Shown here: positions 1 through 64,000 of the stretch, piece after piece | Numbering within the stretch: position 1 is the first letter of the stretch | Layout: each line of letters opens with the position of its first letter | Assembly: GCA_028693555.1 (NCBI GenBank) | Contig: JAQUVD010000008.1 | Coordinates: 1-64,000, forward strand | Direction of reading: 5' to 3' | Length of the DNA stretch: 64,000 nt | DNA from: Hespellia sp. | GTDB taxonomy: Bacteria; Bacillota; Clostridia; Lachnospirales; Lachnospiraceae | The notes under the pieces: model-generated | The model's database searches: none | Told to the model about the DNA's origin: nothing | What the model saw: the letters and a program-made list of their open reading frames with translations, nothing else | Position numbers and translations under genes: made by a program

Positions 1-78
1 ACAGACCCTGTGGCAATAAGCAAAGTATACATTTAGAAAAGTTAAATGTCAACTAAAAAAATATAACGGTTAACAATA

Positions 79-105
79 GAGCCAGAGGGACAGACCCTCT
101 GGCTC
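79..105. terminator. Strong hairpin, probable terminator of the gene left of the window
   Basis: An 11-bp perfect stem (GAGCCAGAGGG pairing with CCCTCTGGCTC) closes a 5-nt loop. There is no clear T-run after it on the + strand, so it may be a weak or bidirectional terminator. It separates whatever lies upstream from the metG promoter. Confidence 0.45.
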
Positions 106-130
106 ATGCGGATCAATATAGAGATTTGGG

Positions 131-159
131 TGGTTATTGGAAAAAAAACATGGTATAAT
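131..159 (+). promoter_or_regulatory. metG promoter
   Basis: A perfect -10 box TATAAT lies at 154-159 and is preceded by TGG, making an extended -10. The -35 region (TGGTTA, 131-136, 17-bp spacing) is poor, as is usual with extended -10 promoters. No T-box-like leader fits in the roughly 45 bases between this site and the metG start. Confidence 0.6.
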
Positions 160-208
160 TCTAAAACAAGAAGGATATAAAATGATAGGATGAAAAGAGA
201 GGAAAGAA

Positions 209-2119
209 ATGAATAAAGAAAAATATTACATTACAACGGCGATCGCCTACACGTCGGGCAAGCCACATATCGGAAACACTTACGAGATCGTCCTCGCAGA
301 CGCAATTGCAAGATATAAGAGAAGTCAGGGATATGATGTATTCTTCCAGACCGGAACGGATGAGCACGGGCAGAAAATTGAGATGAAGGCAGAGGAAGCT
401 GGTATCACGCCAAAAGAATTCGTAGACCAGACTGCCGGAACAATCAAAGAAATCTGGGATCTGATGAACACTTCTTATGATAAATTTATTCGTACGACAG
501 ATGATGATCATGAGGCACAGGTACAGAAGATCTTCAAGAAATTATATGATCAGGGTGATATTTACAAGGGACATTACGAGGGAATGTATTGTACACCTTG
601 TGAGTCTTTCTTTACTGAGTCACAGCTCGTGGACGGTAAATGTCCAGATTGCGGACGAGAGGTTCAGCCGGCACAGGAGGAAGCATATTTCTTCAAGATG
701 AGTAAATATGCGGATCGCCTGATCGAGCATATCAATACACATCCGGAATTCATTCAGCCGGTGGCCCGCAAGAATGAGATGATGAACAATTTCTTATTAC
801 CGGGACTTCAGGATTTGTGCGTATCAAGAACTTCATTTTCATGGGGAATTCCAGTAGACTTTGATCCGAAGCATGTCGTCTATGTATGGCTTGACGCACT
901 GACCAACTACATCACTGGAATCGGATATGACTGTGATGGCAACAGTACAGAGATGTTCAACAAGAACTGGCCTGCGGACCTGCATTTGATCGGTAAGGAC
1001 ATCATCCGTTTCCATACCATTTACTGGCCGATTTTCCTGATGGCCCTTGACCTGCCACTTCCAAAACAGGTATTTGGCCACCCGTGGCTCCTGCAGGGCG
1101 ATGGCAAGATGAGCAAGTCAAAAGGAAATGTATTATATGCGGATGAGCTTGTTGAATTTTTCGGAGTTGATGCCGTTCGTTACTTCGTACTTCACGAGAT
1201 GCCATTTGAAAATGATGGCGTCATCTCCTGGGAACTTATGGTAGAGCGTATGAATTCAGATCTCGCAAATACACTTGGCAATTTGGTGAACCGCACGGTT
1301 TCTATGACAAATAAATATTTTGGCGGAACCGTTACGAACAAAGGCGCAGCCTGCGATCAGGCTGATATTGACGCAGACCTCAAAGCTGTTACGGCAGGTG
1401 CGGTGGTCAATGTTGAGAAGAAGATGGAAGATCTTCGTGTTGCAGATGCAATTACAGAAATCTTTAATCTTTTCAAACGCTGCAATAAGTATATTGATGA
1501 GACAACCCCTTGGGTACTTGCAAAAGAAGAAGCAACAAAAGACCGTCTTGAGACCGTACTTTGGAATCTGATTGAAAGCATTTCCGAGGGAGCAAAATTA
1601 CTTGTATCCTTCATGCCTGAGACTTCAGAAAAAGTCCTAAGCCAGTTAGGAAATGGAACGGGAACGGTTACAGAGAAACCGGAAATCTTATTTGCAAGAT
1701 TAGATTTGGAAGAAGTTATGAAGAAAGTGGAAGAACTTCATCCGCCTGTTGAGGAAGAAACGGAAGAAAATGTAATCGATATCGAAGCAAAACCGGAGAT
1801 TACCTTTGATGACTTTGGAAAAATGCAGTTTCAGGTTGGAGAGATTATTGCCTGCGAAGAAGTGAAGAAATCCAGAAAGCTTCTTTGCTCACAGGTGAAG
1901 GTCGGAAGTCAGGTAAAACAGATTGTGTCTGGAATCAAGGGATACTATTCTGCCGAGGAAATGGTCGGTAAGAAGGTCATGGTTCTTGTAAACCTAAAAC
2001 CGGCGAAGCTTGCAGGTGTGTTATCAGAAGGTATGCTTCTCTGCGCAGAAGATGCAGAAGGAAATCTTGCACTGGTATCTCCTGAGAAAGAGATGCCGGC
2101 AGGAGCAGAAATCTGCTAA
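209..2119 (+). CDS. metG: Methionyl-tRNA synthetase with C-terminal tRNA-binding domain
   Basis: Charges tRNA-Met in the cytoplasm. The 636-residue length fits the bacterial MetG type that carries a C-terminal dimerising tRNA-binding (EMAP-II/Arc1p-like) domain. Seen: the HIGH-type motif PHIGNTY near residue 20, a zinc-finger insertion with CTPC and CPDC near residues 129-150, the KMSKS loop (DGKMSKSKGN) near residue 300, and the C-terminal domain from about residue 530 (FGKMQFQVGEI). The ATG is preceded by AGAGGAAAGAA, a good ribosome site. It appears monocistronic, with its own promoter and a downstream hairpin. Confidence 0.97.
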   Translation: MNKEKYYITTAIAYTSGKPHIGNTYEIVLADAIARYKRSQGYDVFFQTGTDEHGQKIEMKAEEAGITPKEFVDQTAGTIKEIWDLMNTSYDKFIRTTDDDHEAQVQKIFKKLYDQGDIYKGHYEGMYCTPCESFFTESQLVDGKCPDCGREVQPAQEEAYFFKMSKYADRLIEHINTHPEFIQPVARKNEMMNNFLLPGLQDLCVSRTSFSWGIPVDFDPKHVVYVWLDALTNYITGIGYDCDGNSTEMFNKNWPADLHLIGKDIIRFHTIYWPIFLMALDLPLPKQVFGHPWLLQGDGKMSKSKGNVLYADELVEFFGVDAVRYFVLHEMPFENDGVISWELMVERMNSDLANTLGNLVNRTVSMTNKYFGGTVTNKGAACDQADIDADLKAVTAGAVVNVEKKMEDLRVADAITEIFNLFKRCNKYIDETTPWVLAKEEATKDRLETVLWNLIESISEGAKLLVSFMPETSEKVLSQLGNGTGTVTEKPEILFARLDLEEVMKKVEELHPPVEEETEENVIDIEAKPEITFDDFGKMQFQVGEIIACEEVKKSRKLLCSQVKVGSQVKQIVSGIKGYYSAEEMVGKKVMVLVNLKPAKLAGVLSEGMLLCAEDAEGNLALVSPEKEMPAGAEIC

Positions 2120-2153
2120 TTTGCAAAATAGAATTAATTTTATAAAAAGTATA

Positions 2154-2200
2154 CACAAAATATGGGGGCTGTGAAAACGACCCCCATATTTTGTGGTTTC
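2154..2200 (+). terminator. metG terminator
   Basis: A perfect 15-bp stem, 2154-2168 with 2181-2195, encloses a 12-nt loop. The 3' arm contains the T-rich stretch ATATTTTGTG followed by GGTTTCC, so the U-tract is modest but the stem is very stable. Confidence 0.75.
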
Positions 2201-2295
2201 CGAGAAAAACAATTCAATAAATTAATCGAAAAAACAGATAATTAGAAAATATTCAGACAATTATAAAATAACTAGAAATAAAATGAGAAATAGTG

Positions 2296-2324
2296 TTGAC
2301 AAATTAAATGAGGAGTGATATTAT
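2296..2324 (+). promoter_or_regulatory. Near-consensus promoter with no protein gene behind it
   Basis: TTGACA (2296-2301), a 17-bp spacer and TATTAT (2319-2324) make a nearly ideal housekeeping promoter. No open frame with a ribosome site follows before the terminator at 2723-2763, so it points to a non-coding transcript. Confidence 0.75.
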
Positions 2325-2330
2325 CTAGTT

Positions 2331-2763
2331 AACAAAAGGAAAGAAAACTTGTTGGGTAGGACACCTGATAAGTAAAATAAAATAATCGAAAGAGAGGAAT
2401 AGTCCAATGGGATGAGTATTTTTTAAAATGAATGTGGCATACGCAAATGTAAAATTCCTGTATGAACGACCTTTGTAATCGAAAGATTCAAACATTTGCG
2501 ATGTATGAAAATATAAACCACGAAAATGTTATAAACGGACAAGGTATCCATAAAAGTTATAGAAAGAATAATTTGACAGGACAAAGGGAGCTCCGTTGAA
2601 AGGGGGTTGCCAAAGTTAAGAATTATAGATAGAATAATTAGATATGGATTTTAGAAAGAAGTGAATGACATAAGAACAAAGGTCGATACAGGAACAAACA
2701 TAAAAAATGTATGAAAAAATATAAAAATGCATCTTCAACTTTGGTTGGAAGGTGCATTTTTTT
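2331..2763 (+). ncRNA. Candidate structured non-coding RNA, about 430 nt
   Basis: The unit is bounded by a consensus promoter and an intrinsic terminator and has no convincing open frame. Internal structure is visible. A 9-bp helix pairs 2442-2450 with 2492-2500 and extends after a bulge (CATA with TATG). Inside it lies a small hairpin with a GNRA-type loop (AATC-GAAA-GATT, 2477-2488). A possible closing pair GGAC/GTCC joins 2359-2362 with 2402-2405. It does not show the conserved cores of RNase P RNA, tmRNA or the riboswitch classes I could compare. Function unknown. An alternative is the decayed remains of a gene. Confidence 0.5.
2723..2763 (+). terminator. Intrinsic terminator of the candidate RNA
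   Basis: Arm 2723-2739 pairs with 2744-2761 (one G-U pair and one bulged C) around the loop TTTG, followed by a run of T. The T-run abuts the -35 box of the next promoter. Confidence 0.8.
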
Positions 2764-2790
2764 GACAAGAACAAGCGTGTATGATAGAAT
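2762..2790 (+). promoter_or_regulatory. Promoter of the TPR/AAA gene
   Basis: TTGACA (2762-2767), a 17-bp spacer and TAGAAT (2785-2790). It overlaps the end of the preceding T-run, so the two transcription units are packed back to back. Confidence 0.7.
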
Positions 2791-2858
2791 ATTGAAGTAA
2801 ATAGTTACGTATAAAATCTCAAAAAAGCAGACTATAAATAATTATGAGGTGAGTAAAA

Positions 2859-5858
2859 GTGGATAAAAACGAATACAAGCAAAAAACGGAAGAAATGCTT
2901 GAGCTTTTGGATGATGGTGCATATTCGAGCGCAGCTTTGATTGCGGACGAGATTGACTGGCGCCGCGTCAAGAATGCATCCATGCTTTCTTCTGTGAGTG
3001 ATATCTACGAATTAAACGGGGAAGTTAAGAAAAGCTATGATATTTTACAGATTGCATATGAACGATCTGCGGGGAGCAGAAAGGTTGTATACAGATTGGG
3101 AGAGCTGGCACTTCAACTTGGAAGAATGAATGAAGCGATGGAGTATTATGATGAGTTTGTTGAGATTGCTCCGAAGAATCCAAACCAGTATATTCTAAGA
3201 TATCAGCTTTTGAGAAAACAGAATGCACCGATTGAAGAACAGATTGATACACTGGAGGAGTTCAAGAAAGCGGAATATATTGAACGCTGGGCATATGAAC
3301 TTGCAAAGTTATATCAGGAAGCCGGCATGGTTTCAGAATGTCTGGAAGAATGCGATGACCTGATTCTCTGGTTTAGTGAAGGAACTTATGTGTATCAGGC
3401 GATGGAGCTGAAGATGCAGTATAAGCCGCTGACACCGTCACAGCTGGAAAAATATAATCATCGGTATGATCAGAAAACATATGATGCGGATGGCAATACC
3501 GTACAATTTGCAGCAGTGGAACAGCCAGGAAACGGGGAGGAACCGACAGCCGCGCAGCGACTTGCAAAAGTGGCACAGATTGAACCGGCAGAAGATCTGG
3601 CGGCAATCGAGGCCGCGATGAATGATGAGAGCCCAATCGAAGAGATACCGGATCCGGAAGAAGCACCGGCATCAAAACGCTCTTCAATTTTCAGTGCAAC
3701 AATGAAATTAGGGGAGGCTCTAGATAATTTGATTCATGGCTCAGAGGATGAACCGGAAGAAGAGCCGGAAGAGAGTGCAATCGAAGAAGAACTTCAGGCA
3801 GCAGAACAGGAGATTGCACAACCGGAAGCAGCTCAGAAGGAAGAACCTAGAACACAGAATGTGGAGGCAGTTATGGACGCACCAACAATGAGATTACCAG
3901 ATACAGATGAGATTCTTGCAAAATTAAAGGAACAGAACGAAGAAAAGGCAGTGACACCTGCAAAACAGCCTTTAGAAGAAGCACAGATTACAGGGCAGAT
4001 GAATATGGCAGACATTTTAAATGATTGGGAAGATAATGCAAAGGCAGCGATTCAGGATGCTCCGAAAGCAGCGCCATCCATTCTCCCTCCGGACATTCAA
4101 AAGATGATTGATGATATTGAAAATGGTGTTGTGGAAGACCCTGTTCAGGTTGAGGAACCAGTCGTAGTGCCAAAAGAACCGGAAATATTTGAAAATATGG
4201 GAAATACTGCGGATAATCTTCGTATAGATGAAGAAGAGGATCAGTTCGAAGAAGATGTTGTTGAAGAATCAAAGGAAGTTACGTATGAAGACTCTGAAGA
4301 GGATGTGTTAGAGGAAGAGGACTACGACGAAGATGACTACGATGAAGATGAATTAGATGAAGAGGAACTAGCTGAAGAGGACTATGACGAAGACGAGTTA
4401 GACGAAGACTACGATGAAGATGAGTATGACGACGAAGAGTTCGAAGATGAAGACTATGACGAAGAGGACTACGACGAAGATGACTACGATGAAGACGAGT
4501 ATGACGATGAAGAGTTAGACGAAGACGAGTATGACGACGAAGAGTTCGAAGATGACGACTACGACGAAGATGACTACGAAGACGAAGACTACGACGAAGA
4601 CGACTATGAAGACGAGGACTACGACGAAGAGTTAGACGACGAAGACTATGACGAAGACGAGTTTGAAGACGAGCCAGACGAAGAAGATTTCGACTATGAC
4701 GAGGATGAATTCGAAGAAGAGGATTTCGATGACGAGGATGAGTTTGAAGACGAATTCGATTATGATGAAGATTTTGAAGACCCAGATTTAGAACAAAAAA
4801 TTGTTGCAGCAGCAACTGCGGCGGCAACAGCAAGTGAAAGAGCAAGAGAAGAGGCAAGGGCGAAGGCTGCGAAGCCAGAGATTGATGATCGCGAGATTCC
4901 AGATGACGATATTCCGGATCTTCTGACTCAGACTGCACCACTTAGCAGAAAAGAAACGGCAAAGATGATTGCAACAGGAAAGACAGCACCACTTCCGGTG
5001 GATGAGATTTCAAACGCGATTTCCATGTCGGACACAGGCTTCATTGTTCATGGACGTTATGATCTTGAAACACAGAGCGGCATTGGTACAAGAGCAGGGC
5101 TTACAGAGGATCAGAAGAAGTTATTCTCTTATTTCGTACCGGTACGTGGCATGAGCGAGCAGCTTGTTGACGTGTTAGAACAGGACAAGAACTGCACGAA
5201 GCGTAATGGCACATCCTGCACGGGCAATCTTGTTATTATCGGACGCAAAGGTTCTGGTAAGACTGTACTGGCAGTCGATGTTGTGAAAGCAATTCAGAAA
5301 CAAAGAAAGATTAAGCAGGGGAAGGTTGCAATTGTGACTGGAGATGCTTTGAATAAGAAGAGAGTCAGCGAGATTCTTGGAAAACTTTACGGTGGAGCGT
5401 TAATTATTGAAAAAGCTGGAAAGATGAATGAGAAGACGGTTGCAAGACTGAATAAAGCAATGGAAGGCGATACTGGCGAGTTATTAATCGTACTGGAAGA
5501 GCAGAGAAAGCCGCTCGATCGTCTGCTGACGTCAAATAAAGAATTTAGAAGAAAATTCACATCCAGATTGGAAGTGCCAATTTTCATCAATGATGAGCTT
5601 GTGACATTTGGTCAGACTTATGCAAGAGAGAATGGATACCGTATTGACGAGATGGGCATCCTCGCATTGTATAGCAGAATTGATGCTCTGCAGCGAGAAG
5701 ACCATGCAGTTACAGTTGCAGAAGTAAAAGATATCATGGATGAAGCACAGGAACATTCGAAGAAGACATCGGCGAAGAAGCTTGTGAAACGAGTATTTGG
5801 TAAGAGTACAGATGAATCAGACAGGATCATCCTGACAGAGAAAGATTTTAATATCTAA
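2859..5858 (+). CDS. TPR protein with long acidic repeat and C-terminal AAA-type ATPase domain
   Basis: 999 residues; function unknown. Three parts are visible. An N-terminal helical repeat region (about 1-190) resembles tetratricopeptide repeats (YRLGELALQLGRMNEAMEYY). A low-complexity middle follows, with an extreme Asp/Glu/Tyr stretch at about residues 476-644 built from DYDEDDYDEDE-like units. The C-terminal ATPase domain has a P-loop GRKGSGKT near residue 797, an acidic Walker B-like strand (ELLIVLEEQ) and an arginine-rich segment after it. The GTG start is chosen because GAGGTGAG sits just before it. It has its own promoter and terminator. The acidic tract may act as a flexible or cation-binding spacer (inference). 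No partner gene is adjacent. Confidence 0.85.
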   Translation: MDKNEYKQKTEEMLELLDDGAYSSAALIADEIDWRRVKNASMLSSVSDIYELNGEVKKSYDILQIAYERSAGSRKVVYRLGELALQLGRMNEAMEYYDEFVEIAPKNPNQYILRYQLLRKQNAPIEEQIDTLEEFKKAEYIERWAYELAKLYQEAGMVSECLEECDDLILWFSEGTYVYQAMELKMQYKPLTPSQLEKYNHRYDQKTYDADGNTVQFAAVEQPGNGEEPTAAQRLAKVAQIEPAEDLAAIEAAMNDESPIEEIPDPEEAPASKRSSIFSATMKLGEALDNLIHGSEDEPEEEPEESAIEEELQAAEQEIAQPEAAQKEEPRTQNVEAVMDAPTMRLPDTDEILAKLKEQNEEKAVTPAKQPLEEAQITGQMNMADILNDWEDNAKAAIQDAPKAAPSILPPDIQKMIDDIENGVVEDPVQVEEPVVVPKEPEIFENMGNTADNLRIDEEEDQFEEDVVEESKEVTYEDSEEDVLEEEDYDEDDYDEDELDEEELAEEDYDEDELDEDYDEDEYDDEEFEDEDYDEEDYDEDDYDEDEYDDEELDEDEYDDEEFEDDDYDEDDYEDEDYDEDDYEDEDYDEELDDEDYDEDEFEDEPDEEDFDYDEDEFEEEDFDDEDEFEDEFDYDEDFEDPDLEQKIVAAATAAATASERAREEARAKAAKPEIDDREIPDDDIPDLLTQTAPLSRKETAKMIATGKTAPLPVDEISNAISMSDTGFIVHGRYDLETQSGIGTRAGLTEDQKKLFSYFVPVRGMSEQLVDVLEQDKNCTKRNGTSCTGNLVIIGRKGSGKTVLAVDVVKAIQKQRKIKQGKVAIVTGDALNKKRVSEILGKLYGGALIIEKAGKMNEKTVARLNKAMEGDTGELLIVLEEQRKPLDRLLTSNKEFRRKFTSRLEVPIFINDELVTFGQTYARENGYRIDEMGILALYSRIDALQREDHAVTVAEVKDIMDEAQEHSKKTSAKKLVKRVFGKSTDESDRIILTEKDFNI

Positions 5859-5870
5859 ATGTATGAATTA

Positions 5871-5911
5871 GGGGAATCAGACAGAAACGTTCTGTCTGGT
5901 TCCCCTTTGTT
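5871..5911 (+). terminator. Terminator of the TPR/AAA gene
   Basis: GGGGAATCAGACAGAA (5871-5886) pairs with TTCTGTCTGGTTCCCC (5890-5905), with one G-T pair, around a 3-nt loop. TTTGTT follows. Confidence 0.85.
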
Positions 5912-6063
5912 ATACCACAGAAGAAAAAGGGGGGATTGTTGTGCATTTAATGAAGCTTTCGACGATATTCCCCTTTATTTTTGTGCATAACTAACGTATA
6001 ATAAAACGTATAAGAAGTGGCAGAGTGAAGCTGCTAGAGGAAAGTGAATTGCGAGGTAGGGAT

Positions 6064-8028
6064 ATGGCAGATAAGGGAACAAAGAAACCGGTAGAGAAGA
6101 AACAAGAGGCTAAGAAACCAGCTGCAAAAAAAGTGGAGGGTTGTATTCTTGGAGAACTTGATTCTTATTTATTTGGACAGGGTAACCATTATGAAATTTA
6201 TAAGAAGCTGGGTGCACATAAGACAAAGATCGGACGTGCGGAAGGGGTCTATTTCGCGGTGTGGGCACCACATGCGGTCAATGTATCTGTCGTTGGAGAA
6301 TTCAATGATTGGAATATTGAAGCGAATCTGATGGAAAGGCACGAACCTGTTGGAATTTACACCTGTTTTATACCGGACGTAAAAGAAGGTGAGATGTATA
6401 AGTTCTGTATTGAGACTTACACCGGAAAACTTTTATTCAAAGCAGACCCATTTGCAAATTATGCAGAACTCAGACCGGGAACGGCCTCGAAAGTTACGGA
6501 CATTTCTAATTTCAAGTGGACAGACAACAGCTGGATGCAAGCGCGTAAGGAATGGAAGCATGAAGAGAGTCCAATGTCAATTTATGAGGTTCATATGGGC
6601 TCATGGAGAAGACATCCCGGAAGAGAAGATGAGGGCTTCTATACATATCGTCAGTTCGCAGAGGCATGTGCAGAATATGTAAAAGAGATGGGATATACCC
6701 ATGTTGAATTGATGGGGATGGCAGAATACCCATATGATGGCTCGTGGGGTTATCAGGTAACCGGTTACTATGCACCGACAGCACGCTATGGAACACCGGA
6801 AGATTTTGCGTACATGATTGACTATTTTCATAAGAAAAAGATTGGAGTCATTCTTGACTGGGTACCGGCACATTTCCCAAAAGATGCGCATGGACTGGCA
6901 GACTTTGATGGGACACCAACCTTTGAATATGCAGATCCGAAGAAGGGAGAACATCCTGACTGGGGAACGAAGGTATTTGATTACGGCAAGTCGGAAGTAC
7001 GTAATTTCCTAATTGCAAATGCATTATTCTGGGTGGAGCATTATCATGTCGATGGACTTCGTGTGGATGCAGTTGCGTCAATGCTGTATCTCGACTATGG
7101 AAAGGAAGACGGACAATGGGTCCCGAATAAATATGGCGGTAATGAGAATTTAGAAGCAATTGATTTCTTTAAGCATTTGAATACCGTTGTGCTTGGACGT
7201 AATCCGGGCGCATTAATGATTGCAGAGGAGTCAACGGCATGGCCGCTGGTAACGGGAGATGCTGAGAAAGAGGGACTGGGATTTTCTCTGAAGTGGAATA
7301 TGGGATGGATGCATGACTTTCTGGAATATATGAAACTGGATCCTTTATTCAGAAAGGGTGCACATTATCAGATGGCGTTCTCGATGGAGTATGCCTATGC
7401 GGAGAATTATATTCTTGTGCTGTCACATGACGAAGTGGTTCATCTGAAGTGTTCAATGATTAATAAAATGCCAGGGGTTGGATTTGACAAATTTGCGAAT
7501 CTAAAGGCCGGGTATGCATTCATGATGTGCCATCCGGGTAAAAAACTTCTCTTTATGGGACAGGATTTTGCACAGCTTCGTGAGTGGAGTGAGGAACGTG
7601 AACTTGACTGGTTCCTGCTTGCAGAGAAAGAGCATCAGGAATTGCAATTATTTACGAAAGATTTATTGAATCTGTATAAGAAGAAAAAAGCATTGTATGA
7701 GACAGACCATGAGAAGGATGGATTTACATGGATCAATAAAGATGATACCTTCCGCAGTATTTTCAGCTTTGTGAGGACATCAAAAGATGGTAAGAAGAAT
7801 CTTTTGTTTGTAGCGAACTTTACACCGATTGACAGACCGGACTACCGTGTCGGTGTGCCGAAGAGAAAGCAGTACAAGCTGATCATGAACAGTGATGAGA
7901 AGAAGTACGGCGGCGAGGGTGTAGAGAGAGACGAGATATATAAGGCAGTAAAAGGTGAGTGGGATGGACAGCCGTATTCCATTGGATATGAGCTGCCGGC
8001 TTATGGAGTGGCGATTTTTGAATTTTAA
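6064..8028 (+). CDS. glgB: 1,4-alpha-glucan branching enzyme
   Basis: Creates alpha-1,6 branches in glycogen. Order seen: a Lys/Ala-rich N-terminal tail, a CBM48-type domain (YFAVWAPHAVNVSVVGEFNDW), then the GH13 catalytic barrel with the nucleophile Asp in GLRVDAVASM, the acid Glu in MIAEESTAWP, and LSHDEVVH. A C-terminal beta domain ends GYELPAYGVAIFEF. Length is about 654 residues, as expected. I chose the ATG at 6064 because GAGGTAGGG precedes it; an in-frame GTG at 6025 would add 13 residues but has a poorer site. No other glg gene is in the window, so it stands alone. Confidence 0.93.
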   Translation: MADKGTKKPVEKKQEAKKPAAKKVEGCILGELDSYLFGQGNHYEIYKKLGAHKTKIGRAEGVYFAVWAPHAVNVSVVGEFNDWNIEANLMERHEPVGIYTCFIPDVKEGEMYKFCIETYTGKLLFKADPFANYAELRPGTASKVTDISNFKWTDNSWMQARKEWKHEESPMSIYEVHMGSWRRHPGREDEGFYTYRQFAEACAEYVKEMGYTHVELMGMAEYPYDGSWGYQVTGYYAPTARYGTPEDFAYMIDYFHKKKIGVILDWVPAHFPKDAHGLADFDGTPTFEYADPKKGEHPDWGTKVFDYGKSEVRNFLIANALFWVEHYHVDGLRVDAVASMLYLDYGKEDGQWVPNKYGGNENLEAIDFFKHLNTVVLGRNPGALMIAEESTAWPLVTGDAEKEGLGFSLKWNMGWMHDFLEYMKLDPLFRKGAHYQMAFSMEYAYAENYILVLSHDEVVHLKCSMINKMPGVGFDKFANLKAGYAFMMCHPGKKLLFMGQDFAQLREWSEERELDWFLLAEKEHQELQLFTKDLLNLYKKKKALYETDHEKDGFTWINKDDTFRSIFSFVRTSKDGKKNLLFVANFTPIDRPDYRVGVPKRKQYKLIMNSDEKKYGGEGVERDEIYKAVKGEWDGQPYSIGYELPAYGVAIFEF

Positions 8029-8056
8029 ATTTTTATTTATTTCAGCGTTGTAGTCC

Positions 8057-8303
8057 GTGATTTGCGAGTGGAGTTTGTGTCTGCGGACTGTAATTGTTCG
8101 CTGAGAAATACTAAATATATAAAAGGCGGATATGTTGTGGTACCGTGGCAATACGAGCAAGAATCTGATGATTCTTACTCTAGTGCCACTGAAATCTTGT
8201 GTTTGAGACACAAGATTTCCCCACACATATCCGCTTTTATATATTAAGTATTTCTAGCAGCTTCAATTAATGCCCATAGCCACAAACTCCACCCGCAAAT
8301 CAC
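8057..8303. repeat. 247-bp imperfect palindrome with two inner hairpins
   Basis: The outer arms 8057-8079 and 8281-8303 are inverted copies with 22 of 23 bases matching. The inner arms 8104-8140 and 8219-8255 also pair, with one mismatch and two single-base bulges. The centre holds two further hairpins. One is 8145-8189, with GTGGCA/TGCCAC closing a perfect AAGAATC-TGAT-GATTCTT. The other is 8191-8219, an 11-bp stem with a 7-nt loop. It resembles a MITE-like element or a very large folded RNA. It contains no gene, and no target-site duplication was identified. Confidence 0.7.
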
Positions 8304-8335
8304 TCACTCCAATACCTGAACTAATCTAGAAATTG

Positions 8336-8452
8336 TACAATAACACGAGGTCAGTAGTGTACTGGTGAAAATTGTGTGTAATGACATCAGTACCGTGCAG
8401 GGAAGACAAAGAATCTTATAGTTCACCAGTCGATAATGATTGGTGTTTTTTA
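8336..8452 (+). ncRNA. Attenuator-like small RNA element ending in an intrinsic terminator
   Basis: ACTGGTGAA (8371-8379) can pair with TTCACCAGT (8421-8429). Alternatively CACCAGTC (about 8423-8430) can pair with GATTGGTG (about 8437-8444), which a T-run follows. These two folds are mutually exclusive, as in riboswitches and attenuators. A weak -10 (TACAAT, 8336-8341) lies at its start. No known riboswitch class is recognised, and only a broken gene follows on this strand, so it may be an orphan leader or a small RNA. Confidence 0.4.
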
Positions 8453-8473
8453 TTTGTGAGTAACTATTCTTGA

Positions 8474-8615
8474 GTGTTGTCAAATGATTTGATATTGAAT
8501 AAGATTAGCAAAATTGGAGAAGGGAAAGCATTCACCACAATTAAATAGTCTGTTAAAAGTATTACTGCCAATGGGGTATACACTTCAGATTGTCCCCAAA
8601 AAAGAACATAGATAG
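8474..8615 (+). pseudogene. Remnant of a HigA/XRE-type antitoxin
   Basis: Two adjacent frames give KISKIGEGKAFTTIK and then SLLKVLLPMGYTLQIVPKK before a stop. Together they resemble the C-terminal half of HigA-like helix-turn-helix antitoxins (ISKIEKG...L...LGYTLQI). A stop after FTTIK and a one-base shift break the frame, and no start codon with a ribosome site is present. It lies just downstream of the attenuator-like element. Confidence 0.55.
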
Positions 8616-8622
8616 TAAATTT

Positions 8623-8817
8623 CTATTTTTCAAATCTTCCTTGAACAGATGTCATTCCCAATAGCCAATATATATCTACATTCAATACCTGAGCAAATGC
8701 ACATAACTCATAGTCTGAAACAAAACGTTCCTGCTTTTCAATACGACTAATTACTTTCTTCACGCCGATGATAGCCGAGTGGACAATTTGCAGAAACTCA
8801 TTTGGACGGTTTACAAA
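8623..8817 (-). pseudogene. C-terminal remnant of an XRE-family repressor
   Basis: The minus-strand frame reads VKKVISRIEKQERFVSDYEL and then FAQVLNVDIYWLLG, typical of the second half of an XRE helix-turn-helix domain plus its linker. The first helices are missing, an in-frame TGA lies just upstream (8818-8820), and no start is available. It sits directly behind the last V-ATPase gene on the same strand. Confidence 0.65.
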
Positions 8818-8840
8818 TCATCCCCCTCGGAAAACATCAA

Positions 8841-9470
8841 TTAAGCCTGTCTCTTATTCTGCTGTTGTCTTTTGATTACTTTTAATCTCGTGAATTCTTC
8901 ACGCTCTTTTTCTTCCAGCGCATTTGTAATATCATAAACCAGCGCATTGTAAGTAGGAATGGTAATGTTCTTCAGCGCATTTGCACGTTTCTGCGTTTTT
9001 TTGATATTTGCAGCCAGCCGATATGCTGCGTTCTCGACCATAGCGAGTTTGATAGACAGCTCTTTGATCTGACGAAACGCATTTCTTGCGATATCAATGG
9101 ACTCGCGCGTGGTGCTTAAGGAATAGGTCGGAAATTCAGACTCTGGTGTGTATTTTACGTGAGGAATTTCGGTTCCCATGATACTCCGGGTTTGAATCTG
9201 AATTGAATTTTCAATCGGCACAGTCATAGCGACCTGTGAGACATCACTGATGCCCATATCAATATTGGCGGCCTGCAGACATTGATACCCATAAGTAAAT
9301 GTGGTATCAATCTCTTCCTGAATTGTGCGGGCTTCATCAATCAGATCCATGAGCTCCCTTATTAAGATGTTACGTTTCTTGTCCATCAGGTCGTAGCCCT
9401 GATTTGCAAGGGCAAGGGAGTTCTTGGCCAGCATTAAGTTACCCTTGGTTGGAAATGATCTGGTATCCAT
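8841..9470 (-). CDS. ntpD: V-type ATPase subunit D (central stalk)
   Basis: 209 residues forming the long coiled-coil rotor shaft that turns inside the A3B3 head. The N-terminus has the family pattern (FPTKGNLMLAKNSLALANQG with DLMDKKRNILI), and the C-terminal helix contains RRLAANIKKTQKRANALKNI-like spacing. The ATG follows GGATAGGGGG. It is the last gene of the V-ATPase operon, 10 bases after subunit B. No clear terminator was seen after it; the broken XRE gene follows. Confidence 0.95.
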   Translation of the reverse strand: MDTRSFPTKGNLMLAKNSLALANQGYDLMDKKRNILIRELMDLIDEARTIQEEIDTTFTYGYQCLQAANIDMGISDVSQVAMTVPIENSIQIQTRSIMGTEIPHVKYTPESEFPTYSLSTTRESIDIARNAFRQIKELSIKLAMVENAAYRLAANIKKTQKRANALKNITIPTYNALVYDITNALEEKEREEFTRLKVIKRQQQNKRQA

Positions 9471-9480
9471 ATAAAGCCCC

Positions 9481-10920
9481 CTATCCTAAGTCTGCATTTG
9501 CTACAGAGCCTTTGCTGGAAGTAGCTGTAATGCCCTCGTCCATTTTTGTTTCTTTGTAATATTTATCCAGAATCTTCGTATCGATACGGTCGAGCTCTTC
9601 TCTTGGAAGAAGTCCAAGAAGTTCCCAGCCAAGGTCTAACGTCTCAGCAATCGATCGGTTCTCATCCGGTCCCTGACCGATGTATCTCTCTTCAAATGAT
9701 TTACCAAATACCAGATATTGCTTATCAATCGGCGATAACTCATCTTCACCGATAACGGAAGCTAAGTTGCGGGCCTCCCCTACTTTTGCGTAAGCGGAGA
9801 ATAGCTGGTTCGCAAGATCCTGATGATCCTCTCTGGTATAACCTTCACCGATACCGTCTTTCATTAGACGGGAAAGCGATGGAAGGATACTGATTGGCGG
9901 ATAAATCGACTGTCCGTGAAGATCGCGGTCAAGTACGACCTGCCCCTCGGTGATATAACCGGTAAGGTCAGGAATCGGATGCGTGATATCATCATTTGGC
10001 ATGGTTAAAATTGGCAGTTGTGTGACGGAGCCGTTGACACCGCCCACGATACCCGCACGCTCATAGATTGTTGCCAGTTCACTGTAAAGATAACCGGGGA
10101 AGCCTTTTCTACTTGGAATTTCACCTTTGGAAGAGGAAACTTCACGCATGGCTTCCGCGAAAGAAGTCATATCGGTTAAAATTACCAGAATGTGCATGTT
10201 CTGTTCAAATGCTAAATACTCCGCAACGGTAAGCGCTACCTTTGGGGTAATGAGTCGTTCTACAACCGGATCGTTCGCAAGGTTTAAGAACATGGCAACG
10301 TGGTCTGCCACTCCGCTTTCCTCGAAGGTTCTGCGAAAGAAATCAGCGACATCATGCTTGACACCCATCGCGGCAAATACGATGGCAAATTCTTCATCAG
10401 AATCATCACCGAGGGATGCCTGCTTTACGATCTGCGCTGCGAGCTGATCGTGCGGAAGTCCATTTCCTGAGAAAATCGGGAGCTTCTGTCCACGAATCAG
10501 TGTGGTTAAGCCATCGATAGCAGAGATGCCGGTACGGATGTAGTTACGTGGATATTCACGTTTTACCGGGTTGAGTGGAAGACCGTTGACATCACGTTTG
10601 AGGTTCGAGGTGATGGGGCCGAGCTCATCGATCGGCTGTCCGATTCCGTTAAAGGTTCGTCCGAGCATGTCCGGCGACAACGCAATCTCCATCGGATGTC
10701 CGGTTAATTTGGTATGTGTATTTTTCAGAGACATATTTTCTGTTCCTTCAAATACCTGAATGACAGCTTTGTCTTCGTTGATCTCGACAATACGTCCAAT
10801 TTTGCGCTCTTTGCCGTCGATGACAAATTCTACGATCTCATCGAAGAAAGCGTCCTGTATCCCCTCTAATACGATCAGAGGGCCATTGATATTACTAAGT
10901 CCAAGATATTCAATTGACAT
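9481..10920 (-). CDS. ntpB: V-type ATPase subunit B (regulatory head subunit)
   Basis: 479 residues; alternates with subunit A in the catalytic head. As expected for B, the P-loop position is degenerate ([16 protein letters not shown]). Family signatures are seen, such as [18 protein letters not shown] and [16 protein letters not shown]. The start ATG follows AAAGGAGAGCAAAA. It lies 17 bases after subunit A and 10 before D. Highly conserved, so the call is secure. Confidence 0.97.
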
Positions 10921-10937
10921 TTTTGCTCTCCTTTCGC

Positions 10938-12704
10938 CTATGCATTTTTCTCAAGTACGGTCTGATAGAACGTATCAATATCGCGTTTGTACTGCTTAAA
11001 GAGTTCTAGCTGGTCATTTGGCACATCATATTTGATGGCGATGACACGCTCGAAGATATCTTCTTTTTTTAGAACGGACATCGGATGTCCCATTGTAACC
11101 AGTGCACGTGATTGTTTATAAAGATACAAAATAGTGTCCATCATCAGGAATTGTTTCTGCATGGATACGCAGGTATCATCTTTATGGAAGGCATTCTGCT
11201 GTAAGAAGCCAAGTCGAATGACGCGCGCAATCTCTAAAATTAATTTCTGATCATCCGGAAGCACGTCACTACCGATCAGCTTTACGATTTCCATTAATGA
11301 GCTTTCCTGATTCAGAATCGCCATCAGACGGTTGCGGTAATCAACGAATTTCGGTGACACATGATCCTGATACCAGCCGCCAAGGTCCGTGAGATATTCG
11401 CTGTAACTGGTCAGCCAGTGAATGGCTGGGAAATGTCTGGAGTAAGCAAGACTCTTATCCAGTCCCCAGAAGCATCGCACGAAACGCTTGGTGTTCTGCG
11501 TAACCGGTTCGGAGAAGTCACCGCCCTGAGGAGATACTGCTCCAATGACCGACACAGATCCGTCTGTGCCGTTTAAGTTCTGCATCATGCCTGCGCGCTC
11601 GTAGAAAGCGGAGAGTCTCGATGCAAGGTAAGCAGGGAATCCTTCCTCGGCGGGCATTTCTTCAAGTCGTCCGGACAGCTCACGGAGCGCCTCTGCCCAG
11701 CGGGATGTCGAGTCAGCCATGATAGCGACATCATATCCCATATCGCGGTAGTATTCGGCTAACGTAAGTCCGGTATAAATGCTGGCTTCACGCGCAGCTA
11801 CCGGCATGTTGGATGTATTGGCAATCAGAGTGGTGCGATCCATTAACGGATTTCCTGATTTCGGATCAATCAGTTTCGAGAATTCTTCCAGAACCTGTGT
11901 CATTTCATTTCCACGCTCGCCGCATCCGATATAGATGATGATATCGGCATCTGACCATTTGGCGATCTGGTGCTGTGTCATGGTCTTTCCTGTTCCAAAT
12001 CCACCGGGAATAGCAGCAGTTCCGCCCTTTGCAATAGGGAACATGGTATCGATGATACGCTGTCCGGTTATCAGTGGGACAGAAGCCGGGAATCTGTGGT
12101 GTACCGGTCTTGGAACCCGAATTGGCCACTTTTGTGTCATCGTCAGTTTCTTCTTGTCACCGCTTAATAATTCCAGGGTTACCAGTGGTTCGTCAATGGT
12201 ATAATCACCGTCTGGGACAACATCCAGAATCGTTCCCTCCATGTCCGGCGGAACCATACATTTGTGCGCAATTGCTGTTGTCTCAGGGACTTCAGCGATA
12301 ATGTCACCGCCGTGGAGATAATCTCCCGCCTTGACTGTTATGTGTGTCGCCCATTTCTTTGTCCGATCCAGAGAATCCACGCTGACGCCGCGGGTAATAA
12401 ATGCGCCGCCGGTCTCGGAAATCTTTTCGAGAGGACGTTCGATACCATCGAATATGTTGTTAATAATACCCGGTGCAAGCGTAACGGAAACGGCATCGCC
12501 TGTTGCGACAACCTCTTCCCCGGGACGAAGTCCGGAGGTCTCCTCGTATACCTGAATGGTAGTTAAATCTTTATCTAAGGAAATGACCTCACCAACCAGT
12601 TTTTCTGTTCCAACGTGTACCATTTCAGACATGCGAAAGCCTGTATTGCCCTTTAAGTAGATAACGGGACCGTTGATGCCGTAGATTTTTCCAGTATTAT
12701 TCAC
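10938..12704 (-). CDS. ntpA: V-type ATPase subunit A (catalytic)
   Basis: About 588 residues; hydrolyses or makes ATP. The P-loop reads [13 protein letters not shown] near residue 235, followed by [18 protein letters not shown] and the conserved [21 protein letters not shown]. The A-type non-homologous insertion (about residues 110-190) is present. I prefer the GTG at 12704, eight bases after AGGAGG. The GTG at 12713 would overlap the ribosome site. The start overlaps the end of subunit E by 8 bases, so translation is probably coupled. Confidence 0.96.
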
Positions 12705-13287
12705 GTCCGTCACCTCCTAAAAATATAAATTTCGCGTATTCATCATCGATGTTGGTCTTAAATGAATGATCAATTAAAATGTTGCGGTCGTGAATGACCG
12801 CACGAATACCGCCGATGAATTCCTCTCGGCTGATAATTAAGTTTACGCCGGTAGCATCTCTTAAGTCCGATTGTCTCGGCTCGTCCGATGGATTGATGTA
12901 GATAATTACATTTTCTGTACCGCCGGCAAATTCTAACGCCTGCTTAATCCACTGAATCAGAAGATCCTCGTAGGCTTCTGTCTTCATAAAGTTGTCGGTC
13001 AGATTGTATACCTCTTTGAATAATTTATCTTTCAGTTCCTGCTGAACCGTTCCCTGTTTTCTCTTAATCTCAAGCTGTGTCTTGGCCATGGCTTTGTTTA
13101 AGTCCTGTTTTGCCTTGATCGTCTCAGATTTGATTCGGGTTTCAGACTGACGGAGTGCTTCTTCTTTGTGATCCTGATATAATTTCTCTAATGCATCGCG
13201 GTGAGAATCGATAATCGCATTGCTCTCCGCTCTTGCGTTCTCCATTGAGGAGGCCTGCAAATGTGCAATTTTTTCTTCTAAAGTCAA
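12697..13287 (-). CDS. ntpE: V-type ATPase subunit E (peripheral stalk)
   Basis: About 196 residues; a long Ala/Glu/Lys-rich helix, then a globular tail ending HSFKTNIDDEYAKFIF, typical of subunit E. It pairs with the G subunit to hold the head still. The start is uncertain. A TTG at 13287 has GGAGGG seven bases upstream, while the ATG at 13302 adds five residues but has no ribosome site. Its end overlaps the subunit A start. Confidence 0.9.
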   Translation of the reverse strand: MTLEEKIAHLQASSMENARAESNAIIDSHRDALEKLYQDHKEEALRQSETRIKSETIKAKQDLNKAMAKTQLEIKRKQGTVQQELKDKLFKEVYNLTDNFMKTEAYEDLLIQWIKQALEFAGGTENVIIYINPSDEPRQSDLRDATGVNLIISREEFIGGIRAVIHDRNILIDHSFKTNIDDEYAKFIFLGGDGRE

Positions 13288-13328
13288 TGTGTTGCCCTCC
13301 ATATCACAATGCTCGAAAGGAGCATCGT

Positions 13329-13637
13329 CTATAATTTAAGTCCAATGGCTTCATTTACATAAGAAGTAATGAAGTCCTTCTTGCGACCTGTTCCGTGGCG
13401 GTCCGGAATCTCGATGAGCAGCGGCGTCTTGTAGGTCAGACGGATGTCATCGATGATGTCCGGAAATTCCCGTCCGAACTTCTCGGTCAGCAGAACAATC
13501 CCAATGGTTTTGTCCTGGATGACCTTCTGCAGTGCGTCGTAAAGCTCCTGACGCTCGTGGACAACCACGCCGTCAACACCTGCAAGACGCATGCCGGTGT
13601 AAGTATCGACATTATCGCTAATTAAATACATTTTCAT
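13329..13637 (-). CDS. ntpG: V-type ATPase subunit F (central stalk)
   Basis: 102 residues with the Rossmann-like F-subunit pattern: MYLISDNVDTYTGMRLAGV at the start, GIVLLTEKFG in the middle and a PLLIEIPDRHG strand. It binds subunit D in the rotor. The ATG follows AGGAGG by nine bases. In Enterococcus nomenclature this subunit is called NtpG. Confidence 0.92.
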   Translation of the reverse strand: MKMYLISDNVDTYTGMRLAGVDGVVVHERQELYDALQKVIQDKTIGIVLLTEKFGREFPDIIDDIRLTYKTPLLIEIPDRHGTGRKKDFITSYVNEAIGLKL

Positions 13638-13652
13638 GAGGAAAATCCTCCT

Positions 13653-14090
13653 TTACAGTTGACCTAAAATCATGAATGAAATGATCAGACCATACAGACA
13701 CACACCTTCAGCAAGTCCTACGAAGATAAGGGACTTACCAAGGATACTTCCATCTTCACTGATTGCTCCAAGCGCAGCACTTGCGGCACTTGCTACGGCA
13801 ATACCACCACCGAGGCAGGAAAGACCGGTTACGAGTGCGGCTGCGAGGTATGCCATACCTGCTCCGATTGTCATACCGCCTGCTGCAGCAGTGTCAGCAG
13901 CCTGTGCAGTGCTTCCACCAAATAACATGATTCCGGCAATGACGAATGCTCCGAAGAAGAAAAATGTGTTCGCTGCGATTGTGAGTTTGTAGCGGCCTTT
14001 GCGTTTCTCACCAAGTAAGAAATATCCGAAAGGAATAATGATACTAAGTACGAGTGCCACGATAAATACTAATTTGGTTTCTAAATTCAT
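13653..14090 (-). CDS. ntpK: V-type ATPase subunit K (membrane rotor ring, proteolipid)
   Basis: 145 residues with four predicted membrane helices in two hairpins. Only the second hairpin carries the ion-binding carboxylate (GLAEGVCLYGLI, about Glu128). The first hairpin has none, the typical V-type one-site-per-four-helices arrangement. The second half is rich in Gly/Ala (GLSCLGGGIAVASAASAALG). Whether the ion is Na+ or H+ cannot be decided from what I can see. The upstream spacer holds a hairpin and a duplicated gene tail that may raise its expression relative to single-copy subunits (inference). Confidence 0.93.
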   Translation of the reverse strand: MNLETKLVFIVALVLSIIIPFGYFLLGEKRKGRYKLTIAANTFFFFGAFVIAGIMLFGGSTAQAADTAAAGGMTIGAGMAYLAAALVTGLSCLGGGIAVASAASAALGAISEDGSILGKSLIFVGLAEGVCLYGLIISFMILGQL

Positions 14091-14140
14091 AATAAATTTC
14101 CTCCTAAAGGTTAAAGTATATGTTATTGTTAAATCCTTTT

Positions 14141-14245
14141 AAGCTTGTTTCTTGTTGTACGGCTTGGTATCTTCTTGAACATTAGCAGTTCAAGAAGCCC
14201 GCCGGGATTCAATTGCTCTAAGCTTGTTTTTTATTGTACGGCTTG
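14141..14245 (-). repeat. Duplicated 3' tail of ntpI plus hairpin between ntpI and ntpK
   Basis: Positions 14220-14245 (true end of ntpI) and 14141-14166 are direct repeats of 26 bases with two differences. On the minus strand both read KPYNKKQA followed by a stop. The differences are synonymous (AAT/AAC, AAA/AAG) and the stops differ (TAG/TAA). Between them a perfect 10-bp hairpin pairs 14171-14180 with 14188-14197. The copy is not translated from any visible start. Confidence 0.8.
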
Positions 14246-16146
14246 AATTCTCGGCCGGTGCCTTTATAGAATCTGCTGAACATCTCATAATATTCCAGAC
14301 GCAGTACCTGAATACCTACAATCAAACCTTCCATACCACATACAAATACATTTCCCAATATGACAACGATCCAGTTCGGGGAACCTGTCTCTGCGTGTGC
14401 GAGCTGCAGTACAACCTGCATCATAGCGGCATGGCTGACAGCGAAAGCACCGATACGTACGAAAGATAATGTGTTGGAAAAATAACTTAATAATGTCTCA
14501 AATAATTCGAAGAAGCCCTGGACTAAGAACATCCCCTTGCTTTCTTCCATCTTCTCAGAGCTTTTCTTAATCTTCTTCGTAAGTGGTTCTTTGAACAGAA
14601 TGAGGATTAATGGAACTCCGAACATGACTGCGAGAACAATTCCTGCCGGAAGTGCATGGCCTGTCATGAAAAGTACAATGGTTGCAACAACTGCCGCGTA
14701 GAAGACAAGTCCTGCCACACCATTTACATCGAAGAGTGCATCGCCGATATCATGTGCGCGTGCAGCATTGATAATGTGGAAGAGCATCGCAATAATGATG
14801 ATTCCCATACCGAAGGCAATCGCTACGATAAATACCGTGTTGAGCTTCCCGACAAATGGAAGTGTTGACATGTGTTCAATCGGTCTGAGCCAGACCGGTT
14901 TTAGTATGTCTTCAAATCCAAAGAAGCTTCCGAACATAAATCCGAAGAAGGTGGAGAAGATGCCGGCACAGGAAATGATTCCTGCAAGCGGAGCTTTCTT
15001 CTTCCGGTAAATGAGTCCGCCGCCAAGCAGGAGCACTAAGCCCTGACCAACGTCACCGAACATCGCACCGAAGATAAAGGTGTAGGTCAATGCCACGAAA
15101 ATGGTCGGATCCATCTCATCCGCAGCAGGCAGACCATACATGCGGGTAAACATCTCAAATGGTTTGAAGAACTTTGGGTTCTGAAGCTTTGTAGGGGCCT
15201 CACCGAAGTAATTATCGCGTTCGTCCTCGACAACCACAAAGATCGAATCATCGTTTTTAATATCATCTAAAAACTTCTCGACATCATCTTCGGACATCCA
15301 TCCGCAGAGAACGTAATAATCCTCTTTATTATCCTCCATGTGGGCAGCTAATTTGCGGACATCAAAGTTGTTCGTGAGCTCGCCGAGGCGGTTCTTTGCG
15401 GCAATGAGATCAGCTGCTTTCGCATCAAGCATATCCTGAATCTCAGTGTCGACCTCTTCAATCTGTTTTGTGATGCCTGCAATCTCTTTCTCAATGTGAT
15501 GATAAGCTTCACCGGGAGCACCCTTATATTCATCCGGAAGATCAATCTTCTCGAAATGAAGTGATTTGAATACGGAATCGACTTTCTGTGCATCGGCCAT
15601 TGATACGAAATAGACGCCATATACATATTCATCATCGCGTTCGCCTTCAACGAAGATGGCACCAAGGTCATCGAGGAGATATTTCTCCATGCGGTGATGA
15701 TATTCCGTGGAAATACGTCCAAACCGGAATTGAATATATTTATAGTGAAGTACCTGGCTTAAGTCGCAGTCAAGAGGCCTGAACGGTTCAATGATCTGCA
15801 GTTTCGCACGGCGCTCTTCTCTCTGGCGTTTTAATTCATCCTTCTTTGCCTGAAATTCCATGAAATCATGATTGGTATTTCGAACCAGTTCGAACATCTC
15901 ATCTAACCCGAGATTCTCAGTTGGTGTTACATCCAGGCTGCTGAGTTCTTCGACGTACTGGCAGGCTTTGGTAAATGCGTCCTTGTAGGGGTTGATCTCG
16001 ACAAATGGTCTTAAATTGTCGACGGTCTTGAGTTCTGACATCGCATGTTCCAATTGAATTTCATATTTGGAAAGATAGATGTCAGTCACACGGTCGATGT
16101 CAGACTTTGGACCGGTGATACTAACAAATTTCATTTTTACAATCAC
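14218..16146 (-). CDS. ntpI: V-type ATPase subunit I (membrane stator, a-subunit)
   Basis: 642 residues. The N-terminal half is soluble and coiled-coil rich and attaches to the peripheral stalks. The C-terminal half has about seven or eight membrane helices (from FVALTYTFIFGAMFGDVGQG) and forms the ion half-channels, including the conserved Arg region (TLSFVRIGAFAVSHAAMM). The GTG start has GGAGG nine bases upstream and overlaps the stop of subunit C in GTGA, so translation is coupled. The tail KPYNKKQA is duplicated downstream. Confidence 0.95.
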   Translation of the reverse strand: MIVKMKFVSITGPKSDIDRVTDIYLSKYEIQLEHAMSELKTVDNLRPFVEINPYKDAFTKACQYVEELSSLDVTPTENLGLDEMFELVRNTNHDFMEFQAKKDELKRQREERRAKLQIIEPFRPLDCDLSQVLHYKYIQFRFGRISTEYHHRMEKYLLDDLGAIFVEGERDDEYVYGVYFVSMADAQKVDSVFKSLHFEKIDLPDEYKGAPGEAYHHIEKEIAGITKQIEEVDTEIQDMLDAKAADLIAAKNRLGELTNNFDVRKLAAHMEDNKEDYYVLCGWMSEDDVEKFLDDIKNDDSIFVVVEDERDNYFGEAPTKLQNPKFFKPFEMFTRMYGLPAADEMDPTIFVALTYTFIFGAMFGDVGQGLVLLLGGGLIYRKKKAPLAGIISCAGIFSTFFGFMFGSFFGFEDILKPVWLRPIEHMSTLPFVGKLNTVFIVAIAFGMGIIIIAMLFHIINAARAHDIGDALFDVNGVAGLVFYAAVVATIVLFMTGHALPAGIVLAVMFGVPLILILFKEPLTKKIKKSSEKMEESKGMFLVQGFFELFETLLSYFSNTLSFVRIGAFAVSHAAMMQVVLQLAHAETGSPNWIVVILGNVFVCGMEGLIVGIQVLRLEYYEMFSRFYKGTGREFKPYNKKQA

Positions 16147-17192
16147 TTTTTAACACCTCCAACATATCCTAACGTTTCTCCCTGTCCCAAGCTATAACGG
16201 ATACATTCAAGAGCAGTGGTTAGTTTATCTAATTCTGTTTCTTTTTGGAAAAGATATGTGTTGAGTGTCGCAATCGTGTAAGGGTACTGGCGGCTGTCTG
16301 AAGTGTAGAGATGATTCAGACATTCCAGATACATCTGCTCGATTGTGACGTTATCTTTTTCGAAGTCATAATGTTTGGCATACCGGGTCTTATTGATCAA
16401 TGCCAGAAATTCTTCCGGTGTGTTACATTCGACCATCTCTTTGACCAGTTCCGTCTTGATGTGGTAATGAATCGGAACCAGGAGGGCATAGATATCTGCC
16501 GGCTGCATGTGGAAATATTTTTTTGCCCGGTAAATCCACTGCATGTTCAGCAGATCGATCTTCGTACCATAATCCTTGGTGTAGATTTCCTGCTGTTTTT
16601 TGCCCATGATTTTCTTGCGTTCTTTCCATAGTGCATTGAAGTAATAAAGGTCCAGCGTTAAATCGTAATCGAAGAGTGTCGCCGACTTCGAATCCCGCAG
16701 CTTGTGTAGAGGTTCATAATACTCGGTTCCTCTTAAGTTATCAACCAGTTCATCGGTGGTTCTGGAGGTGATCAGCTTCTCAATGGATATCTGAGAATAC
16801 TGATCAAAGAACGGTCTCTTATAATTCAGGTCAAAAGGCTGTTCGTAATGATTGATAACAATTCGAAAACAGTAGTTGATTGTATTAATCTCATAACGTT
16901 TCAAATAAAGCTTTAGGAACTTTCGCTGTTCCAGACCTGAGAAGCGATACAGCTTCGAATAATCCCGATATAAGGACTGGATCAGGAGCTTCTCTATATC
17001 ACCACGATGAAGCTTCGTTTCATCGACATCTGATAAGAAGTCAGAATAGCCCGGATGATTCTTCAGATAGGTGATAATTTCAGTGACGTTGTGAAGCGAG
17101 GCAATCTCTTCAAATTGTTCATGTGTGATCAGCTTTGCATGCATACCGTGAACCTTGGTTACCATCCCACTATAATTGAGTAGATTTCCCAT
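16143..17192 (-). CDS. ntpC: V-type ATPase subunit C (socket joining head rotor to ring)
   Basis: 349 residues, the d/C-subunit that sits on the K ring. Family features are seen at the start (YSGMVTKVHGMHAKLITHEQ) and in the helical repeats with RRFEINTINY-like segments (LKRYEINTINYCFRIV). The ATG follows ACAGAGG, two bases after the stop of the G subunit. It overlaps the start of subunit I by four bases. Confidence 0.94.
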   Translation of the reverse strand: MGNLLNYSGMVTKVHGMHAKLITHEQFEEIASLHNVTEIITYLKNHPGYSDFLSDVDETKLHRGDIEKLLIQSLYRDYSKLYRFSGLEQRKFLKLYLKRYEINTINYCFRIVINHYEQPFDLNYKRPFFDQYSQISIEKLITSRTTDELVDNLRGTEYYEPLHKLRDSKSATLFDYDLTLDLYYFNALWKERKKIMGKKQQEIYTKDYGTKIDLLNMQWIYRAKKYFHMQPADIYALLVPIHYHIKTELVKEMVECNTPEEFLALINKTRYAKHYDFEKDNVTIEQMYLECLNHLYTSDSRQYPYTIATLNTYLFQKETELDKLTTALECIRYSLGQGETLGYVGGVKK

Positions 17193-17194
17193 GT

Positions 17195-17506
17195 TTATAC
17201 CTCTGTGATCTTTGTTAAGATTTTTTGTGCATATTCTGTGTGATGCTGGTCGTATTCCCTTTTGATTGCTTCTATGGTATCGCTGGAGCTTCCGGACTGG
17301 CTGCCAAGAGTGCTGGATGTCTTCTCCATCATGGCCTGGCGAATCTCGTCAATCTTTTTCTGTGTATCGGATTCAAGCTTCGCATCAAATTCTTCGCGTT
17401 TCTTTTGATACTCGTCTTCTAAAACGTCTTTCTGCTTTTCGGCATGTGTAACAATGGCGTTTGCAGCAGACTCGATTTCAGATAATTTGTTTACAATAGA
17501 GTCCAT
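17195..17506 (-). CDS. ntpF: V-type ATPase peripheral stalk subunit G/H
   Basis: 103 residues, almost all a charged helix (HAEKQKDVLEDEYQKKREEF), typical of the G/H stalk subunit that pairs with E. It is the first gene of the operon, with CGGAGG before the ATG. In Enterococcus this subunit is NtpF. The identity rests on position, size and helix pattern rather than on a strong motif. Confidence 0.85.
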   Translation of the reverse strand: MDSIVNKLSEIESAANAIVTHAEKQKDVLEDEYQKKREEFDAKLESDTQKKIDEIRQAMMEKTSSTLGSQSGSSSDTIEAIKREYDQHHTEYAQKILTKITEV

Positions 17507-17548
17507 AATCTGCCTCCGTTTCTTCTTATTTTAATAAAAATGAGAATT

Positions 17549-17568
17549 GTATTCATTTGAATACAAAA
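17549..17568. promoter_or_regulatory. 20-bp palindrome upstream of the V-ATPase operon
   Basis: Two perfect 9-bp arms (TTGTATTCA and TGAATACAA) are separated by TT. It lies 43 bases upstream of the first V-ATPase gene and about 100 bases from the trmB -10 box. The symmetry suits a dimeric repressor operator. It could instead form a leader hairpin in the V-ATPase message. Confidence 0.5.
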
Positions 17569-17662
17569 CTTATGTATATGATACACCTTTTTATAGGAAA
17601 TTCCTAATACTTTTTATGAGAAAACAAGAATGTAAAAAGAAGCACACATTTTGCCGGAAATA

Positions 17663-17671
17663 TGCTATAAT
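17663..17671 (+). promoter_or_regulatory. trmB extended -10 promoter
   Basis: TGC followed by TATAAT (17666-17671) forms an extended -10. The -35 region is not recognisable. It is divergent from the V-ATPase operon, giving a leader of about 85 bases before trmB. Confidence 0.6.
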
Positions 17672-17761
17672 ATGTGGCACGCTTCTATATGAAATTGTAA
17701 GCAGGGCTACCTGAAGATGGCGTGTTATTGTGAGAGTGTGAAACAAGGAGATTTAAAATAG

Positions 17762-18427
17762 ATGAGACTGAGAAATATACCGCGTGCGGAGGGCACGATT
17801 GAAGAACATGAAGTCGCGATTAAGAATGAAAAGCAGCAGCGCGGCAAGTGGCAGCAGATATTTGGAAATGAGCAGGAGATTCACATTGAGATTGGTATGG
17901 GAAAGGGTCGTTTCATATTAAATATGGCAAAGGCACATCCTGAGATTAATTATATCGGCATTGAACGTTATTCGAGTGTTCTGCTCCGGGCATTGGAACT
18001 TTATGACCTTGAGGAATATCAGAATCTTAAGAATATTAGATTTATCTGCATGGATGCGCGGGAGATTGCGGATGTCTTTCTGCCGGGTGAGGTGGACCGG
18101 ATTTACCTTAATTTTTCGGATCCGTGGCCGAAAGCGAGACATGCAAAACGCCGTCTTACTTCACTGGAATTTTTGGCACGCTATGAAAAAGTGTTAAAGC
18201 CGGGAGGATATTTGGAGTTTAAGACAGATAACAAAGCGTTATTCGAGTTTTCGCTGGAGGAGATAGCACAGGCGAAGAACTGGGAGATGGTTTCGCAAAC
18301 CTTTGACCTGCACCATGATGAGGCGATGTGTCAGGGAAATATTATGACAGAATATGAGCAGAAATTTTCAGCAAAAGGGAATCCGATTCATAAGGTAATC
18401 GCAGTACTGAAAAATGAAATAAAATAG
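17762..18427 (+). CDS. trmB: tRNA (guanine-N7-)-methyltransferase
   Basis: Methylates G46 in the tRNA variable loop using SAM. 221 residues, the usual length. The SAM-binding motif is IEIGMGKGRFI near residue 43. The family signature FSDPWPKARHAKRRLT lies near residue 119 and FKTDN near residue 155. The ATG follows ACAAGGAG. Eleven bases separate it from the next gene, suggesting a two-gene operon. Confidence 0.96.
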   Translation: MRLRNIPRAEGTIEEHEVAIKNEKQQRGKWQQIFGNEQEIHIEIGMGKGRFILNMAKAHPEINYIGIERYSSVLLRALELYDLEEYQNLKNIRFICMDAREIADVFLPGEVDRIYLNFSDPWPKARHAKRRLTSLEFLARYEKVLKPGGYLEFKTDNKALFEFSLEEIAQAKNWEMVSQTFDLHHDEAMCQGNIMTEYEQKFSAKGNPIHKVIAVLKNEIK

Positions 18428-18438
18428 GATGAAATAGT

Positions 18439-19440
18439 ATGGATAATAGAAATAATAGAGCAAATAAGAATCAAACGAACCAGAGAGAAAGAATGATTCG
18501 GCGTTTAAAAAGACAGAGACAGAGACAACTGATACGACGCGCATTGCTGTGTATCTTTACTGTGATTATTGCGCTTGTTGTCTTCAATCTTGGAAAGCTG
18601 ATAAAATCAGCAGTTTCTCCAAGTGATACGAAAAAAACAGAAGCTACAAAGACGGAAATGGAACTGCAGCAGAAAGCCCAGGATGCTTCCAAGGAAGAAG
18701 TGCAGACTGTCCCGAAACCGGGGGAGATAGCGATCCCCGCACCGGTAGCCTATTTGCGGGAGGATGCCATTGCGGTACTTTCGGCAAGGGAAGCAGAGAA
18801 CAAAGAGTATACGGCAATCGTAGAGAATGCAGCGGCATATCCGGATAACCTGTTGGTTGATCTGGCGAACAATCAGGAAATGCTGGAATTTGTGCAGGGA
18901 TATCCGCAGGAGGCAAAGTCTTTGGACAAAATCAAGCTGACGGCCGAGGAGATCGCGTCACCTTGTCCTTTGTTTCAGCAGTGGGATCAGAGATGGGGCT
19001 ATCAGCCCTATGGTGAAGATAATATTGCAATCAGCGGATGTGGACCGACTACGCTGTCTATGGCAATTGTTGGACTGACGCATAATGCAGACGCAACACC
19101 GGCACAGGTCGCAGAATTCGCGACTGCCAATGGCTATTATACGGAAGGTTATGGAAGTTCCTGGGATCTGATTATAGAGGGAGCCGGTGCATATGGACTG
19201 ACGACAGAAGAACTCTCAAGAGATGAGGGACTGATGAAGGAGGCACTGGATCAGGGAGCACTGATTATCTGCTCTATGGATGCCGGTGATTTTACGACAG
19301 CCGGACATTTTCTGGTTATCTGCGGTTATGGACCGGACGGGTTTCAGATTAACGATTCGTTTTGTGTTTACCGAAGCAATCAGAGCTGGTCATTTGAGCA
19401 ATTACATGATCAGATCGGTGGAATGTGGACTGTGAGATAA
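18439..19440 (+). CDS. Membrane-anchored C39-like cysteine peptidase
   Basis: 333 residues. A very basic N-terminus (RRLKRQRQRQLIRR) precedes one membrane helix at about residues 35-55, then a Lys/Glu-rich linker and a C39_2-type papain-like domain. Catalytic candidates are Cys in ISGCGPTTLSMAI (about residue 201), His in TAGHFLVICGYG (about 289) and Asp in FQINDSF (about 304). It probably acts outside the membrane on peptides; the substrate is unknown. No ABC exporter domain is attached, so it is not a bacteriocin-processing ABC transporter. Confidence 0.85.
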   Translation: MDNRNNRANKNQTNQRERMIRRLKRQRQRQLIRRALLCIFTVIIALVVFNLGKLIKSAVSPSDTKKTEATKTEMELQQKAQDASKEEVQTVPKPGEIAIPAPVAYLREDAIAVLSAREAENKEYTAIVENAAAYPDNLLVDLANNQEMLEFVQGYPQEAKSLDKIKLTAEEIASPCPLFQQWDQRWGYQPYGEDNIAISGCGPTTLSMAIVGLTHNADATPAQVAEFATANGYYTEGYGSSWDLIIEGAGAYGLTTEELSRDEGLMKEALDQGALIICSMDAGDFTTAGHFLVICGYGPDGFQINDSFCVYRSNQSWSFEQLHDQIGGMWTVR

Positions 19441-19487
19441 GCATATATTGATAGTAAGCCTATGAATTGCCGGGAGAGTAACGACTT

Positions 19488-19640
19488 ATGGCAAGGAAAC
19501 GAAAGTGTTCCGGAAACTGGAAAATGCAGATATGCAATCGAATTTATTGTAATAAAGGACTTCGGAGGTGGTGCGGGTGTATGAGGCGCGGACTGAAAGA
19601 AGTTGAAAATGTGTTGGGGCAAGGGAACTGTCGTATTAGC
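19488..19640 (+). CDS. Possible 50-residue Cys-rich small protein
   Basis: An ATG frame of 50 codons with seven Cys, several in pairs (KCSGN, RIYCNKG, WCGCM), and strongly basic. GGGAG lies about 11 bases upstream, which is a little far. It starts 48 bases after the C39-like peptidase gene and ends inside the hairpin shared with the converging arsenic operon. No family is recognised, and it could be chance. Confidence 0.25.
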
Positions 19641-19661
19641 TGATTTTTAATCAGCTAATAC
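19633..19661. terminator. Hairpin between convergent units
   Basis: A perfect 13-bp stem (19633-19645 with 19649-19661) has a TTT loop. It overlaps the last codons of the papain-like gene on the minus strand. There is only a weak T-run on the + side (CAATTTCG), so termination in either direction is probable but not certain. Confidence 0.55.
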
Positions 19662-20300
19662 AATTTCGTCCTGTTCTGTAAAATATAAAAATCCTCCACC
19701 CATTGTAGAAGTACGAAGCCACAAAGAAAGGTTGATTTTTTTGGATTCTCCTTCATCACAGATATAAGCCCAGACATTATTGATATTCGTATTATATTCT
19801 AACGAATAAATAGTTACCCAATGCCAACGTTCCAAATGCTGTTCCTTTCCGTTACATAAATTCAAAAATGCTACGGGTCTATCCTGTTGAATCCCACTCG
19901 CAATAAATTCTACGACCTCAGATATCTTTTGTCGTTCCTCCTTATTTTTAGGAATATCAAGACTAAAATAGCTATAAATTCTTTTCTTCTTTTTGGCATA
20001 CATTTTCAAGCCATCAATAAACAGCTTTGTGGATGGGATTCCATTCGCCTCCGGTGTTACAAATTTCCACACTTCTTCCATCAATGTCAATAGACATTTT
20101 TTGTCGCATGATTCGCTGCTCATGCCTTTTCTTCTGTTATCATAAAGCAGCAGATTGGCTGCGGTTGATGGCCCACAACCAGTCAATTTTTTTCTTTTGC
20201 TAGGATACCACTCCTGATCACTGCCACAATAAATACCTCCGGACAAACGATCCTGTACTTTAAAAAGATTTATATCCGAAAGCGAAATGATCTGATTCAC
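19647..20300 (-). CDS. Papain-like (C39-type) cysteine peptidase homolog, last gene of the arsenic operon
   Basis: 217 residues without a signal peptide, so probably cytoplasmic. The papain-fold signature KLTGCGPSTAANLL places the catalytic Cys at 42. A His follows in RWHWVTIYS (His160), and an Asp/Glu lies in YICDEGES (about 182). The GTG start follows AGGTGGAATTTAT. It lies 19 bases after the CoA-binding gene in one long operon. Substrate unknown. Phytochelatin synthases are also papain-fold enzymes linked to metal stress, but I see no direct similarity to claim. Confidence 0.7.
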   Translation of the reverse strand: MNQIISLSDINLFKVQDRLSGGIYCGSDQEWYPSKRKKLTGCGPSTAANLLLYDNRRKGMSSESCDKKCLLTLMEEVWKFVTPEANGIPSTKLFIDGLKMYAKKKKRIYSYFSLDIPKNKEERQKISEVVEFIASGIQQDRPVAFLNLCNGKEQHLERWHWVTIYSLEYNTNINNVWAYICDEGESKKINLSLWLRTSTMGGGFLYFTEQDEIVLAD

Positions 20301-20319
20301 ATAAATTCCACCTTTCCCC

Positions 20320-20679
20320 TTATTCTTTTACATACCTACGTAAACCTTCTAATAAACAGCCTTCTATATATGGTATCTGGTTATTTTCAAGATACTTAAA
20401 AATTTCTTCACTTCCAGCTCCTGGTTGAACTACAATGCACTTGACCTTTTTATCAAATTCTTTTAATAGTTCAATTCCTTTTGCCGGATGAATACATAAA
20501 TCAATAATATCAATTTCCTCTTTTATATCATTGAGAGAATCAAGCTCTTTCCCTACGCAATATACGTTATATCCATATTTAAGAAGCTCATGTTTAATTA
20601 TATACGCATACTTTGACTCCTCAATTGTATTGCCTAAAATAGCAATCTTCTTTTGTTCCATAATCTCTTTTAAAGTCAC
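20320..20679 (-). CDS. CoA-binding domain protein (CoA_binding_2 family)
   Basis: 119 residues with a Rossmann-like fold: KKIAILGNTIEESKYAYIIKH at the N-terminus, YNVYCVGKEL, and the family-typical segment KCIVVQPGAGSEE followed by YIEGCLLEG. Proteins of this family bind CoA or related thiols, and the physiological role is often unknown. The GTG start follows AAAGGAG. It belongs to the thiol-related tail of the arsenic operon. Confidence 0.8.
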   Translation of the reverse strand: MTLKEIMEQKKIAILGNTIEESKYAYIIKHELLKYGYNVYCVGKELDSLNDIKEEIDIIDLCIHPAKGIELLKEFDKKVKCIVVQPGAGSEEIFKYLENNQIPYIEGCLLEGLRRYVKE

Positions 20680-20704
20680 GATGTTCTCCTTTCCACCTAA
20701 TCTT

Positions 20705-21394
20705 CTAGAATCCTAAATAAAACATATAAAACCCAATCAGCAAAATTATGCCTCCCATCACGATTTTCAGCACATTACTGAATTGTCCACACCTTGTACT
20801 TTGCGATACTTTACGCACAAAATTCAACGAGGTTCCAGCTATAATTGCCAACAAACCATGACCAATAGAATAAATAATTAACAACAATACACCCCATAAC
20901 ACATTTCCACGCCCTGCCACGATAGCAAGCAAAGCAACCAGTACTGGTGTGGAACACGGGGAGGAAAAAAATCCACCTAAAATCCCCGCTATAAATGCAC
21001 CCCAATAACCTCTTTTTTTGTTTTTTGATGTCAGATAACTAGATGGAATAATCTCAAATATTCCCCATGTCTGTAATGCCATTAGTACCATCAGGGCACC
21101 TAAAAGTAAATACCACCATCTTGAAGAAGTACCCATTAGGTGACCTGCTGTGGCTACAACTACTCCTAATATAGTAAAAGTCACTGCTGAACCGACTGCA
21201 AATGTGACTGAAAGTTTCAACGCTCTTTTATTATCCTGTTGTCCGGTACCTCCCATATAGCTAATGATAAGTGGAATGGTAGATAAGGAACACGGGGTAA
21301 AAGAAGTCAATATTCCGGCAAATAATGCCAATAATGGGGAAAGCCATACACTCTGTCTTATCATAATAGATAGTTGCTCTAGTATCCCATTCAT
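20705..21394 (-). CDS. ccdA: CcdA/DsbD-type thiol-disulfide transmembrane protein
   Basis: About 229 residues with six predicted membrane helices. The redox cysteines lie in FTPCSLSTIPL (first half) and FFSSPCSTPVLVAL (second half), the paired Cys-Pro sites of CcdA. It moves reducing power across the membrane to an extracellular thioredoxin-like partner. The start (ATG 21394, or GTG 21397) overlaps the thioredoxin stop, so the two are translationally coupled, and the neighbouring thioredoxin is the natural partner. Confidence 0.88.
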   Translation of the reverse strand: MNGILEQLSIMIRQSVWLSPLLALFAGILTSFTPCSLSTIPLIISYMGGTGQQDNKRALKLSVTFAVGSAVTFTILGVVVATAGHLMGTSSRWWYLLLGALMVLMALQTWGIFEIIPSSYLTSKNKKRGYWGAFIAGILGGFFSSPCSTPVLVALLAIVAGRGNVLWGVLLLIIYSIGHGLLAIIAGTSLNFVRKVSQSTRCGQFSNVLKIVMGGIILLIGFYMFYLGF

Positions 21395-21821
21395 CACTCA
21401 ACCCCCATTTCTGCAAAAATCTCACGTAACTGATTCTCTGTTACAACGCCCTGGTGAGCAGTTAAAACATGCAGCTTTGTTTCTTTTTTGTTGTACATGA
21501 TAAATTCCATTTCTTCCTGTAGTTTTTCACTAGGTACAAATGGCAGCCCATCCTTATCGAAAAAGAATTGTGTTGGTATAACCTGTAGGGGAAAATCTTC
21601 CAATCCCTGATTGTAGCTCCCGACATCCATAAAATGTATGACTGCTTTCCCTTGCCACTCGTTATTCAAAACTTCCAGCGTTGGAGCCATTTCTTTGCAT
21701 GGTCCGCATGATTTCGCACCAAAATCAATCATAGCAGGTACTTTGCAGGATTTCAATTCTTCTATATCAGCAGTTGTTATCTCCAATGCAGTTGAACCAG
21801 AAGCCTGCTTTTCTTTTTCAT
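21394..21821 (-). pseudogene. Thioredoxin-family gene with out-of-frame start (missing signal peptide)
   Basis: The body is clear: VPAMIDFGAKSCGPCKEMAP with the CGPC redox site, the cis-Pro in QVIPTQFFFDKDG, and a C-terminal tail LREIFAEMGVE. The only well-placed start is the ATG at 21821. It has AGAGGAAG upstream and overlaps the previous stop as ATGA, but this frame reads MKKKSRLLV and stops after 14 codons. The thioredoxin frame is one base back, and no good start is available in it. Relatives usually carry a lipoprotein signal between MKKK and the conserved domain (recalled, not checked). Options: a deletion that inactivated the gene, a -1 shift at the A-rich AAAAAG stretch, or a sequencing error. 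Confidence 0.6.
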
Positions 21822-21976
21822 AAAACTTCTTCCTCTTTTCTAAAACTCCCGCAAAACTTCGGAATGCTATTTGCATCTTTTTGAAAGACTTTACAAATCT
21901 CAGGCGCAATTGCCAAAATAAAATACTCTTTTTCCTTATTACTGAGAGTAACAAACTCATTAATCAAGCTTTCCAT
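21818..21976 (-). CDS. Small protein of 52 residues in the arsenic operon
   Basis: Begins MESLINEFVTLSNKEKEYF and ends FRKEEEVL, with two Cys (EICKV and KFCGS). The ribosome site is strong (GGGAGG, five bases before ATG). It starts 10 bases after the cysteine desulfidase gene, and its TGA overlaps the ATG at 21821 of the thioredoxin gene. No family is recognised. The signals around it argue for real translation, at least as a coupling leader. Confidence 0.6.
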   Translation of the reverse strand: MESLINEFVTLSNKEKEYFILAIAPEICKVFQKDANSIPKFCGSFRKEEEVL

Positions 21977-21985
21977 TTTTCCTCC

Positions 21986-23266
21986 CTAATCTACACAGGT
22001 CATAATACATAGGATTTCTTTATCTGTCTCTCGCATCCCATCTTTTCCAAGACGTCCAATATTTTTAATGGTATTCTCGACACCATCTGAAACAACACCT
22101 TCTCCACTGTAAAACTGCTGACCTTGCAGGTACATCTCATAGCCAAAGATTCCTGCATCAACCGCTGTCGCAATTTTAGCTGCACAGGATGCTTTTGCGC
22201 CGTCACATATGATTCCTGAAGTAATAGCAAGTGCATTTATAATAGTATGTGCTATTTCCTTGTATCCGCCACCTCTAAGATATGCAATTCCCGCTCCGGC
22301 TGCTGCACCTGCGCTGACTGCTCCACAATAAGCAGATAGATAACCAATTCCTGTTTTCTGATGGATTGCCGTCAAATTTGAAATAATCAAAGCTCTATAG
22401 AGTTTATCTTTCCCTATACCAAGTTCTTTCGCATATTCTATTACAGGTAATGACACTGCCATCCCTTGATTTCCACTACCCGAATTTATGACAACTGGAC
22501 GTTCACTTCCATTCATTCTTGCGTCCGAACCAGCCGCCGCCTTAGCTTTTGCACGTGTTCTTACTTCATTGCCATAGGCGCTTAATATCACGGATCCTAT
22601 GTTAGCTCCATAGTCTTCTTTCAGCCCTTCTTCGGAAATAGTCGAATTATATTGAATTTGCCTTTCTATCACATCACTTATTTCATCTAAGTTTACCATT
22701 TGTGCAAACTCATAGATTCCCATCACAGATAGTAACTCATAATTAAGAAACTCTGTCTGGTTTTGTGGTTCAACTTCTTTATTTAAGATAACATGTCCAT
22801 TGTGTTCAATATATACAACATTCGCATGAGCATTGGCGATTCGAACAACCGCACTATCATCCGCACTATAGACCCTCACAATAATGTCCAAAAGCAAATC
22901 ACTTTCTGCCTGCTTTACAGAAAATTCTGTTCTATCTAAATATTTCAAAAATTCCTGCTTCTGCTTCTTTGTGACATTTTGTAAGACTTCCAAACCTGAT
23001 TTTTCATTGCCTGCAACAATTCCAATGGCTGCTGCTGTCTCCATTCCCTTTTTCCCGTTTGTATTTGGTACAATCACACTCTTGACATTTTTTATAATAT
23101 TTCCGCTGGCTTCTATTTCAACCTTCTGCGGTAATTTTCCCAATACACTTCTTGCTGTTGCTGCACATAGGGCAAGGGCTGTCGGCTCTGTGCATCCCAT
23201 TGATGGAACAAGCTCCTTTTTTAATATGTCTATATATGTTTGATACTGTTTATCATGTCTTTTCAA
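21986..23266 (-). CDS. cyuA: CyuA/YhaM-type L-cysteine desulfidase (UPF0597 family)
   Basis: 426 residues. Members with known activity split cysteine to pyruvate, ammonia and sulfide using an iron-sulfur cluster. Seen: the family motif VPSMGCTEPTALAL (Cys25), the middle glycine-rich part RPVVINSGSGNQGMA, and the Cys pair in SGIICDGAKASCAAKI. The TTG start follows GAGGGAGCAA. It lies between acr3 and the small ORF in the same operon. The exact substrate in this organism is inferred. Confidence 0.8.
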   Translation of the reverse strand: MKRHDKQYQTYIDILKKELVPSMGCTEPTALALCAATARSVLGKLPQKVEIEASGNIIKNVKSVIVPNTNGKKGMETAAAIGIVAGNEKSGLEVLQNVTKKQKQEFLKYLDRTEFSVKQAESDLLLDIIVRVYSADDSAVVRIANAHANVVYIEHNGHVILNKEVEPQNQTEFLNYELLSVMGIYEFAQMVNLDEISDVIERQIQYNSTISEEGLKEDYGANIGSVILSAYGNEVRTRAKAKAAAGSDARMNGSERPVVINSGSGNQGMAVSLPVIEYAKELGIGKDKLYRALIISNLTAIHQKTGIGYLSAYCGAVSAGAAAGAGIAYLRGGGYKEIAHTIINALAITSGIICDGAKASCAAKIATAVDAGIFGYEMYLQGQQFYSGEGVVSDGVENTIKNIGRLGKDGMRETDKEILCIMTCVD

Positions 23267-23316
23267 ATTGCTCCCTCTTTTCCCGGTAGTTAAAATACCA
23301 TGGTTTTCCTTATTTC

Positions 23317-24399
23317 TTAGACGGATGTGATTTCATTTTGTTCACTGGCTGCCGGCGTTGGAAACCAATGCGTTGTTTTATTTGCAATTTTTACCATGGT
23401 AAGCATTACAGGAACTTCAACCAAGACCCCTACCGTTACTGCAAGAACAACGGGAGAAGAGGCTCCAAACAATGCAATCGCAACGGCAACCGCAAATTCA
23501 AAAAAATTCGAAGCACCAACTAATCCTGCAGGCGCCGCAATATTGTGTGGCAGCTTTAACAGTTTTGCTCCTAAATACGAAATAAAAAATATGAAGAAAG
23601 ACTGAAGAACCATCGGTATCGCCAAAAGCAGAATATGTATTGGATTTTCAATAATCATATGACCCTGATAAGAAAAAATAATAACCAGCATCAGTAACAG
23701 ACCAATAAAAATCAACTTGTTAAATTTAGGAACAAATGTTTCTTCAAAGTATTCCTTTCCTTTATTTTTAGTCATAAAGATTCTTGTTAAAATACCTGCA
23801 ACAAGCGGAATAACCACAAACAAAACAATTGACAGAATCAATGTATCCCAAGGGACAGAAAAACCGCCTGTACCTAGAAGAAATACCATGGTAGGTGCAT
23901 ACGCAACTAAAAGAATAAGATCATTACTTGCCACCTGAACCAACGTATGAGCAGCATCACCCTTTGTTAAATGACTCCATACAAACACCATTGCTGTACA
24001 AGGTGCCCCTCCGAGCAATACTGCACCCGCAAGATAATTTTTTGATAAATCAGCAGGGATAATTCCTTTATATATAACGTAAAGGAAAAAAGCTACGATG
24101 CCGTACATGGTGAATGGTTTAATTAACCAGTTTGCCACCCATGTAACAATCAATCCTTTCGGATGTTTTCCAACATTTTTCACACTTGCAAAGTCAATCT
24201 TAATCATCATTGGATAAACCATAACCCAAATAAGTATCGCTATAGGCAGAGATATTTGTGCATATTGCAGCTTCCCCAGATATTCGGGTATTACGGGCAG
24301 ATATTTTGAAATTAGAACACCTGCCACCATGCAAAGGACAACCCAAACACTAAGATATTTTTCAAGGATGCCCAAATTTTGTGTATTATCTTTTTTCAT
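23317..24399 (-). CDS. acr3: Acr3-type arsenite efflux transporter
   Basis: 360 residues with about ten membrane helices. Conserved parts seen: the N-terminal LGILEKYLSVWVVLCMVAG, the key Cys segment LLGGAPCTAMVFVWSHL on helix 4, and the C-terminal NFFEFAVAVAIALFG with the Glu needed for transport. It exports arsenite using the proton gradient. The ATG follows GGAGTAATAAAAT. Its place beside arsA and arsD supports arsenite as substrate. Confidence 0.95.
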   Translation of the reverse strand: MKKDNTQNLGILEKYLSVWVVLCMVAGVLISKYLPVIPEYLGKLQYAQISLPIAILIWVMVYPMMIKIDFASVKNVGKHPKGLIVTWVANWLIKPFTMYGIVAFFLYVIYKGIIPADLSKNYLAGAVLLGGAPCTAMVFVWSHLTKGDAAHTLVQVASNDLILLVAYAPTMVFLLGTGGFSVPWDTLILSIVLFVVIPLVAGILTRIFMTKNKGKEYFEETFVPKFNKLIFIGLLLMLVIIFSYQGHMIIENPIHILLLAIPMVLQSFFIFFISYLGAKLLKLPHNIAAPAGLVGASNFFEFAVAVAIALFGASSPVVLAVTVGVLVEVPVMLTMVKIANKTTHWFPTPAASEQNEITSV

Positions 24400-24455
24400 A
24401 TTTTATTACTCCATTCTTTTCATAGATTTTATAAGTGAGAAGTCCATCGATATAA

Positions 24456-24731
24456 CTAGCAGCAACAGCAGCCTCCTGTATTTCGAATGGTTAAGCGACC
24501 ACTCTCTGCATCAAATATCTTATTTTCTGTCCAGCGTTCTGTCTCTTTGTCCATGGATACCTGAACACCGTCCACCATCATAGTCGGAACATCATCTTCT
24601 GCATTTACCATATCAATCTGTAATGCAGTACCACAGCAGGATTTATGCAGAAACATTTTTAAAGTATCGCACTCCTCTGAAGCTAATGTATCTTGTATTA
24701 TCTTTTTTGCACTTTCTGTAAACTGTACCAT
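24456..24731 (-). CDS. HesB/IscA-like protein with a four-cysteine tail
   Basis: 91 residues with an A-type iron-sulfur carrier fold (FTESAKKIIQDTLA). The cysteines differ from standard IscA: a CC pair in HKSCCGTAL and a terminal run TGGCCCC instead of CGCG. The ATG follows GGAAGGGAG. It lies 18 bases after arsA. It may deliver clusters to the desulfidase downstream, or bind arsenite through its vicinal thiols (both inference). Confidence 0.7.
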   Translation of the reverse strand: MVQFTESAKKIIQDTLASEECDTLKMFLHKSCCGTALQIDMVNAEDDVPTMMVDGVQVSMDKETERWTENKIFDAESGRLTIRNTGGCCCC

Positions 24732-24748
24732 TTTGTAGCTCCCTTCCT

Positions 24749-26491
24749 TTAATCAATTAATTCCTTTAATTTTTCACCCTTAATCTCGTCAGCCTGCCAT
24801 TTAACCGCCACAAAATTCCCCTGGGAAATTTCGTCGACTTTATTAATCCACTCAACCTCATGATTCGCTTTTGCTTTCAAGGTGGCATTGGATGGTTCCG
24901 TAGCATAAAGCGAAGAATTGATAATCCACCATTTTGTACGGATACCTGCACGCTTTAAATCCTGCTCTAACCTCATCGCTTCATAAACCGGAGTAGTTTC
25001 AGCAAGCGTGACGATAATAACCTCTGTTTCCTCACCATTATGCAGCCGTGGCAATAATTGTTTTACGGACTCAGGAATATCTCCTGCTGTATGTGCAATT
25101 TCGCGATGGTAGCTCTCAGAGGAATCTAACAGCAATAGTGTATGTCCCGTCGGTGCGGTATCAATTACAACAACCTGCTCCTCTGCCTTTTCTACAATAT
25201 CTGCAAAGGCACGAAATACTGCGATTTCCTGCGTACATGGAGAGCGCAGATATTCTTCTACATATGCGATATCTTCCTCCGACATATTTTTTCTGGCTTT
25301 TGTCAAAACTTCCTCTTTGTACTTTTCCAGTTCTGCCTTTTCGTCAATGTGGCTCATGGTAATCCGATCTGTTTCCTGAATGACGTATTTCAAATGAGCA
25401 GCCGGATCCGTTGTAGTCAAATGTACTTTTCTGCCTTTTTCTGCAAGCCCTAGTGCAATCGCTGCTGCCATAGTTGTTTTTCCTACGCCACCTTTGCCCA
25501 TGGTAAAGATAACTTTCTTATTGCTTGTATACAGCTCATCGATCATGTTTTTCAAGCTTGGCACTTCGTTTGCATGAAGAATTGCCTTCTCATAGTTCTG
25601 ATTGTCAGTCACTAAAAGATTTCTCACATTATCAAGACCTGTCACATTGTAAGAGCGCAGAGGAATCATATACTGATCAAAATCCTTCAAACTTGCCGGT
25701 GCATTTTCCAGTGCCTTCTGCTGCTTCTGATACAGACTTTCTGAAATCTTATCATCATGACTGGTCAGAACACCATTAATCACTAATGCCTGGTTTTTTA
25801 ATCCCATTTCAGAAAGTTCTTTGGAAGCTCTCTCTACCTCACGTAATGGCGCACCCTCTGGTCTTGAAACCAAAATCAATGTCGTTTTACCAGCATCTGA
25901 AAGGGTATCTACCGCTTTCTGATAAACAGCTTTTCTTGCTGCCATGCCGGAGAGCTGCCCTACCTTTGCGGCTCCGCCATCCTGCTCCTCAATAAAATCA
26001 TTCCAGGCTGATGGAAGTGAAAGGAATCGAAGCGTATGTCCCGTAGGTGCAGTGTCAAAAATGATATAGTCATATTCCTTTTCATCTTTTTCGTCCGTCA
26101 AAAAATTTGCAAACTGATTAAATGCTGCAATTTCTACGGTGCATGAACCAGAGAGCTGCTCCTCCATATTAGCAAGCACTGCATCCGGAAGTTTTCCCCG
26201 ATATGGTGCAATAATGCTCTCTTTATACTCTTCCATAGCCTGCATTGGATCGAGATTTGCCACTACAAGTCCGGGTACTTCCTCAATTGGAACGCCTTGA
26301 TTCGTTAACTCTTTTTTGAATACATCCTGCAAATTAGATGCAGGATCTGTGCTTATCAGCAATACCTTTTTGCCCTGATCTGCTAAGGTAACTGCGGTGG
26401 CACATGCCGTTGATGTTTTTCCAACGCCGCCCTTTCCTGTAAAAAATAAATATTTTGTCAATTCAATTTCTCTTGGATTAAATGTCTGCAT
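24749..26491 (-). CDS. arsA: Arsenical pump-driving ATPase
   Basis: 580 residues in two homologous halves, each with a P-loop: GKGGVGKTST near residue 20 and GKGGVGKTTM near residue 335. Each half also carries the signal loop DTAPTGHTL. Cys residues in SGSCTVEIAAF and RSPCTQEIAVF match the arsenite-binding positions of ArsA. It powers arsenite export together with the membrane carrier. The ATG at 26491 is chosen because AGGAGG lies seven bases upstream; the longer frame from 26536 has no such site. Confidence 0.96.
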   Translation of the reverse strand: MQTFNPREIELTKYLFFTGKGGVGKTSTACATAVTLADQGKKVLLISTDPASNLQDVFKKELTNQGVPIEEVPGLVVANLDPMQAMEEYKESIIAPYRGKLPDAVLANMEEQLSGSCTVEIAAFNQFANFLTDEKDEKEYDYIIFDTAPTGHTLRFLSLPSAWNDFIEEQDGGAAKVGQLSGMAARKAVYQKAVDTLSDAGKTTLILVSRPEGAPLREVERASKELSEMGLKNQALVINGVLTSHDDKISESLYQKQQKALENAPASLKDFDQYMIPLRSYNVTGLDNVRNLLVTDNQNYEKAILHANEVPSLKNMIDELYTSNKKVIFTMGKGGVGKTTMAAAIALGLAEKGRKVHLTTTDPAAHLKYVIQETDRITMSHIDEKAELEKYKEEVLTKARKNMSEEDIAYVEEYLRSPCTQEIAVFRAFADIVEKAEEQVVVIDTAPTGHTLLLLDSSESYHREIAHTAGDIPESVKQLLPRLHNGEETEVIIVTLAETTPVYEAMRLEQDLKRAGIRTKWWIINSSLYATEPSNATLKAKANHEVEWINKVDEISQGNFVAVKWQADEIKGEKLKELID

Positions 26492-26516
26492 ATTGTTTTC
26501 CTCCTGATTTTTAAAA

Positions 26517-26873
26517 TTAGTTTTCAATTGATACACCTAAAATCTTTGGTTTTTCACCTAATGCTTCGATTGGTACTTCCAGATACTCCGCAATTTCCTC
26601 GTTGCTTGGATATCTACCTTCTAAAACAATTTTTCCATCCAATGTAGTAACTGGAAGTTTGTCTATTCCAACCGTATTTACATAGTTGTTTACTTCTGCG
26701 TTGTTGATAAATTCTTGTGGTTCCTTGGATAGATTAAACCTGTCCAGTTTGATCTCTTTTTTTGCAAGTGCCTTTATAACTGCTGAGATACGAATTAATT
26801 CTGTATCTACTCCCACACCACTAAATCCTGTGTTGCAACACATGGCTGGTTCAAAAATCTGTAATTTTTTCAT
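26517..26873 (-). CDS. arsD: Arsenite metallochaperone ArsD
   Basis: 118 residues. ArsD hands arsenite to ArsA and is a weak repressor. Cys12-Cys13 lie in FEPAMCCNTGFSG. The third chaperone Cys (Cys18 in the plasmid R773 protein) is absent here (the segment reads CCNTGFSGVGVD), and the C-terminal CC pairs of some homologs are also missing. The thioredoxin-like fold shows in KLPVTTLDGKIVLEGRYPS. The ATG follows AAGGAGG by about ten bases. It has its own upstream operator region. Confidence 0.92.
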   Translation of the reverse strand: MKKLQIFEPAMCCNTGFSGVGVDTELIRISAVIKALAKKEIKLDRFNLSKEPQEFINNAEVNNYVNTVGIDKLPVTTLDGKIVLEGRYPSNEEIAEYLEVPIEALGEKPKILGVSIEN

Positions 26874-26940
26874 TGTCCAATAGCCTCCTTGTAATTTTTA
26901 CATTCTTGTTTGTCTTGCCTCTATAGCCTATCATAGCCAC

Positions 26941-26982
26941 TCATACGGAGCGACAATGATACATTCTTTTACAAAAACACAT
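26941..26982 (-). CDS. Possible 13-residue Cys-rich leader peptide before arsD
   Basis: The frame reads MCFCKRMYHCRSV and stop, with GGAGG seven bases before the ATG. Three of 13 residues are Cys. It lies in the 120-base leader between the arsD operator and arsD. Its size prevents a firm call; it might sense thiol stress through translation (inference). Confidence 0.35.
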   Translation of the reverse strand: MCFCKRMYHCRSV

Positions 26983-27004
26983 AGCGGTTCCTCCACATCT
27001 TATC

Positions 27005-27035
27005 ACATAGAAGCATAGAAATACTTCTATGTAAA
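27005..27035 (-). promoter_or_regulatory. ArsR-type operator and probable second promoter upstream of arsD
   Basis: Perfect arms ACATAGAAG (27005-27013) and CTTCTATGT (27024-27032) contain the half site CATAGAA, also found at the arsR promoter. On the minus strand TTTACA (27030-27035), a 17-bp spacer and TTCTAT (27007-27012) give a possible promoter under this operator. Confidence 0.6.
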
Positions 27036-27072
27036 GTTTATTTTTTTACCGATGCTCTTCACATCGGTATTT

Positions 27073-27360
27073 TTATCTGCTTTGTCCTGTTAGAATTTTT
27101 CCAATATCTGCATTAAAGCTTGATAGCATTTCTTGATTTGCAGAATAATAACTCCATTTTCCTTCTTTTCTAACATTTACAATTCCTATATCGCATAATA
27201 ATTTCATGTCATGGGAAAGTGTTGGTTGTGTTATTTGGAACTCTTCCAAGATGTCACAGGCACATAATTCTTTATCAGCCAGCATAGCAACAATTTTAAG
27301 TCTCTTTGAATCAGCAAGCACTTTTAAAACTTTAGCATATCTGATATATTCTTCTTCCAA
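27073..27360 (-). CDS. arsR: ArsR-family metalloregulator
   Basis: 95 residues with a winged-helix fold. The arsenite-sensing Cys pair lies in ADKELCACDILEEF at the start of the recognition region, and the DNA helix is QPTLSHDMKLL. It represses until arsenite binds. The TTG start is chosen because GAGGTGAG precedes it. It is the first gene of the operon, and its own promoter is flanked by CATAGAA half sites, implying autoregulation. Confidence 0.94.
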   Translation of the reverse strand: MEEEYIRYAKVLKVLADSKRLKIVAMLADKELCACDILEEFQITQPTLSHDMKLLCDIGIVNVRKEGKWSYYSANQEMLSSFNADIGKILTGQSR

Positions 27361-27383
27361 CTTCTCACCTCACATTGATTTCT

Positions 27384-27423
27384 TTCTATGCGTTATTATA
27401 TCCATCACATAGAAAAAAGTCAA
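27384..27423 (-). promoter_or_regulatory. arsR promoter with ArsR operator
   Basis: On the minus strand TTGACT (27418-27423), a 17-bp spacer and TATAAT (27395-27400) form a strong promoter. The half sites TTCTATG (27384-27390) and CATAGAA (27408-27414) bracket the -10, so a bound repressor would block the polymerase. Confidence 0.75.
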
Positions 27424-27554
27424 TGTATTTTTTAAACTTTTTAAATTTTTTAATCCGGCACTTTCTTTTTTTCATTATCAATCTTCGCTTGGCTGTTTCG
27501 AAGGGGCATATGATCTTTCGTACAAAAGAGTTCTTGTCTTATTCAAGAAATCTT

Positions 27555-27595
27555 AAGATTTACTAAAGGATATGACAAGATTTACCAGTTATGAT
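27555..27595 (+). promoter_or_regulatory. Tandem direct repeat at the ABC exporter promoter
   Basis: AAGATTTAC occurs at 27555-27563 and 27577-27585, 22 bases apart (two helix turns), just before the -10-like TATGAT (27590-27595). No good -35 is seen, which suits an activator of the response-regulator type. Confidence 0.4.
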
Positions 27596-27627
27596 AAGCG
27601 GGAATCATAAAATAAGGTGGTGAAAGA

Positions 27628-28314
27628 ATGGACGCAATCAGAGTAAAGAATTTATATAAATACTATCAGATTGGTGATGAGACGGTGAAGGCACTCGACG
27701 GCATCGATTTCTCAATTAAAGAGGGAGAGTTCTGTGCAATTGTTGGAACCTCAGGGTCCGGAAAGTCTACGCTGCTCAATATGCTGGCAGGACTGGAACC
27801 TCCAACCAAGGGGGAGATTATCGTGAACAAACGCCATATTGAACATTTGAAGGAAAATGGACTGGTGAAGTTTCGAAGGGAAAATGTAGGATTTATTTTT
27901 CAGTCGTATCAGCTGCTTGGAACGATGAATGCTCTGGAAAATGTTGCCCTGCCACTTAGCTTTCGCGGTATCCCGAGGGCACGGCGGGAGAAGAAAGCAA
28001 GAGATATGTTAAAGCTGGTGCATCTTGAAAAGCATATGAAGCATATGCCGGCGCAGATGTCGGGTGGACAGCAGCAGAGAGTCGGTGTTGCAAGAGCGCT
28101 CGTAATGGAACCACGTATCATTTTTGCAGATGAGCCCACTGGGAATCTGGATACGAAGACATCGAAAGAGATTATGGAACTGATGCAGAATGTAGTAAAG
28201 GAAGAAAACCGAACACTGGTGATGGTAACGCATGACAATGAGCTCGCGTCTTATGCTGACCGGGTGATACGGATTATCGACGGACATGTCGTATCGAATG
28301 AAGTAAAGGAGTAG
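27628..28314 (+). CDS. MacB/LolD-type ABC transporter ATP-binding protein
   Basis: 228 residues. Walker A GTSGSGKST near residue 39, signature motif MSGGQQQRVGVARALV near 143, Walker B IIFADEPTGNLDT and the switch His in MVTHDNELA. This subfamily serves permeases that drive export or envelope processes by a lever-like movement. It is first of a three-gene operon with a secreted CARDB protein and a MacB-type permease. The ATG follows AAGGTGGTGAAAGA. Confidence 0.95.
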   Translation: MDAIRVKNLYKYYQIGDETVKALDGIDFSIKEGEFCAIVGTSGSGKSTLLNMLAGLEPPTKGEIIVNKRHIEHLKENGLVKFRRENVGFIFQSYQLLGTMNALENVALPLSFRGIPRARREKKARDMLKLVHLEKHMKHMPAQMSGGQQQRVGVARALVMEPRIIFADEPTGNLDTKTSKEIMELMQNVVKEENRTLVMVTHDNELASYADRVIRIIDGHVVSNEVKE

Positions 28315-28317
28315 AAA

Positions 28318-29838
28318 ATGATGAAGAAGAAAATAGTATCAAAAATAGCAGCAGCGCTTATGATGGCGCTTGTATTAACAACGCCACTGCAGGCATTGGC
28401 GGCAGAGGAAGCGGTGGTAAACACACAGGGCACTGGCGAGATTCAATTGACGCTGACAAGTGATCAGCAGACGCCGCAGTATTCTTATGGGGAGACGAAG
28501 GACTTAAATCTCCAGCTAAAAAACAGTGGAACTGTGGATGTGACGGGTGTTGCCATTGTTCCGAATATTGAGGCAGGAACCGGAGCATGGCCATTTGAGA
28601 TTGAAAACAAGGATTATCGGCTGGAAATTGGGGAAATCAAGGCGGGACAGTCTGTTCCTGTCACCTACACGCTGCAGGCGAGAGGTGATGTGGCTTCACA
28701 GTATTACAAGGTTGGATTTACCATTTTTTACAATCAGGACGAAGCACAGCAAAGTCAGCAGCAGGGCGTGTATATTAAGACAAAGGCAAAACCGGCAGAC
28801 CCGGCTCCAACGCCAACCCCAACTCCAACGCCAGCGCCAGCACCGGATCCGACACCGGATTCTACAAACGGCGGCGGTGCCTATCAGGGATCGGGCGAGG
28901 ATAGAGGAGTTGCACTTGCAGCAGCGGGCGGAATTTCGAACAGCGAACCGGCAAATCGATCTGTTCCGCGTGTGATTGTGACCGGTTTCCGTACGGAGCC
29001 GGGAGAGGTTACAGCGGGAAGCAACTTCCGTTTGGTCATTAAGGTAAAGAATACTTCCGGCTCCACACAGGTCAAGAACATGACGGTCGGATTCAGTGCT
29101 CCGACTGAAGGGAAGGATGAGAATTCGGCACCGGCATTTCTGCCGTCAGCCGGCGCCAATACATTGTATATTGACCAGATTGCCGCGGGTGCAGAACGGG
29201 AAATCACGATGGATCTCAATGCAAAGCAGGATCTTGTTCAGAAGCCATACAGTCTGGATCTGGCAATGAAATATGAAGACAAAGGCAGCACACAGTATGA
29301 TTCGTCTTCCAGTGTCGCAATTCCGATTAAACAGGCAGCCAGATTTGAATTTAGTAAGATTGAAGTGAATCCGGAGTCAGTTGCTGTGGGAGACGAGGCA
29401 AATGTGACCGCGAATTTATACAATCTCGGAAAAGTCAAGCTCTACAATGTAAAAGTGAGAATTGAAGGGAAAAGTATTACTGCAGCGGAGAGTTTCCTGG
29501 GAAATGTAGACTCGGGGGCAACTGCCAATATCGATCTGATGGCAAAAGGGGAGAAGGAAACAAAGAACCCGGAGAAGATCAAGCTGATTATGACCTATGA
29601 AGATGGCGATGGGAAAGTTTCTAAAAACGAACAGGAATTTTCACTCAGCGTGACAGCACCGGTAGAGACAACGGCGGAACCTGTCGCAAAAGACACAGAA
29701 AAGAAGGCATTTCCTGTGATTCCGGTTGTAGTTGGAATCCTTGTGTCAGCCGGTGGTGGATTTGCGTTATTTAAGAAGATTCGAAAGGGAAAGGAAGAGT
29801 TAGAAGATGAGATGGATGGACCTTTTGAAGATGAGTAA
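28318..29838 (+). CDS. Secreted CARDB/NEW3-domain protein with C-terminal membrane anchor
   Basis: 506 residues. The signal peptide MKKKIVSKIAAALMM through LQALA is followed by an Ig-like domain, a Pro/Thr/Ala linker (PTPTPTPTPAPAP), and two further beta-sandwich domains of CARDB type (VTGFRTEPGEVTAGSNF and FSKIEVNPESVAVGD). A C-terminal helix (VIPVVVGILVSAGGGFALF) has a charged tail on the inside. It is likely an extracellular accessory of the exporter. It overlaps the permease gene by 32 bases. Confidence 0.85.
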   Translation: MMKKKIVSKIAAALMMALVLTTPLQALAAEEAVVNTQGTGEIQLTLTSDQQTPQYSYGETKDLNLQLKNSGTVDVTGVAIVPNIEAGTGAWPFEIENKDYRLEIGEIKAGQSVPVTYTLQARGDVASQYYKVGFTIFYNQDEAQQSQQQGVYIKTKAKPADPAPTPTPTPTPAPAPDPTPDSTNGGGAYQGSGEDRGVALAAAGGISNSEPANRSVPRVIVTGFRTEPGEVTAGSNFRLVIKVKNTSGSTQVKNMTVGFSAPTEGKDENSAPAFLPSAGANTLYIDQIAAGAEREITMDLNAKQDLVQKPYSLDLAMKYEDKGSTQYDSSSSVAIPIKQAARFEFSKIEVNPESVAVGDEANVTANLYNLGKVKLYNVKVRIEGKSITAAESFLGNVDSGATANIDLMAKGEKETKNPEKIKLIMTYEDGDGKVSKNEQEFSLSVTAPVETTAEPVAKDTEKKAFPVIPVVVGILVSAGGGFALFKKIRKGKEELEDEMDGPFEDE

Positions 29839-31216
29839 AGATAGTCTGGTCCGCAGAAAGCTGCGGACGATACTGACGGTCATGGGTGTTGTGATTGGGA
29901 CGGCATCGATCGTAGTCATGCTGTCACTTGGGCTTGGACTTCAGCAGTCTGTGTATCAGATGGCGGAAGAATCGGGAGGATTGACGAGCATCACGGTAAC
30001 GGCAAATGAGCAGGAAAAGAATGCGTCTGCGCCAAATAGGAAGAAGCTGCTTACAGATGATGCAATCCGCGAAATTCAGTCGATGCAGCATGTCAAATCA
30101 GCAGACCCGGTGCTGACTGTTCCGGCAAAGCTGACGAAAGGAAAATATGAGGCGGATATTCAATTGACGGGGATGAAGGCAAATTCGCTAAAAACGCAGA
30201 ATCTTCCGATGGGCTGGGGAAAGCTTCCCAGTGAACAGGGCGGGCTTTCCATCCTTCCGGGAAATATGATTCTTGCAAACTTTCATGTCAAGGGAAGCAA
30301 TGACAGCATAGGATATGGACACGTTAGTGATATGACACAGATGCCGGACATTGATTTTAAAAGTGATTATGTATTCCTTTCCTTTACAGGGGGAAATGAA
30401 AATACTTCGGCAAATACATCCGACACAGCTGCGTCCGCGACAACTGCATCCGGCAGCGGTCCGAGTGCAGTTCAGAATACGCAGAGTACAAAAAAATATG
30501 CGGTGAAGGCAAGTGGTGTACTCAAAGGAAATATAGACGAATGGAATATGTATTCTCAGAATGTCTATGTTGATATGGATACACTTCTTAAGACACTGAA
30601 AAAGCAGTCCAAGGGCGGCGTCATTCCGGGACAGCCAACCACAAAAGCTGGAAAGCCCTATCCATACCTCGTGTATTCCAGTGCGGTGCTCCAGGCAGAT
30701 TCTTCTGAAAATGTGAAGGGACTCATGGATGAACTAAAAGCCAAAGGATATCAGACGAGCAGTAACATGGAACTGATTGAAAGCTCGAAGAAGCAATTTG
30801 CCATGATTCAGGCGGTACTCGGTGCAATCGGAGCAGTATCACTGCTGGTGGCGGCGATTGGAATCGCCAATACCATGATGATGTCAATCTACGAGCGGAC
30901 GAAAGAAATCGGTGTCATCAAAGTACTTGGCTGTGATATGAAAAATATTAAGCAAATGTTTCTGACAGAGGCAGCGTTCATCGGATTCTTTGGTGGACTC
31001 GCAGGAAATGTGCTGAGTCTTCTCATATCATTTGTCATCAATCGGCTAGTGGCGGGGGGCGGTGCGAGCCTCGGAATATCGGGCGATATTTCTGTCATAC
31101 CGATATGGCTGATGCTGCTGTCAATGGGATTTTCTGTATTCATCGGTATGGTGGCGGGATACTTCCCGGCATCGAGAGCAATGAAGCTTAGTCCACTTGT
31201 GGCAATCAGCGGCTAG
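29807..31216 (+). CDS. MacB/FtsX-type ABC transporter permease
   Basis: 469 residues. The N-terminal helix follows SLVRRKLRTILTVMGVVIGTAS. A large extracellular domain (about 45-330) contains a Ser/Thr-rich insert. Three C-terminal membrane helices include IGAVSLLVAAIGIANTMMM and YERTKEIGVIKVLG, the MacB coupling motif. It lacks its own ATPase and uses the first gene. The substrate is unknown; antimicrobial peptides, lipoproteins or cell-wall signals are possible. Confidence 0.9.
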   Translation: MRWMDLLKMSKDSLVRRKLRTILTVMGVVIGTASIVVMLSLGLGLQQSVYQMAEESGGLTSITVTANEQEKNASAPNRKKLLTDDAIREIQSMQHVKSADPVLTVPAKLTKGKYEADIQLTGMKANSLKTQNLPMGWGKLPSEQGGLSILPGNMILANFHVKGSNDSIGYGHVSDMTQMPDIDFKSDYVFLSFTGGNENTSANTSDTAASATTASGSGPSAVQNTQSTKKYAVKASGVLKGNIDEWNMYSQNVYVDMDTLLKTLKKQSKGGVIPGQPTTKAGKPYPYLVYSSAVLQADSSENVKGLMDELKAKGYQTSSNMELIESSKKQFAMIQAVLGAIGAVSLLVAAIGIANTMMMSIYERTKEIGVIKVLGCDMKNIKQMFLTEAAFIGFFGGLAGNVLSLLISFVINRLVAGGGASLGISGDISVIPIWLMLLSMGFSVFIGMVAGYFPASRAMKLSPLVAISG

Positions 31217-31233
31217 AAAGAGAAGAAAAAAGC

Positions 31234-31295
31234 AGTAAAAAGCAGGCATGCAGAAAAAATAGAATTTTTTTTGAAAAATGCTTGCTTTTTACTTT
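31234..31295 (+). terminator. Terminator of the ABC exporter operon
   Basis: The arms 31234-31249 and 31278-31293 form a 16-bp stem with one mismatch around an AT-rich loop, followed by TTTTATG. It lies 18 bases after the permease stop and just before the tRNA gene. Confidence 0.6.
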
Positions 31296-31339
31296 TATGT
31301 ATAATATAATATCACTTGCGTCACAAAAATATAATACAT

Positions 31340-31412
31340 GCGCGATTAGCTCAGTTGGTAGAGCACCTGACTCTTAATCAGGGTGTCGAGGGTTCGAACC
31401 CCTCATCGCGTA
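31340..31412 (+). tRNA. tRNA-Lys (anticodon CTT)
   Basis: Cloverleaf seen: acceptor GCGCGAT/ATCGCGT (first pair G-U), D arm GCTC-AGTTGGTA-GAGC, anticodon stem CCTGA/TCAGG with loop CTCTTAA, and T arm GAGGG-TTCGAAC-CCCTC. The discriminator is A and the CCA is not encoded. An upstream TATAAT (31329-31334) is too close to be its -10; the AT-rich stretch at 31300-31312 is a likelier promoter. Confidence 0.95.
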
Positions 31413-31551
31413 CTCAAAGCACTGTTTACAAGGACTTGAGCCTTGTGGATGGTGTTTTCTTTTGCTTCTTTTGAAATCTTGAGAAATGTGATTGTTTGAG
31501 ATAATAAAAACCTTTATAATGAATATATTAAAATTAAATAAGAGGTGACAA

Positions 31552-32811
31552 ATGCAAAAGAGAAAAGTAATCATATCACTCGTAATACTAAGCGTGATTA
31601 GCGTAATTGCCATTTTATATTTTGTATGGGGGCGAGAGGTATCAGTGATGGGTAAGACAAGTGCAGGAAAGGATGAGGCAGAAACATATATTTCTTATTC
31701 AACAGATGTTACCCCGGTGTTGAACGATTGTGAGTATTGGATCAATCAATATGATGATGCAGATGAGGTCATCATGGATGAAAAAGCAATTGAACAGCTT
31801 AATGAGAAGATACTTGGGACAGAAGAGATAGCCAATGACATCTGGAATACAGAAGATGAATCTGTTCGCTATGCTATCTGTGTAGAACGTGCTGATTTGA
31901 AGGAAACACCGACAACGCAGGTTCTATCATCGGATGAATCAGATGACTATTATGATGACAATCAGTTATCAGTCCTTCGTCTCAATTCTCCAGTGCTCAT
32001 AGATGACGAGACGGCAGATGGAAGTTTTTATCATGTTATATCGTATGATTATGAAGGATGGGCACAGGCGAAATGCTTTGCAGTCTGTGCGGATGAAAAA
32101 GAGTGGATGAAAGCACAACAGATGCAGAATTTTCTTGTAGTGACAGCGCCAAGGATGCGGCTGGAGCAGTCGGAGATCGAGTTGACAATGGGAAGCAGAC
32201 TGCGCTTGCTTACGAAGAAAGAAGCGAGCGAAGTGGAGGTGGAACGAAGTGCATATGGATGTTATGTAGTCGAGATGCCGATCAGACAGGGGGATGGTTC
32301 CTATGGAGTCTCCTATGTGACCATTCCACAGGATGAAGACGTTTCTGTTGGCTATCTTTCGTATACAGTGGAAAATGAGCTCACACTTGCCGGAAAGTTT
32401 TTGGGCAATGCGTATGGCTGGGGTGGCATGTATGAGTCGGTTGACTGCTCTCAGTTAGTGCAGGAAGTGTTCGCGTGTTTTGGGATGTTTCTGCCGAGAG
32501 ATGTGAGTGAGCAGATGCAGATTCCAACAGACTTTACATTGTTTCATGAGGAGATGACGGAGAAGGAGCGTGTATCTATTCTGGAGGATCAGCAGCCGGG
32601 ATGTATTTTGATGTTCAACGGGCATGAGATGATCTATCTGGGCAGACACGATGAGGAATATTATGTGTTAAGTTCGGTGGGAACACTGGCAGAACCGTCA
32701 GAAACAGAAGCACAGGAGATTCGCAGTGTAATTATTAATACGCTCTCTGTAAAACGGGGAAATGGAAATACATGGAAAGACGAACTGGTTTGTGCAGTCA
32801 CAATCAGGTAA
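31552..32811 (+). CDS. Secreted NlpC/P60 cell-wall hydrolase with SH3-like domains
   Basis: 419 residues. The N-terminal membrane helix (VIISLVILSVISVIAILYF) acts as anchor or signal. The middle part resembles two SH3b segments (LNSPVLIDDETADGSFYHV, LLTKKEASEVEV). The C-terminal NlpC/P60 domain carries Cys in SVDCSQLVQEVF and His in NGHEMIYLG. It probably cuts peptide bonds in peptidoglycan. The ATG follows AAGAGGTGAC. It is followed closely by an amidohydrolase gene, a common pairing for recycling cell-wall amino acids. Confidence 0.9.
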   Translation: MQKRKVIISLVILSVISVIAILYFVWGREVSVMGKTSAGKDEAETYISYSTDVTPVLNDCEYWINQYDDADEVIMDEKAIEQLNEKILGTEEIANDIWNTEDESVRYAICVERADLKETPTTQVLSSDESDDYYDDNQLSVLRLNSPVLIDDETADGSFYHVISYDYEGWAQAKCFAVCADEKEWMKAQQMQNFLVVTAPRMRLEQSEIELTMGSRLRLLTKKEASEVEVERSAYGCYVVEMPIRQGDGSYGVSYVTIPQDEDVSVGYLSYTVENELTLAGKFLGNAYGWGGMYESVDCSQLVQEVFACFGMFLPRDVSEQMQIPTDFTLFHEEMTEKERVSILEDQQPGCILMFNGHEMIYLGRHDEEYYVLSSVGTLAEPSETEAQEIRSVIINTLSVKRGNGNTWKDELVCAVTIR

Positions 32812-32856
32812 AAGATAAATATAGTCAAATAATACGGTTTAGAAAGAAGAAATATT

Positions 32857-33972
32857 ATGCAGAATACAATACAATCAATTTTTCAATATTTACACTGTCA
32901 TCCGGAACTACCGGGAGAAGAGAAACATACAACGGAATATATTGCACAAATGCTGTCGCAGATAGATGGAATAGAAATTGAATATTTTGATCACTGCTAT
33001 GGATTATTAGCACAGATCAAGGGGGCAAAGCCAGGGAAGAAGATTGTTTTCCGCGCCGATATTGACGCATTACCAATTTTGGAAGAAACGAATTTAGAAT
33101 ATAAGTCGCAGCATAACGGCGTATCGCATGTGTGCGGACATGATATTCATATCACGGTCGGAATTGAGTTAGCCAGAAGGCTGGCGGCAGTTAGGGATCA
33201 GCTGTCAGGAACTGTGTATCTCTTATTCCAGCCGGAGGAGGAAAATGCACTTGGTGCCAAAAAGGTAGTCGCATCAAAGAAGCTTCAGGGAATGGATCTG
33301 TCCCTCTCCCTTCACACAAATCCCAACATGGATTGTGGAGAAATTGGAATTAAAAGCGGACCCATCACATCGAATGTAAACCGCATGCGAATTGTGATAA
33401 ATGGAACCGGATGCCACGGTGCAGAGCCACAGAATGGAAATGATCCGATTGTTGCAGCATCTGCAATTGTTATGGCATTGCAGACGATTGTGAGCAGAAA
33501 TGTAAATCCGGCGCAGCGTGCCGTAGTCAGTGTGACACATTTTGAAAGTGGGAAAGACTGGAATGTCATTCCGGCGAATGCGATTCTGGAAGGGACTGTG
33601 CGCACTTTTGATGAGGAGACGAGAGAGCTGATAAAGGGAAGAATTTATGATATTTCTGCAAATGTAGCTGCGGCATATGGAGTTTGGGCAGATGTCCAGA
33701 TTGTCGATGGACCTATCGCTACGAATAATGATGAGAAAATAGCGGAAATGGCGGTTGCATATGGCAGGGAGCATGGGTTTAAGATGGTACCGGGGGAGCA
33801 GTCTATGGTTGGAGAGGACTATGCATTTATCCAGCGGGAAGTTCCGGGGATGATGGTCTGGTTGGGCGTTGGAAAAGGCCCCGGGCTGCATAATCCAAGC
33901 TATGTGGCAGATCCAGGGGCCATTGAAGTTGGGGCGGAATATTTCGCGGGGCTGATACAGCAGTTGTTATAG
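32857..33972 (+). CDS. M20-family amidohydrolase (N-acyl amino acid or hippurate-type)
   Basis: 371 residues. Metal ligands are seen in HVCGHDIHIT, in the Glu pair FQPEEENALG, and in SLHTNP. The lid domain lies in the middle (VNRMRIVINGTGCHGAEP). It cleaves an N-acyl group from an amino acid in the cytoplasm; the exact substrate cannot be told. The ATG follows AAAGAAGAAAT. It lies 45 bases after the NlpC/P60 gene. Confidence 0.9.
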   Translation: MQNTIQSIFQYLHCHPELPGEEKHTTEYIAQMLSQIDGIEIEYFDHCYGLLAQIKGAKPGKKIVFRADIDALPILEETNLEYKSQHNGVSHVCGHDIHITVGIELARRLAAVRDQLSGTVYLLFQPEEENALGAKKVVASKKLQGMDLSLSLHTNPNMDCGEIGIKSGPITSNVNRMRIVINGTGCHGAEPQNGNDPIVAASAIVMALQTIVSRNVNPAQRAVVSVTHFESGKDWNVIPANAILEGTVRTFDEETRELIKGRIYDISANVAAAYGVWADVQIVDGPIATNNDEKIAEMAVAYGREHGFKMVPGEQSMVGEDYAFIQREVPGMMVWLGVGKGPGLHNPSYVADPGAIEVGAEYFAGLIQQLL

Positions 33973-33986
33973 ATGTACATTCCAGA

Positions 33987-34202
33987 CTATTCGTCTTCAT
34001 TGTCTGATGGTACGTTGCCACAGCCATTTCCACTATTATAGCTTCCCATAACAGAACTTTTATTGCGCTTTGGAGACCAGATCGCGCCGAGAACCATTCC
34101 AAATAAAATGCAATCGATTACGAGAAGAATCTTCTCACTGATTGTCCAGTCTCTGTTGAAAAATGCTTGAATCACGTCGGTCAGATTTGTTAATCTTTTC
34201 AT
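33987..34202 (-). CDS. Small membrane protein, unknown function
   Basis: 71 residues with one hydrophobic helix (ISEKILLVIDCILFGMVLGAIW), then a polar tail rich in Asn, Ser and Gly ending DNEDE. The ATG follows AGGAGGAATCACAAC, a strong ribosome site, which supports real expression. It lies between converging M20 and diverging channel genes. No family is recognised; the tail is probably cytoplasmic by the positive-inside rule for KRNK. Confidence 0.65.
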   Translation of the reverse strand: MKRLTNLTDVIQAFFNRDWTISEKILLVIDCILFGMVLGAIWSPKRNKSSVMGSYNSGNGCGNVPSDNEDE

Positions 34203-34307
34203 GTTGTGATTCCTCCTTTCTTTTGCAGATAGTCGGTGATGTCCTAATTATAAACCTATTTACAGATAGAAGAAAGTACTAAATAAAACATTTCTTGGGT
34301 ATTAGCG

Positions 34308-34335
34308 TTGAAAAATAATGAGGTTATGATAAACT
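34308..34335 (+). promoter_or_regulatory. Promoter of the CASTOR/POLLUX-like gene
   Basis: TTGAAA (34308-34313), a 16-bp spacer and TAAACT (34330-34335), 34 bases before the start codon. Confidence 0.5.
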
Positions 34336-34368
34336 AAACAATATAGAGAAGAACGAAAGGGAAAAGAG

Positions 34369-36225
34369 ATGAAGAAAAAGGGCTGGAAAGAACGAATGAA
34401 ATATCAATTTGACAATTTAATGTCAAAGGGAACCGTGGCACTTGTGGGTATGTTATTTGCTATTACATTAATCGTTGTGGTAATCGCAGGAGTATTAGGC
34501 ACGGGAACCGGAAATGGAATGGGGCTTGGCAATAATATCTGGATGAGCTTACAGCATGCAATTGATGCAGGGACACTTGCAGGGGACGATACGGCGAATA
34601 TTCTGTACATCGTTTTAATGGCGCTGGTTACAGTTTGTGGAATATTTATTACCAGTATTTTAATTGGTATTATTACGACCGGATTTGAAGAAAAATTAAC
34701 CGCGTTACGAAAGGGACGTTCTTGTGTAGTGGAGAACGGACATACCGTCATACTTGGATTCAATGATCATATTTACACATTAATCTCTGAACTTATTATT
34801 GCAAATGAGAATCAGGCAGATGGATGTATTGTCATTATCGGTGATGAAGATAAAGAGGAGATGGATCAAAGAATCGCGGAACAGATATCAGATTTCAAAA
34901 ATACCAGAATTATCTGCAGAGCAGGAACAATTACGGAGTATCATTCTCTGAAAATGGCTTCCTTAGAAACCTGCCGTTCTGTCATTGTTAATGAGACGGA
35001 CGATTTTCTTGTAATTAAATCCATACTGGCAATTGTTAATTACCTGAAATCGGAGGATGCATTTGATAGTGATATGCATATCAGTGCAATGATTGATGAT
35101 GAACTCAATTACGAAGCTGCATTGATAGCGGGAGAAGGAAAAGCAGAATTGATTTATACACAGGATGCAATCGCTCGAATCATCGCGCATACCTGTCGGC
35201 AGCCAGGGCTTTCGAATGTGTTAATCGAACTTTTTGATTATGATGGGGATGAATTATATTTTGAAAAATATGAAGAACTGGAAGGAAAGCGATTTGGTGG
35301 GATTCTAAACTACTTTGATAAGGCTGTGATATTTGGCGTGAAAAGAGACAATCAAATTTTGCTGAACCCTTCGAAAGATTTGATACTGAAGAAAGAAGAT
35401 TTATATATTGTGCTGGAAGATGATGACGGTGTGGCAAAGCCTGTGATTGCTGAGCGTGAAGTGGATACGGCGGTCATTGCCAGCGGCTCGGATATGAAGC
35501 ATGAGACACCGGAGACCATCTTGATTCTTGGCATGAATACCAAGCTGCCGAAGATATTAGAAGAGATGAATCACTATGTGGTAAAAGACACGAAAATAGT
35601 CCTCGCGATGGAAACAGAATGTCAGGAGCTAAAGCAGCCGAACCAGTATCCGAACATGGAGCTGCAGATTGAAATTTGCGATATTAATGATCGAAGAAAT
35701 CTGAACCGCCTGATTACAGATGATATTAATCACGTGCTGATATTGAGTGATTTAGAATGTGAAACAGATCTTTCAGATGCAAAGACCTTATTGAAATTAA
35801 TTCATTTAAGAGATATTGCGAAAAAGAAAAATCAACATTTTAATATCACAAGCGAGATGCTTAGTGTTGAAAATCAGAGGTTGGCAAAAGTAACGAAGGT
35901 GAACGACTTTGTTGTCGGCACGAACATTATCAACCTGATTCTGACACAGATTTCAGAGAATCGTGATTTGACAAGTATTTTTACAGATCTGCTGGATGAA
36001 GAGGGGTCTGAAATCTATATGAAGAAAATCTCCCGCTATGTAGCAGTAGAACAAGCGGTTGATTTTAGAACGATGACGGAAAGTGCATGTAAATTAGGTG
36101 AAATTGCAATTGGATATAAAAAAGTGAGAGAAGATGGCAGTTTTGAAATTGTGACGAATCCGGATAAAAGAGAGAAGGTTTCATATGGATCGGAAGATTA
36201 TCTGATCGTGCTTGCGGAAGATTGA
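34369..36225 (+). CDS. CASTOR/POLLUX-like ion channel with RCK-type domains
   Basis: 618 residues. The N-terminus holds a membrane helix (VALVGMLFAITLIVVVIAGVL), a pore-like loop (NNIWMSLQHAIDAGT) and a second helix (IVLMALVTVCGIFITSILIG). Two Rossmann-like regulatory domains follow, beginning GHTVILGFNDHIYTLISEL and PETILILGMNTKLPKIL. This matches the CASTOR/POLLUX family, whose plant members are nuclear cation channels; the bacterial role is unclear but probably K+ or Ca2+ flux. It is followed by a strong terminator. Confidence 0.88.
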   Translation: MKKKGWKERMKYQFDNLMSKGTVALVGMLFAITLIVVVIAGVLGTGTGNGMGLGNNIWMSLQHAIDAGTLAGDDTANILYIVLMALVTVCGIFITSILIGIITTGFEEKLTALRKGRSCVVENGHTVILGFNDHIYTLISELIIANENQADGCIVIIGDEDKEEMDQRIAEQISDFKNTRIICRAGTITEYHSLKMASLETCRSVIVNETDDFLVIKSILAIVNYLKSEDAFDSDMHISAMIDDELNYEAALIAGEGKAELIYTQDAIARIIAHTCRQPGLSNVLIELFDYDGDELYFEKYEELEGKRFGGILNYFDKAVIFGVKRDNQILLNPSKDLILKKEDLYIVLEDDDGVAKPVIAEREVDTAVIASGSDMKHETPETILILGMNTKLPKILEEMNHYVVKDTKIVLAMETECQELKQPNQYPNMELQIEICDINDRRNLNRLITDDINHVLILSDLECETDLSDAKTLLKLIHLRDIAKKKNQHFNITSEMLSVENQRLAKVTKVNDFVVGTNIINLILTQISENRDLTSIFTDLLDEEGSEIYMKKISRYVAVEQAVDFRTMTESACKLGEIAIGYKKVREDGSFEIVTNPDKREKVSYGSEDYLIVLAED

Positions 36226-36249
36226 GATTATGAAAAATAGAATGACGAA

Positions 36250-36290
36250 AGATATGTGTGCAGGTAAGAATGCACACATATCTTTTTTTT
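36250..36290. terminator. Terminator between the channel gene and aguR
   Basis: A 13-bp perfect stem, 36250-36262 with 36271-36283, has an 8-nt loop and a run of eight T on the + side. It ends on the stop codon of the converging aguR gene. Confidence 0.85.
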
Positions 36291-37299
36291 ATGCATCAAA
36301 ATTCTTATATGTTTCTATTAGCTGCTGTCGTTTCTTCACATCTGTTTTCGAATAAATATTATGAATATGTGTTTTTGCAGTTCCAAGTGAAATGACAAGC
36401 TCTTCGCTGATCTCCGTATTACTTTTATTATCCAGCAGCAGAAGCATAATGTCCTGTTCACGTGGCGTCAGCATATATTCTTTGCAGAAAAGATAAAATT
36501 TACTGTATTCTTGACTGTCATCTTTTGAAACCTCACGCTGGATCGGATTTGAATCCATGTTGAAATCAGTGTCAGAAACAGGCAGCTCATTTGCTATATT
36601 TTCAGCATTTTCGGGAACACTTTCTAGTAGAGCAAATATTTTTCGAATCAAAAAGATAACCATCATAATCGTGACGGTAATGCGGAAACAGTCCTCTGAG
36701 ATGCTGCGGGTATTTCTATATAAAATAGAATCCGGATTGAACAAAGTAATGGAATCTTCGCAGATGACGGAGATATATGCGATGACCATCAGAAGCAGCA
36801 GGTGGTGAAGATAGTTCGCAGAAGCTGTGCGCTGCTCATTCGGAATCTTTCGGTAGTGATAGAGACCGTAAATTCCCAAAATGATGCTAAATATGGAGCA
36901 CGCTGTGTAATACAGCCAAAGTTTTGTAGAACTGTCTTTCATTCCCGGAATAAAGAGCAGGAATAAAATGAGCCCGACAAGACCAATATACAGCCAAATC
37001 GGCAGACTACAATGAAGAATCCATTCCACAATCTTTATCATGCATAAGAAAGACAGGAAATATACGATGGTTTTAAAGGTGGGTGCAGTGAACATAATCC
37101 GCTTATAAAAGCTGGAAAACCACGGGATGAATTCTGTCAGACAGATTACGATCTCATCCAATGCAAAGACTGCGAACAGGAGGGCAGTATACAGATAGAT
37201 ATTTTGCCTGCCCTTGCAATAGATTAAGAATGCCAATAGTAATGGAACACAATACAAAATGATAAGAAAAACATTATAAATTAGTAATAGTCCATGCAT
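36289..37299 (-). CDS. aguR: AguR-type membrane LuxR regulator
   Basis: 336 residues. About seven hydrophobic helices occupy residues 1-215. A linker and a LuxR-type helix-turn-helix follow at the C-terminus (LTPREQDIMLLLLDNKSNTE and SLGTAKTHIHNIYSKTDV). In Streptococcus and Enterococcus, AguR of this architecture senses agmatine and acid and activates the agmatine genes. Here it is divergent from aguD, so the same role is likely. Naming rests on this context. Confidence 0.85.
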   Translation of the reverse strand: MHGLLLIYNVFLIILYCVPLLLAFLIYCKGRQNIYLYTALLFAVFALDEIVICLTEFIPWFSSFYKRIMFTAPTFKTIVYFLSFLCMIKIVEWILHCSLPIWLYIGLVGLILFLLFIPGMKDSSTKLWLYYTACSIFSIILGIYGLYHYRKIPNEQRTASANYLHHLLLLMVIAYISVICEDSITLFNPDSILYRNTRSISEDCFRITVTIMMVIFLIRKIFALLESVPENAENIANELPVSDTDFNMDSNPIQREVSKDDSQEYSKFYLFCKEYMLTPREQDIMLLLLDNKSNTEISEELVISLGTAKTHIHNIYSKTDVKKRQQLIETYKNFDA

Positions 37300-37497
37300 G
37301 GTGTGCCTCCAGAAAAATTAGTAATGCTCGTCATAAGGATCATAGACGGGCATCGGTTTCATGGTGCAATGATATCATCATCCCAAGGTTTTGTAAATCG
37401 CATTTTTTTCAAAAGACGAAATTTATAGTGCATATTGAACAAAAGTTTAGAAGAGTTTATGTAATTATACGACAAAAATACCATAAAAATAGACCGT

Positions 37498-37545
37498 TTC
37501 GATGGATGTTAAACTGTTCACAAACTGTGATAAATTCGATGCATA
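37498..37545 (+). promoter_or_regulatory. Candidate AguR control region upstream of aguD
   Basis: A direct repeat TTCGATGSAT occurs at 37498-37507 and 37535-37544. Between them TCACA-AAC-TGTGA (37518-37530) is a 13-bp inverted repeat. TTCACA (37517-37522) with 17 bases to TGCATA gives a poor -10, consistent with need for an activator. Confidence 0.4.
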
Positions 37546-37589
37546 GCAAAGCAACAGCTTAAAAAAATTTTTGAGAAAGGAAAAGAGAA

Positions 37590-38957
37590 ATGGGCGAAAA
37601 GAAAAAATTTAGTATGTTCAGTGCGATACTCACCGTTATATGCGTAGTATTCGTAGCTGAAGCAGCAGCACCGGTTGCAGCAATTGGTAACTCACAGTAT
37701 TTCTGGTGGATCTTCATGATTGTTGCCTTCCTGCTTCCATATGGACTGGTGGCAGCGGAAATGGGAACTACTTATGAAAGTGATGGAGGAATTTACGACT
37801 GGGTGAAGAAAGCTTACGGACCGAAGATGGGGACAAGAGTTTCCTGGTACTACTGGATCAACTTTCCATTATGGATGGCTTCCTTAGCAATCATGGTTCC
37901 TGAACTTTTAAAAGTAATCTTCGGGATCGAATTTGGAACTCTTCCTACGATTATCATTGAGTTGATTTTTATCTGGGTGATTGTATTAATCAGTTTCTTC
38001 CCGGTATGTGACAGCGTATGGATTCTAAATGGAGCGGCGGCAATCAAAGTATTCCTTGCAGTATTAATCGGAGGACTGGGAGTATACATGGCAGTGACCA
38101 GAGGCGTCGCAAATGAACTCACACCAAGTTCCCTGCTTCCATCGTTTGATCCAAACAGTTTGTCTTACATTTCGGTGATCATCTTTAATATGTTAGGGTT
38201 CGAAGTATTATGTACCTTTGCAGGAGATATGGAGAATCCGAAAAAACAGATTCCAAAAGCAATTATTGTAGGTGGTGTCGTAATCGCAGCAATCTACATG
38301 TTCTCAGCATTTGGTATCGGAGCAGCAATTCCGACATCGGAAGTAAGTACGGACAGTGGACTTCTTGATGCAATCATGTTAATCACAGGAAAGAATACAG
38401 GAATCTTTATTGCAGTCTGTGCGTTCTTATTCCTTCTTACCTTATTTGGCAATATGATCTCATGGTCGCTCGGCGTGAATAACACAGCCTGCTACGCGGC
38501 AGAAAATGGAGATATGCCAAAAGTATTTGGAATCAGAAGCGGCAAGAACGAGATGCCTACCGGAGCAGCAATCATGAATGGTATTGTAGCGTCTATCGTA
38601 GTGATTATTGCGCCATTTATACCAAATAAAGACTTGTTCTGGAGCTTTTTCGCACTGAACCTTGTCATGTTCTTGCTGTCCTATGTTCCGGTCTTCCCGG
38701 CATTCTATAAGATGCGAAAGATTGACCCGGATAGAGAAAGACCATTTAAGGTAAGTGGAAATGATACGGTACTCAAATTATACTACGTGGCACTTCCGGT
38801 TGTATTATTAGTCGTTTCTATTATCTTTACAGCGGTACCACTTAGTTTTGATTCAGAGACATTAGCAGCAACACTTCCGATTACAATCGGCGCTGTCATC
38901 TTCCTGATCATTGGAGAGATTCTGGCAGCAGTGTGCAGCAAGAACAGTCGTAAATAG
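37590..38957 (+). CDS. aguD: Agmatine:putrescine antiporter (APC family)
   Basis: 455 residues with about twelve membrane helices of the APC superfamily. Conserved pieces: AAPVAAIGNSQYFWW at helix 1, GLVAAEMGTTYESDGGIYDWV at helix 2 and NMLGFEVLCTFAGDMENPKKQIPKA. It imports agmatine in exchange for putrescine. The assignment is driven by its place before aguA and the carbamoyltransferase; the fold alone would only say amino-acid/polyamine permease. The ATG follows GAGAAAGGAAAAGAGAA. Confidence 0.88.
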   Translation: MGEKKKFSMFSAILTVICVVFVAEAAAPVAAIGNSQYFWWIFMIVAFLLPYGLVAAEMGTTYESDGGIYDWVKKAYGPKMGTRVSWYYWINFPLWMASLAIMVPELLKVIFGIEFGTLPTIIIELIFIWVIVLISFFPVCDSVWILNGAAAIKVFLAVLIGGLGVYMAVTRGVANELTPSSLLPSFDPNSLSYISVIIFNMLGFEVLCTFAGDMENPKKQIPKAIIVGGVVIAAIYMFSAFGIGAAIPTSEVSTDSGLLDAIMLITGKNTGIFIAVCAFLFLLTLFGNMISWSLGVNNTACYAAENGDMPKVFGIRSGKNEMPTGAAIMNGIVASIVVIIAPFIPNKDLFWSFFALNLVMFLLSYVPVFPAFYKMRKIDPDRERPFKVSGNDTVLKLYYVALPVVLLVVSIIFTAVPLSFDSETLAATLPITIGAVIFLIIGEILAAVCSKNSRK

Positions 38958-38993
38958 TTAATAATTAAATAAAAAATAAAGGAGAAATGAAAA

Positions 38994-40106
38994 ATGGCAA
39001 AGAGAATCGAAGGAACAACACCAAAACAGGACGGCTACAGAATGCCGGGAGAATTCGAGGAGCAGGAGCAGATCTGGATGCTCTGGCCTTGGAGAAACGA
39101 CAACTGGAGACAGGGCGCAAAACCGGCTCAGAAAGCATATGTAAATGTAGCAAAAGCAATTTCTGAATTTGAGCCTGTAACAATGTGCGTACCACCAACG
39201 CAGTATGAGAATGCAATCAGCCGTATCAGTGAAGTAAACAATGGAAACATTCGTGTTATTGAGATGACAAGCGATGATGCATGGATTCGTGACTGTGGAC
39301 CATCTTTCCTGGTAAATGACAAGGGCGGCATCCGCGCAGTAGATTGGGAGTTCAACGCATGGGGCGGTTTAGTTGACGGTCTGTATTTCCCATGGCATGA
39401 GGATGAGTTAGTTGCTCGCAAGGTATGTGAACTTGCAGGTGTAGATTCATACAAAACAGAAGGCTTCGTGCTCGAAGGTGGATCTATTCATGTAGATGGA
39501 GAAGGAACTGTAATGGTAACAGAGATGTGTCTGCTCCACCCAAGCCGTAACCCGGACAAGAGCAAAGCAGAAATCGAAGACATGTTAAAGAATTACTTAA
39601 ACTGTGACAAAGTCATCTGGGTAAAAGACGGTATCGATCCATACGAGACAAACGGACATATCGATGATGTTGCATGCTTCGTGGCACCGGGAGAGGTTGC
39701 ATGTATCTATACAGAAGATAAAGATCACCCATTCTACAAAGAGGCTCAGGCTGCTTATAACTTCTTATGTGAGCAGACAGATGCAAAAGGACGCAAGCTG
39801 AAAGTACACAAAATGTGCGTAACAAAATTACCGTGTTATTTAAAAGATGCAGATTCCATCGATTATTCAGAAGGAGCAATCCCAAGAGAAGAGGGCGAAA
39901 TCTCAATCGCTTCTTACCTGAACTTCTTAATCGTAAATGGTGCAATTATCCTTCCACAGTATGGCGATGAGAATGACGCATTAGCAGTGGAGCAGGCACA
40001 GGCTATGTTCCCGGATCGCAAGATTGTAGGTGTTCAGACAACAGAAGTTGCATACGGCGGAGGAAACATCCACTGCATTACACAGCAGCAGCCAAAAGTA
40101 AAATAA
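38994..40106 (+). CDS. aguA: Agmatine deiminase
   Basis: 370 residues; converts agmatine to N-carbamoylputrescine and ammonia. Seen: WPWRNDNWR near the N-terminus, the substrate segment [26 protein letters not shown], and the catalytic Cys in [14 protein letters not shown] near the C-terminus. A GGAGAA ribosome site precedes the ATG. It lies 36 bases after aguD. Confidence 0.97.
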
Positions 40107-40140
40107 TAAAAAACAAATTCAAATTAAAAGGAGAACAATT

Positions 40141-41214
40141 ATGTACGCAAATGGAGTAAGACATTTTATTGACACAAACGACTTTACAAAAGAGGAATTA
40201 TTAGACATCGTGAATCTTTCTTTAAAGATTAAAAAATGTATCAAAGAAGGATATTATCCACCACTTATGAAAAACAAAACACTTGGAATGATTTTCCAGC
40301 AGTCATCAACAAGAACACGTGTATCATTTGAGACAGCGATGTCACAGATGGGTGGACATGCGCAATACCTTGGACCTGGTATGATCCAGCTTGGCGGACA
40401 TGAAACAATCGGAGACACAGGAAAAGTTCTTTCTCAGTTAATCGATATTGTAATGTCACGTGTGATCGCACATCAGACCGTTGTTGACCTTGCAGAAGCA
40501 TGCTCTATCCCTGTATTAAACGGAATGTCTGACTGGAACCATCCGACACAGGAAATCGGTGACATCTGTACAATCGTTGAGAACCTTCCGAGAGGAAAGA
40601 AATTAGAGGATTGCAAAGTCGTATTCGCAGGTGACGGAACACAGGTATGTGCATCATTAGGAATGATCTGTACAAAATTAGGAATGAAATTTGTTCAGTA
40701 CGGACCAAAAGGAAAATGGATTCAGGACAACTTAGAAGGATTGAAAGCTTTAAATCCAAACGGAGATTATCCTGATTACATCAAAATCATGGAAGAGAAC
40801 TGTAAAGTATCTGGAGGTTCATTCGAGATTACAGATGACAGAGAAGCAGTAAAAGGTGCTGACTTCATTTACACAGATGTATGGTACGGTCTGTATGAGT
40901 CAGAGATGTCAGAAGAAGAGCGTATTGCTTTATTCAAAGATTATCAGGTGAACCGTGAGCTGATGCAGCTTGGAAACATCGGATGTAAATTCATGCACTG
41001 TCTGCCTGCAACAAGAGGCGAGGATGTAACAGATGAAGTTGCAGATTCAGATTCTTCACTCTGCTGGGATGAGGCTGGTAACAGACTGACAGCTATGAGA
41101 GGACTTCTTGTTTACTTTACACAGTATCAGAGAGAAAACGATACAACAGACCTTCGCAAGGAAGCAGTAAAAGAAGAGCTGGAAATGTTCATGGACGAGA
41201 GAGGCCTTATATAG
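40141..41214 (+). CDS. ptcA: Putrescine carbamoyltransferase
   Basis: 357 residues of the transcarbamylase family. It splits carbamoylputrescine with phosphate into putrescine and carbamoyl phosphate. Carbamoyl phosphate site [15 protein letters not shown]; the second site [14 protein letters not shown]; the C-terminal segment [17 protein letters not shown]. The extra C-terminal helix ([16 protein letters not shown]) distinguishes it from ornithine carbamoyltransferase, and the operon context confirms it. The gene is also called aguB. Confidence 0.95.
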
Positions 41215-41239
41215 GAGTGTGAATTCGGAGGAAAAAGTT

Positions 41240-42181
41240 ATGCCAAAAATAGTTGTTGCATTGGGCGGAAATGCCCTGCAGTCAAAAGACAGTGAGCCGA
41301 CAGCAGCAGGCCAGCTGGAGGTTGTAAAAAAGACATGTGAGCATATCGCAGACATCAGCAGCCAGGGTTATGAATTAGCAATCGTGCATGGAAATGGACC
41401 ACAGGTTGGAAGAATCTTACTTGCATCAGAGGCTGCGAAAGAAGTCACACCTTCGATGCCGTTTGATGTATGTGGCGCAATGAGTCAGGGATATATCGGA
41501 TATCATATTCAGCAGGCACTGAAATACGCAATGAATATGAGAAATGTACATTTCCCGGTACTTACCGTTGCGACACAGATCATCGTTGACAAGAACGACC
41601 CGGCATTTGCCAATCCGACAAAACCAATCGGACCATTCTATTCAGAGGAAGAAGCAAAGGCTTTAGAAGCTGAAAAAGGATACTGCGTCAAAGAAGATGC
41701 GGGACGTGGATGGAGACGAGTAGTACCTTCACCACTTCCAAAGAAAATCGTTGAGATTGATGCGATTCAGGATCTGTGGGATTCTTCTATCGTCATCTCC
41801 TGTGGCGGCGGTGGAATTCCGGTTGTTGAGAATATGGACGGAACATTGGAAGGTGTTGCGGCTGTAATTGACAAGGATTTCGCAGCAGAGCTTCTCGCAG
41901 AAGAAGTGGGGGCAGATGTTCTGATGATCTTAACAGAAGTAGAGAAGGTTGCCATCAACTGGGGGAAACCGGACCAGAAAAATATAGATCACATGGACTT
42001 GAAAGAGGCAGTGCGGTATATCGAGGAAGGTCAGTTCGCGCCGGGAAGCATGCTTCCAAAGGTGGAAGCGGCAATGAAATTTGCCCGTAACTACCCGAAC
42101 AAAAAAGCAATCATTACAAGTCTTGATAAAGCGATTGACGCTTTGGAAGGAAAAACAGGAACTGTGATTACATTTGCATAA
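41240..42181 (+). CDS. aguC: Carbamate kinase
   Basis: 313 residues; transfers phosphate from carbamoyl phosphate to ADP, yielding the ATP of agmatine fermentation. Motifs: KIVVALGGNALQ at the start, AIVHGNGPQVG, SCGGGGIPVVE and the C-terminal GSMLPKVEAAMKF. I chose the ATG at 41240 because CGGAGG lies eight bases upstream; the GTG at 41219 would include the ribosome site in the protein. It lies 25 bases after the carbamoyltransferase. Also known as arcC. Confidence 0.96.
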   Translation: MPKIVVALGGNALQSKDSEPTAAGQLEVVKKTCEHIADISSQGYELAIVHGNGPQVGRILLASEAAKEVTPSMPFDVCGAMSQGYIGYHIQQALKYAMNMRNVHFPVLTVATQIIVDKNDPAFANPTKPIGPFYSEEEAKALEAEKGYCVKEDAGRGWRRVVPSPLPKKIVEIDAIQDLWDSSIVISCGGGGIPVVENMDGTLEGVAAVIDKDFAAELLAEEVGADVLMILTEVEKVAINWGKPDQKNIDHMDLKEAVRYIEEGQFAPGSMLPKVEAAMKFARNYPNKKAIITSLDKAIDALEGKTGTVITFA

Positions 42182-42257
42182 GGATATTGGAAAACGTCGA
42201 TGGGGAGCAGTATTTAGATACGGCTCCCTTTTGGCACTTTCTTCTTGAAAGGGCACC

Positions 42258-44039
42258 ATGAAAAAACATAAAGGAAAAATTACATTTATAGCAATCATAT
42301 TGATTATGCTGTTGGTCTGCATGAAATCGGATGGCTTTAAAACGAAAATAGATGCTGCAATGCAAAAGCAGACATTGGAAATAGAAAGCGGAGTAGTAAC
42401 AACGGAAGAAATCACGGGAAGAGAACTGGGGATGATCACATTACTGCCCCCACTCATTGCGGTAGTCATAGCATTTATTACAAGAGAAGTCCTGACGTCA
42501 CTTGTCTCCGGACTGTTGTCAGGATTCTTTCTCTTAAGTCTCTTTAGCGGAGAAGGATCGGTTCGGATTGTAAGGGCACTTATCTATACGGTTGTAGCGG
42601 CGTGCGAAGCAATTATTCGTGTCGTTGGAGATTTTGATAATGCATCCATCATCCTACTTTGTTTTGCTGTGGGAGGAATGGTTGCGGTGATCAATAAAAC
42701 GGGCGGGTTTCAGGCACTTGCGGAGAAACTGATTAAGAGGATTAAGACGGCGAAGGGGGCAGGATACATCGGGGAATTATTGGGATGCATCATCTTCTTC
42801 GATGATTATGCCAACAGCCTGATTATCGGACCACTGATGCAGCCACTCACGGATAAATTAAAGGTTTCAAGAGAAAAGCTGGCATTTATCGTGGATTCTA
42901 CTGCGGCACCGGTTGCGGGAATGGCAGTGATCTCCAGCTGGGTTGCAGCGGAGGTTGGAATTATCGATGAAGGCTTAAAAGTGGTCGGTCAGGACGCTTC
43001 GGCCTATAATCTGTTTTTGGGAAGCATCCCATTTTGCTTTTATAACATTTTCTGCCTGATTTTGATGTTCGCAGTCACGACAACGGGAAGAGAATTTGGT
43101 CCCATGTTAAAGGCGGAAAGACGCGCGCAAAAAGGACAGCCGGTGAACCATGCACAGGACGAACAGGAAACAAGTATTATGGATATGGAAGCATTTCAGG
43201 CAAAAGAAGGAATCAAGACCAATATTTTCACGGCGCTTGTTCCGATTGTACTGATGATTGTATTATCTTTTGTTGGATTTTATTTTGATGGATTTCAAAA
43301 CAGTGTGGATATGGGTGTGCTTGCAAACGATGCCCCGTTTAACTTTACCACACTTCGAATTGCAATTGGAAATGCGAACACGGCCCTGATGATGTTCATT
43401 GCCACGATTGTTGCAAGCGGAGCTGCAATCATCATGGGGAAACGAATCGACTGCTTTACCCTTCGTGAGGGCGTGGATGTCTTTTTAGAGGGCGTGAAAT
43501 CTCTGATGCTGACGGTTGTCATCTTGATTCTCGCATGGGCCATGTCAGATGCGGTGAACAGTCTTGGAACCTGCTATTATCTGGTCGAGGTATTAAACTC
43601 AGGTGTGCCATACTGGCTCATTCCGACTTTGGTTTTTCTTACGTGCTGTGCAATCTCATTTGCAGTGGGAAGTTATGGAACCATGTTCATTGTGATGCCC
43701 ATTGTAGTTCCGATTGCATATAATTTCTATGGTCAGGGTGCATTTGCGGGAAATCCCAATGCATATATCAGCATGTGTATTGCATCGGTTCTGGCAGGCT
43801 CCATCTTCGGAGATCACTGCTCACCAATCACAGATACGACAATTCTGTCAAGTATTGGGGCAGGCTGCAACAACATGGATCATGTGAAATCACAGATTCC
43901 GTATGCTGTGGCGGCAGCAGCAATTGCGGTGCTGTGCGGAACGCTTCCGGCAGCGTTTGGAATCTCACCGGTGATTTTGATAATCTGTGGTACGGCGGCA
44001 TGCTTTATTGTCATGCGTGTTATAGGCAAGAAGATTTGA
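42258..44039 (+). CDS. NhaC-type Na+/H+ antiporter family protein
   Basis: 593 residues with a short N-terminal helix then ten or more membrane helices. Typical segments: LGCIIFFDDYANSLIIGPLM, STAAPVAGMAVISSWVAAE and GSIFGDHCSPITDTTILSS. Family members exchange Na+ or organic ions for protons. It follows carbamate kinase by 76 bases on the same strand and may help pH balance during agmatine use, or carry an amine or amino acid (inference). A weak hairpin (42203-42228) in the gap could reduce read-through. Confidence 0.88.
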   Translation: MKKHKGKITFIAIILIMLLVCMKSDGFKTKIDAAMQKQTLEIESGVVTTEEITGRELGMITLLPPLIAVVIAFITREVLTSLVSGLLSGFFLLSLFSGEGSVRIVRALIYTVVAACEAIIRVVGDFDNASIILLCFAVGGMVAVINKTGGFQALAEKLIKRIKTAKGAGYIGELLGCIIFFDDYANSLIIGPLMQPLTDKLKVSREKLAFIVDSTAAPVAGMAVISSWVAAEVGIIDEGLKVVGQDASAYNLFLGSIPFCFYNIFCLILMFAVTTTGREFGPMLKAERRAQKGQPVNHAQDEQETSIMDMEAFQAKEGIKTNIFTALVPIVLMIVLSFVGFYFDGFQNSVDMGVLANDAPFNFTTLRIAIGNANTALMMFIATIVASGAAIIMGKRIDCFTLREGVDVFLEGVKSLMLTVVILILAWAMSDAVNSLGTCYYLVEVLNSGVPYWLIPTLVFLTCCAISFAVGSYGTMFIVMPIVVPIAYNFYGQGAFAGNPNAYISMCIASVLAGSIFGDHCSPITDTTILSSIGAGCNNMDHVKSQIPYAVAAAAIAVLCGTLPAAFGISPVILIICGTAACFIVMRVIGKKI

Positions 44040-44093
44040 AAAATGGAAGACAAGTATGTATAATATAATACAAAAATCGTGAGGACAGGAAGT

Positions 44094-44810
44094 ATGTATT
44101 ATATAGGAATATGTGATGACGAGAAGAGCACTTGTGCGCAAATCGAAAATATGGTTTATGACTTTTTTGAAAAAAAGGGCATTCAGGTAGAAGTGGAAGT
44201 ATGGTATACAGGTGAAGAATTATGCAAATACTTACAGAAAGATATGGTTGATATATTGTTCTTGGATATCCAACTGGTGAGCACAGACGGAATTGAAATC
44301 GGAAAATATATTAGAAATGGACTTAGAAATATGGAGACGTCTATTATTTATATTTCTTCTGAAAGTAATTATGCAATGCAGTTGTTTGAGATACAGCCAT
44401 TGGATTTTTTGATAAAGCCATTATATCAAAACAAAATAGATGCAATATTAATGAGAGCATTAAAAACATGTGAATTGAAAAATCAGATGTTTGAATATTA
44501 TTCCAAAGGAATTTTTTTCAGAGTGCCATTTAAAGACATACTATACTTTAATAGTCAAAACAAGAAAATTAATATAGTAATGAAAAACGATGTAATACAG
44601 TTTAACGGTAAAATCAGAGATATCGTGAAACATGTACCACATAATTTCACACTAATTCATCAGTCGTATCTAATTAATTTGGATTATATAATAGAGTGTT
44701 CTTATGAAGTCGTAAAAATGTATGATGGATCACTGCTAAACATAAGCCAGCCCTATAGAAAAAAGGTTAGAGAGAAACTAAAGAACTATGAGTGGGAGTG
44801 TATAAGATGA
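44094..44810 (+). CDS. AgrA-like LytTR response regulator
   Basis: 238 residues from ATG 44094 (AGGACAGGAAG before it). The receiver domain has acidic pair CDDE near residue 8, phospho-acceptor Asp58 in DILFLDIQLV and Lys in DFLIKPLYQ. The C-terminal LytTR DNA-binding domain spans about 130-238 (FRVPFKDILYFNSQNKKINI, NFTLIHQSYLINLDYI). Visibly more AT-rich than the agmatine genes. Its stop overlaps the kinase start as ATGA. Confidence 0.9.
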   Translation: MYYIGICDDEKSTCAQIENMVYDFFEKKGIQVEVEVWYTGEELCKYLQKDMVDILFLDIQLVSTDGIEIGKYIRNGLRNMETSIIYISSESNYAMQLFEIQPLDFLIKPLYQNKIDAILMRALKTCELKNQMFEYYSKGIFFRVPFKDILYFNSQNKKINIVMKNDVIQFNGKIRDIVKHVPHNFTLIHQSYLINLDYIIECSYEVVKMYDGSLLNISQPYRKKVREKLKNYEWECIR

Positions 44811-46108
44811 TGGTTGATATTATAACTGCAATAAGTACAAATTTATTTAGAACATTCTTGATTAAACGATTCATGTCTATATTCTACGATACTGACTCCG
44901 AAAACAAAAAAACGAGTACTCTTTTTTATACTTTGTTTTATCTCGTTACAACAACGGTATATTTAGTATTTCACTATCCTCCGATTAATATTATTATAAA
45001 TATTGCAATGATATATCTCATCTCTCTCTCATACTTTTCGGACTATAGAAAGAAGATATTAGTGACATTTCTTATATATTCAATTAATATGATATGCGAT
45101 ATTTTATCCGTTTTCCTATTTTCGAATTATGTAATAGGTCAACCATATAATGTGATTTCAGCATATATTACAGTGTTCTTAATTTTCATATGTGAATTCA
45201 TACTTGAAAGATGTATTGAAATAAATGGAAAGGAAAAGCAATTTCCACCATACTGGTCTTTTATATTGATCATACCAATCATAAGTATATTGATGCTGTC
45301 TTATTTGCTTATGGAAAATTTGAATAAAAGAATTCTTTTTATAATTGAAAGTAGCGGAATGCTTTGTATTAACATGTTGATTTTCTTTTTATACAATGTA
45401 TTAGTGGATGCATATACCAAATTAGAAGAGAGTCTGATGTATGAAAAACAAGTTAGACAGTATTCAAATCAGTTAGATATAATGATGCAAACAGAGAATA
45501 AAATAAGGGCATTGCAGCATGATATGAAGCATCATTTAATTGAATTACTATCTTTGGCACGAGAAAGCAATAACAATCTAAATATAGAAGAATACATTTT
45601 GAATATGAAGGAATTTATAAGTAACCATCGTGAATATACTCATTCTGGAAACAAAGATGTTGATAGTGTGCTGAATTATATGATTCAGCAAGCTGAACAG
45701 AAACTGAAAAAAGTAGAATACAAAATCAGTATTCCGGAAGAATTAGATATGCGATCATTTGACCTAAATATGATTTTGGGAAACCTATTGGAAAATGCTA
45801 TTGAGGCAGCAGTTAATTCAACAGAAAAAGAGTTGTCAATTACTATTGATTATAAAAAAGGAATTTTATTTTTAGAAGTTTGGAATAGCTATAACGGAAA
45901 AATAATAAAAAGAAATGGACACTATATGACAACAAAAGAAAATATAGCCAGTCATGGAATCGGTTTGGAAAACGTAAAAAAGGTAGTAGAAAATCACAAT
46001 GGAACGATGGACGTGCTATATGATAAAAACACATTCGATATAAAAATCATGTTATATACATTCAAATTACGCCATAAAATATATGAATTTCGCAATTTAC
46101 AGGTCTGA
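44807..46108 (+). CDS. AgrC-like sensor histidine kinase
   Basis: 433 residues. The N-terminal half has about six membrane helices (LVTTTVYLVFHYPPINII, YWSFILIIPIISILMLSYLL). A helical linker and the histidine motif RALQHDMKHHLIELL follow, then a GHKL ATPase domain with N-box NLLENAIEAA and G-box GIGLENVKKVV. This layout matches peptide-sensing AgrC, LisK and FsrC kinases. No AgrB or AgrD gene lies nearby, so the signal is unknown. Confidence 0.9.
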   Translation: MMVDIITAISTNLFRTFLIKRFMSIFYDTDSENKKTSTLFYTLFYLVTTTVYLVFHYPPINIIINIAMIYLISLSYFSDYRKKILVTFLIYSINMICDILSVFLFSNYVIGQPYNVISAYITVFLIFICEFILERCIEINGKEKQFPPYWSFILIIPIISILMLSYLLMENLNKRILFIIESSGMLCINMLIFFLYNVLVDAYTKLEESLMYEKQVRQYSNQLDIMMQTENKIRALQHDMKHHLIELLSLARESNNNLNIEEYILNMKEFISNHREYTHSGNKDVDSVLNYMIQQAEQKLKKVEYKISIPEELDMRSFDLNMILGNLLENAIEAAVNSTEKELSITIDYKKGILFLEVWNSYNGKIIKRNGHYMTTKENIASHGIGLENVKKVVENHNGTMDVLYDKNTFDIKIMLYTFKLRHKIYEFRNLQV

Positions 46109-46191
46109 TAAAGAGTTTGTGATAAGATATCTTTATATCAAAGATTTATAGAAGAGCAGTCTGTCTTATAGATTTAACTGGGAGGTTTTGA

Positions 46192-47019
46192 ATGAGAAAA
46201 TTAGTGATATTTATTGCAGTCATATTAAGTTTTGCGAGCATAAGTTTGAGCGGATGTATGAGAAAAAATCAGATAAGTAGAAATAAGTTCATTAGAGTCT
46301 TATCAACAGACAATATGGAAGAAGGTGTTATTGAAGATACAAATAATATAGAAAAATTCATTGACAATTTAAAAATGGATGAGTGGAAATATGTTGAAAG
46401 AGAAGTCCCGGAAAAAGATATTAGAACTTTTGAGATTTTTGAAAAGGTAGACGACGAGTACATTCGGAAAGATAGTTATTTTCTTTTTAAGGATGGTGAT
46501 AGTTATTATATCTCGCAGGAGAATGATGTAATATCAATACCAGATAGTACCGGAAAATTTTTGACTTCTTTGAATGGTGTGCAGATTAATACTTCACATA
46601 CTTCTGAAGACATATTAAACAAATGGGAACTTCCAATAGAGAATCAAGATTTTTTGGAAGATGAAACGGAAAATGAAAATACATTACATAGAAGTAACAT
46701 AAAAAAAATAATCGCATTAGACAAAAATGGAAAAAAAATCAAGGAAATATCAAATAAAAATGAAATTTTGAAAATGATTAATGGAATCAATTTGTATGAA
46801 AATAATCAAATTGAAACAATGAGTGAAGAAGTTGAATTAGTGGGCAGTTTAATTTTTTATGCCGTCCAAGATGAACAACTCAGTGAAATGTATAGAGTGG
46901 AGCTGTATAAAAGCAATAAATATTATTTAAAAGAAATCATTCCAGAAAATGATAAAGGAAATAAAGAGTATATAGAATATTATACCGTGCCAGAAAGTAT
47001 AAAATCTTATTTCAGATAG
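46192..47019 (+). CDS. Putative lipoprotein, unknown function
   Basis: 275 residues. The signal peptide ends in a lipobox-like SISLSGC, with Cys22 as the lipid site. The mature part is polar and rich in Asn, Asp, Glu, Ile and Lys, with no recognised domain; two similar beta-rich segments (RTFEIFEKVDDEYIRKDSYF and LIFYAVQDEQLSEMYRVELY) hint at a duplicated fold. GGGAGG precedes the ATG. It lies 83 bases after the kinase and may be its target or sensor accessory (inference). Confidence 0.75.
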   Translation: MRKLVIFIAVILSFASISLSGCMRKNQISRNKFIRVLSTDNMEEGVIEDTNNIEKFIDNLKMDEWKYVEREVPEKDIRTFEIFEKVDDEYIRKDSYFLFKDGDSYYISQENDVISIPDSTGKFLTSLNGVQINTSHTSEDILNKWELPIENQDFLEDETENENTLHRSNIKKIIALDKNGKKIKEISNKNEILKMINGINLYENNQIETMSEEVELVGSLIFYAVQDEQLSEMYRVELYKSNKYYLKEIIPENDKGNKEYIEYYTVPESIKSYFR

Positions 47020-47102
47020 AAATTATAGCAGAGATTAATAAAGGATGTGGCATTTAGAAAAAGAACAGATGAAAAGTAAATATGGGATTTGTATAGGTTA
47101 TC

Positions 47103-47111
47103 TGTTATAAT
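47103..47111 (+). promoter_or_regulatory. Extended -10 promoter of the DUF3990 pair
   Basis: TGT followed by TATAAT (47106-47111); no -35 recognised. It lies 52 bases before the start codon. Confidence 0.5.
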
Positions 47112-47162
47112 ATACATGGCTATACCGAGGGTACGATAAGTGATATAAAAGGAGCAGCGCTT

Positions 47163-47849
47163 ATGGATGGGAACAAAGTTGAAATATTTCATGGATCAGA
47201 AGAAAAAATCCGGATACCCCAGTTTGGAGTCGGAAAAAATACAAATGATTATGGAAGAGGATTCTACTGTACGCAAAATATAGAGCTTGCAAAAGAATGG
47301 GCCTGCTCTAATGGTTATGATGGATATGCAAACAAATATGAGTTTGATATGAATGGACTTCGGGTTTTGAAGCTGAATAGTCCTTCTTATAGCGTTCTTA
47401 ACTGGCTTGCAATTCTGGCAGACAATCGAACCTACTGGGAAAGAAGTTCTATTTCAGAAAATGCAAAAAATTATCTGCATGAACATTTCCTTATTGATAT
47501 TTCAGAATTTGACGTTATTATTGGATATAGGGCAGATGATTCCTATTTCACTTTTGCAAAGAACTTTGTCGCAAATGGAATCTCTTTACATCAGCTCCAA
47601 GAGGCAATGAAACTGGGGAAGCTGGGAGAACAAATTGTTCTGAAAAGCCCAAAGGCTTTTGACCGAATCAGATTTATAGATGCAGATAAAGCGCAGGCGG
47701 AGTTATATTATGAAAGAAAAATAGCAAGAGATAGAATGGCTCGGACTGAATACCGAAAAAATGTCAGGGCAAATCCCCAAAACAATGGTCTATTGATGAT
47801 TGATATCATAAGGGAGGGAATGGTAGATGGAGATCCGCGCTTATTGTGA
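47163..47849 (+). CDS. DUF3990 protein, ADP-ribosyltransferase-like candidate toxin
   Basis: 228 residues. The first 175 follow the DUF3990 pattern: EIFHGSEEK (His10), GRGFYCTQNIELAKEWA (Tyr35), FDVIIGYRADDSYF, and GEQIVLKSPKAF (Glu156). His, Tyr and Glu in this order match the H-Y-E triad of diphtheria-toxin-like ADP-ribosyltransferases, and DUF3990 is placed near that fold family as far as I recall. The C-terminal tail is basic. It overlaps the next gene by 23 bases. Likely an intracellular toxin or modifier; no signal peptide. Confidence 0.75.
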   Translation: MDGNKVEIFHGSEEKIRIPQFGVGKNTNDYGRGFYCTQNIELAKEWACSNGYDGYANKYEFDMNGLRVLKLNSPSYSVLNWLAILADNRTYWERSSISENAKNYLHEHFLIDISEFDVIIGYRADDSYFTFAKNFVANGISLHQLQEAMKLGKLGEQIVLKSPKAFDRIRFIDADKAQAELYYERKIARDRMARTEYRKNVRANPQNNGLLMIDIIREGMVDGDPRLL

Positions 47850-48468
47850 TGAATATTTAGATGATGCACAGGATACATTGGGGAACATGATGGATTATGC
47901 ATTGAATATATGTATGCTGGATGGAGAAGATTTTTTTCATATGTTTATCAGTTCCGGAATTGCGGAGCAGTTTGAACATGGAAACCCCAAATATCTTTCG
48001 GGAATGACCGGAGGAGAGATCGTCAAAGAAATAATGTTTCGCACAAAAAAAGTAGAATTACAGGAGCTGGAGGAGTACTATCTGGACAAGACACCGGAAT
48101 ATTGGTGTGGCTGGATTTTGGCATATTACCAGTGGAAGACTTGCAGAAGTTTCAAGAAGATACTGCAGGTTATTACGGTACAGGATATTTTGTATATGTA
48201 TCCTACACAGCACGAAGCGGATGAAGAGCATTTTGTGTCTGTATTGAACCGGATTTTTCAAAAAAGGCATACGGAGACCTATTTAAAGCAAAAGATGGAG
48301 AATCTGAAAGTAAGCGCAGAAGAGTTATCGAGACAAACGGAAGTTCCAGAGGAGTTGATATTAGCATTGATGCAAGATTTTTCTGAGATAAAAAAAGTGG
48401 ATGCATTGACCTTGTATAAGATTTCGAGGGTATTACAATGTGATATGGAAGATATAATGGAAGTTTGA
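47827..48468 (+). CDS. HTH-containing partner of DUF3990, candidate antitoxin
   Basis: 213 residues. An acidic N-terminal domain (MEIRAYCDEYLDDAQDTLG, then FISSGIAEQFEHGNPKYLSG) is joined to a C-terminal XRE-like helix-turn-helix (VSAEELSRQTEVPEELI, then ALTLYKISRVLQCDMEDIM). Overlap with the toxin-like gene implies coupled translation. The acidic domain could neutralise the enzyme while the HTH binds the shared promoter, as in many type II pairs (inference). A GGGAGGGAAT ribosome site lies inside the upstream gene. Confidence 0.7.
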   Translation: MEIRAYCDEYLDDAQDTLGNMMDYALNICMLDGEDFFHMFISSGIAEQFEHGNPKYLSGMTGGEIVKEIMFRTKKVELQELEEYYLDKTPEYWCGWILAYYQWKTCRSFKKILQVITVQDILYMYPTQHEADEEHFVSVLNRIFQKRHTETYLKQKMENLKVSAEELSRQTEVPEELILALMQDFSEIKKVDALTLYKISRVLQCDMEDIMEV

Positions 48469-48474
48469 TATTTT

Positions 48475-48549
48475 GGGGCTGTAAAAAAGTCTCTAATTAA
48501 AAATCGACAGTTCTGCGTGATTTTTAATTAGAGATTTTTTTACAGCCCC
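48475..48549. terminator. Very long hairpin between the DUF3990 pair and pyrI
   Basis: A 31-bp stem with a single G-T pair (48475-48505 with 48519-48549) has a 13-nt loop. T-rich stretches within and after the arms make it a terminator in both directions for the two converging units. Confidence 0.85.
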
Positions 48550-48604
48550 TTTTTATAACTTACTATTTATAATGGCGGTAGTCCCTTTTGAATGGACAAA
48601 ATAA

Positions 48605-49045
48605 TCAATGTCTGTGATACTGCTCTTCGCAATATTTACAACGATAAGTCTTCGTCTCTGCATCGGAGAGGAAGAATACATGATCCAGTTCCTGTTCGAT
48701 GGAGGTGATACAACGAGGATTCTTGCACTTGATTACATTCTTGATCTCTTTTGGAAGTGTTAAAATCTGTTTTTCGACAATGGTCTCATTGCGGATGATA
48801 TTTACTGTAATGGTGTGATCAATGAAGCCAAGAATGTCTAAATCAATATTTTCAACCGGAGATTCAATTTTCAAAATATCTTTCTTGCCTAATTTACCAC
48901 TTCTGGCATTCTTGATGATTGCGACACAGCAATCCATCTGATCTAAATGGAGATACTTGTAGATCTCCATACTTTTACCGGCTGGGATATGATCGAGTAC
49001 AACACCTTCCGATATCTTACCGACGTTTAATCTATTTTCTACCAT
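48605..49045 (-). CDS. pyrI: Aspartate carbamoyltransferase regulatory chain
   Basis: 146 residues, the usual size. The N-terminal allosteric domain begins VGKISEGVVLDHIPAGKS. The zinc domain has four Cys in CKNPRC and CKYC that join it to the catalytic chain. It binds nucleotides to tune pyrimidine synthesis. It lies 35 bases after pyrB in the same operon, and the ATG follows AGAAAGGAC. Confidence 0.96.
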   Translation of the reverse strand: MVENRLNVGKISEGVVLDHIPAGKSMEIYKYLHLDQMDCCVAIIKNARSGKLGKKDILKIESPVENIDLDILGFIDHTITVNIIRNETIVEKQILTLPKEIKNVIKCKNPRCITSIEQELDHVFFLSDAETKTYRCKYCEEQYHRH

Positions 49046-49080
49046 AATAATGTCCTTTCTTAAGATAAGCTGATTATAGG

Positions 49081-50001
49081 TTAATCCACATGGATGTCTA
49101 ATAAAGTGAGGATGAGAGCCATGCGGACATATACACCGTACTGTACCTGTCTGAAATATGCTGCGCGTGGGTCCTCATCGACTTCAACAGAGATCTCATT
49201 TACACGTGGAAGCGGATGAAGTACATACATGTCGTCTTTTGCCAGTTTCATCTTCTCTTTATTCAGCACATAGAAATCTTTCATTCTTAAATATTCTTCT
49301 TCATTGAAGAAACGTTCTTTCTGAACACGTGTCATATAAAGAATATCAAGTTTTGGAAGCGCATCTTCTAAGCGAACGACCTCTTCATATGGCGTATTGT
49401 TTTTGTCTAAGACATCTTCTCTTACATAACTTGGAATTCTAAGCTCTTCCGGAGAAATAAGGACAAATTTGATCCCGGTATAGCGAACCATTGCGTTGAT
49501 AAGTGAATGAACGGTTCTGCCGAACTTTAAGTCACCACAGACTCCAATTGTCATATTGTCTAAACGCCCTTTTAAGTTGAGGATGGTAAGCAAATCTGTC
49601 AGCGTCTGTGTAGGATGCTGATGTCCGCCATCACCGGCGTTGATGATTGGAATTGGTGATTTTCTGGATGCAACATATGAGGAGCCTTCTTTTGGATGTC
49701 TCATAGCAGCAATATCAGCATAACATGCGATTGTTTGAATGGTATCGCTTACGCTTTCACCCTTTGCGGCCGAACTGGAGTCTGCGCTTGAAAAGCCCAT
49801 GATATTGCCGCCGAGATTCAGCATTGCCGCTTCGTGACTGAGTCTTGTTCTCGTACTTGGCTCATAGAACAGAGTGGCTAATGTTTTTCCATCACAGGCA
49901 TGTTTGAATTTGTCAGGGTTTCTCTCAATCTCCTGAGCGAGCTGCAGCAGATTCTTAAGCTCATCAGTTGTTAAGTCCAAAGGACTGATTAAATGTCTCA
50001 T
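49081..50001 (-). CDS. pyrB: Aspartate carbamoyltransferase catalytic chain
   Basis: 306 residues. Carbamoyl phosphate loop [16 protein letters not shown] near residue 50; the 80s loop segment [12 protein letters not shown] with Ser and Lys; [15 protein letters not shown]; and the C-terminal [10 protein letters not shown]. Catalyses the first committed step of pyrimidine synthesis. The start follows AAGAGGTTTAC. The pair pyrB-pyrI forms one operon; no PyrR-type attenuator was recognised in the upstream 120 bases. Confidence 0.97.
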
Positions 50002-50350
50002 TGTAAACCTCTTTTCTTGTATTGTTGGTTTTTTGCTATTATCTATCTTAACAAATGTGAAATTAGTTGTAAATATAAATGCCTGCGAAAGTTCTAAACC
50101 TTTTGTTTTATTTTTCTAAACTTTGAGAGTAAGCGCGTGGCGATGTATATTCAATCTCTGCACAGTATGCTACAATATTGTTAATTTATACGAAAAAAGT
50201 AAGATTCATGCAAAGGTCTGTGATATATTTAACAAAAAAACAGATTGCACTCTAAAAAACTTGCATAATCAGACTTTTTCCACGTATAATAGGGAAGTTA
50301 TTATCTTAGATGGAAGGACTATACCATCTAAAAAAGGGAGGAATCAAAAA
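50002..50350 (+). other. Intergenic region with hppA promoter and leader hairpin
   Basis: Between divergent pyrB and hppA. TTGCAT (50261-50266), an 18-bp spacer and TATAAT (50285-50290) form the hppA promoter. A 7-bp hairpin (50307-50313 with 50324-50330) lies directly before the ribosome site GGGAGG. No small gene is supported; an open frame from 50123 exists but runs through the promoter. Confidence 0.65.
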
Positions 50351-52333
50351 ATGGAAAACTTAGTGTATTTAGCCCCGGTCATGGGCGTTCTTGCATTACT
50401 ATTTGCAGTGTTTTTAGCAAATAAAGTAAGCAAACAGGATGACGGAACAGACAAAATGAAAGAAATTGCGAAAGCAATCAGTGATGGTGCGAAAGCATTT
50501 TTGACTGCAGAGTACAGAATTTTAATTATCTTTGTAGTTGTGTTATTCGTACTGATTGGATTTGGGATCGGAAGCTGGGTAACAGCCGTATGCTTCGTGG
50601 TCGGAGCAGGATTTTCTACAGTCGCAGGCTACTGTGGTATGACCGTTGCGACAAAAGCAAACGTCCGCACAGCAAATGCGGCAAGAACAGGCGGAATGAA
50701 CAAAGCGTTATCGATTGCATTTTCAGGTGGAGCCGTTATGGGAATGTGCGTAGCGGGTCTTGGCGTACTGGGTGTCAGCGTGATCTATATCATCACCGGT
50801 AATGTCGAAGTGTTGTCAGGATTTTCTCTTGGTGCGTCTTCGATCGCATTGTTTGCCCGTGTTGGTGGTGGTATCTATACAAAAGCTGCTGATGTCGGAG
50901 CAGATCTTGTAGGAAAGGTAGAAGCAGGTATTCCGGAGGATGATCCGCGTAACCCGGCCGTTATCGCTGATAATGTGGGAGATAACGTAGGAGACGTAGC
51001 AGGAATGGGAGCAGATCTCTTCGAGTCTTATGTCGGAGCATTAATCTCGGCACTGACACTCGGTATCGTATACTTTGAGGGCGCAGGTGCGTTGTATCCA
51101 CTCGTTGTTGCGGGACTGGGACTGCTTGCATCTATTATAGGTACATTCTTTGTTCGTGGCGATGAAAATTCAAATCCACACAAAGCGTTAAAGACTGGTA
51201 CGTATGCGGCATCAATCGTCGTGATTATCGTAGCTTTCGTATTCAGTAAATATTTGTTTGGTGATTTTAATCAGGCAATTGCAATCCTGGCAGGTTTGAT
51301 TGTAGGATTATTAATCGGTATTATCACAGAGGTGTATACTTCTGGAGATTATAAATTTGTAAAAGAAATCGCAGATCAGTCGGAGACAGGTTCAGCTACA
51401 ACAATTATTAGTGGACTGGCCGTAGGGATGCAGTCAACTGCTGTACCAATTCTTTTGATTTGTGTTGGTATTTTCGTAGCGTTCCAGTTCTGTGGACTTT
51501 ATGGTATTGCTCTTGCCGCTGTTGGTATGTTATCGACAACTGCAATTACAGTTGCCGTTGATGCGTATGGTCCAATCGCCGACAATGCCGGTGGTATTGC
51601 GGAAATGTCAGGTCTGGAACCGGAAGTTCGTAAGATTACAGATAAATTAGATGCAGTCGGTAACACAACAGCAGCGATGGGAAAAGGATTCGCAATCGGA
51701 TCGGCAGCGCTTACAGCACTTGCACTTTTTGTATCTTACGCTCAGGCAGTTAACTTAAGCGAAATCGATATTTTAAATAACCGTGTTATCATCGGTCTGT
51801 TTATCGGTGGTATGCTTCCATTCCTATTCTCATCTATGACGATGCAGTCTGTATCAAAAGCTGCTTATCAGATGATTGAAGAAGTAAGACGCCAGTTTAA
51901 AGCGATGCCGGGTATTATGGAAGGAACAACAAAACCGGATTACAAATCATGTGTTGCGATCTCTACAACAGCAGCATTAAAGGAAATGCTGGTGCCTGGT
52001 ATCATGGCAGTACTTTCTCCACTTGCAGTCGGTATTATCTTAGGACCTGATGCACTTGGTGGACTTCTTGCGGGAGCTCTTGTAACAGGTGTTATGATGG
52101 CGATCTTTATGTCAAATGCCGGCGGTGCATGGGATAATGCAAAGAAATATATCGAAGATGGAGCACACGGCGGAAAAGGCAGTGAGGCTCATAAAGCAGC
52201 CGTAGTCGGTGATACAGTCGGAGATCCGTTTAAGGATACTTCAGGTCCGTCAATCAATATCTTAATTAAGCTGATGACCATTGTATCACTTGTATTTGCA
52301 CCACTTTTCTTATCAATTGGCGGATTGCTGTAA
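50351..52333 (+). CDS. hppA: Membrane-bound pyrophosphatase (K+-dependent type)
   Basis: 660 residues, about sixteen membrane helices. Substrate site: [18 protein letters not shown] and [20 protein letters not shown], plus [17 protein letters not shown]. The segment [18 protein letters not shown] has Ala where K+-independent enzymes have Lys, so K+-dependence is expected. It pumps Na+ or H+ using pyrophosphate; I cannot decide which. The ATG at 50351 follows AAAGGGAGGAATC; any earlier start would cross the promoter. Confidence 0.96.
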
Positions 52334-52363
52334 AAAATGTAAAAGAATAAGGAACGGTATTTT

Positions 52364-52396
52364 GGCAGGCGAATTATTCGCCTGCCGCTTTTTTGT
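52364..52396 (+). terminator. hppA terminator
   Basis: A 10-bp perfect stem (GGCAGGCGAA with TTCGCCTGCC) has a 3-nt loop and GC followed by six T. Confidence 0.9.
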
Positions 52397-52473
52397 ATTT
52401 ATATAGAATATCAGAATCGTTTTCGGTTGCTACACAAAGCGATATATGTGCAGCAACTATGTTTTAATAAAAG

Positions 52474-52538
52474 ATGTAAATACAAATATATAAAAATACA
52501 AATAAAGTATTTACATATCAGAATGAATTTGCTATAGT
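52474..52538 (+). promoter_or_regulatory. gntR promoter with self-operator
   Basis: TTTACA (52510-52515), a 17-bp spacer and TATAGT (52533-52538) make the promoter. Inverted arms ATGTAAATAC (52474-52483) and GTATTTACAT (52507-52516) are 23 bases apart, and the second arm covers the -35, so the repressor probably controls its own operon. Confidence 0.65.
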
Positions 52539-52594
52539 GAAGTCAGAAAAATGGGGAGAAAAAAATTTGGCCCATAGAGATCGGAGGATAACAT

Positions 52595-53311
52595 ATGCAT
52601 AAGCATGCAAAGATAGAACAGGAACTTCTGGATCAGATTCAAAACAAAACCCTCTGTGCGGGAGATAAGCTGGAGACGGAGGAGGAACTTGCAAAGCGTT
52701 TTTCGGTGAGCCGTCCGACTGTCAGGCAGGCACTGAACAGTCTGGAGCAGTCTGGCTATTTAAGTCGTGTAAAGGGAAGTGGAACCTTTGTGACAGAGCC
52801 GAAGCTGTTACATACCTCCACGAGTTTTATCGCGAGTTATCGCAAAGAGGCAAAGCAGCAGGGACATTCCGTGCTCACGACTGTTGTGGAGCGGGACGTT
52901 GTGCAGGCGGACGAATTTCTTGCGGAAAAGCTGGAGATACGAAGAGGAATGCCGGTGCAGAAGCTGGCGCGGATACGGCGAATCAAAGAATGCCATCATC
53001 AGGACCCGGTTGTGTTTACGATTGTATATGTACCGACTGTTCGTTTTCCAGAGATGGGAGAGCAGGATTATGAGAATGCATCATTCTATGAAACATTGGA
53101 AAAGCATGGACTGAAGGTCTGTCATGTGAGCCGGATGCTGGAGGTGAGTGCCCCGTCAAAGGAGGTGCAGGAGATGCTGAAAATCGGTCCGTGGGAACCA
53201 GTCATTTTCGTGACATCGGTCGGTTACCTGAAGAACGGGGAAGCAATTGAGTATGCCGAAAGCTATTATCCGGCAAGTAACAGTAAATTTTTGATTGAGC
53301 TGCAAAGATAA
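52595..53311 (+). CDS. GntR-family regulator with UTRA effector domain
   Basis: 238 residues. Winged helix at the N-terminus (EEELAKRFSVSRPTVRQALN and SRVKGSGTFVTEPK). The C-terminal UTRA domain (about 75-238) binds a sugar phosphate or similar small ligand. It heads the mannoside operon, and its promoter carries a matching inverted repeat, so it is probably the local repressor. Confidence 0.92.
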   Translation: MHKHAKIEQELLDQIQNKTLCAGDKLETEEELAKRFSVSRPTVRQALNSLEQSGYLSRVKGSGTFVTEPKLLHTSTSFIASYRKEAKQQGHSVLTTVVERDVVQADEFLAEKLEIRRGMPVQKLARIRRIKECHHQDPVVFTIVYVPTVRFPEMGEQDYENASFYETLEKHGLKVCHVSRMLEVSAPSKEVQEMLKIGPWEPVIFVTSVGYLKNGEAIEYAESYYPASNSKFLIELQR

Positions 53312-53352
53312 AGATGGAAGATAAAAATTGGACAGCAGAGGTAAGAAGGGAA

Positions 53353-54249
53353 ATGAAAGAATACTTTGTGATGGATGTCGGAGGAACTGAATTAAAATAC
53401 GGACTTTTGAATCAAAGCGGAAGATTGGTGTCCCAGGTCAGAAAAAGACCGTCAAAATCAAAAGAGTCAAAGGCTGTGATTATGGATAACTTTCAGTCGG
53501 TGATAGCAGAGATGGCAAAAGAAAGCCATGGGAAATTAGAAGGGTTCGCATTTGCATTTCCAGGTGAATTTGATTATGAGAATGGAATTAGTAAAATCAC
53601 CGGATTGGATAAGTATGAGGAAATCTACAATCTGAATTTAAGGACCGAGTTTCAAAAGATGATTTGCAGTGAGCCAATCTGTGGTTTCTGCAGAGATCCG
53701 GAGGCTGCGCCGGTGGTATTTATCAATGATGTGGAGGCATTTGCGCGCGGCGTGGCAGAGCCGGGAGAAAAGCTGATGGCACTTGTCATCGGCACAGGGG
53801 CGGGCTCTGCATTTATCGAGGACAACCGGGCAGCAGAAAAAGGTAAAAACGGCGTGCCTCAAAACGGAATGATATACAACCAGCCGTTTTATGGGAAACA
53901 GATTGATGACTGGATTTCAAAACGTGGGCTGATGGAACTTTCCAGATGGAGACTTGGCATGGAACTGGACGGAAAGGAACTGGCAGAGCTTTTGGCAAAG
54001 GGAAATGATTTGGCGAAGGAAGTCTATTGGGATTTTGGTGAATATGTAATGGAGGCAGTGATGCCCTATCTGCTGGAATTTCAGCCGGATGTCTTAGTGC
54101 TGGGAGGACAGATCATGAAGAGCTTCCCGCTTTTTGGCGAGGAGATAAAGCGGCAGTGCAAGCGGTTTCGAATACGGCTTCAGGTAGAGACACGGACCTC
54201 TGAATTGACATTTGTGGGACTGTATAAAACTTTTTTCAGAGAAAATTAA
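53353..54249 (+). CDS. ROK-family sugar kinase, zinc motif absent
   Basis: 298 residues. Phosphate motif FVMDVGGTELKYGL at the start; catalytic Asp in FINDVEAFARG; LVIGTGAGSAFI for nucleotide binding. The usual ROK zinc motif (GH...CxCGxxGC) is missing; the corresponding stretch reads EKGKNGVPQNGMIYNQ. It likely phosphorylates mannose or a related sugar. I prefer the ATG at 53353 (GAAGGGAA before it) to the one at 53314, which lacks a ribosome site. Confidence 0.82.
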   Translation: MKEYFVMDVGGTELKYGLLNQSGRLVSQVRKRPSKSKESKAVIMDNFQSVIAEMAKESHGKLEGFAFAFPGEFDYENGISKITGLDKYEEIYNLNLRTEFQKMICSEPICGFCRDPEAAPVVFINDVEAFARGVAEPGEKLMALVIGTGAGSAFIEDNRAAEKGKNGVPQNGMIYNQPFYGKQIDDWISKRGLMELSRWRLGMELDGKELAELLAKGNDLAKEVYWDFGEYVMEAVMPYLLEFQPDVLVLGGQIMKSFPLFGEEIKRQCKRFRIRLQVETRTSELTFVGLYKTFFREN

Positions 54250-54263
54250 GAAAGGGCAAGAAG

Positions 54264-55997
54264 ATGAAAAATTATCACAATTATGAGAAACGGCCAAAAG
54301 TTAAAGTGAAAGGCTTTGATCAGGAGGTCTGGAATCTGACGCAGGATATCTGCAGTATCTTAAAAGAAAAGCTGGATTCGAAAAAGCAGATGGTGTTAAC
54401 CGTAGAATGCTATCCGGGGGTTCGAAAAGAGGAGATCAAAGAACTCCTTTCGGGGCTGGGGGCAGAGCTGTGGCTGGATGCAGATGCGCTTGCGTATGAA
54501 GGCAAAGATCTGGATGCGCGTATGCAGCGTGAGCTGACGGATGACCGTGTATTTGGAATTTATACGACGCACTGTCTGGAGGATTATTTTATAGAGGAGA
54601 AAGTGGAAGAGGCAGTCCGGCAGATTTCGGAGACCTCCGGATTAACCGTGGTATGCGGAACAGGTGCAAGTCTGATTTGTGAGGGCGATGTGCTGCTGTA
54701 CTGTGACATGGCAAGATGGGAAATCCAAAAGAGGTACCGTGCGGGCATGTCCAATTGGAATACCAAAAACAGTGACGCACCGGTTTTGAGTAAATATAAA
54801 CGAGGATTTTTTATTGAGTGGCGTCTTGCGGATCAGCGAAAAAAACAGCTTTTGGATAAAATCGACTTTTTCCTTGATACCAATACAGGCGGTCATCCAC
54901 ATATGTTGTCCGGAAATGCATTTCGCGAAGGTCTGCGTCAGGCAGCGCAGCAGCCGTTCCGCGTGGTTCCTTATTTTGATCCGGGGGTCTGGGGCGGCCA
55001 ATGGATGAAGGATGTCTGCGGTCTGAATCCGGAGGAGAAAAATTATGCGTGGAGCTTTGATGGTGTGCCGGAGGAGAACAGCCTTCTTTTGGATTTTGCG
55101 GGCAGAGAAGTAGAGATACCGGCAGTTGATTTAGTGTTTTATCAGCCGCATGAACTTTTAGGTGAACATGTACACGCCAGATTCGGAACAGAATTCCCCA
55201 TTCGTTTTGACCTCCTTGACACGATGGGAGGACAGAATCTCTCGCTGCAGGTACATCCATTGACAGAGTATATTCAGGAAAAATTCAATATGCGCTATAC
55301 ACAGGATGAGAGCTATTATATTCTGGATGCAGAGGAGAAGGATAGTTATGTTTATCTCGGTCTGAAAGAAGGGGTTGATAAAGCTGCGATGGGGCGTGAT
55401 TTAAAGGCAGCGCAGGAGGGAAGCATTCGTTTTCCGGCGGAGGAGTATGTAAATAAGATTCCGGTGAAAAAACACGATCATGTATTGATTCCTGCGGGAA
55501 CTGTCCACTGTTCAGGCGCGGGAACGATGGTGCTGGAAATCAGTGCGACGCCATATATCTTCACGTTCAAGCTCTGGGACTGGGATCGTCTGGGATTGGA
55601 CGGGCTGCCAAGACCGACTCATATCGAACATGGTCTTGCGAATATCCAGTGGAATCGCGATACAGAGTGGGTGAAGGAGCATTTAATTGACCAGGTCGAG
55701 GTATTGACCGAGGAGGAGGGTCTGCGGATGGAAAAGACGGGACTTCACAATCGGGAATTTATTGAGACAACGCGGGTCTGGATGCAAAAAGAGGTACGCA
55801 TGGAGACAAAGGACAGCGTAAATGTACTGAATCTTGTAGAAGGAAAAAGCATCACAGTAGAAAGCACAGATGGAGCATTTGCACCATACGAGGTTCATTA
55901 TGCGGAGACATTCATCATTCCGGCTGTTGTAAAAGAATTTATTTTAAGACCCAAAGCAGGTGAAACGGCAGCAGTAATCTGTGCAAATGTGCGTTAA
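54264..55997 (+). CDS. manA: Two-domain class I mannose-6-phosphate isomerase
   Basis: 577 residues, much longer than ordinary ManA (about 320). The C-terminal part (about 235-577) is the isomerase cupin with NLSLQVHP, HVLIPAGTVHCSG and VLEISATPYIF. The N-terminal part (about 1-220) resembles a nucleoside-kinase-like fold without a P-loop (TVVCGTGASLICEGDVLLY, FFIEWRLADQRKKQL). It converts mannose-6-phosphate to fructose-6-phosphate. It sits between the kinase and the mannosidase, matching a mannose pathway. Confidence 0.88.
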   Translation: MKNYHNYEKRPKVKVKGFDQEVWNLTQDICSILKEKLDSKKQMVLTVECYPGVRKEEIKELLSGLGAELWLDADALAYEGKDLDARMQRELTDDRVFGIYTTHCLEDYFIEEKVEEAVRQISETSGLTVVCGTGASLICEGDVLLYCDMARWEIQKRYRAGMSNWNTKNSDAPVLSKYKRGFFIEWRLADQRKKQLLDKIDFFLDTNTGGHPHMLSGNAFREGLRQAAQQPFRVVPYFDPGVWGGQWMKDVCGLNPEEKNYAWSFDGVPEENSLLLDFAGREVEIPAVDLVFYQPHELLGEHVHARFGTEFPIRFDLLDTMGGQNLSLQVHPLTEYIQEKFNMRYTQDESYYILDAEEKDSYVYLGLKEGVDKAAMGRDLKAAQEGSIRFPAEEYVNKIPVKKHDHVLIPAGTVHCSGAGTMVLEISATPYIFTFKLWDWDRLGLDGLPRPTHIEHGLANIQWNRDTEWVKEHLIDQVEVLTEEEGLRMEKTGLHNREFIETTRVWMQKEVRMETKDSVNVLNLVEGKSITVESTDGAFAPYEVHYAETFIIPAVVKEFILRPKAGETAAVICANVR

Positions 55998-56023
55998 ATG
56001 CAGAGGAGGAAGGAGAACATAAT

Positions 56024-58450
56024 ATGGGATTTACAATTTATTTGATACATCACAGTCATACCGATATCGGATATACCGATTATCAGGAGCAGATAGAGGC
56101 AAACCAGATCTGTTATATCCGTCATGTCCTATCGATTCTGGACCATGCACATTCCGATAAACCGGAATGGCTTGGCTATGTCTGGCAGTGTGAGTGCTGG
56201 TGGGTGGTTGAAAAGTTTCTGGAGACAGCATCCGGAGCAGAGGCCGAGCAGTTCTGGAATTATGTAAAGAGTGGTGAAATCGGCCTGTCCGCAAGCTATT
56301 TTAATATGACGGAGCTGATTGACCGGGAGGTTCTTGGCAAATTTGTAAAAAAAGCGGGAGAAGAAGCAGGCAAAAGAGGAATGCAGGTAAAAAGTGCGAT
56401 GACGGCGGATATCAATGGTTATAGCTGGGGATATGCCGATGCGCTTGCCGATGCGGGTGTGGAGAACCTGCTTAGCTTTGTGCATACACATCACGGGCGG
56501 TATCCGCTGTATCAAAAGCAGACACCGTTCTGGTGGATTGCGCCTTCAGGAAGAGAAATCCTTGTCTGGCTCGGCGATCACTATCAGGTAGGAAATGAGC
56601 TGGGCGTAAGCGGTCTTTGGGCCAAGGCATATACATGTGGGGAAGATGGACTGGGAGATATGCAGGAAGGAAATATAGAGCAGGCACAGCAGAGAATCTA
56701 TCATTACGTAGAAACTCTGAAAAAACAGGGCTATGCATATGATTTCACAGCGCTTGGAATCTCTGGATATTTCACGGATAACGCATGCCCGAGTCCGCTT
56801 ATCACAGAGTTTGTGCAGAAGTTTAACCTGGAACATGCGGGTGAAATCGAATTTCAGATGGTGACACTGGATGAGTATTTTGCATGTTTAAAGCGTGAAA
56901 ATGAAAAGCAGCCGTTCCCAAAATACCGCGGGGACTGGACTGACTGGTGGGCGGACGGCGTGGGTTCCACTCCGGTGCTGGTACAGCATTTCCGCGAGGC
57001 ACAGAGGCGGCTTATGCAGGCAGAACAGCTGCAGAAACAGGAGTCATTTCATGCAGAGAGCGGTGAGGACACCAAGCTCTGGAAGGAAGCACAGGAGAAT
57101 CTGATGCTCTACGCAGAGCATACCTGGGGACATTCTGCATCGGTGCAGGAGCCGTATGATCCGGGGGTGAATCGTCTGGACTTAAGAAAGGGGCTGTATG
57201 CGCAGCGCGCGCATGAAGCCGCAAGCCGCATTCTACTTCAGATTGCAAAAGACAACGGTGCGCTGCCGGCATTTTACGGACAGGGGGAGAGAAAGCTTGT
57301 TGTCCTGAATCCGGAAAAGAGCACGCTGAAGGATGTCGTATGCTTTGAGACCGAGGAGTTGTACGCAGAAGAGGCAGAAGTCTGGGACATTTGCAACGAA
57401 AAGAATGTGATCTGCCAGCGGGAAAAATCATCACGGGGAGAGAGATTCTATTTTGAGGCAGAGCTTCTGCCGGGAGAACGACGAGAATACCTTTTAAAAA
57501 AGGGTAAGAAGATCTGGCATCCGACAGGTGGAATACGTACGCCTTACGGTGCGGAGGGAATCTGTGATATGCCATCTGAATATCTGAGCCGAGAAGGAAT
57601 GTTATCACCCTGGCACCTGGAAAATGACTGGGTGCGGATTCAGGTAGATGAAACGTATCAGATAACAGAAATCTACGATAAGAAACGGAAGATATCCCTT
57701 TTGAGAAAGGGGGCAGAATATGCGCCGTTTACACCGGTCTATGAGCGGACTTTTGTGACGGACAAGGATCAGTACGGTATTCGAAAGGCGATGGGACGCA
57801 ACCGAAAAAGCATCGCGACAAAGCGTTATCCGGGACAGATTCAGGATATTCGCATTCTGGAAAACGGTGCTGTTTTTGATAAGATAGCGTTTCATTATGC
57901 GCTGGAGGGAACCAAAATCTGTCAGGTGATTCTGACCGTATACAGGCGTCAGCCTCGAATTGATGTAGATTTACGGCTGCATAAAAAAAGTGTATGGGAT
58001 CCGGAAAACCTCTATCTTGCCATGCCGTTTTCCGGTGGAAAAGAGGATATATGCTGGATCGAAAAGACAGGCTGCGCATTGCGACCGGGGCAGGATCAGC
58101 TGCCGGGAAGCTGCAGGGATTTCTATCTGATTCAGAACGGCGCATGGTTTACCGGAGAGAGGGGAAGTGTTCTGGTGGCGATGCCGGATACACCATTGGT
58201 TGCATTTGGCGGACTTCGTGCACATCCAATCGTACTGAGCGGTGAAACAGAAGCAAAAAGTGAAATGATGTATTCGTGGGTTATGAATAACTTTTGGGAA
58301 ACAAATTTCAAGGTAGATCTTGGGGGCTTTCACCAGTATCGTTACAGCATCTTTTCGCTGGAAGAAACAGATGCAGAAAGAATCCGAGAGATAGCAGCGC
58401 AGCAAAACAGAGGGTTATTTACTTTTCAGAGCTTTTTGTTACGATACTGA
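56024..58450 (+). CDS. GH38 alpha-mannosidase
   Basis: 808 residues without a signal peptide, so cytoplasmic. Zinc-binding motif HHSHTDIGYTDY at residues 8-19; likely nucleophile Asp129 in MTADINGYSWGYADAL; later zinc His in YAEHTWGHSASVQ. C-terminal beta domains complete the GH38 layout. It removes mannose from imported mannosides, perhaps from host N-glycans or yeast mannan. Its 3' end overlaps the converging yesN-type gene by 25 bases. Confidence 0.93.
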   Translation: MGFTIYLIHHSHTDIGYTDYQEQIEANQICYIRHVLSILDHAHSDKPEWLGYVWQCECWWVVEKFLETASGAEAEQFWNYVKSGEIGLSASYFNMTELIDREVLGKFVKKAGEEAGKRGMQVKSAMTADINGYSWGYADALADAGVENLLSFVHTHHGRYPLYQKQTPFWWIAPSGREILVWLGDHYQVGNELGVSGLWAKAYTCGEDGLGDMQEGNIEQAQQRIYHYVETLKKQGYAYDFTALGISGYFTDNACPSPLITEFVQKFNLEHAGEIEFQMVTLDEYFACLKRENEKQPFPKYRGDWTDWWADGVGSTPVLVQHFREAQRRLMQAEQLQKQESFHAESGEDTKLWKEAQENLMLYAEHTWGHSASVQEPYDPGVNRLDLRKGLYAQRAHEAASRILLQIAKDNGALPAFYGQGERKLVVLNPEKSTLKDVVCFETEELYAEEAEVWDICNEKNVICQREKSSRGERFYFEAELLPGERREYLLKKGKKIWHPTGGIRTPYGAEGICDMPSEYLSREGMLSPWHLENDWVRIQVDETYQITEIYDKKRKISLLRKGAEYAPFTPVYERTFVTDKDQYGIRKAMGRNRKSIATKRYPGQIQDIRILENGAVFDKIAFHYALEGTKICQVILTVYRRQPRIDVDLRLHKKSVWDPENLYLAMPFSGGKEDICWIEKTGCALRPGQDQLPGSCRDFYLIQNGAWFTGERGSVLVAMPDTPLVAFGGLRAHPIVLSGETEAKSEMMYSWVMNNFWETNFKVDLGGFHQYRYSIFSLEETDAERIREIAAQQNRGLFTFQSFLLRY

Positions 58451-59982
58451 TTCGGAGACATTCCAGTGACAGTCTTAAATATTTTACTGAAGTAAGCCAC
58501 ATCGGAAAAACCACATGCGGATGCGATGTCGTACAGCTTATCATGTGAATCACGCATATATTCGATGGCTCGTGAGATGCGGTATTCCTGCAGATACTTA
58601 GAAAATGGCTGTCCGAGCTCGGCACTTAGAATCTTGCTTAAGTAGGTTGGTGAGACATACAGGTGTTCTGCCAGTTTTTCCAGAGTAAGCTTCTCCGAAA
58701 AATGATCATGAATGTAAGACAGACTGCTGCGTACAAGCTGTTTGGAAGTATTTTGTGAAATCTCCTCCATAGAGGAGGCAATATTAAGGAACAAATGATA
58801 AGTCGTCTCGCAGACCTGGTGAAAACAGGTCTGTGCGGCGATACTTTTTTGTGCGGACAGGACATTCTTATCCAGATAGTCATGTAGGCAGTAGGAACGC
58901 AGTCCTTCTACATAGCGGTCTACGAGCCGGATAAACTGGAGTTTCATAAATTCCAGATCATAGATCGAACCGTCCTGAATGTGAAAGAACAGGAAGTCTT
59001 TTAACATTGGAAGGATGGAAGCAACCGGAAGCGGCTGACATAAATAGGATTCCAGCGTTTCCTCAAGACTGTGCTCACAGGAGGTATTTAAAAAGCTGTC
59101 GCGAAAGGTAAAAGGTGCATGGCTGTCCCCGGCATAATGGAGGATCCAGACTAACGAACAGTCGGTATAGACCTCGATAAAATTACCGTCCCACGGGTGC
59201 GGCTCAGAGAGCGTGACAAGCATACCGTCCCTCTTATAAAAGTCATCATGAATACAGTCCAGCGCATAGTAGTACAGGCTATGAAGCTCAGACTGCCCGG
59301 AGAAGAGGATAATAAATGTGGCCTCTGGAAATGGATTCAGAATAAGGAATGGATAATTGGGGTTTTCCGAAAAAAGCTCCGTGAGTAATTCGTCTGAAAT
59401 TCTTGGGGAGTCATCGGAGTCATACCACAGACCGATAGCTGCCACTCCGGTGTGTGTCTGATGTATCCAGGGCTTGTCCTGCAAAAATGCGGTCTCTTCG
59501 GCTGTCAGTGCCTTCTTGTGGAATAACAGACGGGAGAGGATGAACTGTTCTCTTCGGTGTTTCTCTTCTGTATAACTGGATACGATATTATGAGTTCGGC
59601 GTGCGGTCTCAATTTTATCCCGGCATCGGCGGACTGTGTTTAACAGCTCTTCCTCATCCACGGGTTTGGTAATATAATCAAAGGCACCGAGAAGGAGTGC
59701 CCTTCTTGCATATTCAAAGTTAGAATGTGCGCTGATGAAGATGACTTCTGAGGTTACATCCTGCTCTTTTAGAAGCTGGATAAGGTCGAGACCGTCAAGC
59801 CCCGGCATGCGGATATCGGTCAGAATAATATCCGGCTTGTTGTTTAAAATGGAAGCCATGGCTGTCATACCGTTGGATGCCGTGTCGCAGATTTCAACGC
59901 CAATGGACTGCCAGTCGATAAAACGTTTCAGGCCTTCCCGGATGATTGCCTCATCGTCAATGATTATCATTTTTATCATCAT
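58426..59982 (-). CDS. YesN-type response regulator (AraC family)
   Basis: 518 residues. Receiver domain with Asp9-Asp10 and phospho-acceptor Asp56 in IILTDIRMPG, and Lys in FDYITKPVDEEEL. A long middle linker leads to the C-terminal AraC double helix-turn-helix (LTLEKLAEHLYVSPTYLSKI and DIASACGFSDVAYFSKIFK). It probably activates the adjacent sugar uptake genes. The start overlaps the kinase stop as ATGA, so the pair is coupled. Confidence 0.93.
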   Translation of the reverse strand: MMIKMIIIDDEAIIREGLKRFIDWQSIGVEICDTASNGMTAMASILNNKPDIILTDIRMPGLDGLDLIQLLKEQDVTSEVIFISAHSNFEYARRALLLGAFDYITKPVDEEELLNTVRRCRDKIETARRTHNIVSSYTEEKHRREQFILSRLLFHKKALTAEETAFLQDKPWIHQTHTGVAAIGLWYDSDDSPRISDELLTELFSENPNYPFLILNPFPEATFIILFSGQSELHSLYYYALDCIHDDFYKRDGMLVTLSEPHPWDGNFIEVYTDCSLVWILHYAGDSHAPFTFRDSFLNTSCEHSLEETLESYLCQPLPVASILPMLKDFLFFHIQDGSIYDLEFMKLQFIRLVDRYVEGLRSYCLHDYLDKNVLSAQKSIAAQTCFHQVCETTYHLFLNIASSMEEISQNTSKQLVRSSLSYIHDHFSEKLTLEKLAEHLYVSPTYLSKILSAELGQPFSKYLQEYRISRAIEYMRDSHDKLYDIASACGFSDVAYFSKIFKTVTGMSPNQYRNKKL

Positions 59983-61763
59983 ATTGCTTCCTCCAATTCA
60001 GATAATGGTATATAAAACTCTACTTGACAGTATGACCCCAGCTGTGAATCAATAAGAAGTGTCTCTGTCAGATGATATTCCAACTGAAGCTGCTTGTGGA
60101 TCATCTTTAGGGCAAAATGTTCCATACTGCAGGAGGAATCATCGGTGAGACTTTGATAGATCTGCTGAATCATCTGTGGCGAGATTCCGGCTCCGTTATC
60201 CCGCACACAGAAGTGGAATTGCCCGTTACTGATTTCAAGTGTAATCTGCAGGTCAAGTACCTCCCTGCTTCCGTCGCGTCCGTGCACCAGGCTGTTTTCG
60301 ATAATTGGCTGGAACAGGTAGCGGAGCACCTTTCTGTTCAAAAGAGCCTCGTCACAGTTTAAGGTGTAGGTAAACTGATTTTCCATATGGATTTTCTGGA
60401 GCATCAGATAGGATTCGAGCATTTCCACAAGCTGTGAGATGGTAATGAATGCCTGACCAAAGGAGAGGTTGATCCGGTAGAACTTTGCCAGTGCAAGGAC
60501 CATATCACTGGTCTTGTGTGCATCCTCGAGACGTGCCATCCAGCGAATGGAATCCAGTGTGTTATATAGGAAATGTTCATTCAGTTGATTGAGAATATTC
60601 TGTATCTCGGCATTCTTCCGGGAAATCTGCTGCTCGTAGTTTTCACAGATCAGTATCTGAAGATTCTCGGTCATGGAGTTGAAATGTTCATTGATATAGT
60701 CGATTTCATAGCTGGAGGCATGAGGGAGCCGTGCATCAAAATCACCACCCTGAACAGCACGCATTCCTTCAATCAGCCGCTTGATCGGGCGGAAGAAAAG
60801 AAATGCGGCAAGAAGGATGAAAAGAACAATCAGCAAAAAGATCCAGAAAAAATACCACCGGAGGAGACTGGATACCGTGGAGGATACGCTATTGATACTG
60901 CTTGCCGGTGTGACAATAAAATATCGAAAATCCGTCTCACCAGAGACGAGAGAGAACACGAACATTTTCTCGCCATGGACCTTTACACTGAAAAAATCAG
61001 GATTTTCCTGAGAAGGAACTGCCTTAAGCACCGTTTGGTAAATACTCGATTCTTTCTTGCCGGTCTCGGACGCGCAGATCATGTTCAGCTGGGTATCGGT
61101 CATAAAACAAGTACTTTCGGTATCCGGGGTTACATTTTTTAGCTGGTGCGCAATTTCAACCGCATCAATATTAATAGAAAGAATACCAAAAAGAGTCTGG
61201 TGATCCTTCATTTCGCGATAGCTTGTCAGAATGGGCTTGTCATCTTCTGCGGAAGAGGTAAGCAGCCAGTTTGATTCTTTCTCTTTGGTGTAATAGGCAT
61301 CAAGCCATCCAGTGTTGTTCCTTTTATAATGATGAAAAAGCGGATTCCAGCTCACCTTTGATGAAAAAAGACGGTCTGCAGGACAGCTGTACACATAAAT
61401 AGAATCAATGTAATTATTGGTGATAGCGGTTGTAAGAAGTGTATCGCGAATCAGATTGGAGTCCTGAAAATCCTGATACAAATCCCGTTCGATATAAGGA
61501 GAAAGGTTTTTGACTGTATTGTTAAAATCGTTATCGATCAGCATTGGGACATAGAATTTCTCAACATTGGTCAGAATCCCGTCAATGCTTCCGGAAACTG
61601 TGGCAAGATTTGCAGAGAGATAGGTTCTGGCACTTTCCTGCTCCATCTCCTGAGTACGAATCTGGGTAACGGCAAGAAGGCAGATGAAAGGAATCAGCAT
61701 AATAAACAGAATACCAAAGATAAATTTTACCAAAAGACTGCTCTTGGAATGTAAAAACTTCAT
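59979..61763 (-). CDS. YesM-type sensor histidine kinase
   Basis: 594 residues. A membrane helix near residues 8-28, an extracellular Cache-like sensor domain, a second helix (WYFFWIFLLIVLFILLAAFL), HAMP (FRPIKRLIEGMRAVQGGDFD), the phospho-His in LNEHFLYNTLDSIRWM, and a GHKL ATPase (QPIIENSLVHG, DNGAGISPQMI). It senses extracellular sugar or a binding protein. The ATG at 61763 follows CGGAGGGGG; the longer frame has no such site. Confidence 0.93.
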   Translation of the reverse strand: MKFLHSKSSLLVKFIFGILFIMLIPFICLLAVTQIRTQEMEQESARTYLSANLATVSGSIDGILTNVEKFYVPMLIDNDFNNTVKNLSPYIERDLYQDFQDSNLIRDTLLTTAITNNYIDSIYVYSCPADRLFSSKVSWNPLFHHYKRNNTGWLDAYYTKEKESNWLLTSSAEDDKPILTSYREMKDHQTLFGILSINIDAVEIAHQLKNVTPDTESTCFMTDTQLNMICASETGKKESSIYQTVLKAVPSQENPDFFSVKVHGEKMFVFSLVSGETDFRYFIVTPASSINSVSSTVSSLLRWYFFWIFLLIVLFILLAAFLFFRPIKRLIEGMRAVQGGDFDARLPHASSYEIDYINEHFNSMTENLQILICENYEQQISRKNAEIQNILNQLNEHFLYNTLDSIRWMARLEDAHKTSDMVLALAKFYRINLSFGQAFITISQLVEMLESYLMLQKIHMENQFTYTLNCDEALLNRKVLRYLFQPIIENSLVHGRDGSREVLDLQITLEISNGQFHFCVRDNGAGISPQMIQQIYQSLTDDSSCSMEHFALKMIHKQLQLEYHLTETLLIDSQLGSYCQVEFYIPLSELEEAI

Positions 61764-62021
61764 ACTAATCCCCCTCCGTTTCAATAGTCTCATTATAAAG
61801 AATCAAAAAGGCGAGGTCAAGAAAGGATGGTATGTAAAAAAGGAAGAAAAGATAAGAGGATATAAAACTACAAAAAAGGATATAATAATCCAATTTTTGA
61901 ATAATAGAAAAGAAAACAAACAAGAAAAAGACAAAAAAGACAAATAATATGGTCTATGTTTTTGAATGGAAATACGGCAGAATAGAGTTATCAAAACGAA
62001 GAGAAAGAGAGGAAGGAAATT

Positions 62022-63308
62022 ATGAAAAGAAAAGCAAAATCATTTCTGGCATGTGCGCTCTGCGTAGCTATGGTGGCAGGAACCGTTTTGACAGGCTGCG
62101 GAAACAGTGGAGGAAATGACAGCAAGAAGGAAGATACCGGTGATAAGAAGGTTATCACATTTTACGGATTTTCCGACTGGGTAGATACCGATCCGTACAA
62201 GTCAGTCTATCAGGAAGTGAAAGCACAATTCGAGAAAGAAAACCCGGGATATGAGGTCGAGTTACAGTCTGATCCGTGGGGAGACTGGGAGCAGAAGAAC
62301 AAGACGATGTTTGCCAGCGGCAACGTCGCAGATGTCTTCTATGTGGGAAATGACAATTTCCCGACATTCGCAAACAGTGGCAATCTTCTTGACCTGGATC
62401 AATATGTAGACAAAGGTTATTTTGATGATTTCTTTGAGAATGTGCGGAAAATGTATCAGTGGGAAGGCAAGAGTGAAGCAATTCCATTTACAACAGACTG
62501 TCGTATCTTATGGTACAACAAGGAAATCTTTAAAGAAGCCGGACTGGATCCGGAGAATCCGCCAAAGACATGGGACGAGCTGAGGGATGATGCAAAACAG
62601 ATTACGGAAAAGACCGGAAAATATGGATTTGGTATGGATCTCGGTCTCAAAGAAATCCCGGCACAATCATTGATCTGTGCGAGTGATTACTCTATTTTAG
62701 ATGTGGCGGATGATGGAACAGTCACATCCAATGTAAAAGATCAGGCATTTAAAGATTACTTAAAGCTTCTTTCTGATATGAAGGATACATATGAGCCTGA
62801 TTTCACCAATCTGGATCACCATGATGTTGCAAAACAATTTGCAGAGGGGCAGTTTGGTATGATTATCGGAAACAACCTTTCCGAAACAGATATCTACGAT
62901 AAAGATTTCTGGGGACAGGCACTGGTTCCAACGATGACAGCGGATTCTCCGCAGGGATCATTCGGCGGCGGATTTGGAATCAGCGTAAACAGCGAAACAA
63001 AATATCCGGAGCAGGCAGTTAAATTCGCACAGATGCTGTGTGATCCAAAGTACAATGGAGATCTCGTAAGTGACATTCCTGCAAGCAATGCAGGTGCAGC
63101 GAACTGTGCATATGCAAAGGATGATAAATATGCGGTTATTATGGATCAGATTCAATATGTAAGGCAGGCACAGCCTAAGACATTATACTTCAACGAAGTA
63201 CAGGCAGCAGTGTACGACACGGTGGCAAATGTAATTGTCGGTGGGCAGGACATTGATAGTGCAGTCGATGCACTGGATTCACAGATCAATGATATCGTAA
63301 AACAGTAA
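62022..63308 (+). CDS. Sugar-binding lipoprotein of an ABC importer
   Basis: 428 residues. Lipobox AGTVLTGC with Cys near residue 26, then a Gly/Asn/Asp linker. Family-1 solute-binding features: ITFYGFSDWVDTD, FASGNVADVFYVG, IPFTTDCRILWYNKEIFKEA, PPKTWDELRDDAKQI. It catches an oligosaccharide outside the cell for the permeases downstream. GAGGAAGG precedes the ATG. Divergent from the YesM gene, which presumably regulates it; the substrate is probably a mannoside (context only). Confidence 0.93.
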   Translation: MKRKAKSFLACALCVAMVAGTVLTGCGNSGGNDSKKEDTGDKKVITFYGFSDWVDTDPYKSVYQEVKAQFEKENPGYEVELQSDPWGDWEQKNKTMFASGNVADVFYVGNDNFPTFANSGNLLDLDQYVDKGYFDDFFENVRKMYQWEGKSEAIPFTTDCRILWYNKEIFKEAGLDPENPPKTWDELRDDAKQITEKTGKYGFGMDLGLKEIPAQSLICASDYSILDVADDGTVTSNVKDQAFKDYLKLLSDMKDTYEPDFTNLDHHDVAKQFAEGQFGMIIGNNLSETDIYDKDFWGQALVPTMTADSPQGSFGGGFGISVNSETKYPEQAVKFAQMLCDPKYNGDLVSDIPASNAGAANCAYAKDDKYAVIMDQIQYVRQAQPKTLYFNEVQAAVYDTVANVIVGGQDIDSAVDALDSQINDIVKQ

Positions 63309-63311
63309 GAT

Positions 63312-63358
63312 AAAAAGCCAGGTGCCGGTAAGAAAAAAATCGGCACCCGGCTTTTTTT
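63312..63358 (+). terminator. Hairpin terminator between binding protein and permease
   Basis: Stem 63312-63327 with 63341-63356 (one A-C mismatch), then T-run. Partial read-through would give more binding protein than permease. Confidence 0.85.
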
Positions 63359-63373
63359 ATAAGGAGCATAAAA

Positions 63374-64000
63374 ATGGAAAAAAGAAGTATGAAATCTGCT
63401 TACGCATATCTGGTTCCGTCCACAATCATTATGACACTGATGCTGGGATTTCCCATTGTGTATAACATCATCATCAGCTTTACGGAATGGACATTAAAAA
63501 GCAGTGAAAAACATTTTAACGGAATTGATAACTATATCAAAGTTCTAATGGATGAGAAATTCATCAAAATTCTAATTATCACGGTACTTTGGACCGGAAT
63601 CAATATTCTTTTGCAGATGCTGATCGGAATCGGTCTTGCATTGTTTGCGGACCATTTGACCAAAGGAAAAAAATTTATGCGGGTCATCCTGTTGATTCCA
63701 TGGATCATTCCGGGTACCGTTACCGCGCTGACATGGAAATGGATGCTTCAGTCAGATGTCGGAATCGTGAATTATCTGCTGATGCATTTCAACCTGACCG
63801 GTCAGAACATCCTGTTTTTATCCGATCAGAACATCGCACTGATGACATTGATTCTGGTGCACGTCTGGAAGGCATTTCCATTCTGGTTCCTCATGATCAC
63901 GGCATCACTGCAGAATAAGCCGGTGGATCAGATTGAGGCGGCGGTCATGGATGGTGCGAGATATCCACATATTCTGCGCTATATCATTTTACCGCATCTG
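63374..64000 (+). CDS. Sugar ABC transporter permease (MalF/UgpA type), cut by window end
   Basis: 209 codons are visible; the gene continues past the window. Five or so membrane helices are seen, starting AYAYLVPSTIIMTLMLGFPI and with VLWTGINILLQMLIGIGLAL. The EAA loop that contacts the ATPase is present at the edge (EAAVMDGARYPHILRYI). The ATG follows AAGGAGCATAAAA. It would be partnered with a second permease gene downstream and a shared ATPase. Confidence 0.92.
   Translation, partial: MEKRSMKSAYAYLVPSTIIMTLMLGFPIVYNIIISFTEWTLKSSEKHFNGIDNYIKVLMDEKFIKILIITVLWTGINILLQMLIGIGLALFADHLTKGKKFMRVILLIPWIIPGTVTALTWKWMLQSDVGIVNYLLMHFNLTGQNILFLSDQNIALMTLILVHVWKAFPFWFLMITASLQNKPVDQIEAAVMDGARYPHILRYIILPHL

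Follow-up and report, generated by a model that had tools for sequence, protein, structure and literature searches.

The question raised by this locus of Hespellia sp. is what lies between metG (209–2119) and the gene for a TPR/acidic/AAA-like protein (2859–5858). The window, i.e., the whole 64,000-nucleotide stretch analysed, had been read earlier from its letters alone, and this sequence-only reading proposed a new large structured RNA at 2296–2763. The best explanation found here is a separate RNA gene, a member of a class outside Rfam 15, whose action in trans and gating by ribosomes are inferred in the absence of transcript data; we give this explanation a probability of roughly 80%. The transcription unit has three elements:

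2296–2324, plus strand: promoter TTGACA-17-TATTAT with an extended −10 (TG), seen in the sequence and with equivalents upstream of homologs.
2331–2763, plus strand: predicted RNA of ~433 nt, delimited by promoter and terminator (fold z = −8.0).
2725–2763, plus strand: intrinsic terminator hairpin and T7 tract (z = −6.4).

The −35 box TTGACA (2296–2301) and the −10 box TATTAT (2319–2324) are separated by 17 nt and match the consensus at 11 of 12 positions, with a TG ahead of the −10 box. The start of the RNA was inferred to lie 7 nt past the −10 box. The terminator hairpin (approximately 2725–2757, −16.1 kcal/mol) runs into seven T residues (2757–2763); it is absent from the pattern-scan listing and is evident by reading the sequence. 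The minimum free energy of the whole 437 nt is −104 kcal/mol versus −66.6 ± 4.7 kcal/mol for shuffled sequences, none of 100 shuffles being equal to it. The near-consensus promoter, the intrinsic terminator and the folding of the predicted transcript of ~430 nt claimed by the sequence-only reading were all recovered. Judged by these signals, from which the transcript is predicted, 2296–2763 is an independent transcription unit, a stand-alone RNA gene.

Two other features of the window may be mentioned. A long near-perfect hairpin (ACACAAAATATGGGGG...CCCCCATATTTTGTG) at 2148–2201, 3′ of metG, is probably the metG terminator, and a tRNA gene at 31340–31412 is the sole Rfam match in the window.

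By DNA search, the sister species L003 was found to have a syntenic copy at 70% identity, and another congener gave short matches; further homologs were gathered by inspecting the DNA upstream of the neighbouring gene. Covariance model R1 was built on a four-sequence seed that included the congeners and excluded the window copy. This seed was used because MAFFT, applied to the first six homologs, aligned the window copy and L015 incorrectly. R1 scores the window copy at 80.9 bits (E = 2.2e-14) and the congeners at 159–185 bits, but the latter were in its seed. Matches to R1 were obtained in 74 of 397 family genomes; model R2, with the window copy in its seed, matched 86 of 387 family genomes and 75 of 334 genera, with a single match per genome in all but two of the 86. 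In one of these two, the extra match apparently reflects a contig end at which the copy was divided or duplicated. The genome sampling was strictly filtered, and the prevalence is a lower bound.

An order-wide search gave matches in 30 of 392 genomes, exclusively in the host's family. The single extra match of a class-wide search (L255) was weak, having a Shine–Dalgarno sequence and an ATG but no core, and was rejected. Viral contigs contained one match to the core pattern, at a contig end, and phage and plasmid collections were negative at the sensitivity of blastn. When named genomes were scanned for the pattern, 113 stretches were returned, and the 80 listed among them belong to Dorea, Mediterraneibacter, Faecalicatena, Extibacter, Muricomes, Schaedlerella, other Lachnospiraceae and gut MAGs; being chosen by sequence, this set was left out of the covariation analysis. 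Going by the named records, the class appears so far only in Lachnospiraceae, with no convincing match outside.

The genome of the window harbors a second unit of ~260 nt (L002:1501-1800, G000:C59:82817 onward), which shares the promoter and contains a terminator as well as GGAAGGTATGGTCCACC and a hairpin with a GACGAGAAA loop. It is not matched by R1, and R2 matches only the window copy in this genome; the unit is possibly a distant or reduced paralogue.

Few features of the class are as uniform as the promoter. A near-identical TTGACAAAT...TGnTATTAT with an extended −10 was found upstream of 70 of the 71 homologs checked, and strong constant expression is therefore inferred, although no expression data are available. 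The folded elements of the window copy are as follows:

2347–2373, plus strand: 5′ hairpin ACTTGTTGGGT/ACCTGATAAGT (z = −3.65).
2434–2437, plus strand: 5′ strand of helix b, GTGG, pairing with 2518–2521 (62 homologs).
2442–2450, plus strand: 5′ strand of helix c, CGCAAATGT, supported by the homolog pairing test.
2455–2476, plus strand: 5′ strand of P2 (TTCCTGTAT + CGACCTTTGT).
2477–2488, plus strand: inner GAAA hairpin, occupying the place of the homologs' helix d and P3 strand.
2492–2500, plus strand: 3′ strand of helix c, ACATTTGCG, supported by the homolog pairing test.
2518–2521, plus strand: 3′ strand of helix b, CCAC, pairing with 2434–2437.
2555–2639, plus strand: stem of the 3′ domain with facing 7-nt internal loops AGAAAGA/AGATAGA (z = −3.67).
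2676–2694, plus strand: 3′ strand of P2 (ACAAAGGTCG + ATACAGGAA), perfectly complementary to 2455–2476 save for a 3-nt bulge.

The 5′ hairpin has undergone one compensatory change, G-C to A-T, against L003, and in 31 of 75 homologs a GACGAGAAA-loop hairpin with variable, complementary stems is found instead. Helix c is the 9-bp helix described in the sequence-only reading, found at exactly the positions given there, and the GAAA-loop hairpin placed inside it is present as AATC-GAAA-GATT.

Pairing was assessed across the homologs. For helices a, c and d (77 homologs), 91.7% of cells are paired versus 77.5% after shuffling, and 179 double-sided changes were counted versus 44; none of 500 shuffles was as good, and slid controls were paired at 21–41%. 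The alignment leans to c and d, which are included in R1, while helix a lies outside the model and is unaffected by this bias. With anchored strands, helix a is 97.5% paired versus 85.1% when permuted (z = 11.3), and its variants include CAATATGT/ACATATTG, CAATATGG/CCATATTG, CAATATGA/TCATATTG and CAATATGC/GCATATTG. Helix b gave z = 5.2 with anchored strands. P2 joins the region after helix c to the 3′ end (e.g., TTCCTGTG/CACAGGAA, TTCTTGCG/CGCAAGAA and TTTCCCGC/GCGGGAAA), and its strands match those of their own RNA better than swapped strands of other species (z = 10.5). These tests disregard phylogeny, and their z values are optimistic. P3 (ATCGGAG/CTCCGAT) is nearly invariant, so covariation is uninformative for it (strand-swap z = 0.6); its assignment is supported only by the conservation of two complementary strands and by their having been lost together in the window copy.

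The strands follow one another in the order a5 b5 c5 P2-5 d5 P3-5 d3 c3 a3 b3 P2-3 P3-3. Hence, helices a and b cross, as do c and P2; the crossing with c makes P2 a pseudoknot, and the core is a set of interlocking pseudoknots. The minimum free energy fold of the window copy contains P2 and not c, as expected of crossing helices. In the 3′ domain, an element GUUAU-AGAARGA-AUAAC recurs in variable copy number, both at 2555–2639 and in the 3′ regions of L055, L046 and L045. Pairing between two copies leaves purine-rich internal loops of 7 nt opposite each other, and the element is a candidate protein-binding or tertiary module.

Most homologs carry a small ORF inside this structure: GGAGG is followed by TCCA-NTG-GA and by 15–35 codons starting with ATG, TTG or GTG. 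The long form (25–35 codons) ends past the core and reads MDN..E...QYVSGMANxSSRRISLNHR; the short form (15 codons) is MGTTDSHHQYESGIA. In the QYESG group (L197–L229), the 15-aa ORF ends at a conserved GCATAG directly 5′ of P2, and a gene for an RluA-type pseudouridine synthase follows at several loci of the group. The spacing from the start codon to helix b is 34, 37 or 40 nt, always 1 mod 3, in the first 29 ORF-bearing members measured. Between the start codon and helix a, stops occupy 5 of 432 codons in frame, whereas the two alternative frames have 42 in 379 and 23 in 376. The kept frame and the depletion of stops imply that the ORF is translated, or was until recently, in most members. Its codons at the same time make up the 5′ strand of each of the helices a, b, c and P2. 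A start codon, a frame and a coding pattern, taken together as the mark of an ORF-bearing member, are found in most homologs and not in the window copy; for some entries, the intact or broken state was read by eye from the translations.

These features allow the possibility that the small peptide (MD...QYxSG...) is the product that matters and the RNA is merely its mRNA, with structure that controls translation only. The frame and start codon retained in most members, the depleted in-frame stops and the QYxSG residues common to the 28-aa and 15-aa forms all point that way. However, the ORF is gone in the window copy, the sister species and several other members in which the core helices persist, and P2 and the 3′ domain extend far beyond it. 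The conserved residues, moreover, overlap helix strands, and the series QYVSG, QYGCG, QYESG tracks compensation in helix a. As the peptide explanation is also inapplicable to the window copy, we consider it improbable, and an RNA that functions as such remains preferred.

At the position of the ORF, the window copy retains only remnants:

2392–2397, plus strand: relic Shine–Dalgarno sequence GAGAGG, aligned with the homologs' GGAGG.
2407–2415, plus strand: relic small ORF ATG GGA TGA (2 codons), aligned with the NTG start of the homologs' QYxSG ORF.

The sequence-only reading had denied both a ribosome site and a convincing frame here. A long frame is indeed absent, but GAGAGG and the ATG at 2407–2409, with GGA TGA next, occupy the positions homologous to the conserved Shine–Dalgarno sequence and start codon. 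Of the four congeners examined, the window species and L003 (TTG GGA TTA TAA) have lost the ORF, which is also broken early in L202, L204, L210, L221, L222 and L225. Helix a is gone in both the window copy and L003; d and P3 are further lost in the window copy, where b, c and P2 remain. With its R1 match and the pairing of b, c and P2, and without a and d, the window copy is, by comparison of the sequences, a reduced member of the class. With this single derived member to go by, the sequence-only reading missed the ORF, the long-range P2, the pseudoknots and the spread across the family.

Reduction might instead mean decay, the window copy being a mere relic. Besides the ORF, three helices (a, d and P3) are missing from it, and it scores far below the congeners, albeit with a model seeded on them. 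Against decay, the promoter, the strong terminator, the 19-bp P2 and the 9-bp helix c are all intact, and the fold is as stable as noted above (z = −8.0). Paired changes against L003 are also seen in P2 (C-G to A-T) and in the 5′ hairpin. A decaying relic therefore seems quite unlikely, and we retain the view of a reduced RNA gene.

The neighbourhood of the RNA varies. Of 75 loci, 32 have the TPR/AAA gene downstream, 7 were assigned an RluA-like gene by pattern, with further cases seen by eye, and 36 have other genes there. The most frequent neighbour, at 2859–5858 in the window, encodes a 999-aa protein that has TPR at its N-terminus, which is conserved across the family, together with a long tract rich in Asp and Glu and a weak AAA domain resembling that of CbbX/SpoVK. 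The promoter of this gene lies at 2762–2790, and its −35 box (TTGACA from 2762) starts within the T-tract of the RNA terminator, so that terminator and promoter are fused (2757–2790); the arrangement recurs in several homologous loci.

Were the RNA a leader or attenuator acting in cis on the TPR/AAA gene, its position directly upstream of that gene on the same strand in 32 of 75 loci would be accounted for, as would its terminator. The gene, however, has its own promoter, similar promoters are found ahead of it where a genome has no RNA upstream, and other clades have the RNA ahead of an RluA-like or unrelated gene. The constant downstream main ORF expected of a uORF attenuator is missing. Because neighbours vary and the TPR gene is served by a separate promoter, the RNA is not the leader of one gene, and a role in cis is very unlikely; the separate RNA gene is again favored.

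Comparison with known RNA classes gave consistently negative results. Searches of Rfam 15 with the region (E ≤ 10) gave no match of note, as with the twelve homologs, which gave no relevant one. The small-E matches in the region and homologs were microRNA models falling on plain hairpins, mostly terminators, including by chance the hairpin after metG, and were rejected. RNase P RNA (RF00010/RF00011), tmRNA (RF00023) and 6S RNA (RF00013) were not detected in the region. This genome has its type A RNase P RNA at G000:C26:78950-79299 (298 bits; type B absent), a canonical tmRNA at G000:C50:32380-32720 (140.8 bits) and 6S RNA at G000:C64:4376-4553 (59.3 bits). Neither the covariance model of raiA/ModT (RF03072) nor the Rfam models of ROOL, GOLLD and OLE matched the region or the twelve homologs. 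The raiA search found nothing in any of the 397 family genomes, and control genomes were equally silent.

A divergent form of raiA/ModT, 6S, RNase P, tmRNA or ROOL/GOLLD/OLE is hardly credible: the free-standing pseudoknotted unit does resemble ModT and GAGGAATAGTCC resembles the RNase P core, but no bacterial-RNA model is significant in thirteen members, the canonical tmRNA, RNase P and 6S genes sit elsewhere, and the GAGG...TCC similarity to RNase P was dropped since homologs show a Shine–Dalgarno sequence and start region there. The proposal of the sequence-only reading, a possible new large structured RNA, which an Rfam match or a lack of covarying pairs was to refute, passed on both counts, with many homologs and strong compensatory change in its favor. 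In the main text of two large ncRNA surveys, the genera concerned are absent; the supplementary lists lay outside the scope, and a fragment of the class may already stand unnamed in such lists, including the 3161 candidates of PMC8040213. Neither QYVSGM nor QYESG was found in a relevant sense in the open-access literature.

The RNA would be transcribed from its near-consensus promoter, end at its own terminator and fold into the core of interlocking helices. The folded RNA may act in trans as a regulator or as an RNP scaffold. Action in trans is most likely by comparison with ModT and similar large structured RNAs present in single copy; no evidence points to any partner, ligand or target. During translation, a ribosome has to unwind helices a, b, c and P2, whose 5′ strands the ORF encodes, and translation and folding would be mutually exclusive; ribosomes may in this way gate folding in most species, an inference from the overlap of the two sequences alone. 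In many members, a 3′ CCTCCGA complementary to the ORF's GGAGG could alternate between P3 and the ribosome site, which is only a suggestion. With the ORF and helix a lost, the RNA of the window species would fold ungated, and as the ORF is also broken in several members other than the window copy and its sister, gating cannot be essential everywhere. A more tentative and, on balance, doubtful extension is that the trans-acting RNA senses translation initiation or elongation and is active when ribosomes are scarce, some lineages having dropped the gate; ORF-less lineages, that of the window included, would keep a constitutively folded RNA.

A strongly promoted, multi-pseudoknotted RNA present as a single copy in about one fifth of the sampled genomes of a dominant gut family is likely to have a general role. 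It is unusual for a translated ORF to overlap the strands that pair in the core, and this overlap yields a directly testable model of translation-gated RNA folding, for which natural ORF-less members, e.g., the window copy, are ready-made controls.

Several known systems share some of these features. The raiA motif RNA, or ModT, has two pseudoknots and an abundance rivalling that of rRNA (PMC11706538). The window RNA is likewise a structured, pseudoknotted Firmicutes RNA from a free-standing unit; ModT is strongly expressed, whereas high expression of the window RNA is suggested by the promoter only. Its helices are different, most members of its class have an embedded ORF and the ModT model does not match it. 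OLE, ROOL and GOLLD are large, intricately folded bacterial RNAs (PMC12286853). The new class is also large and intricately folded; unlike them, it has no Rfam match, its core bears length-variable insertions and a phage link has not been seen so far. The uORF/sORF motifs of GC-IGR surveys have a conserved start, stop and coding-like pattern within a structured motif (PMC11109978, PMC8632094). They precede and regulate one main ORF, whereas the new class has changing neighbours and its own terminator, and its ORF forms strands of a pseudoknotted core. Dual-function sRNAs such as SgrS, RNAIII and SR1 are regulatory RNAs that also bear a small ORF, as in the new class. In those RNAs the coding part and the RNA part are largely separate, whereas in the new class the codons are the core helices.
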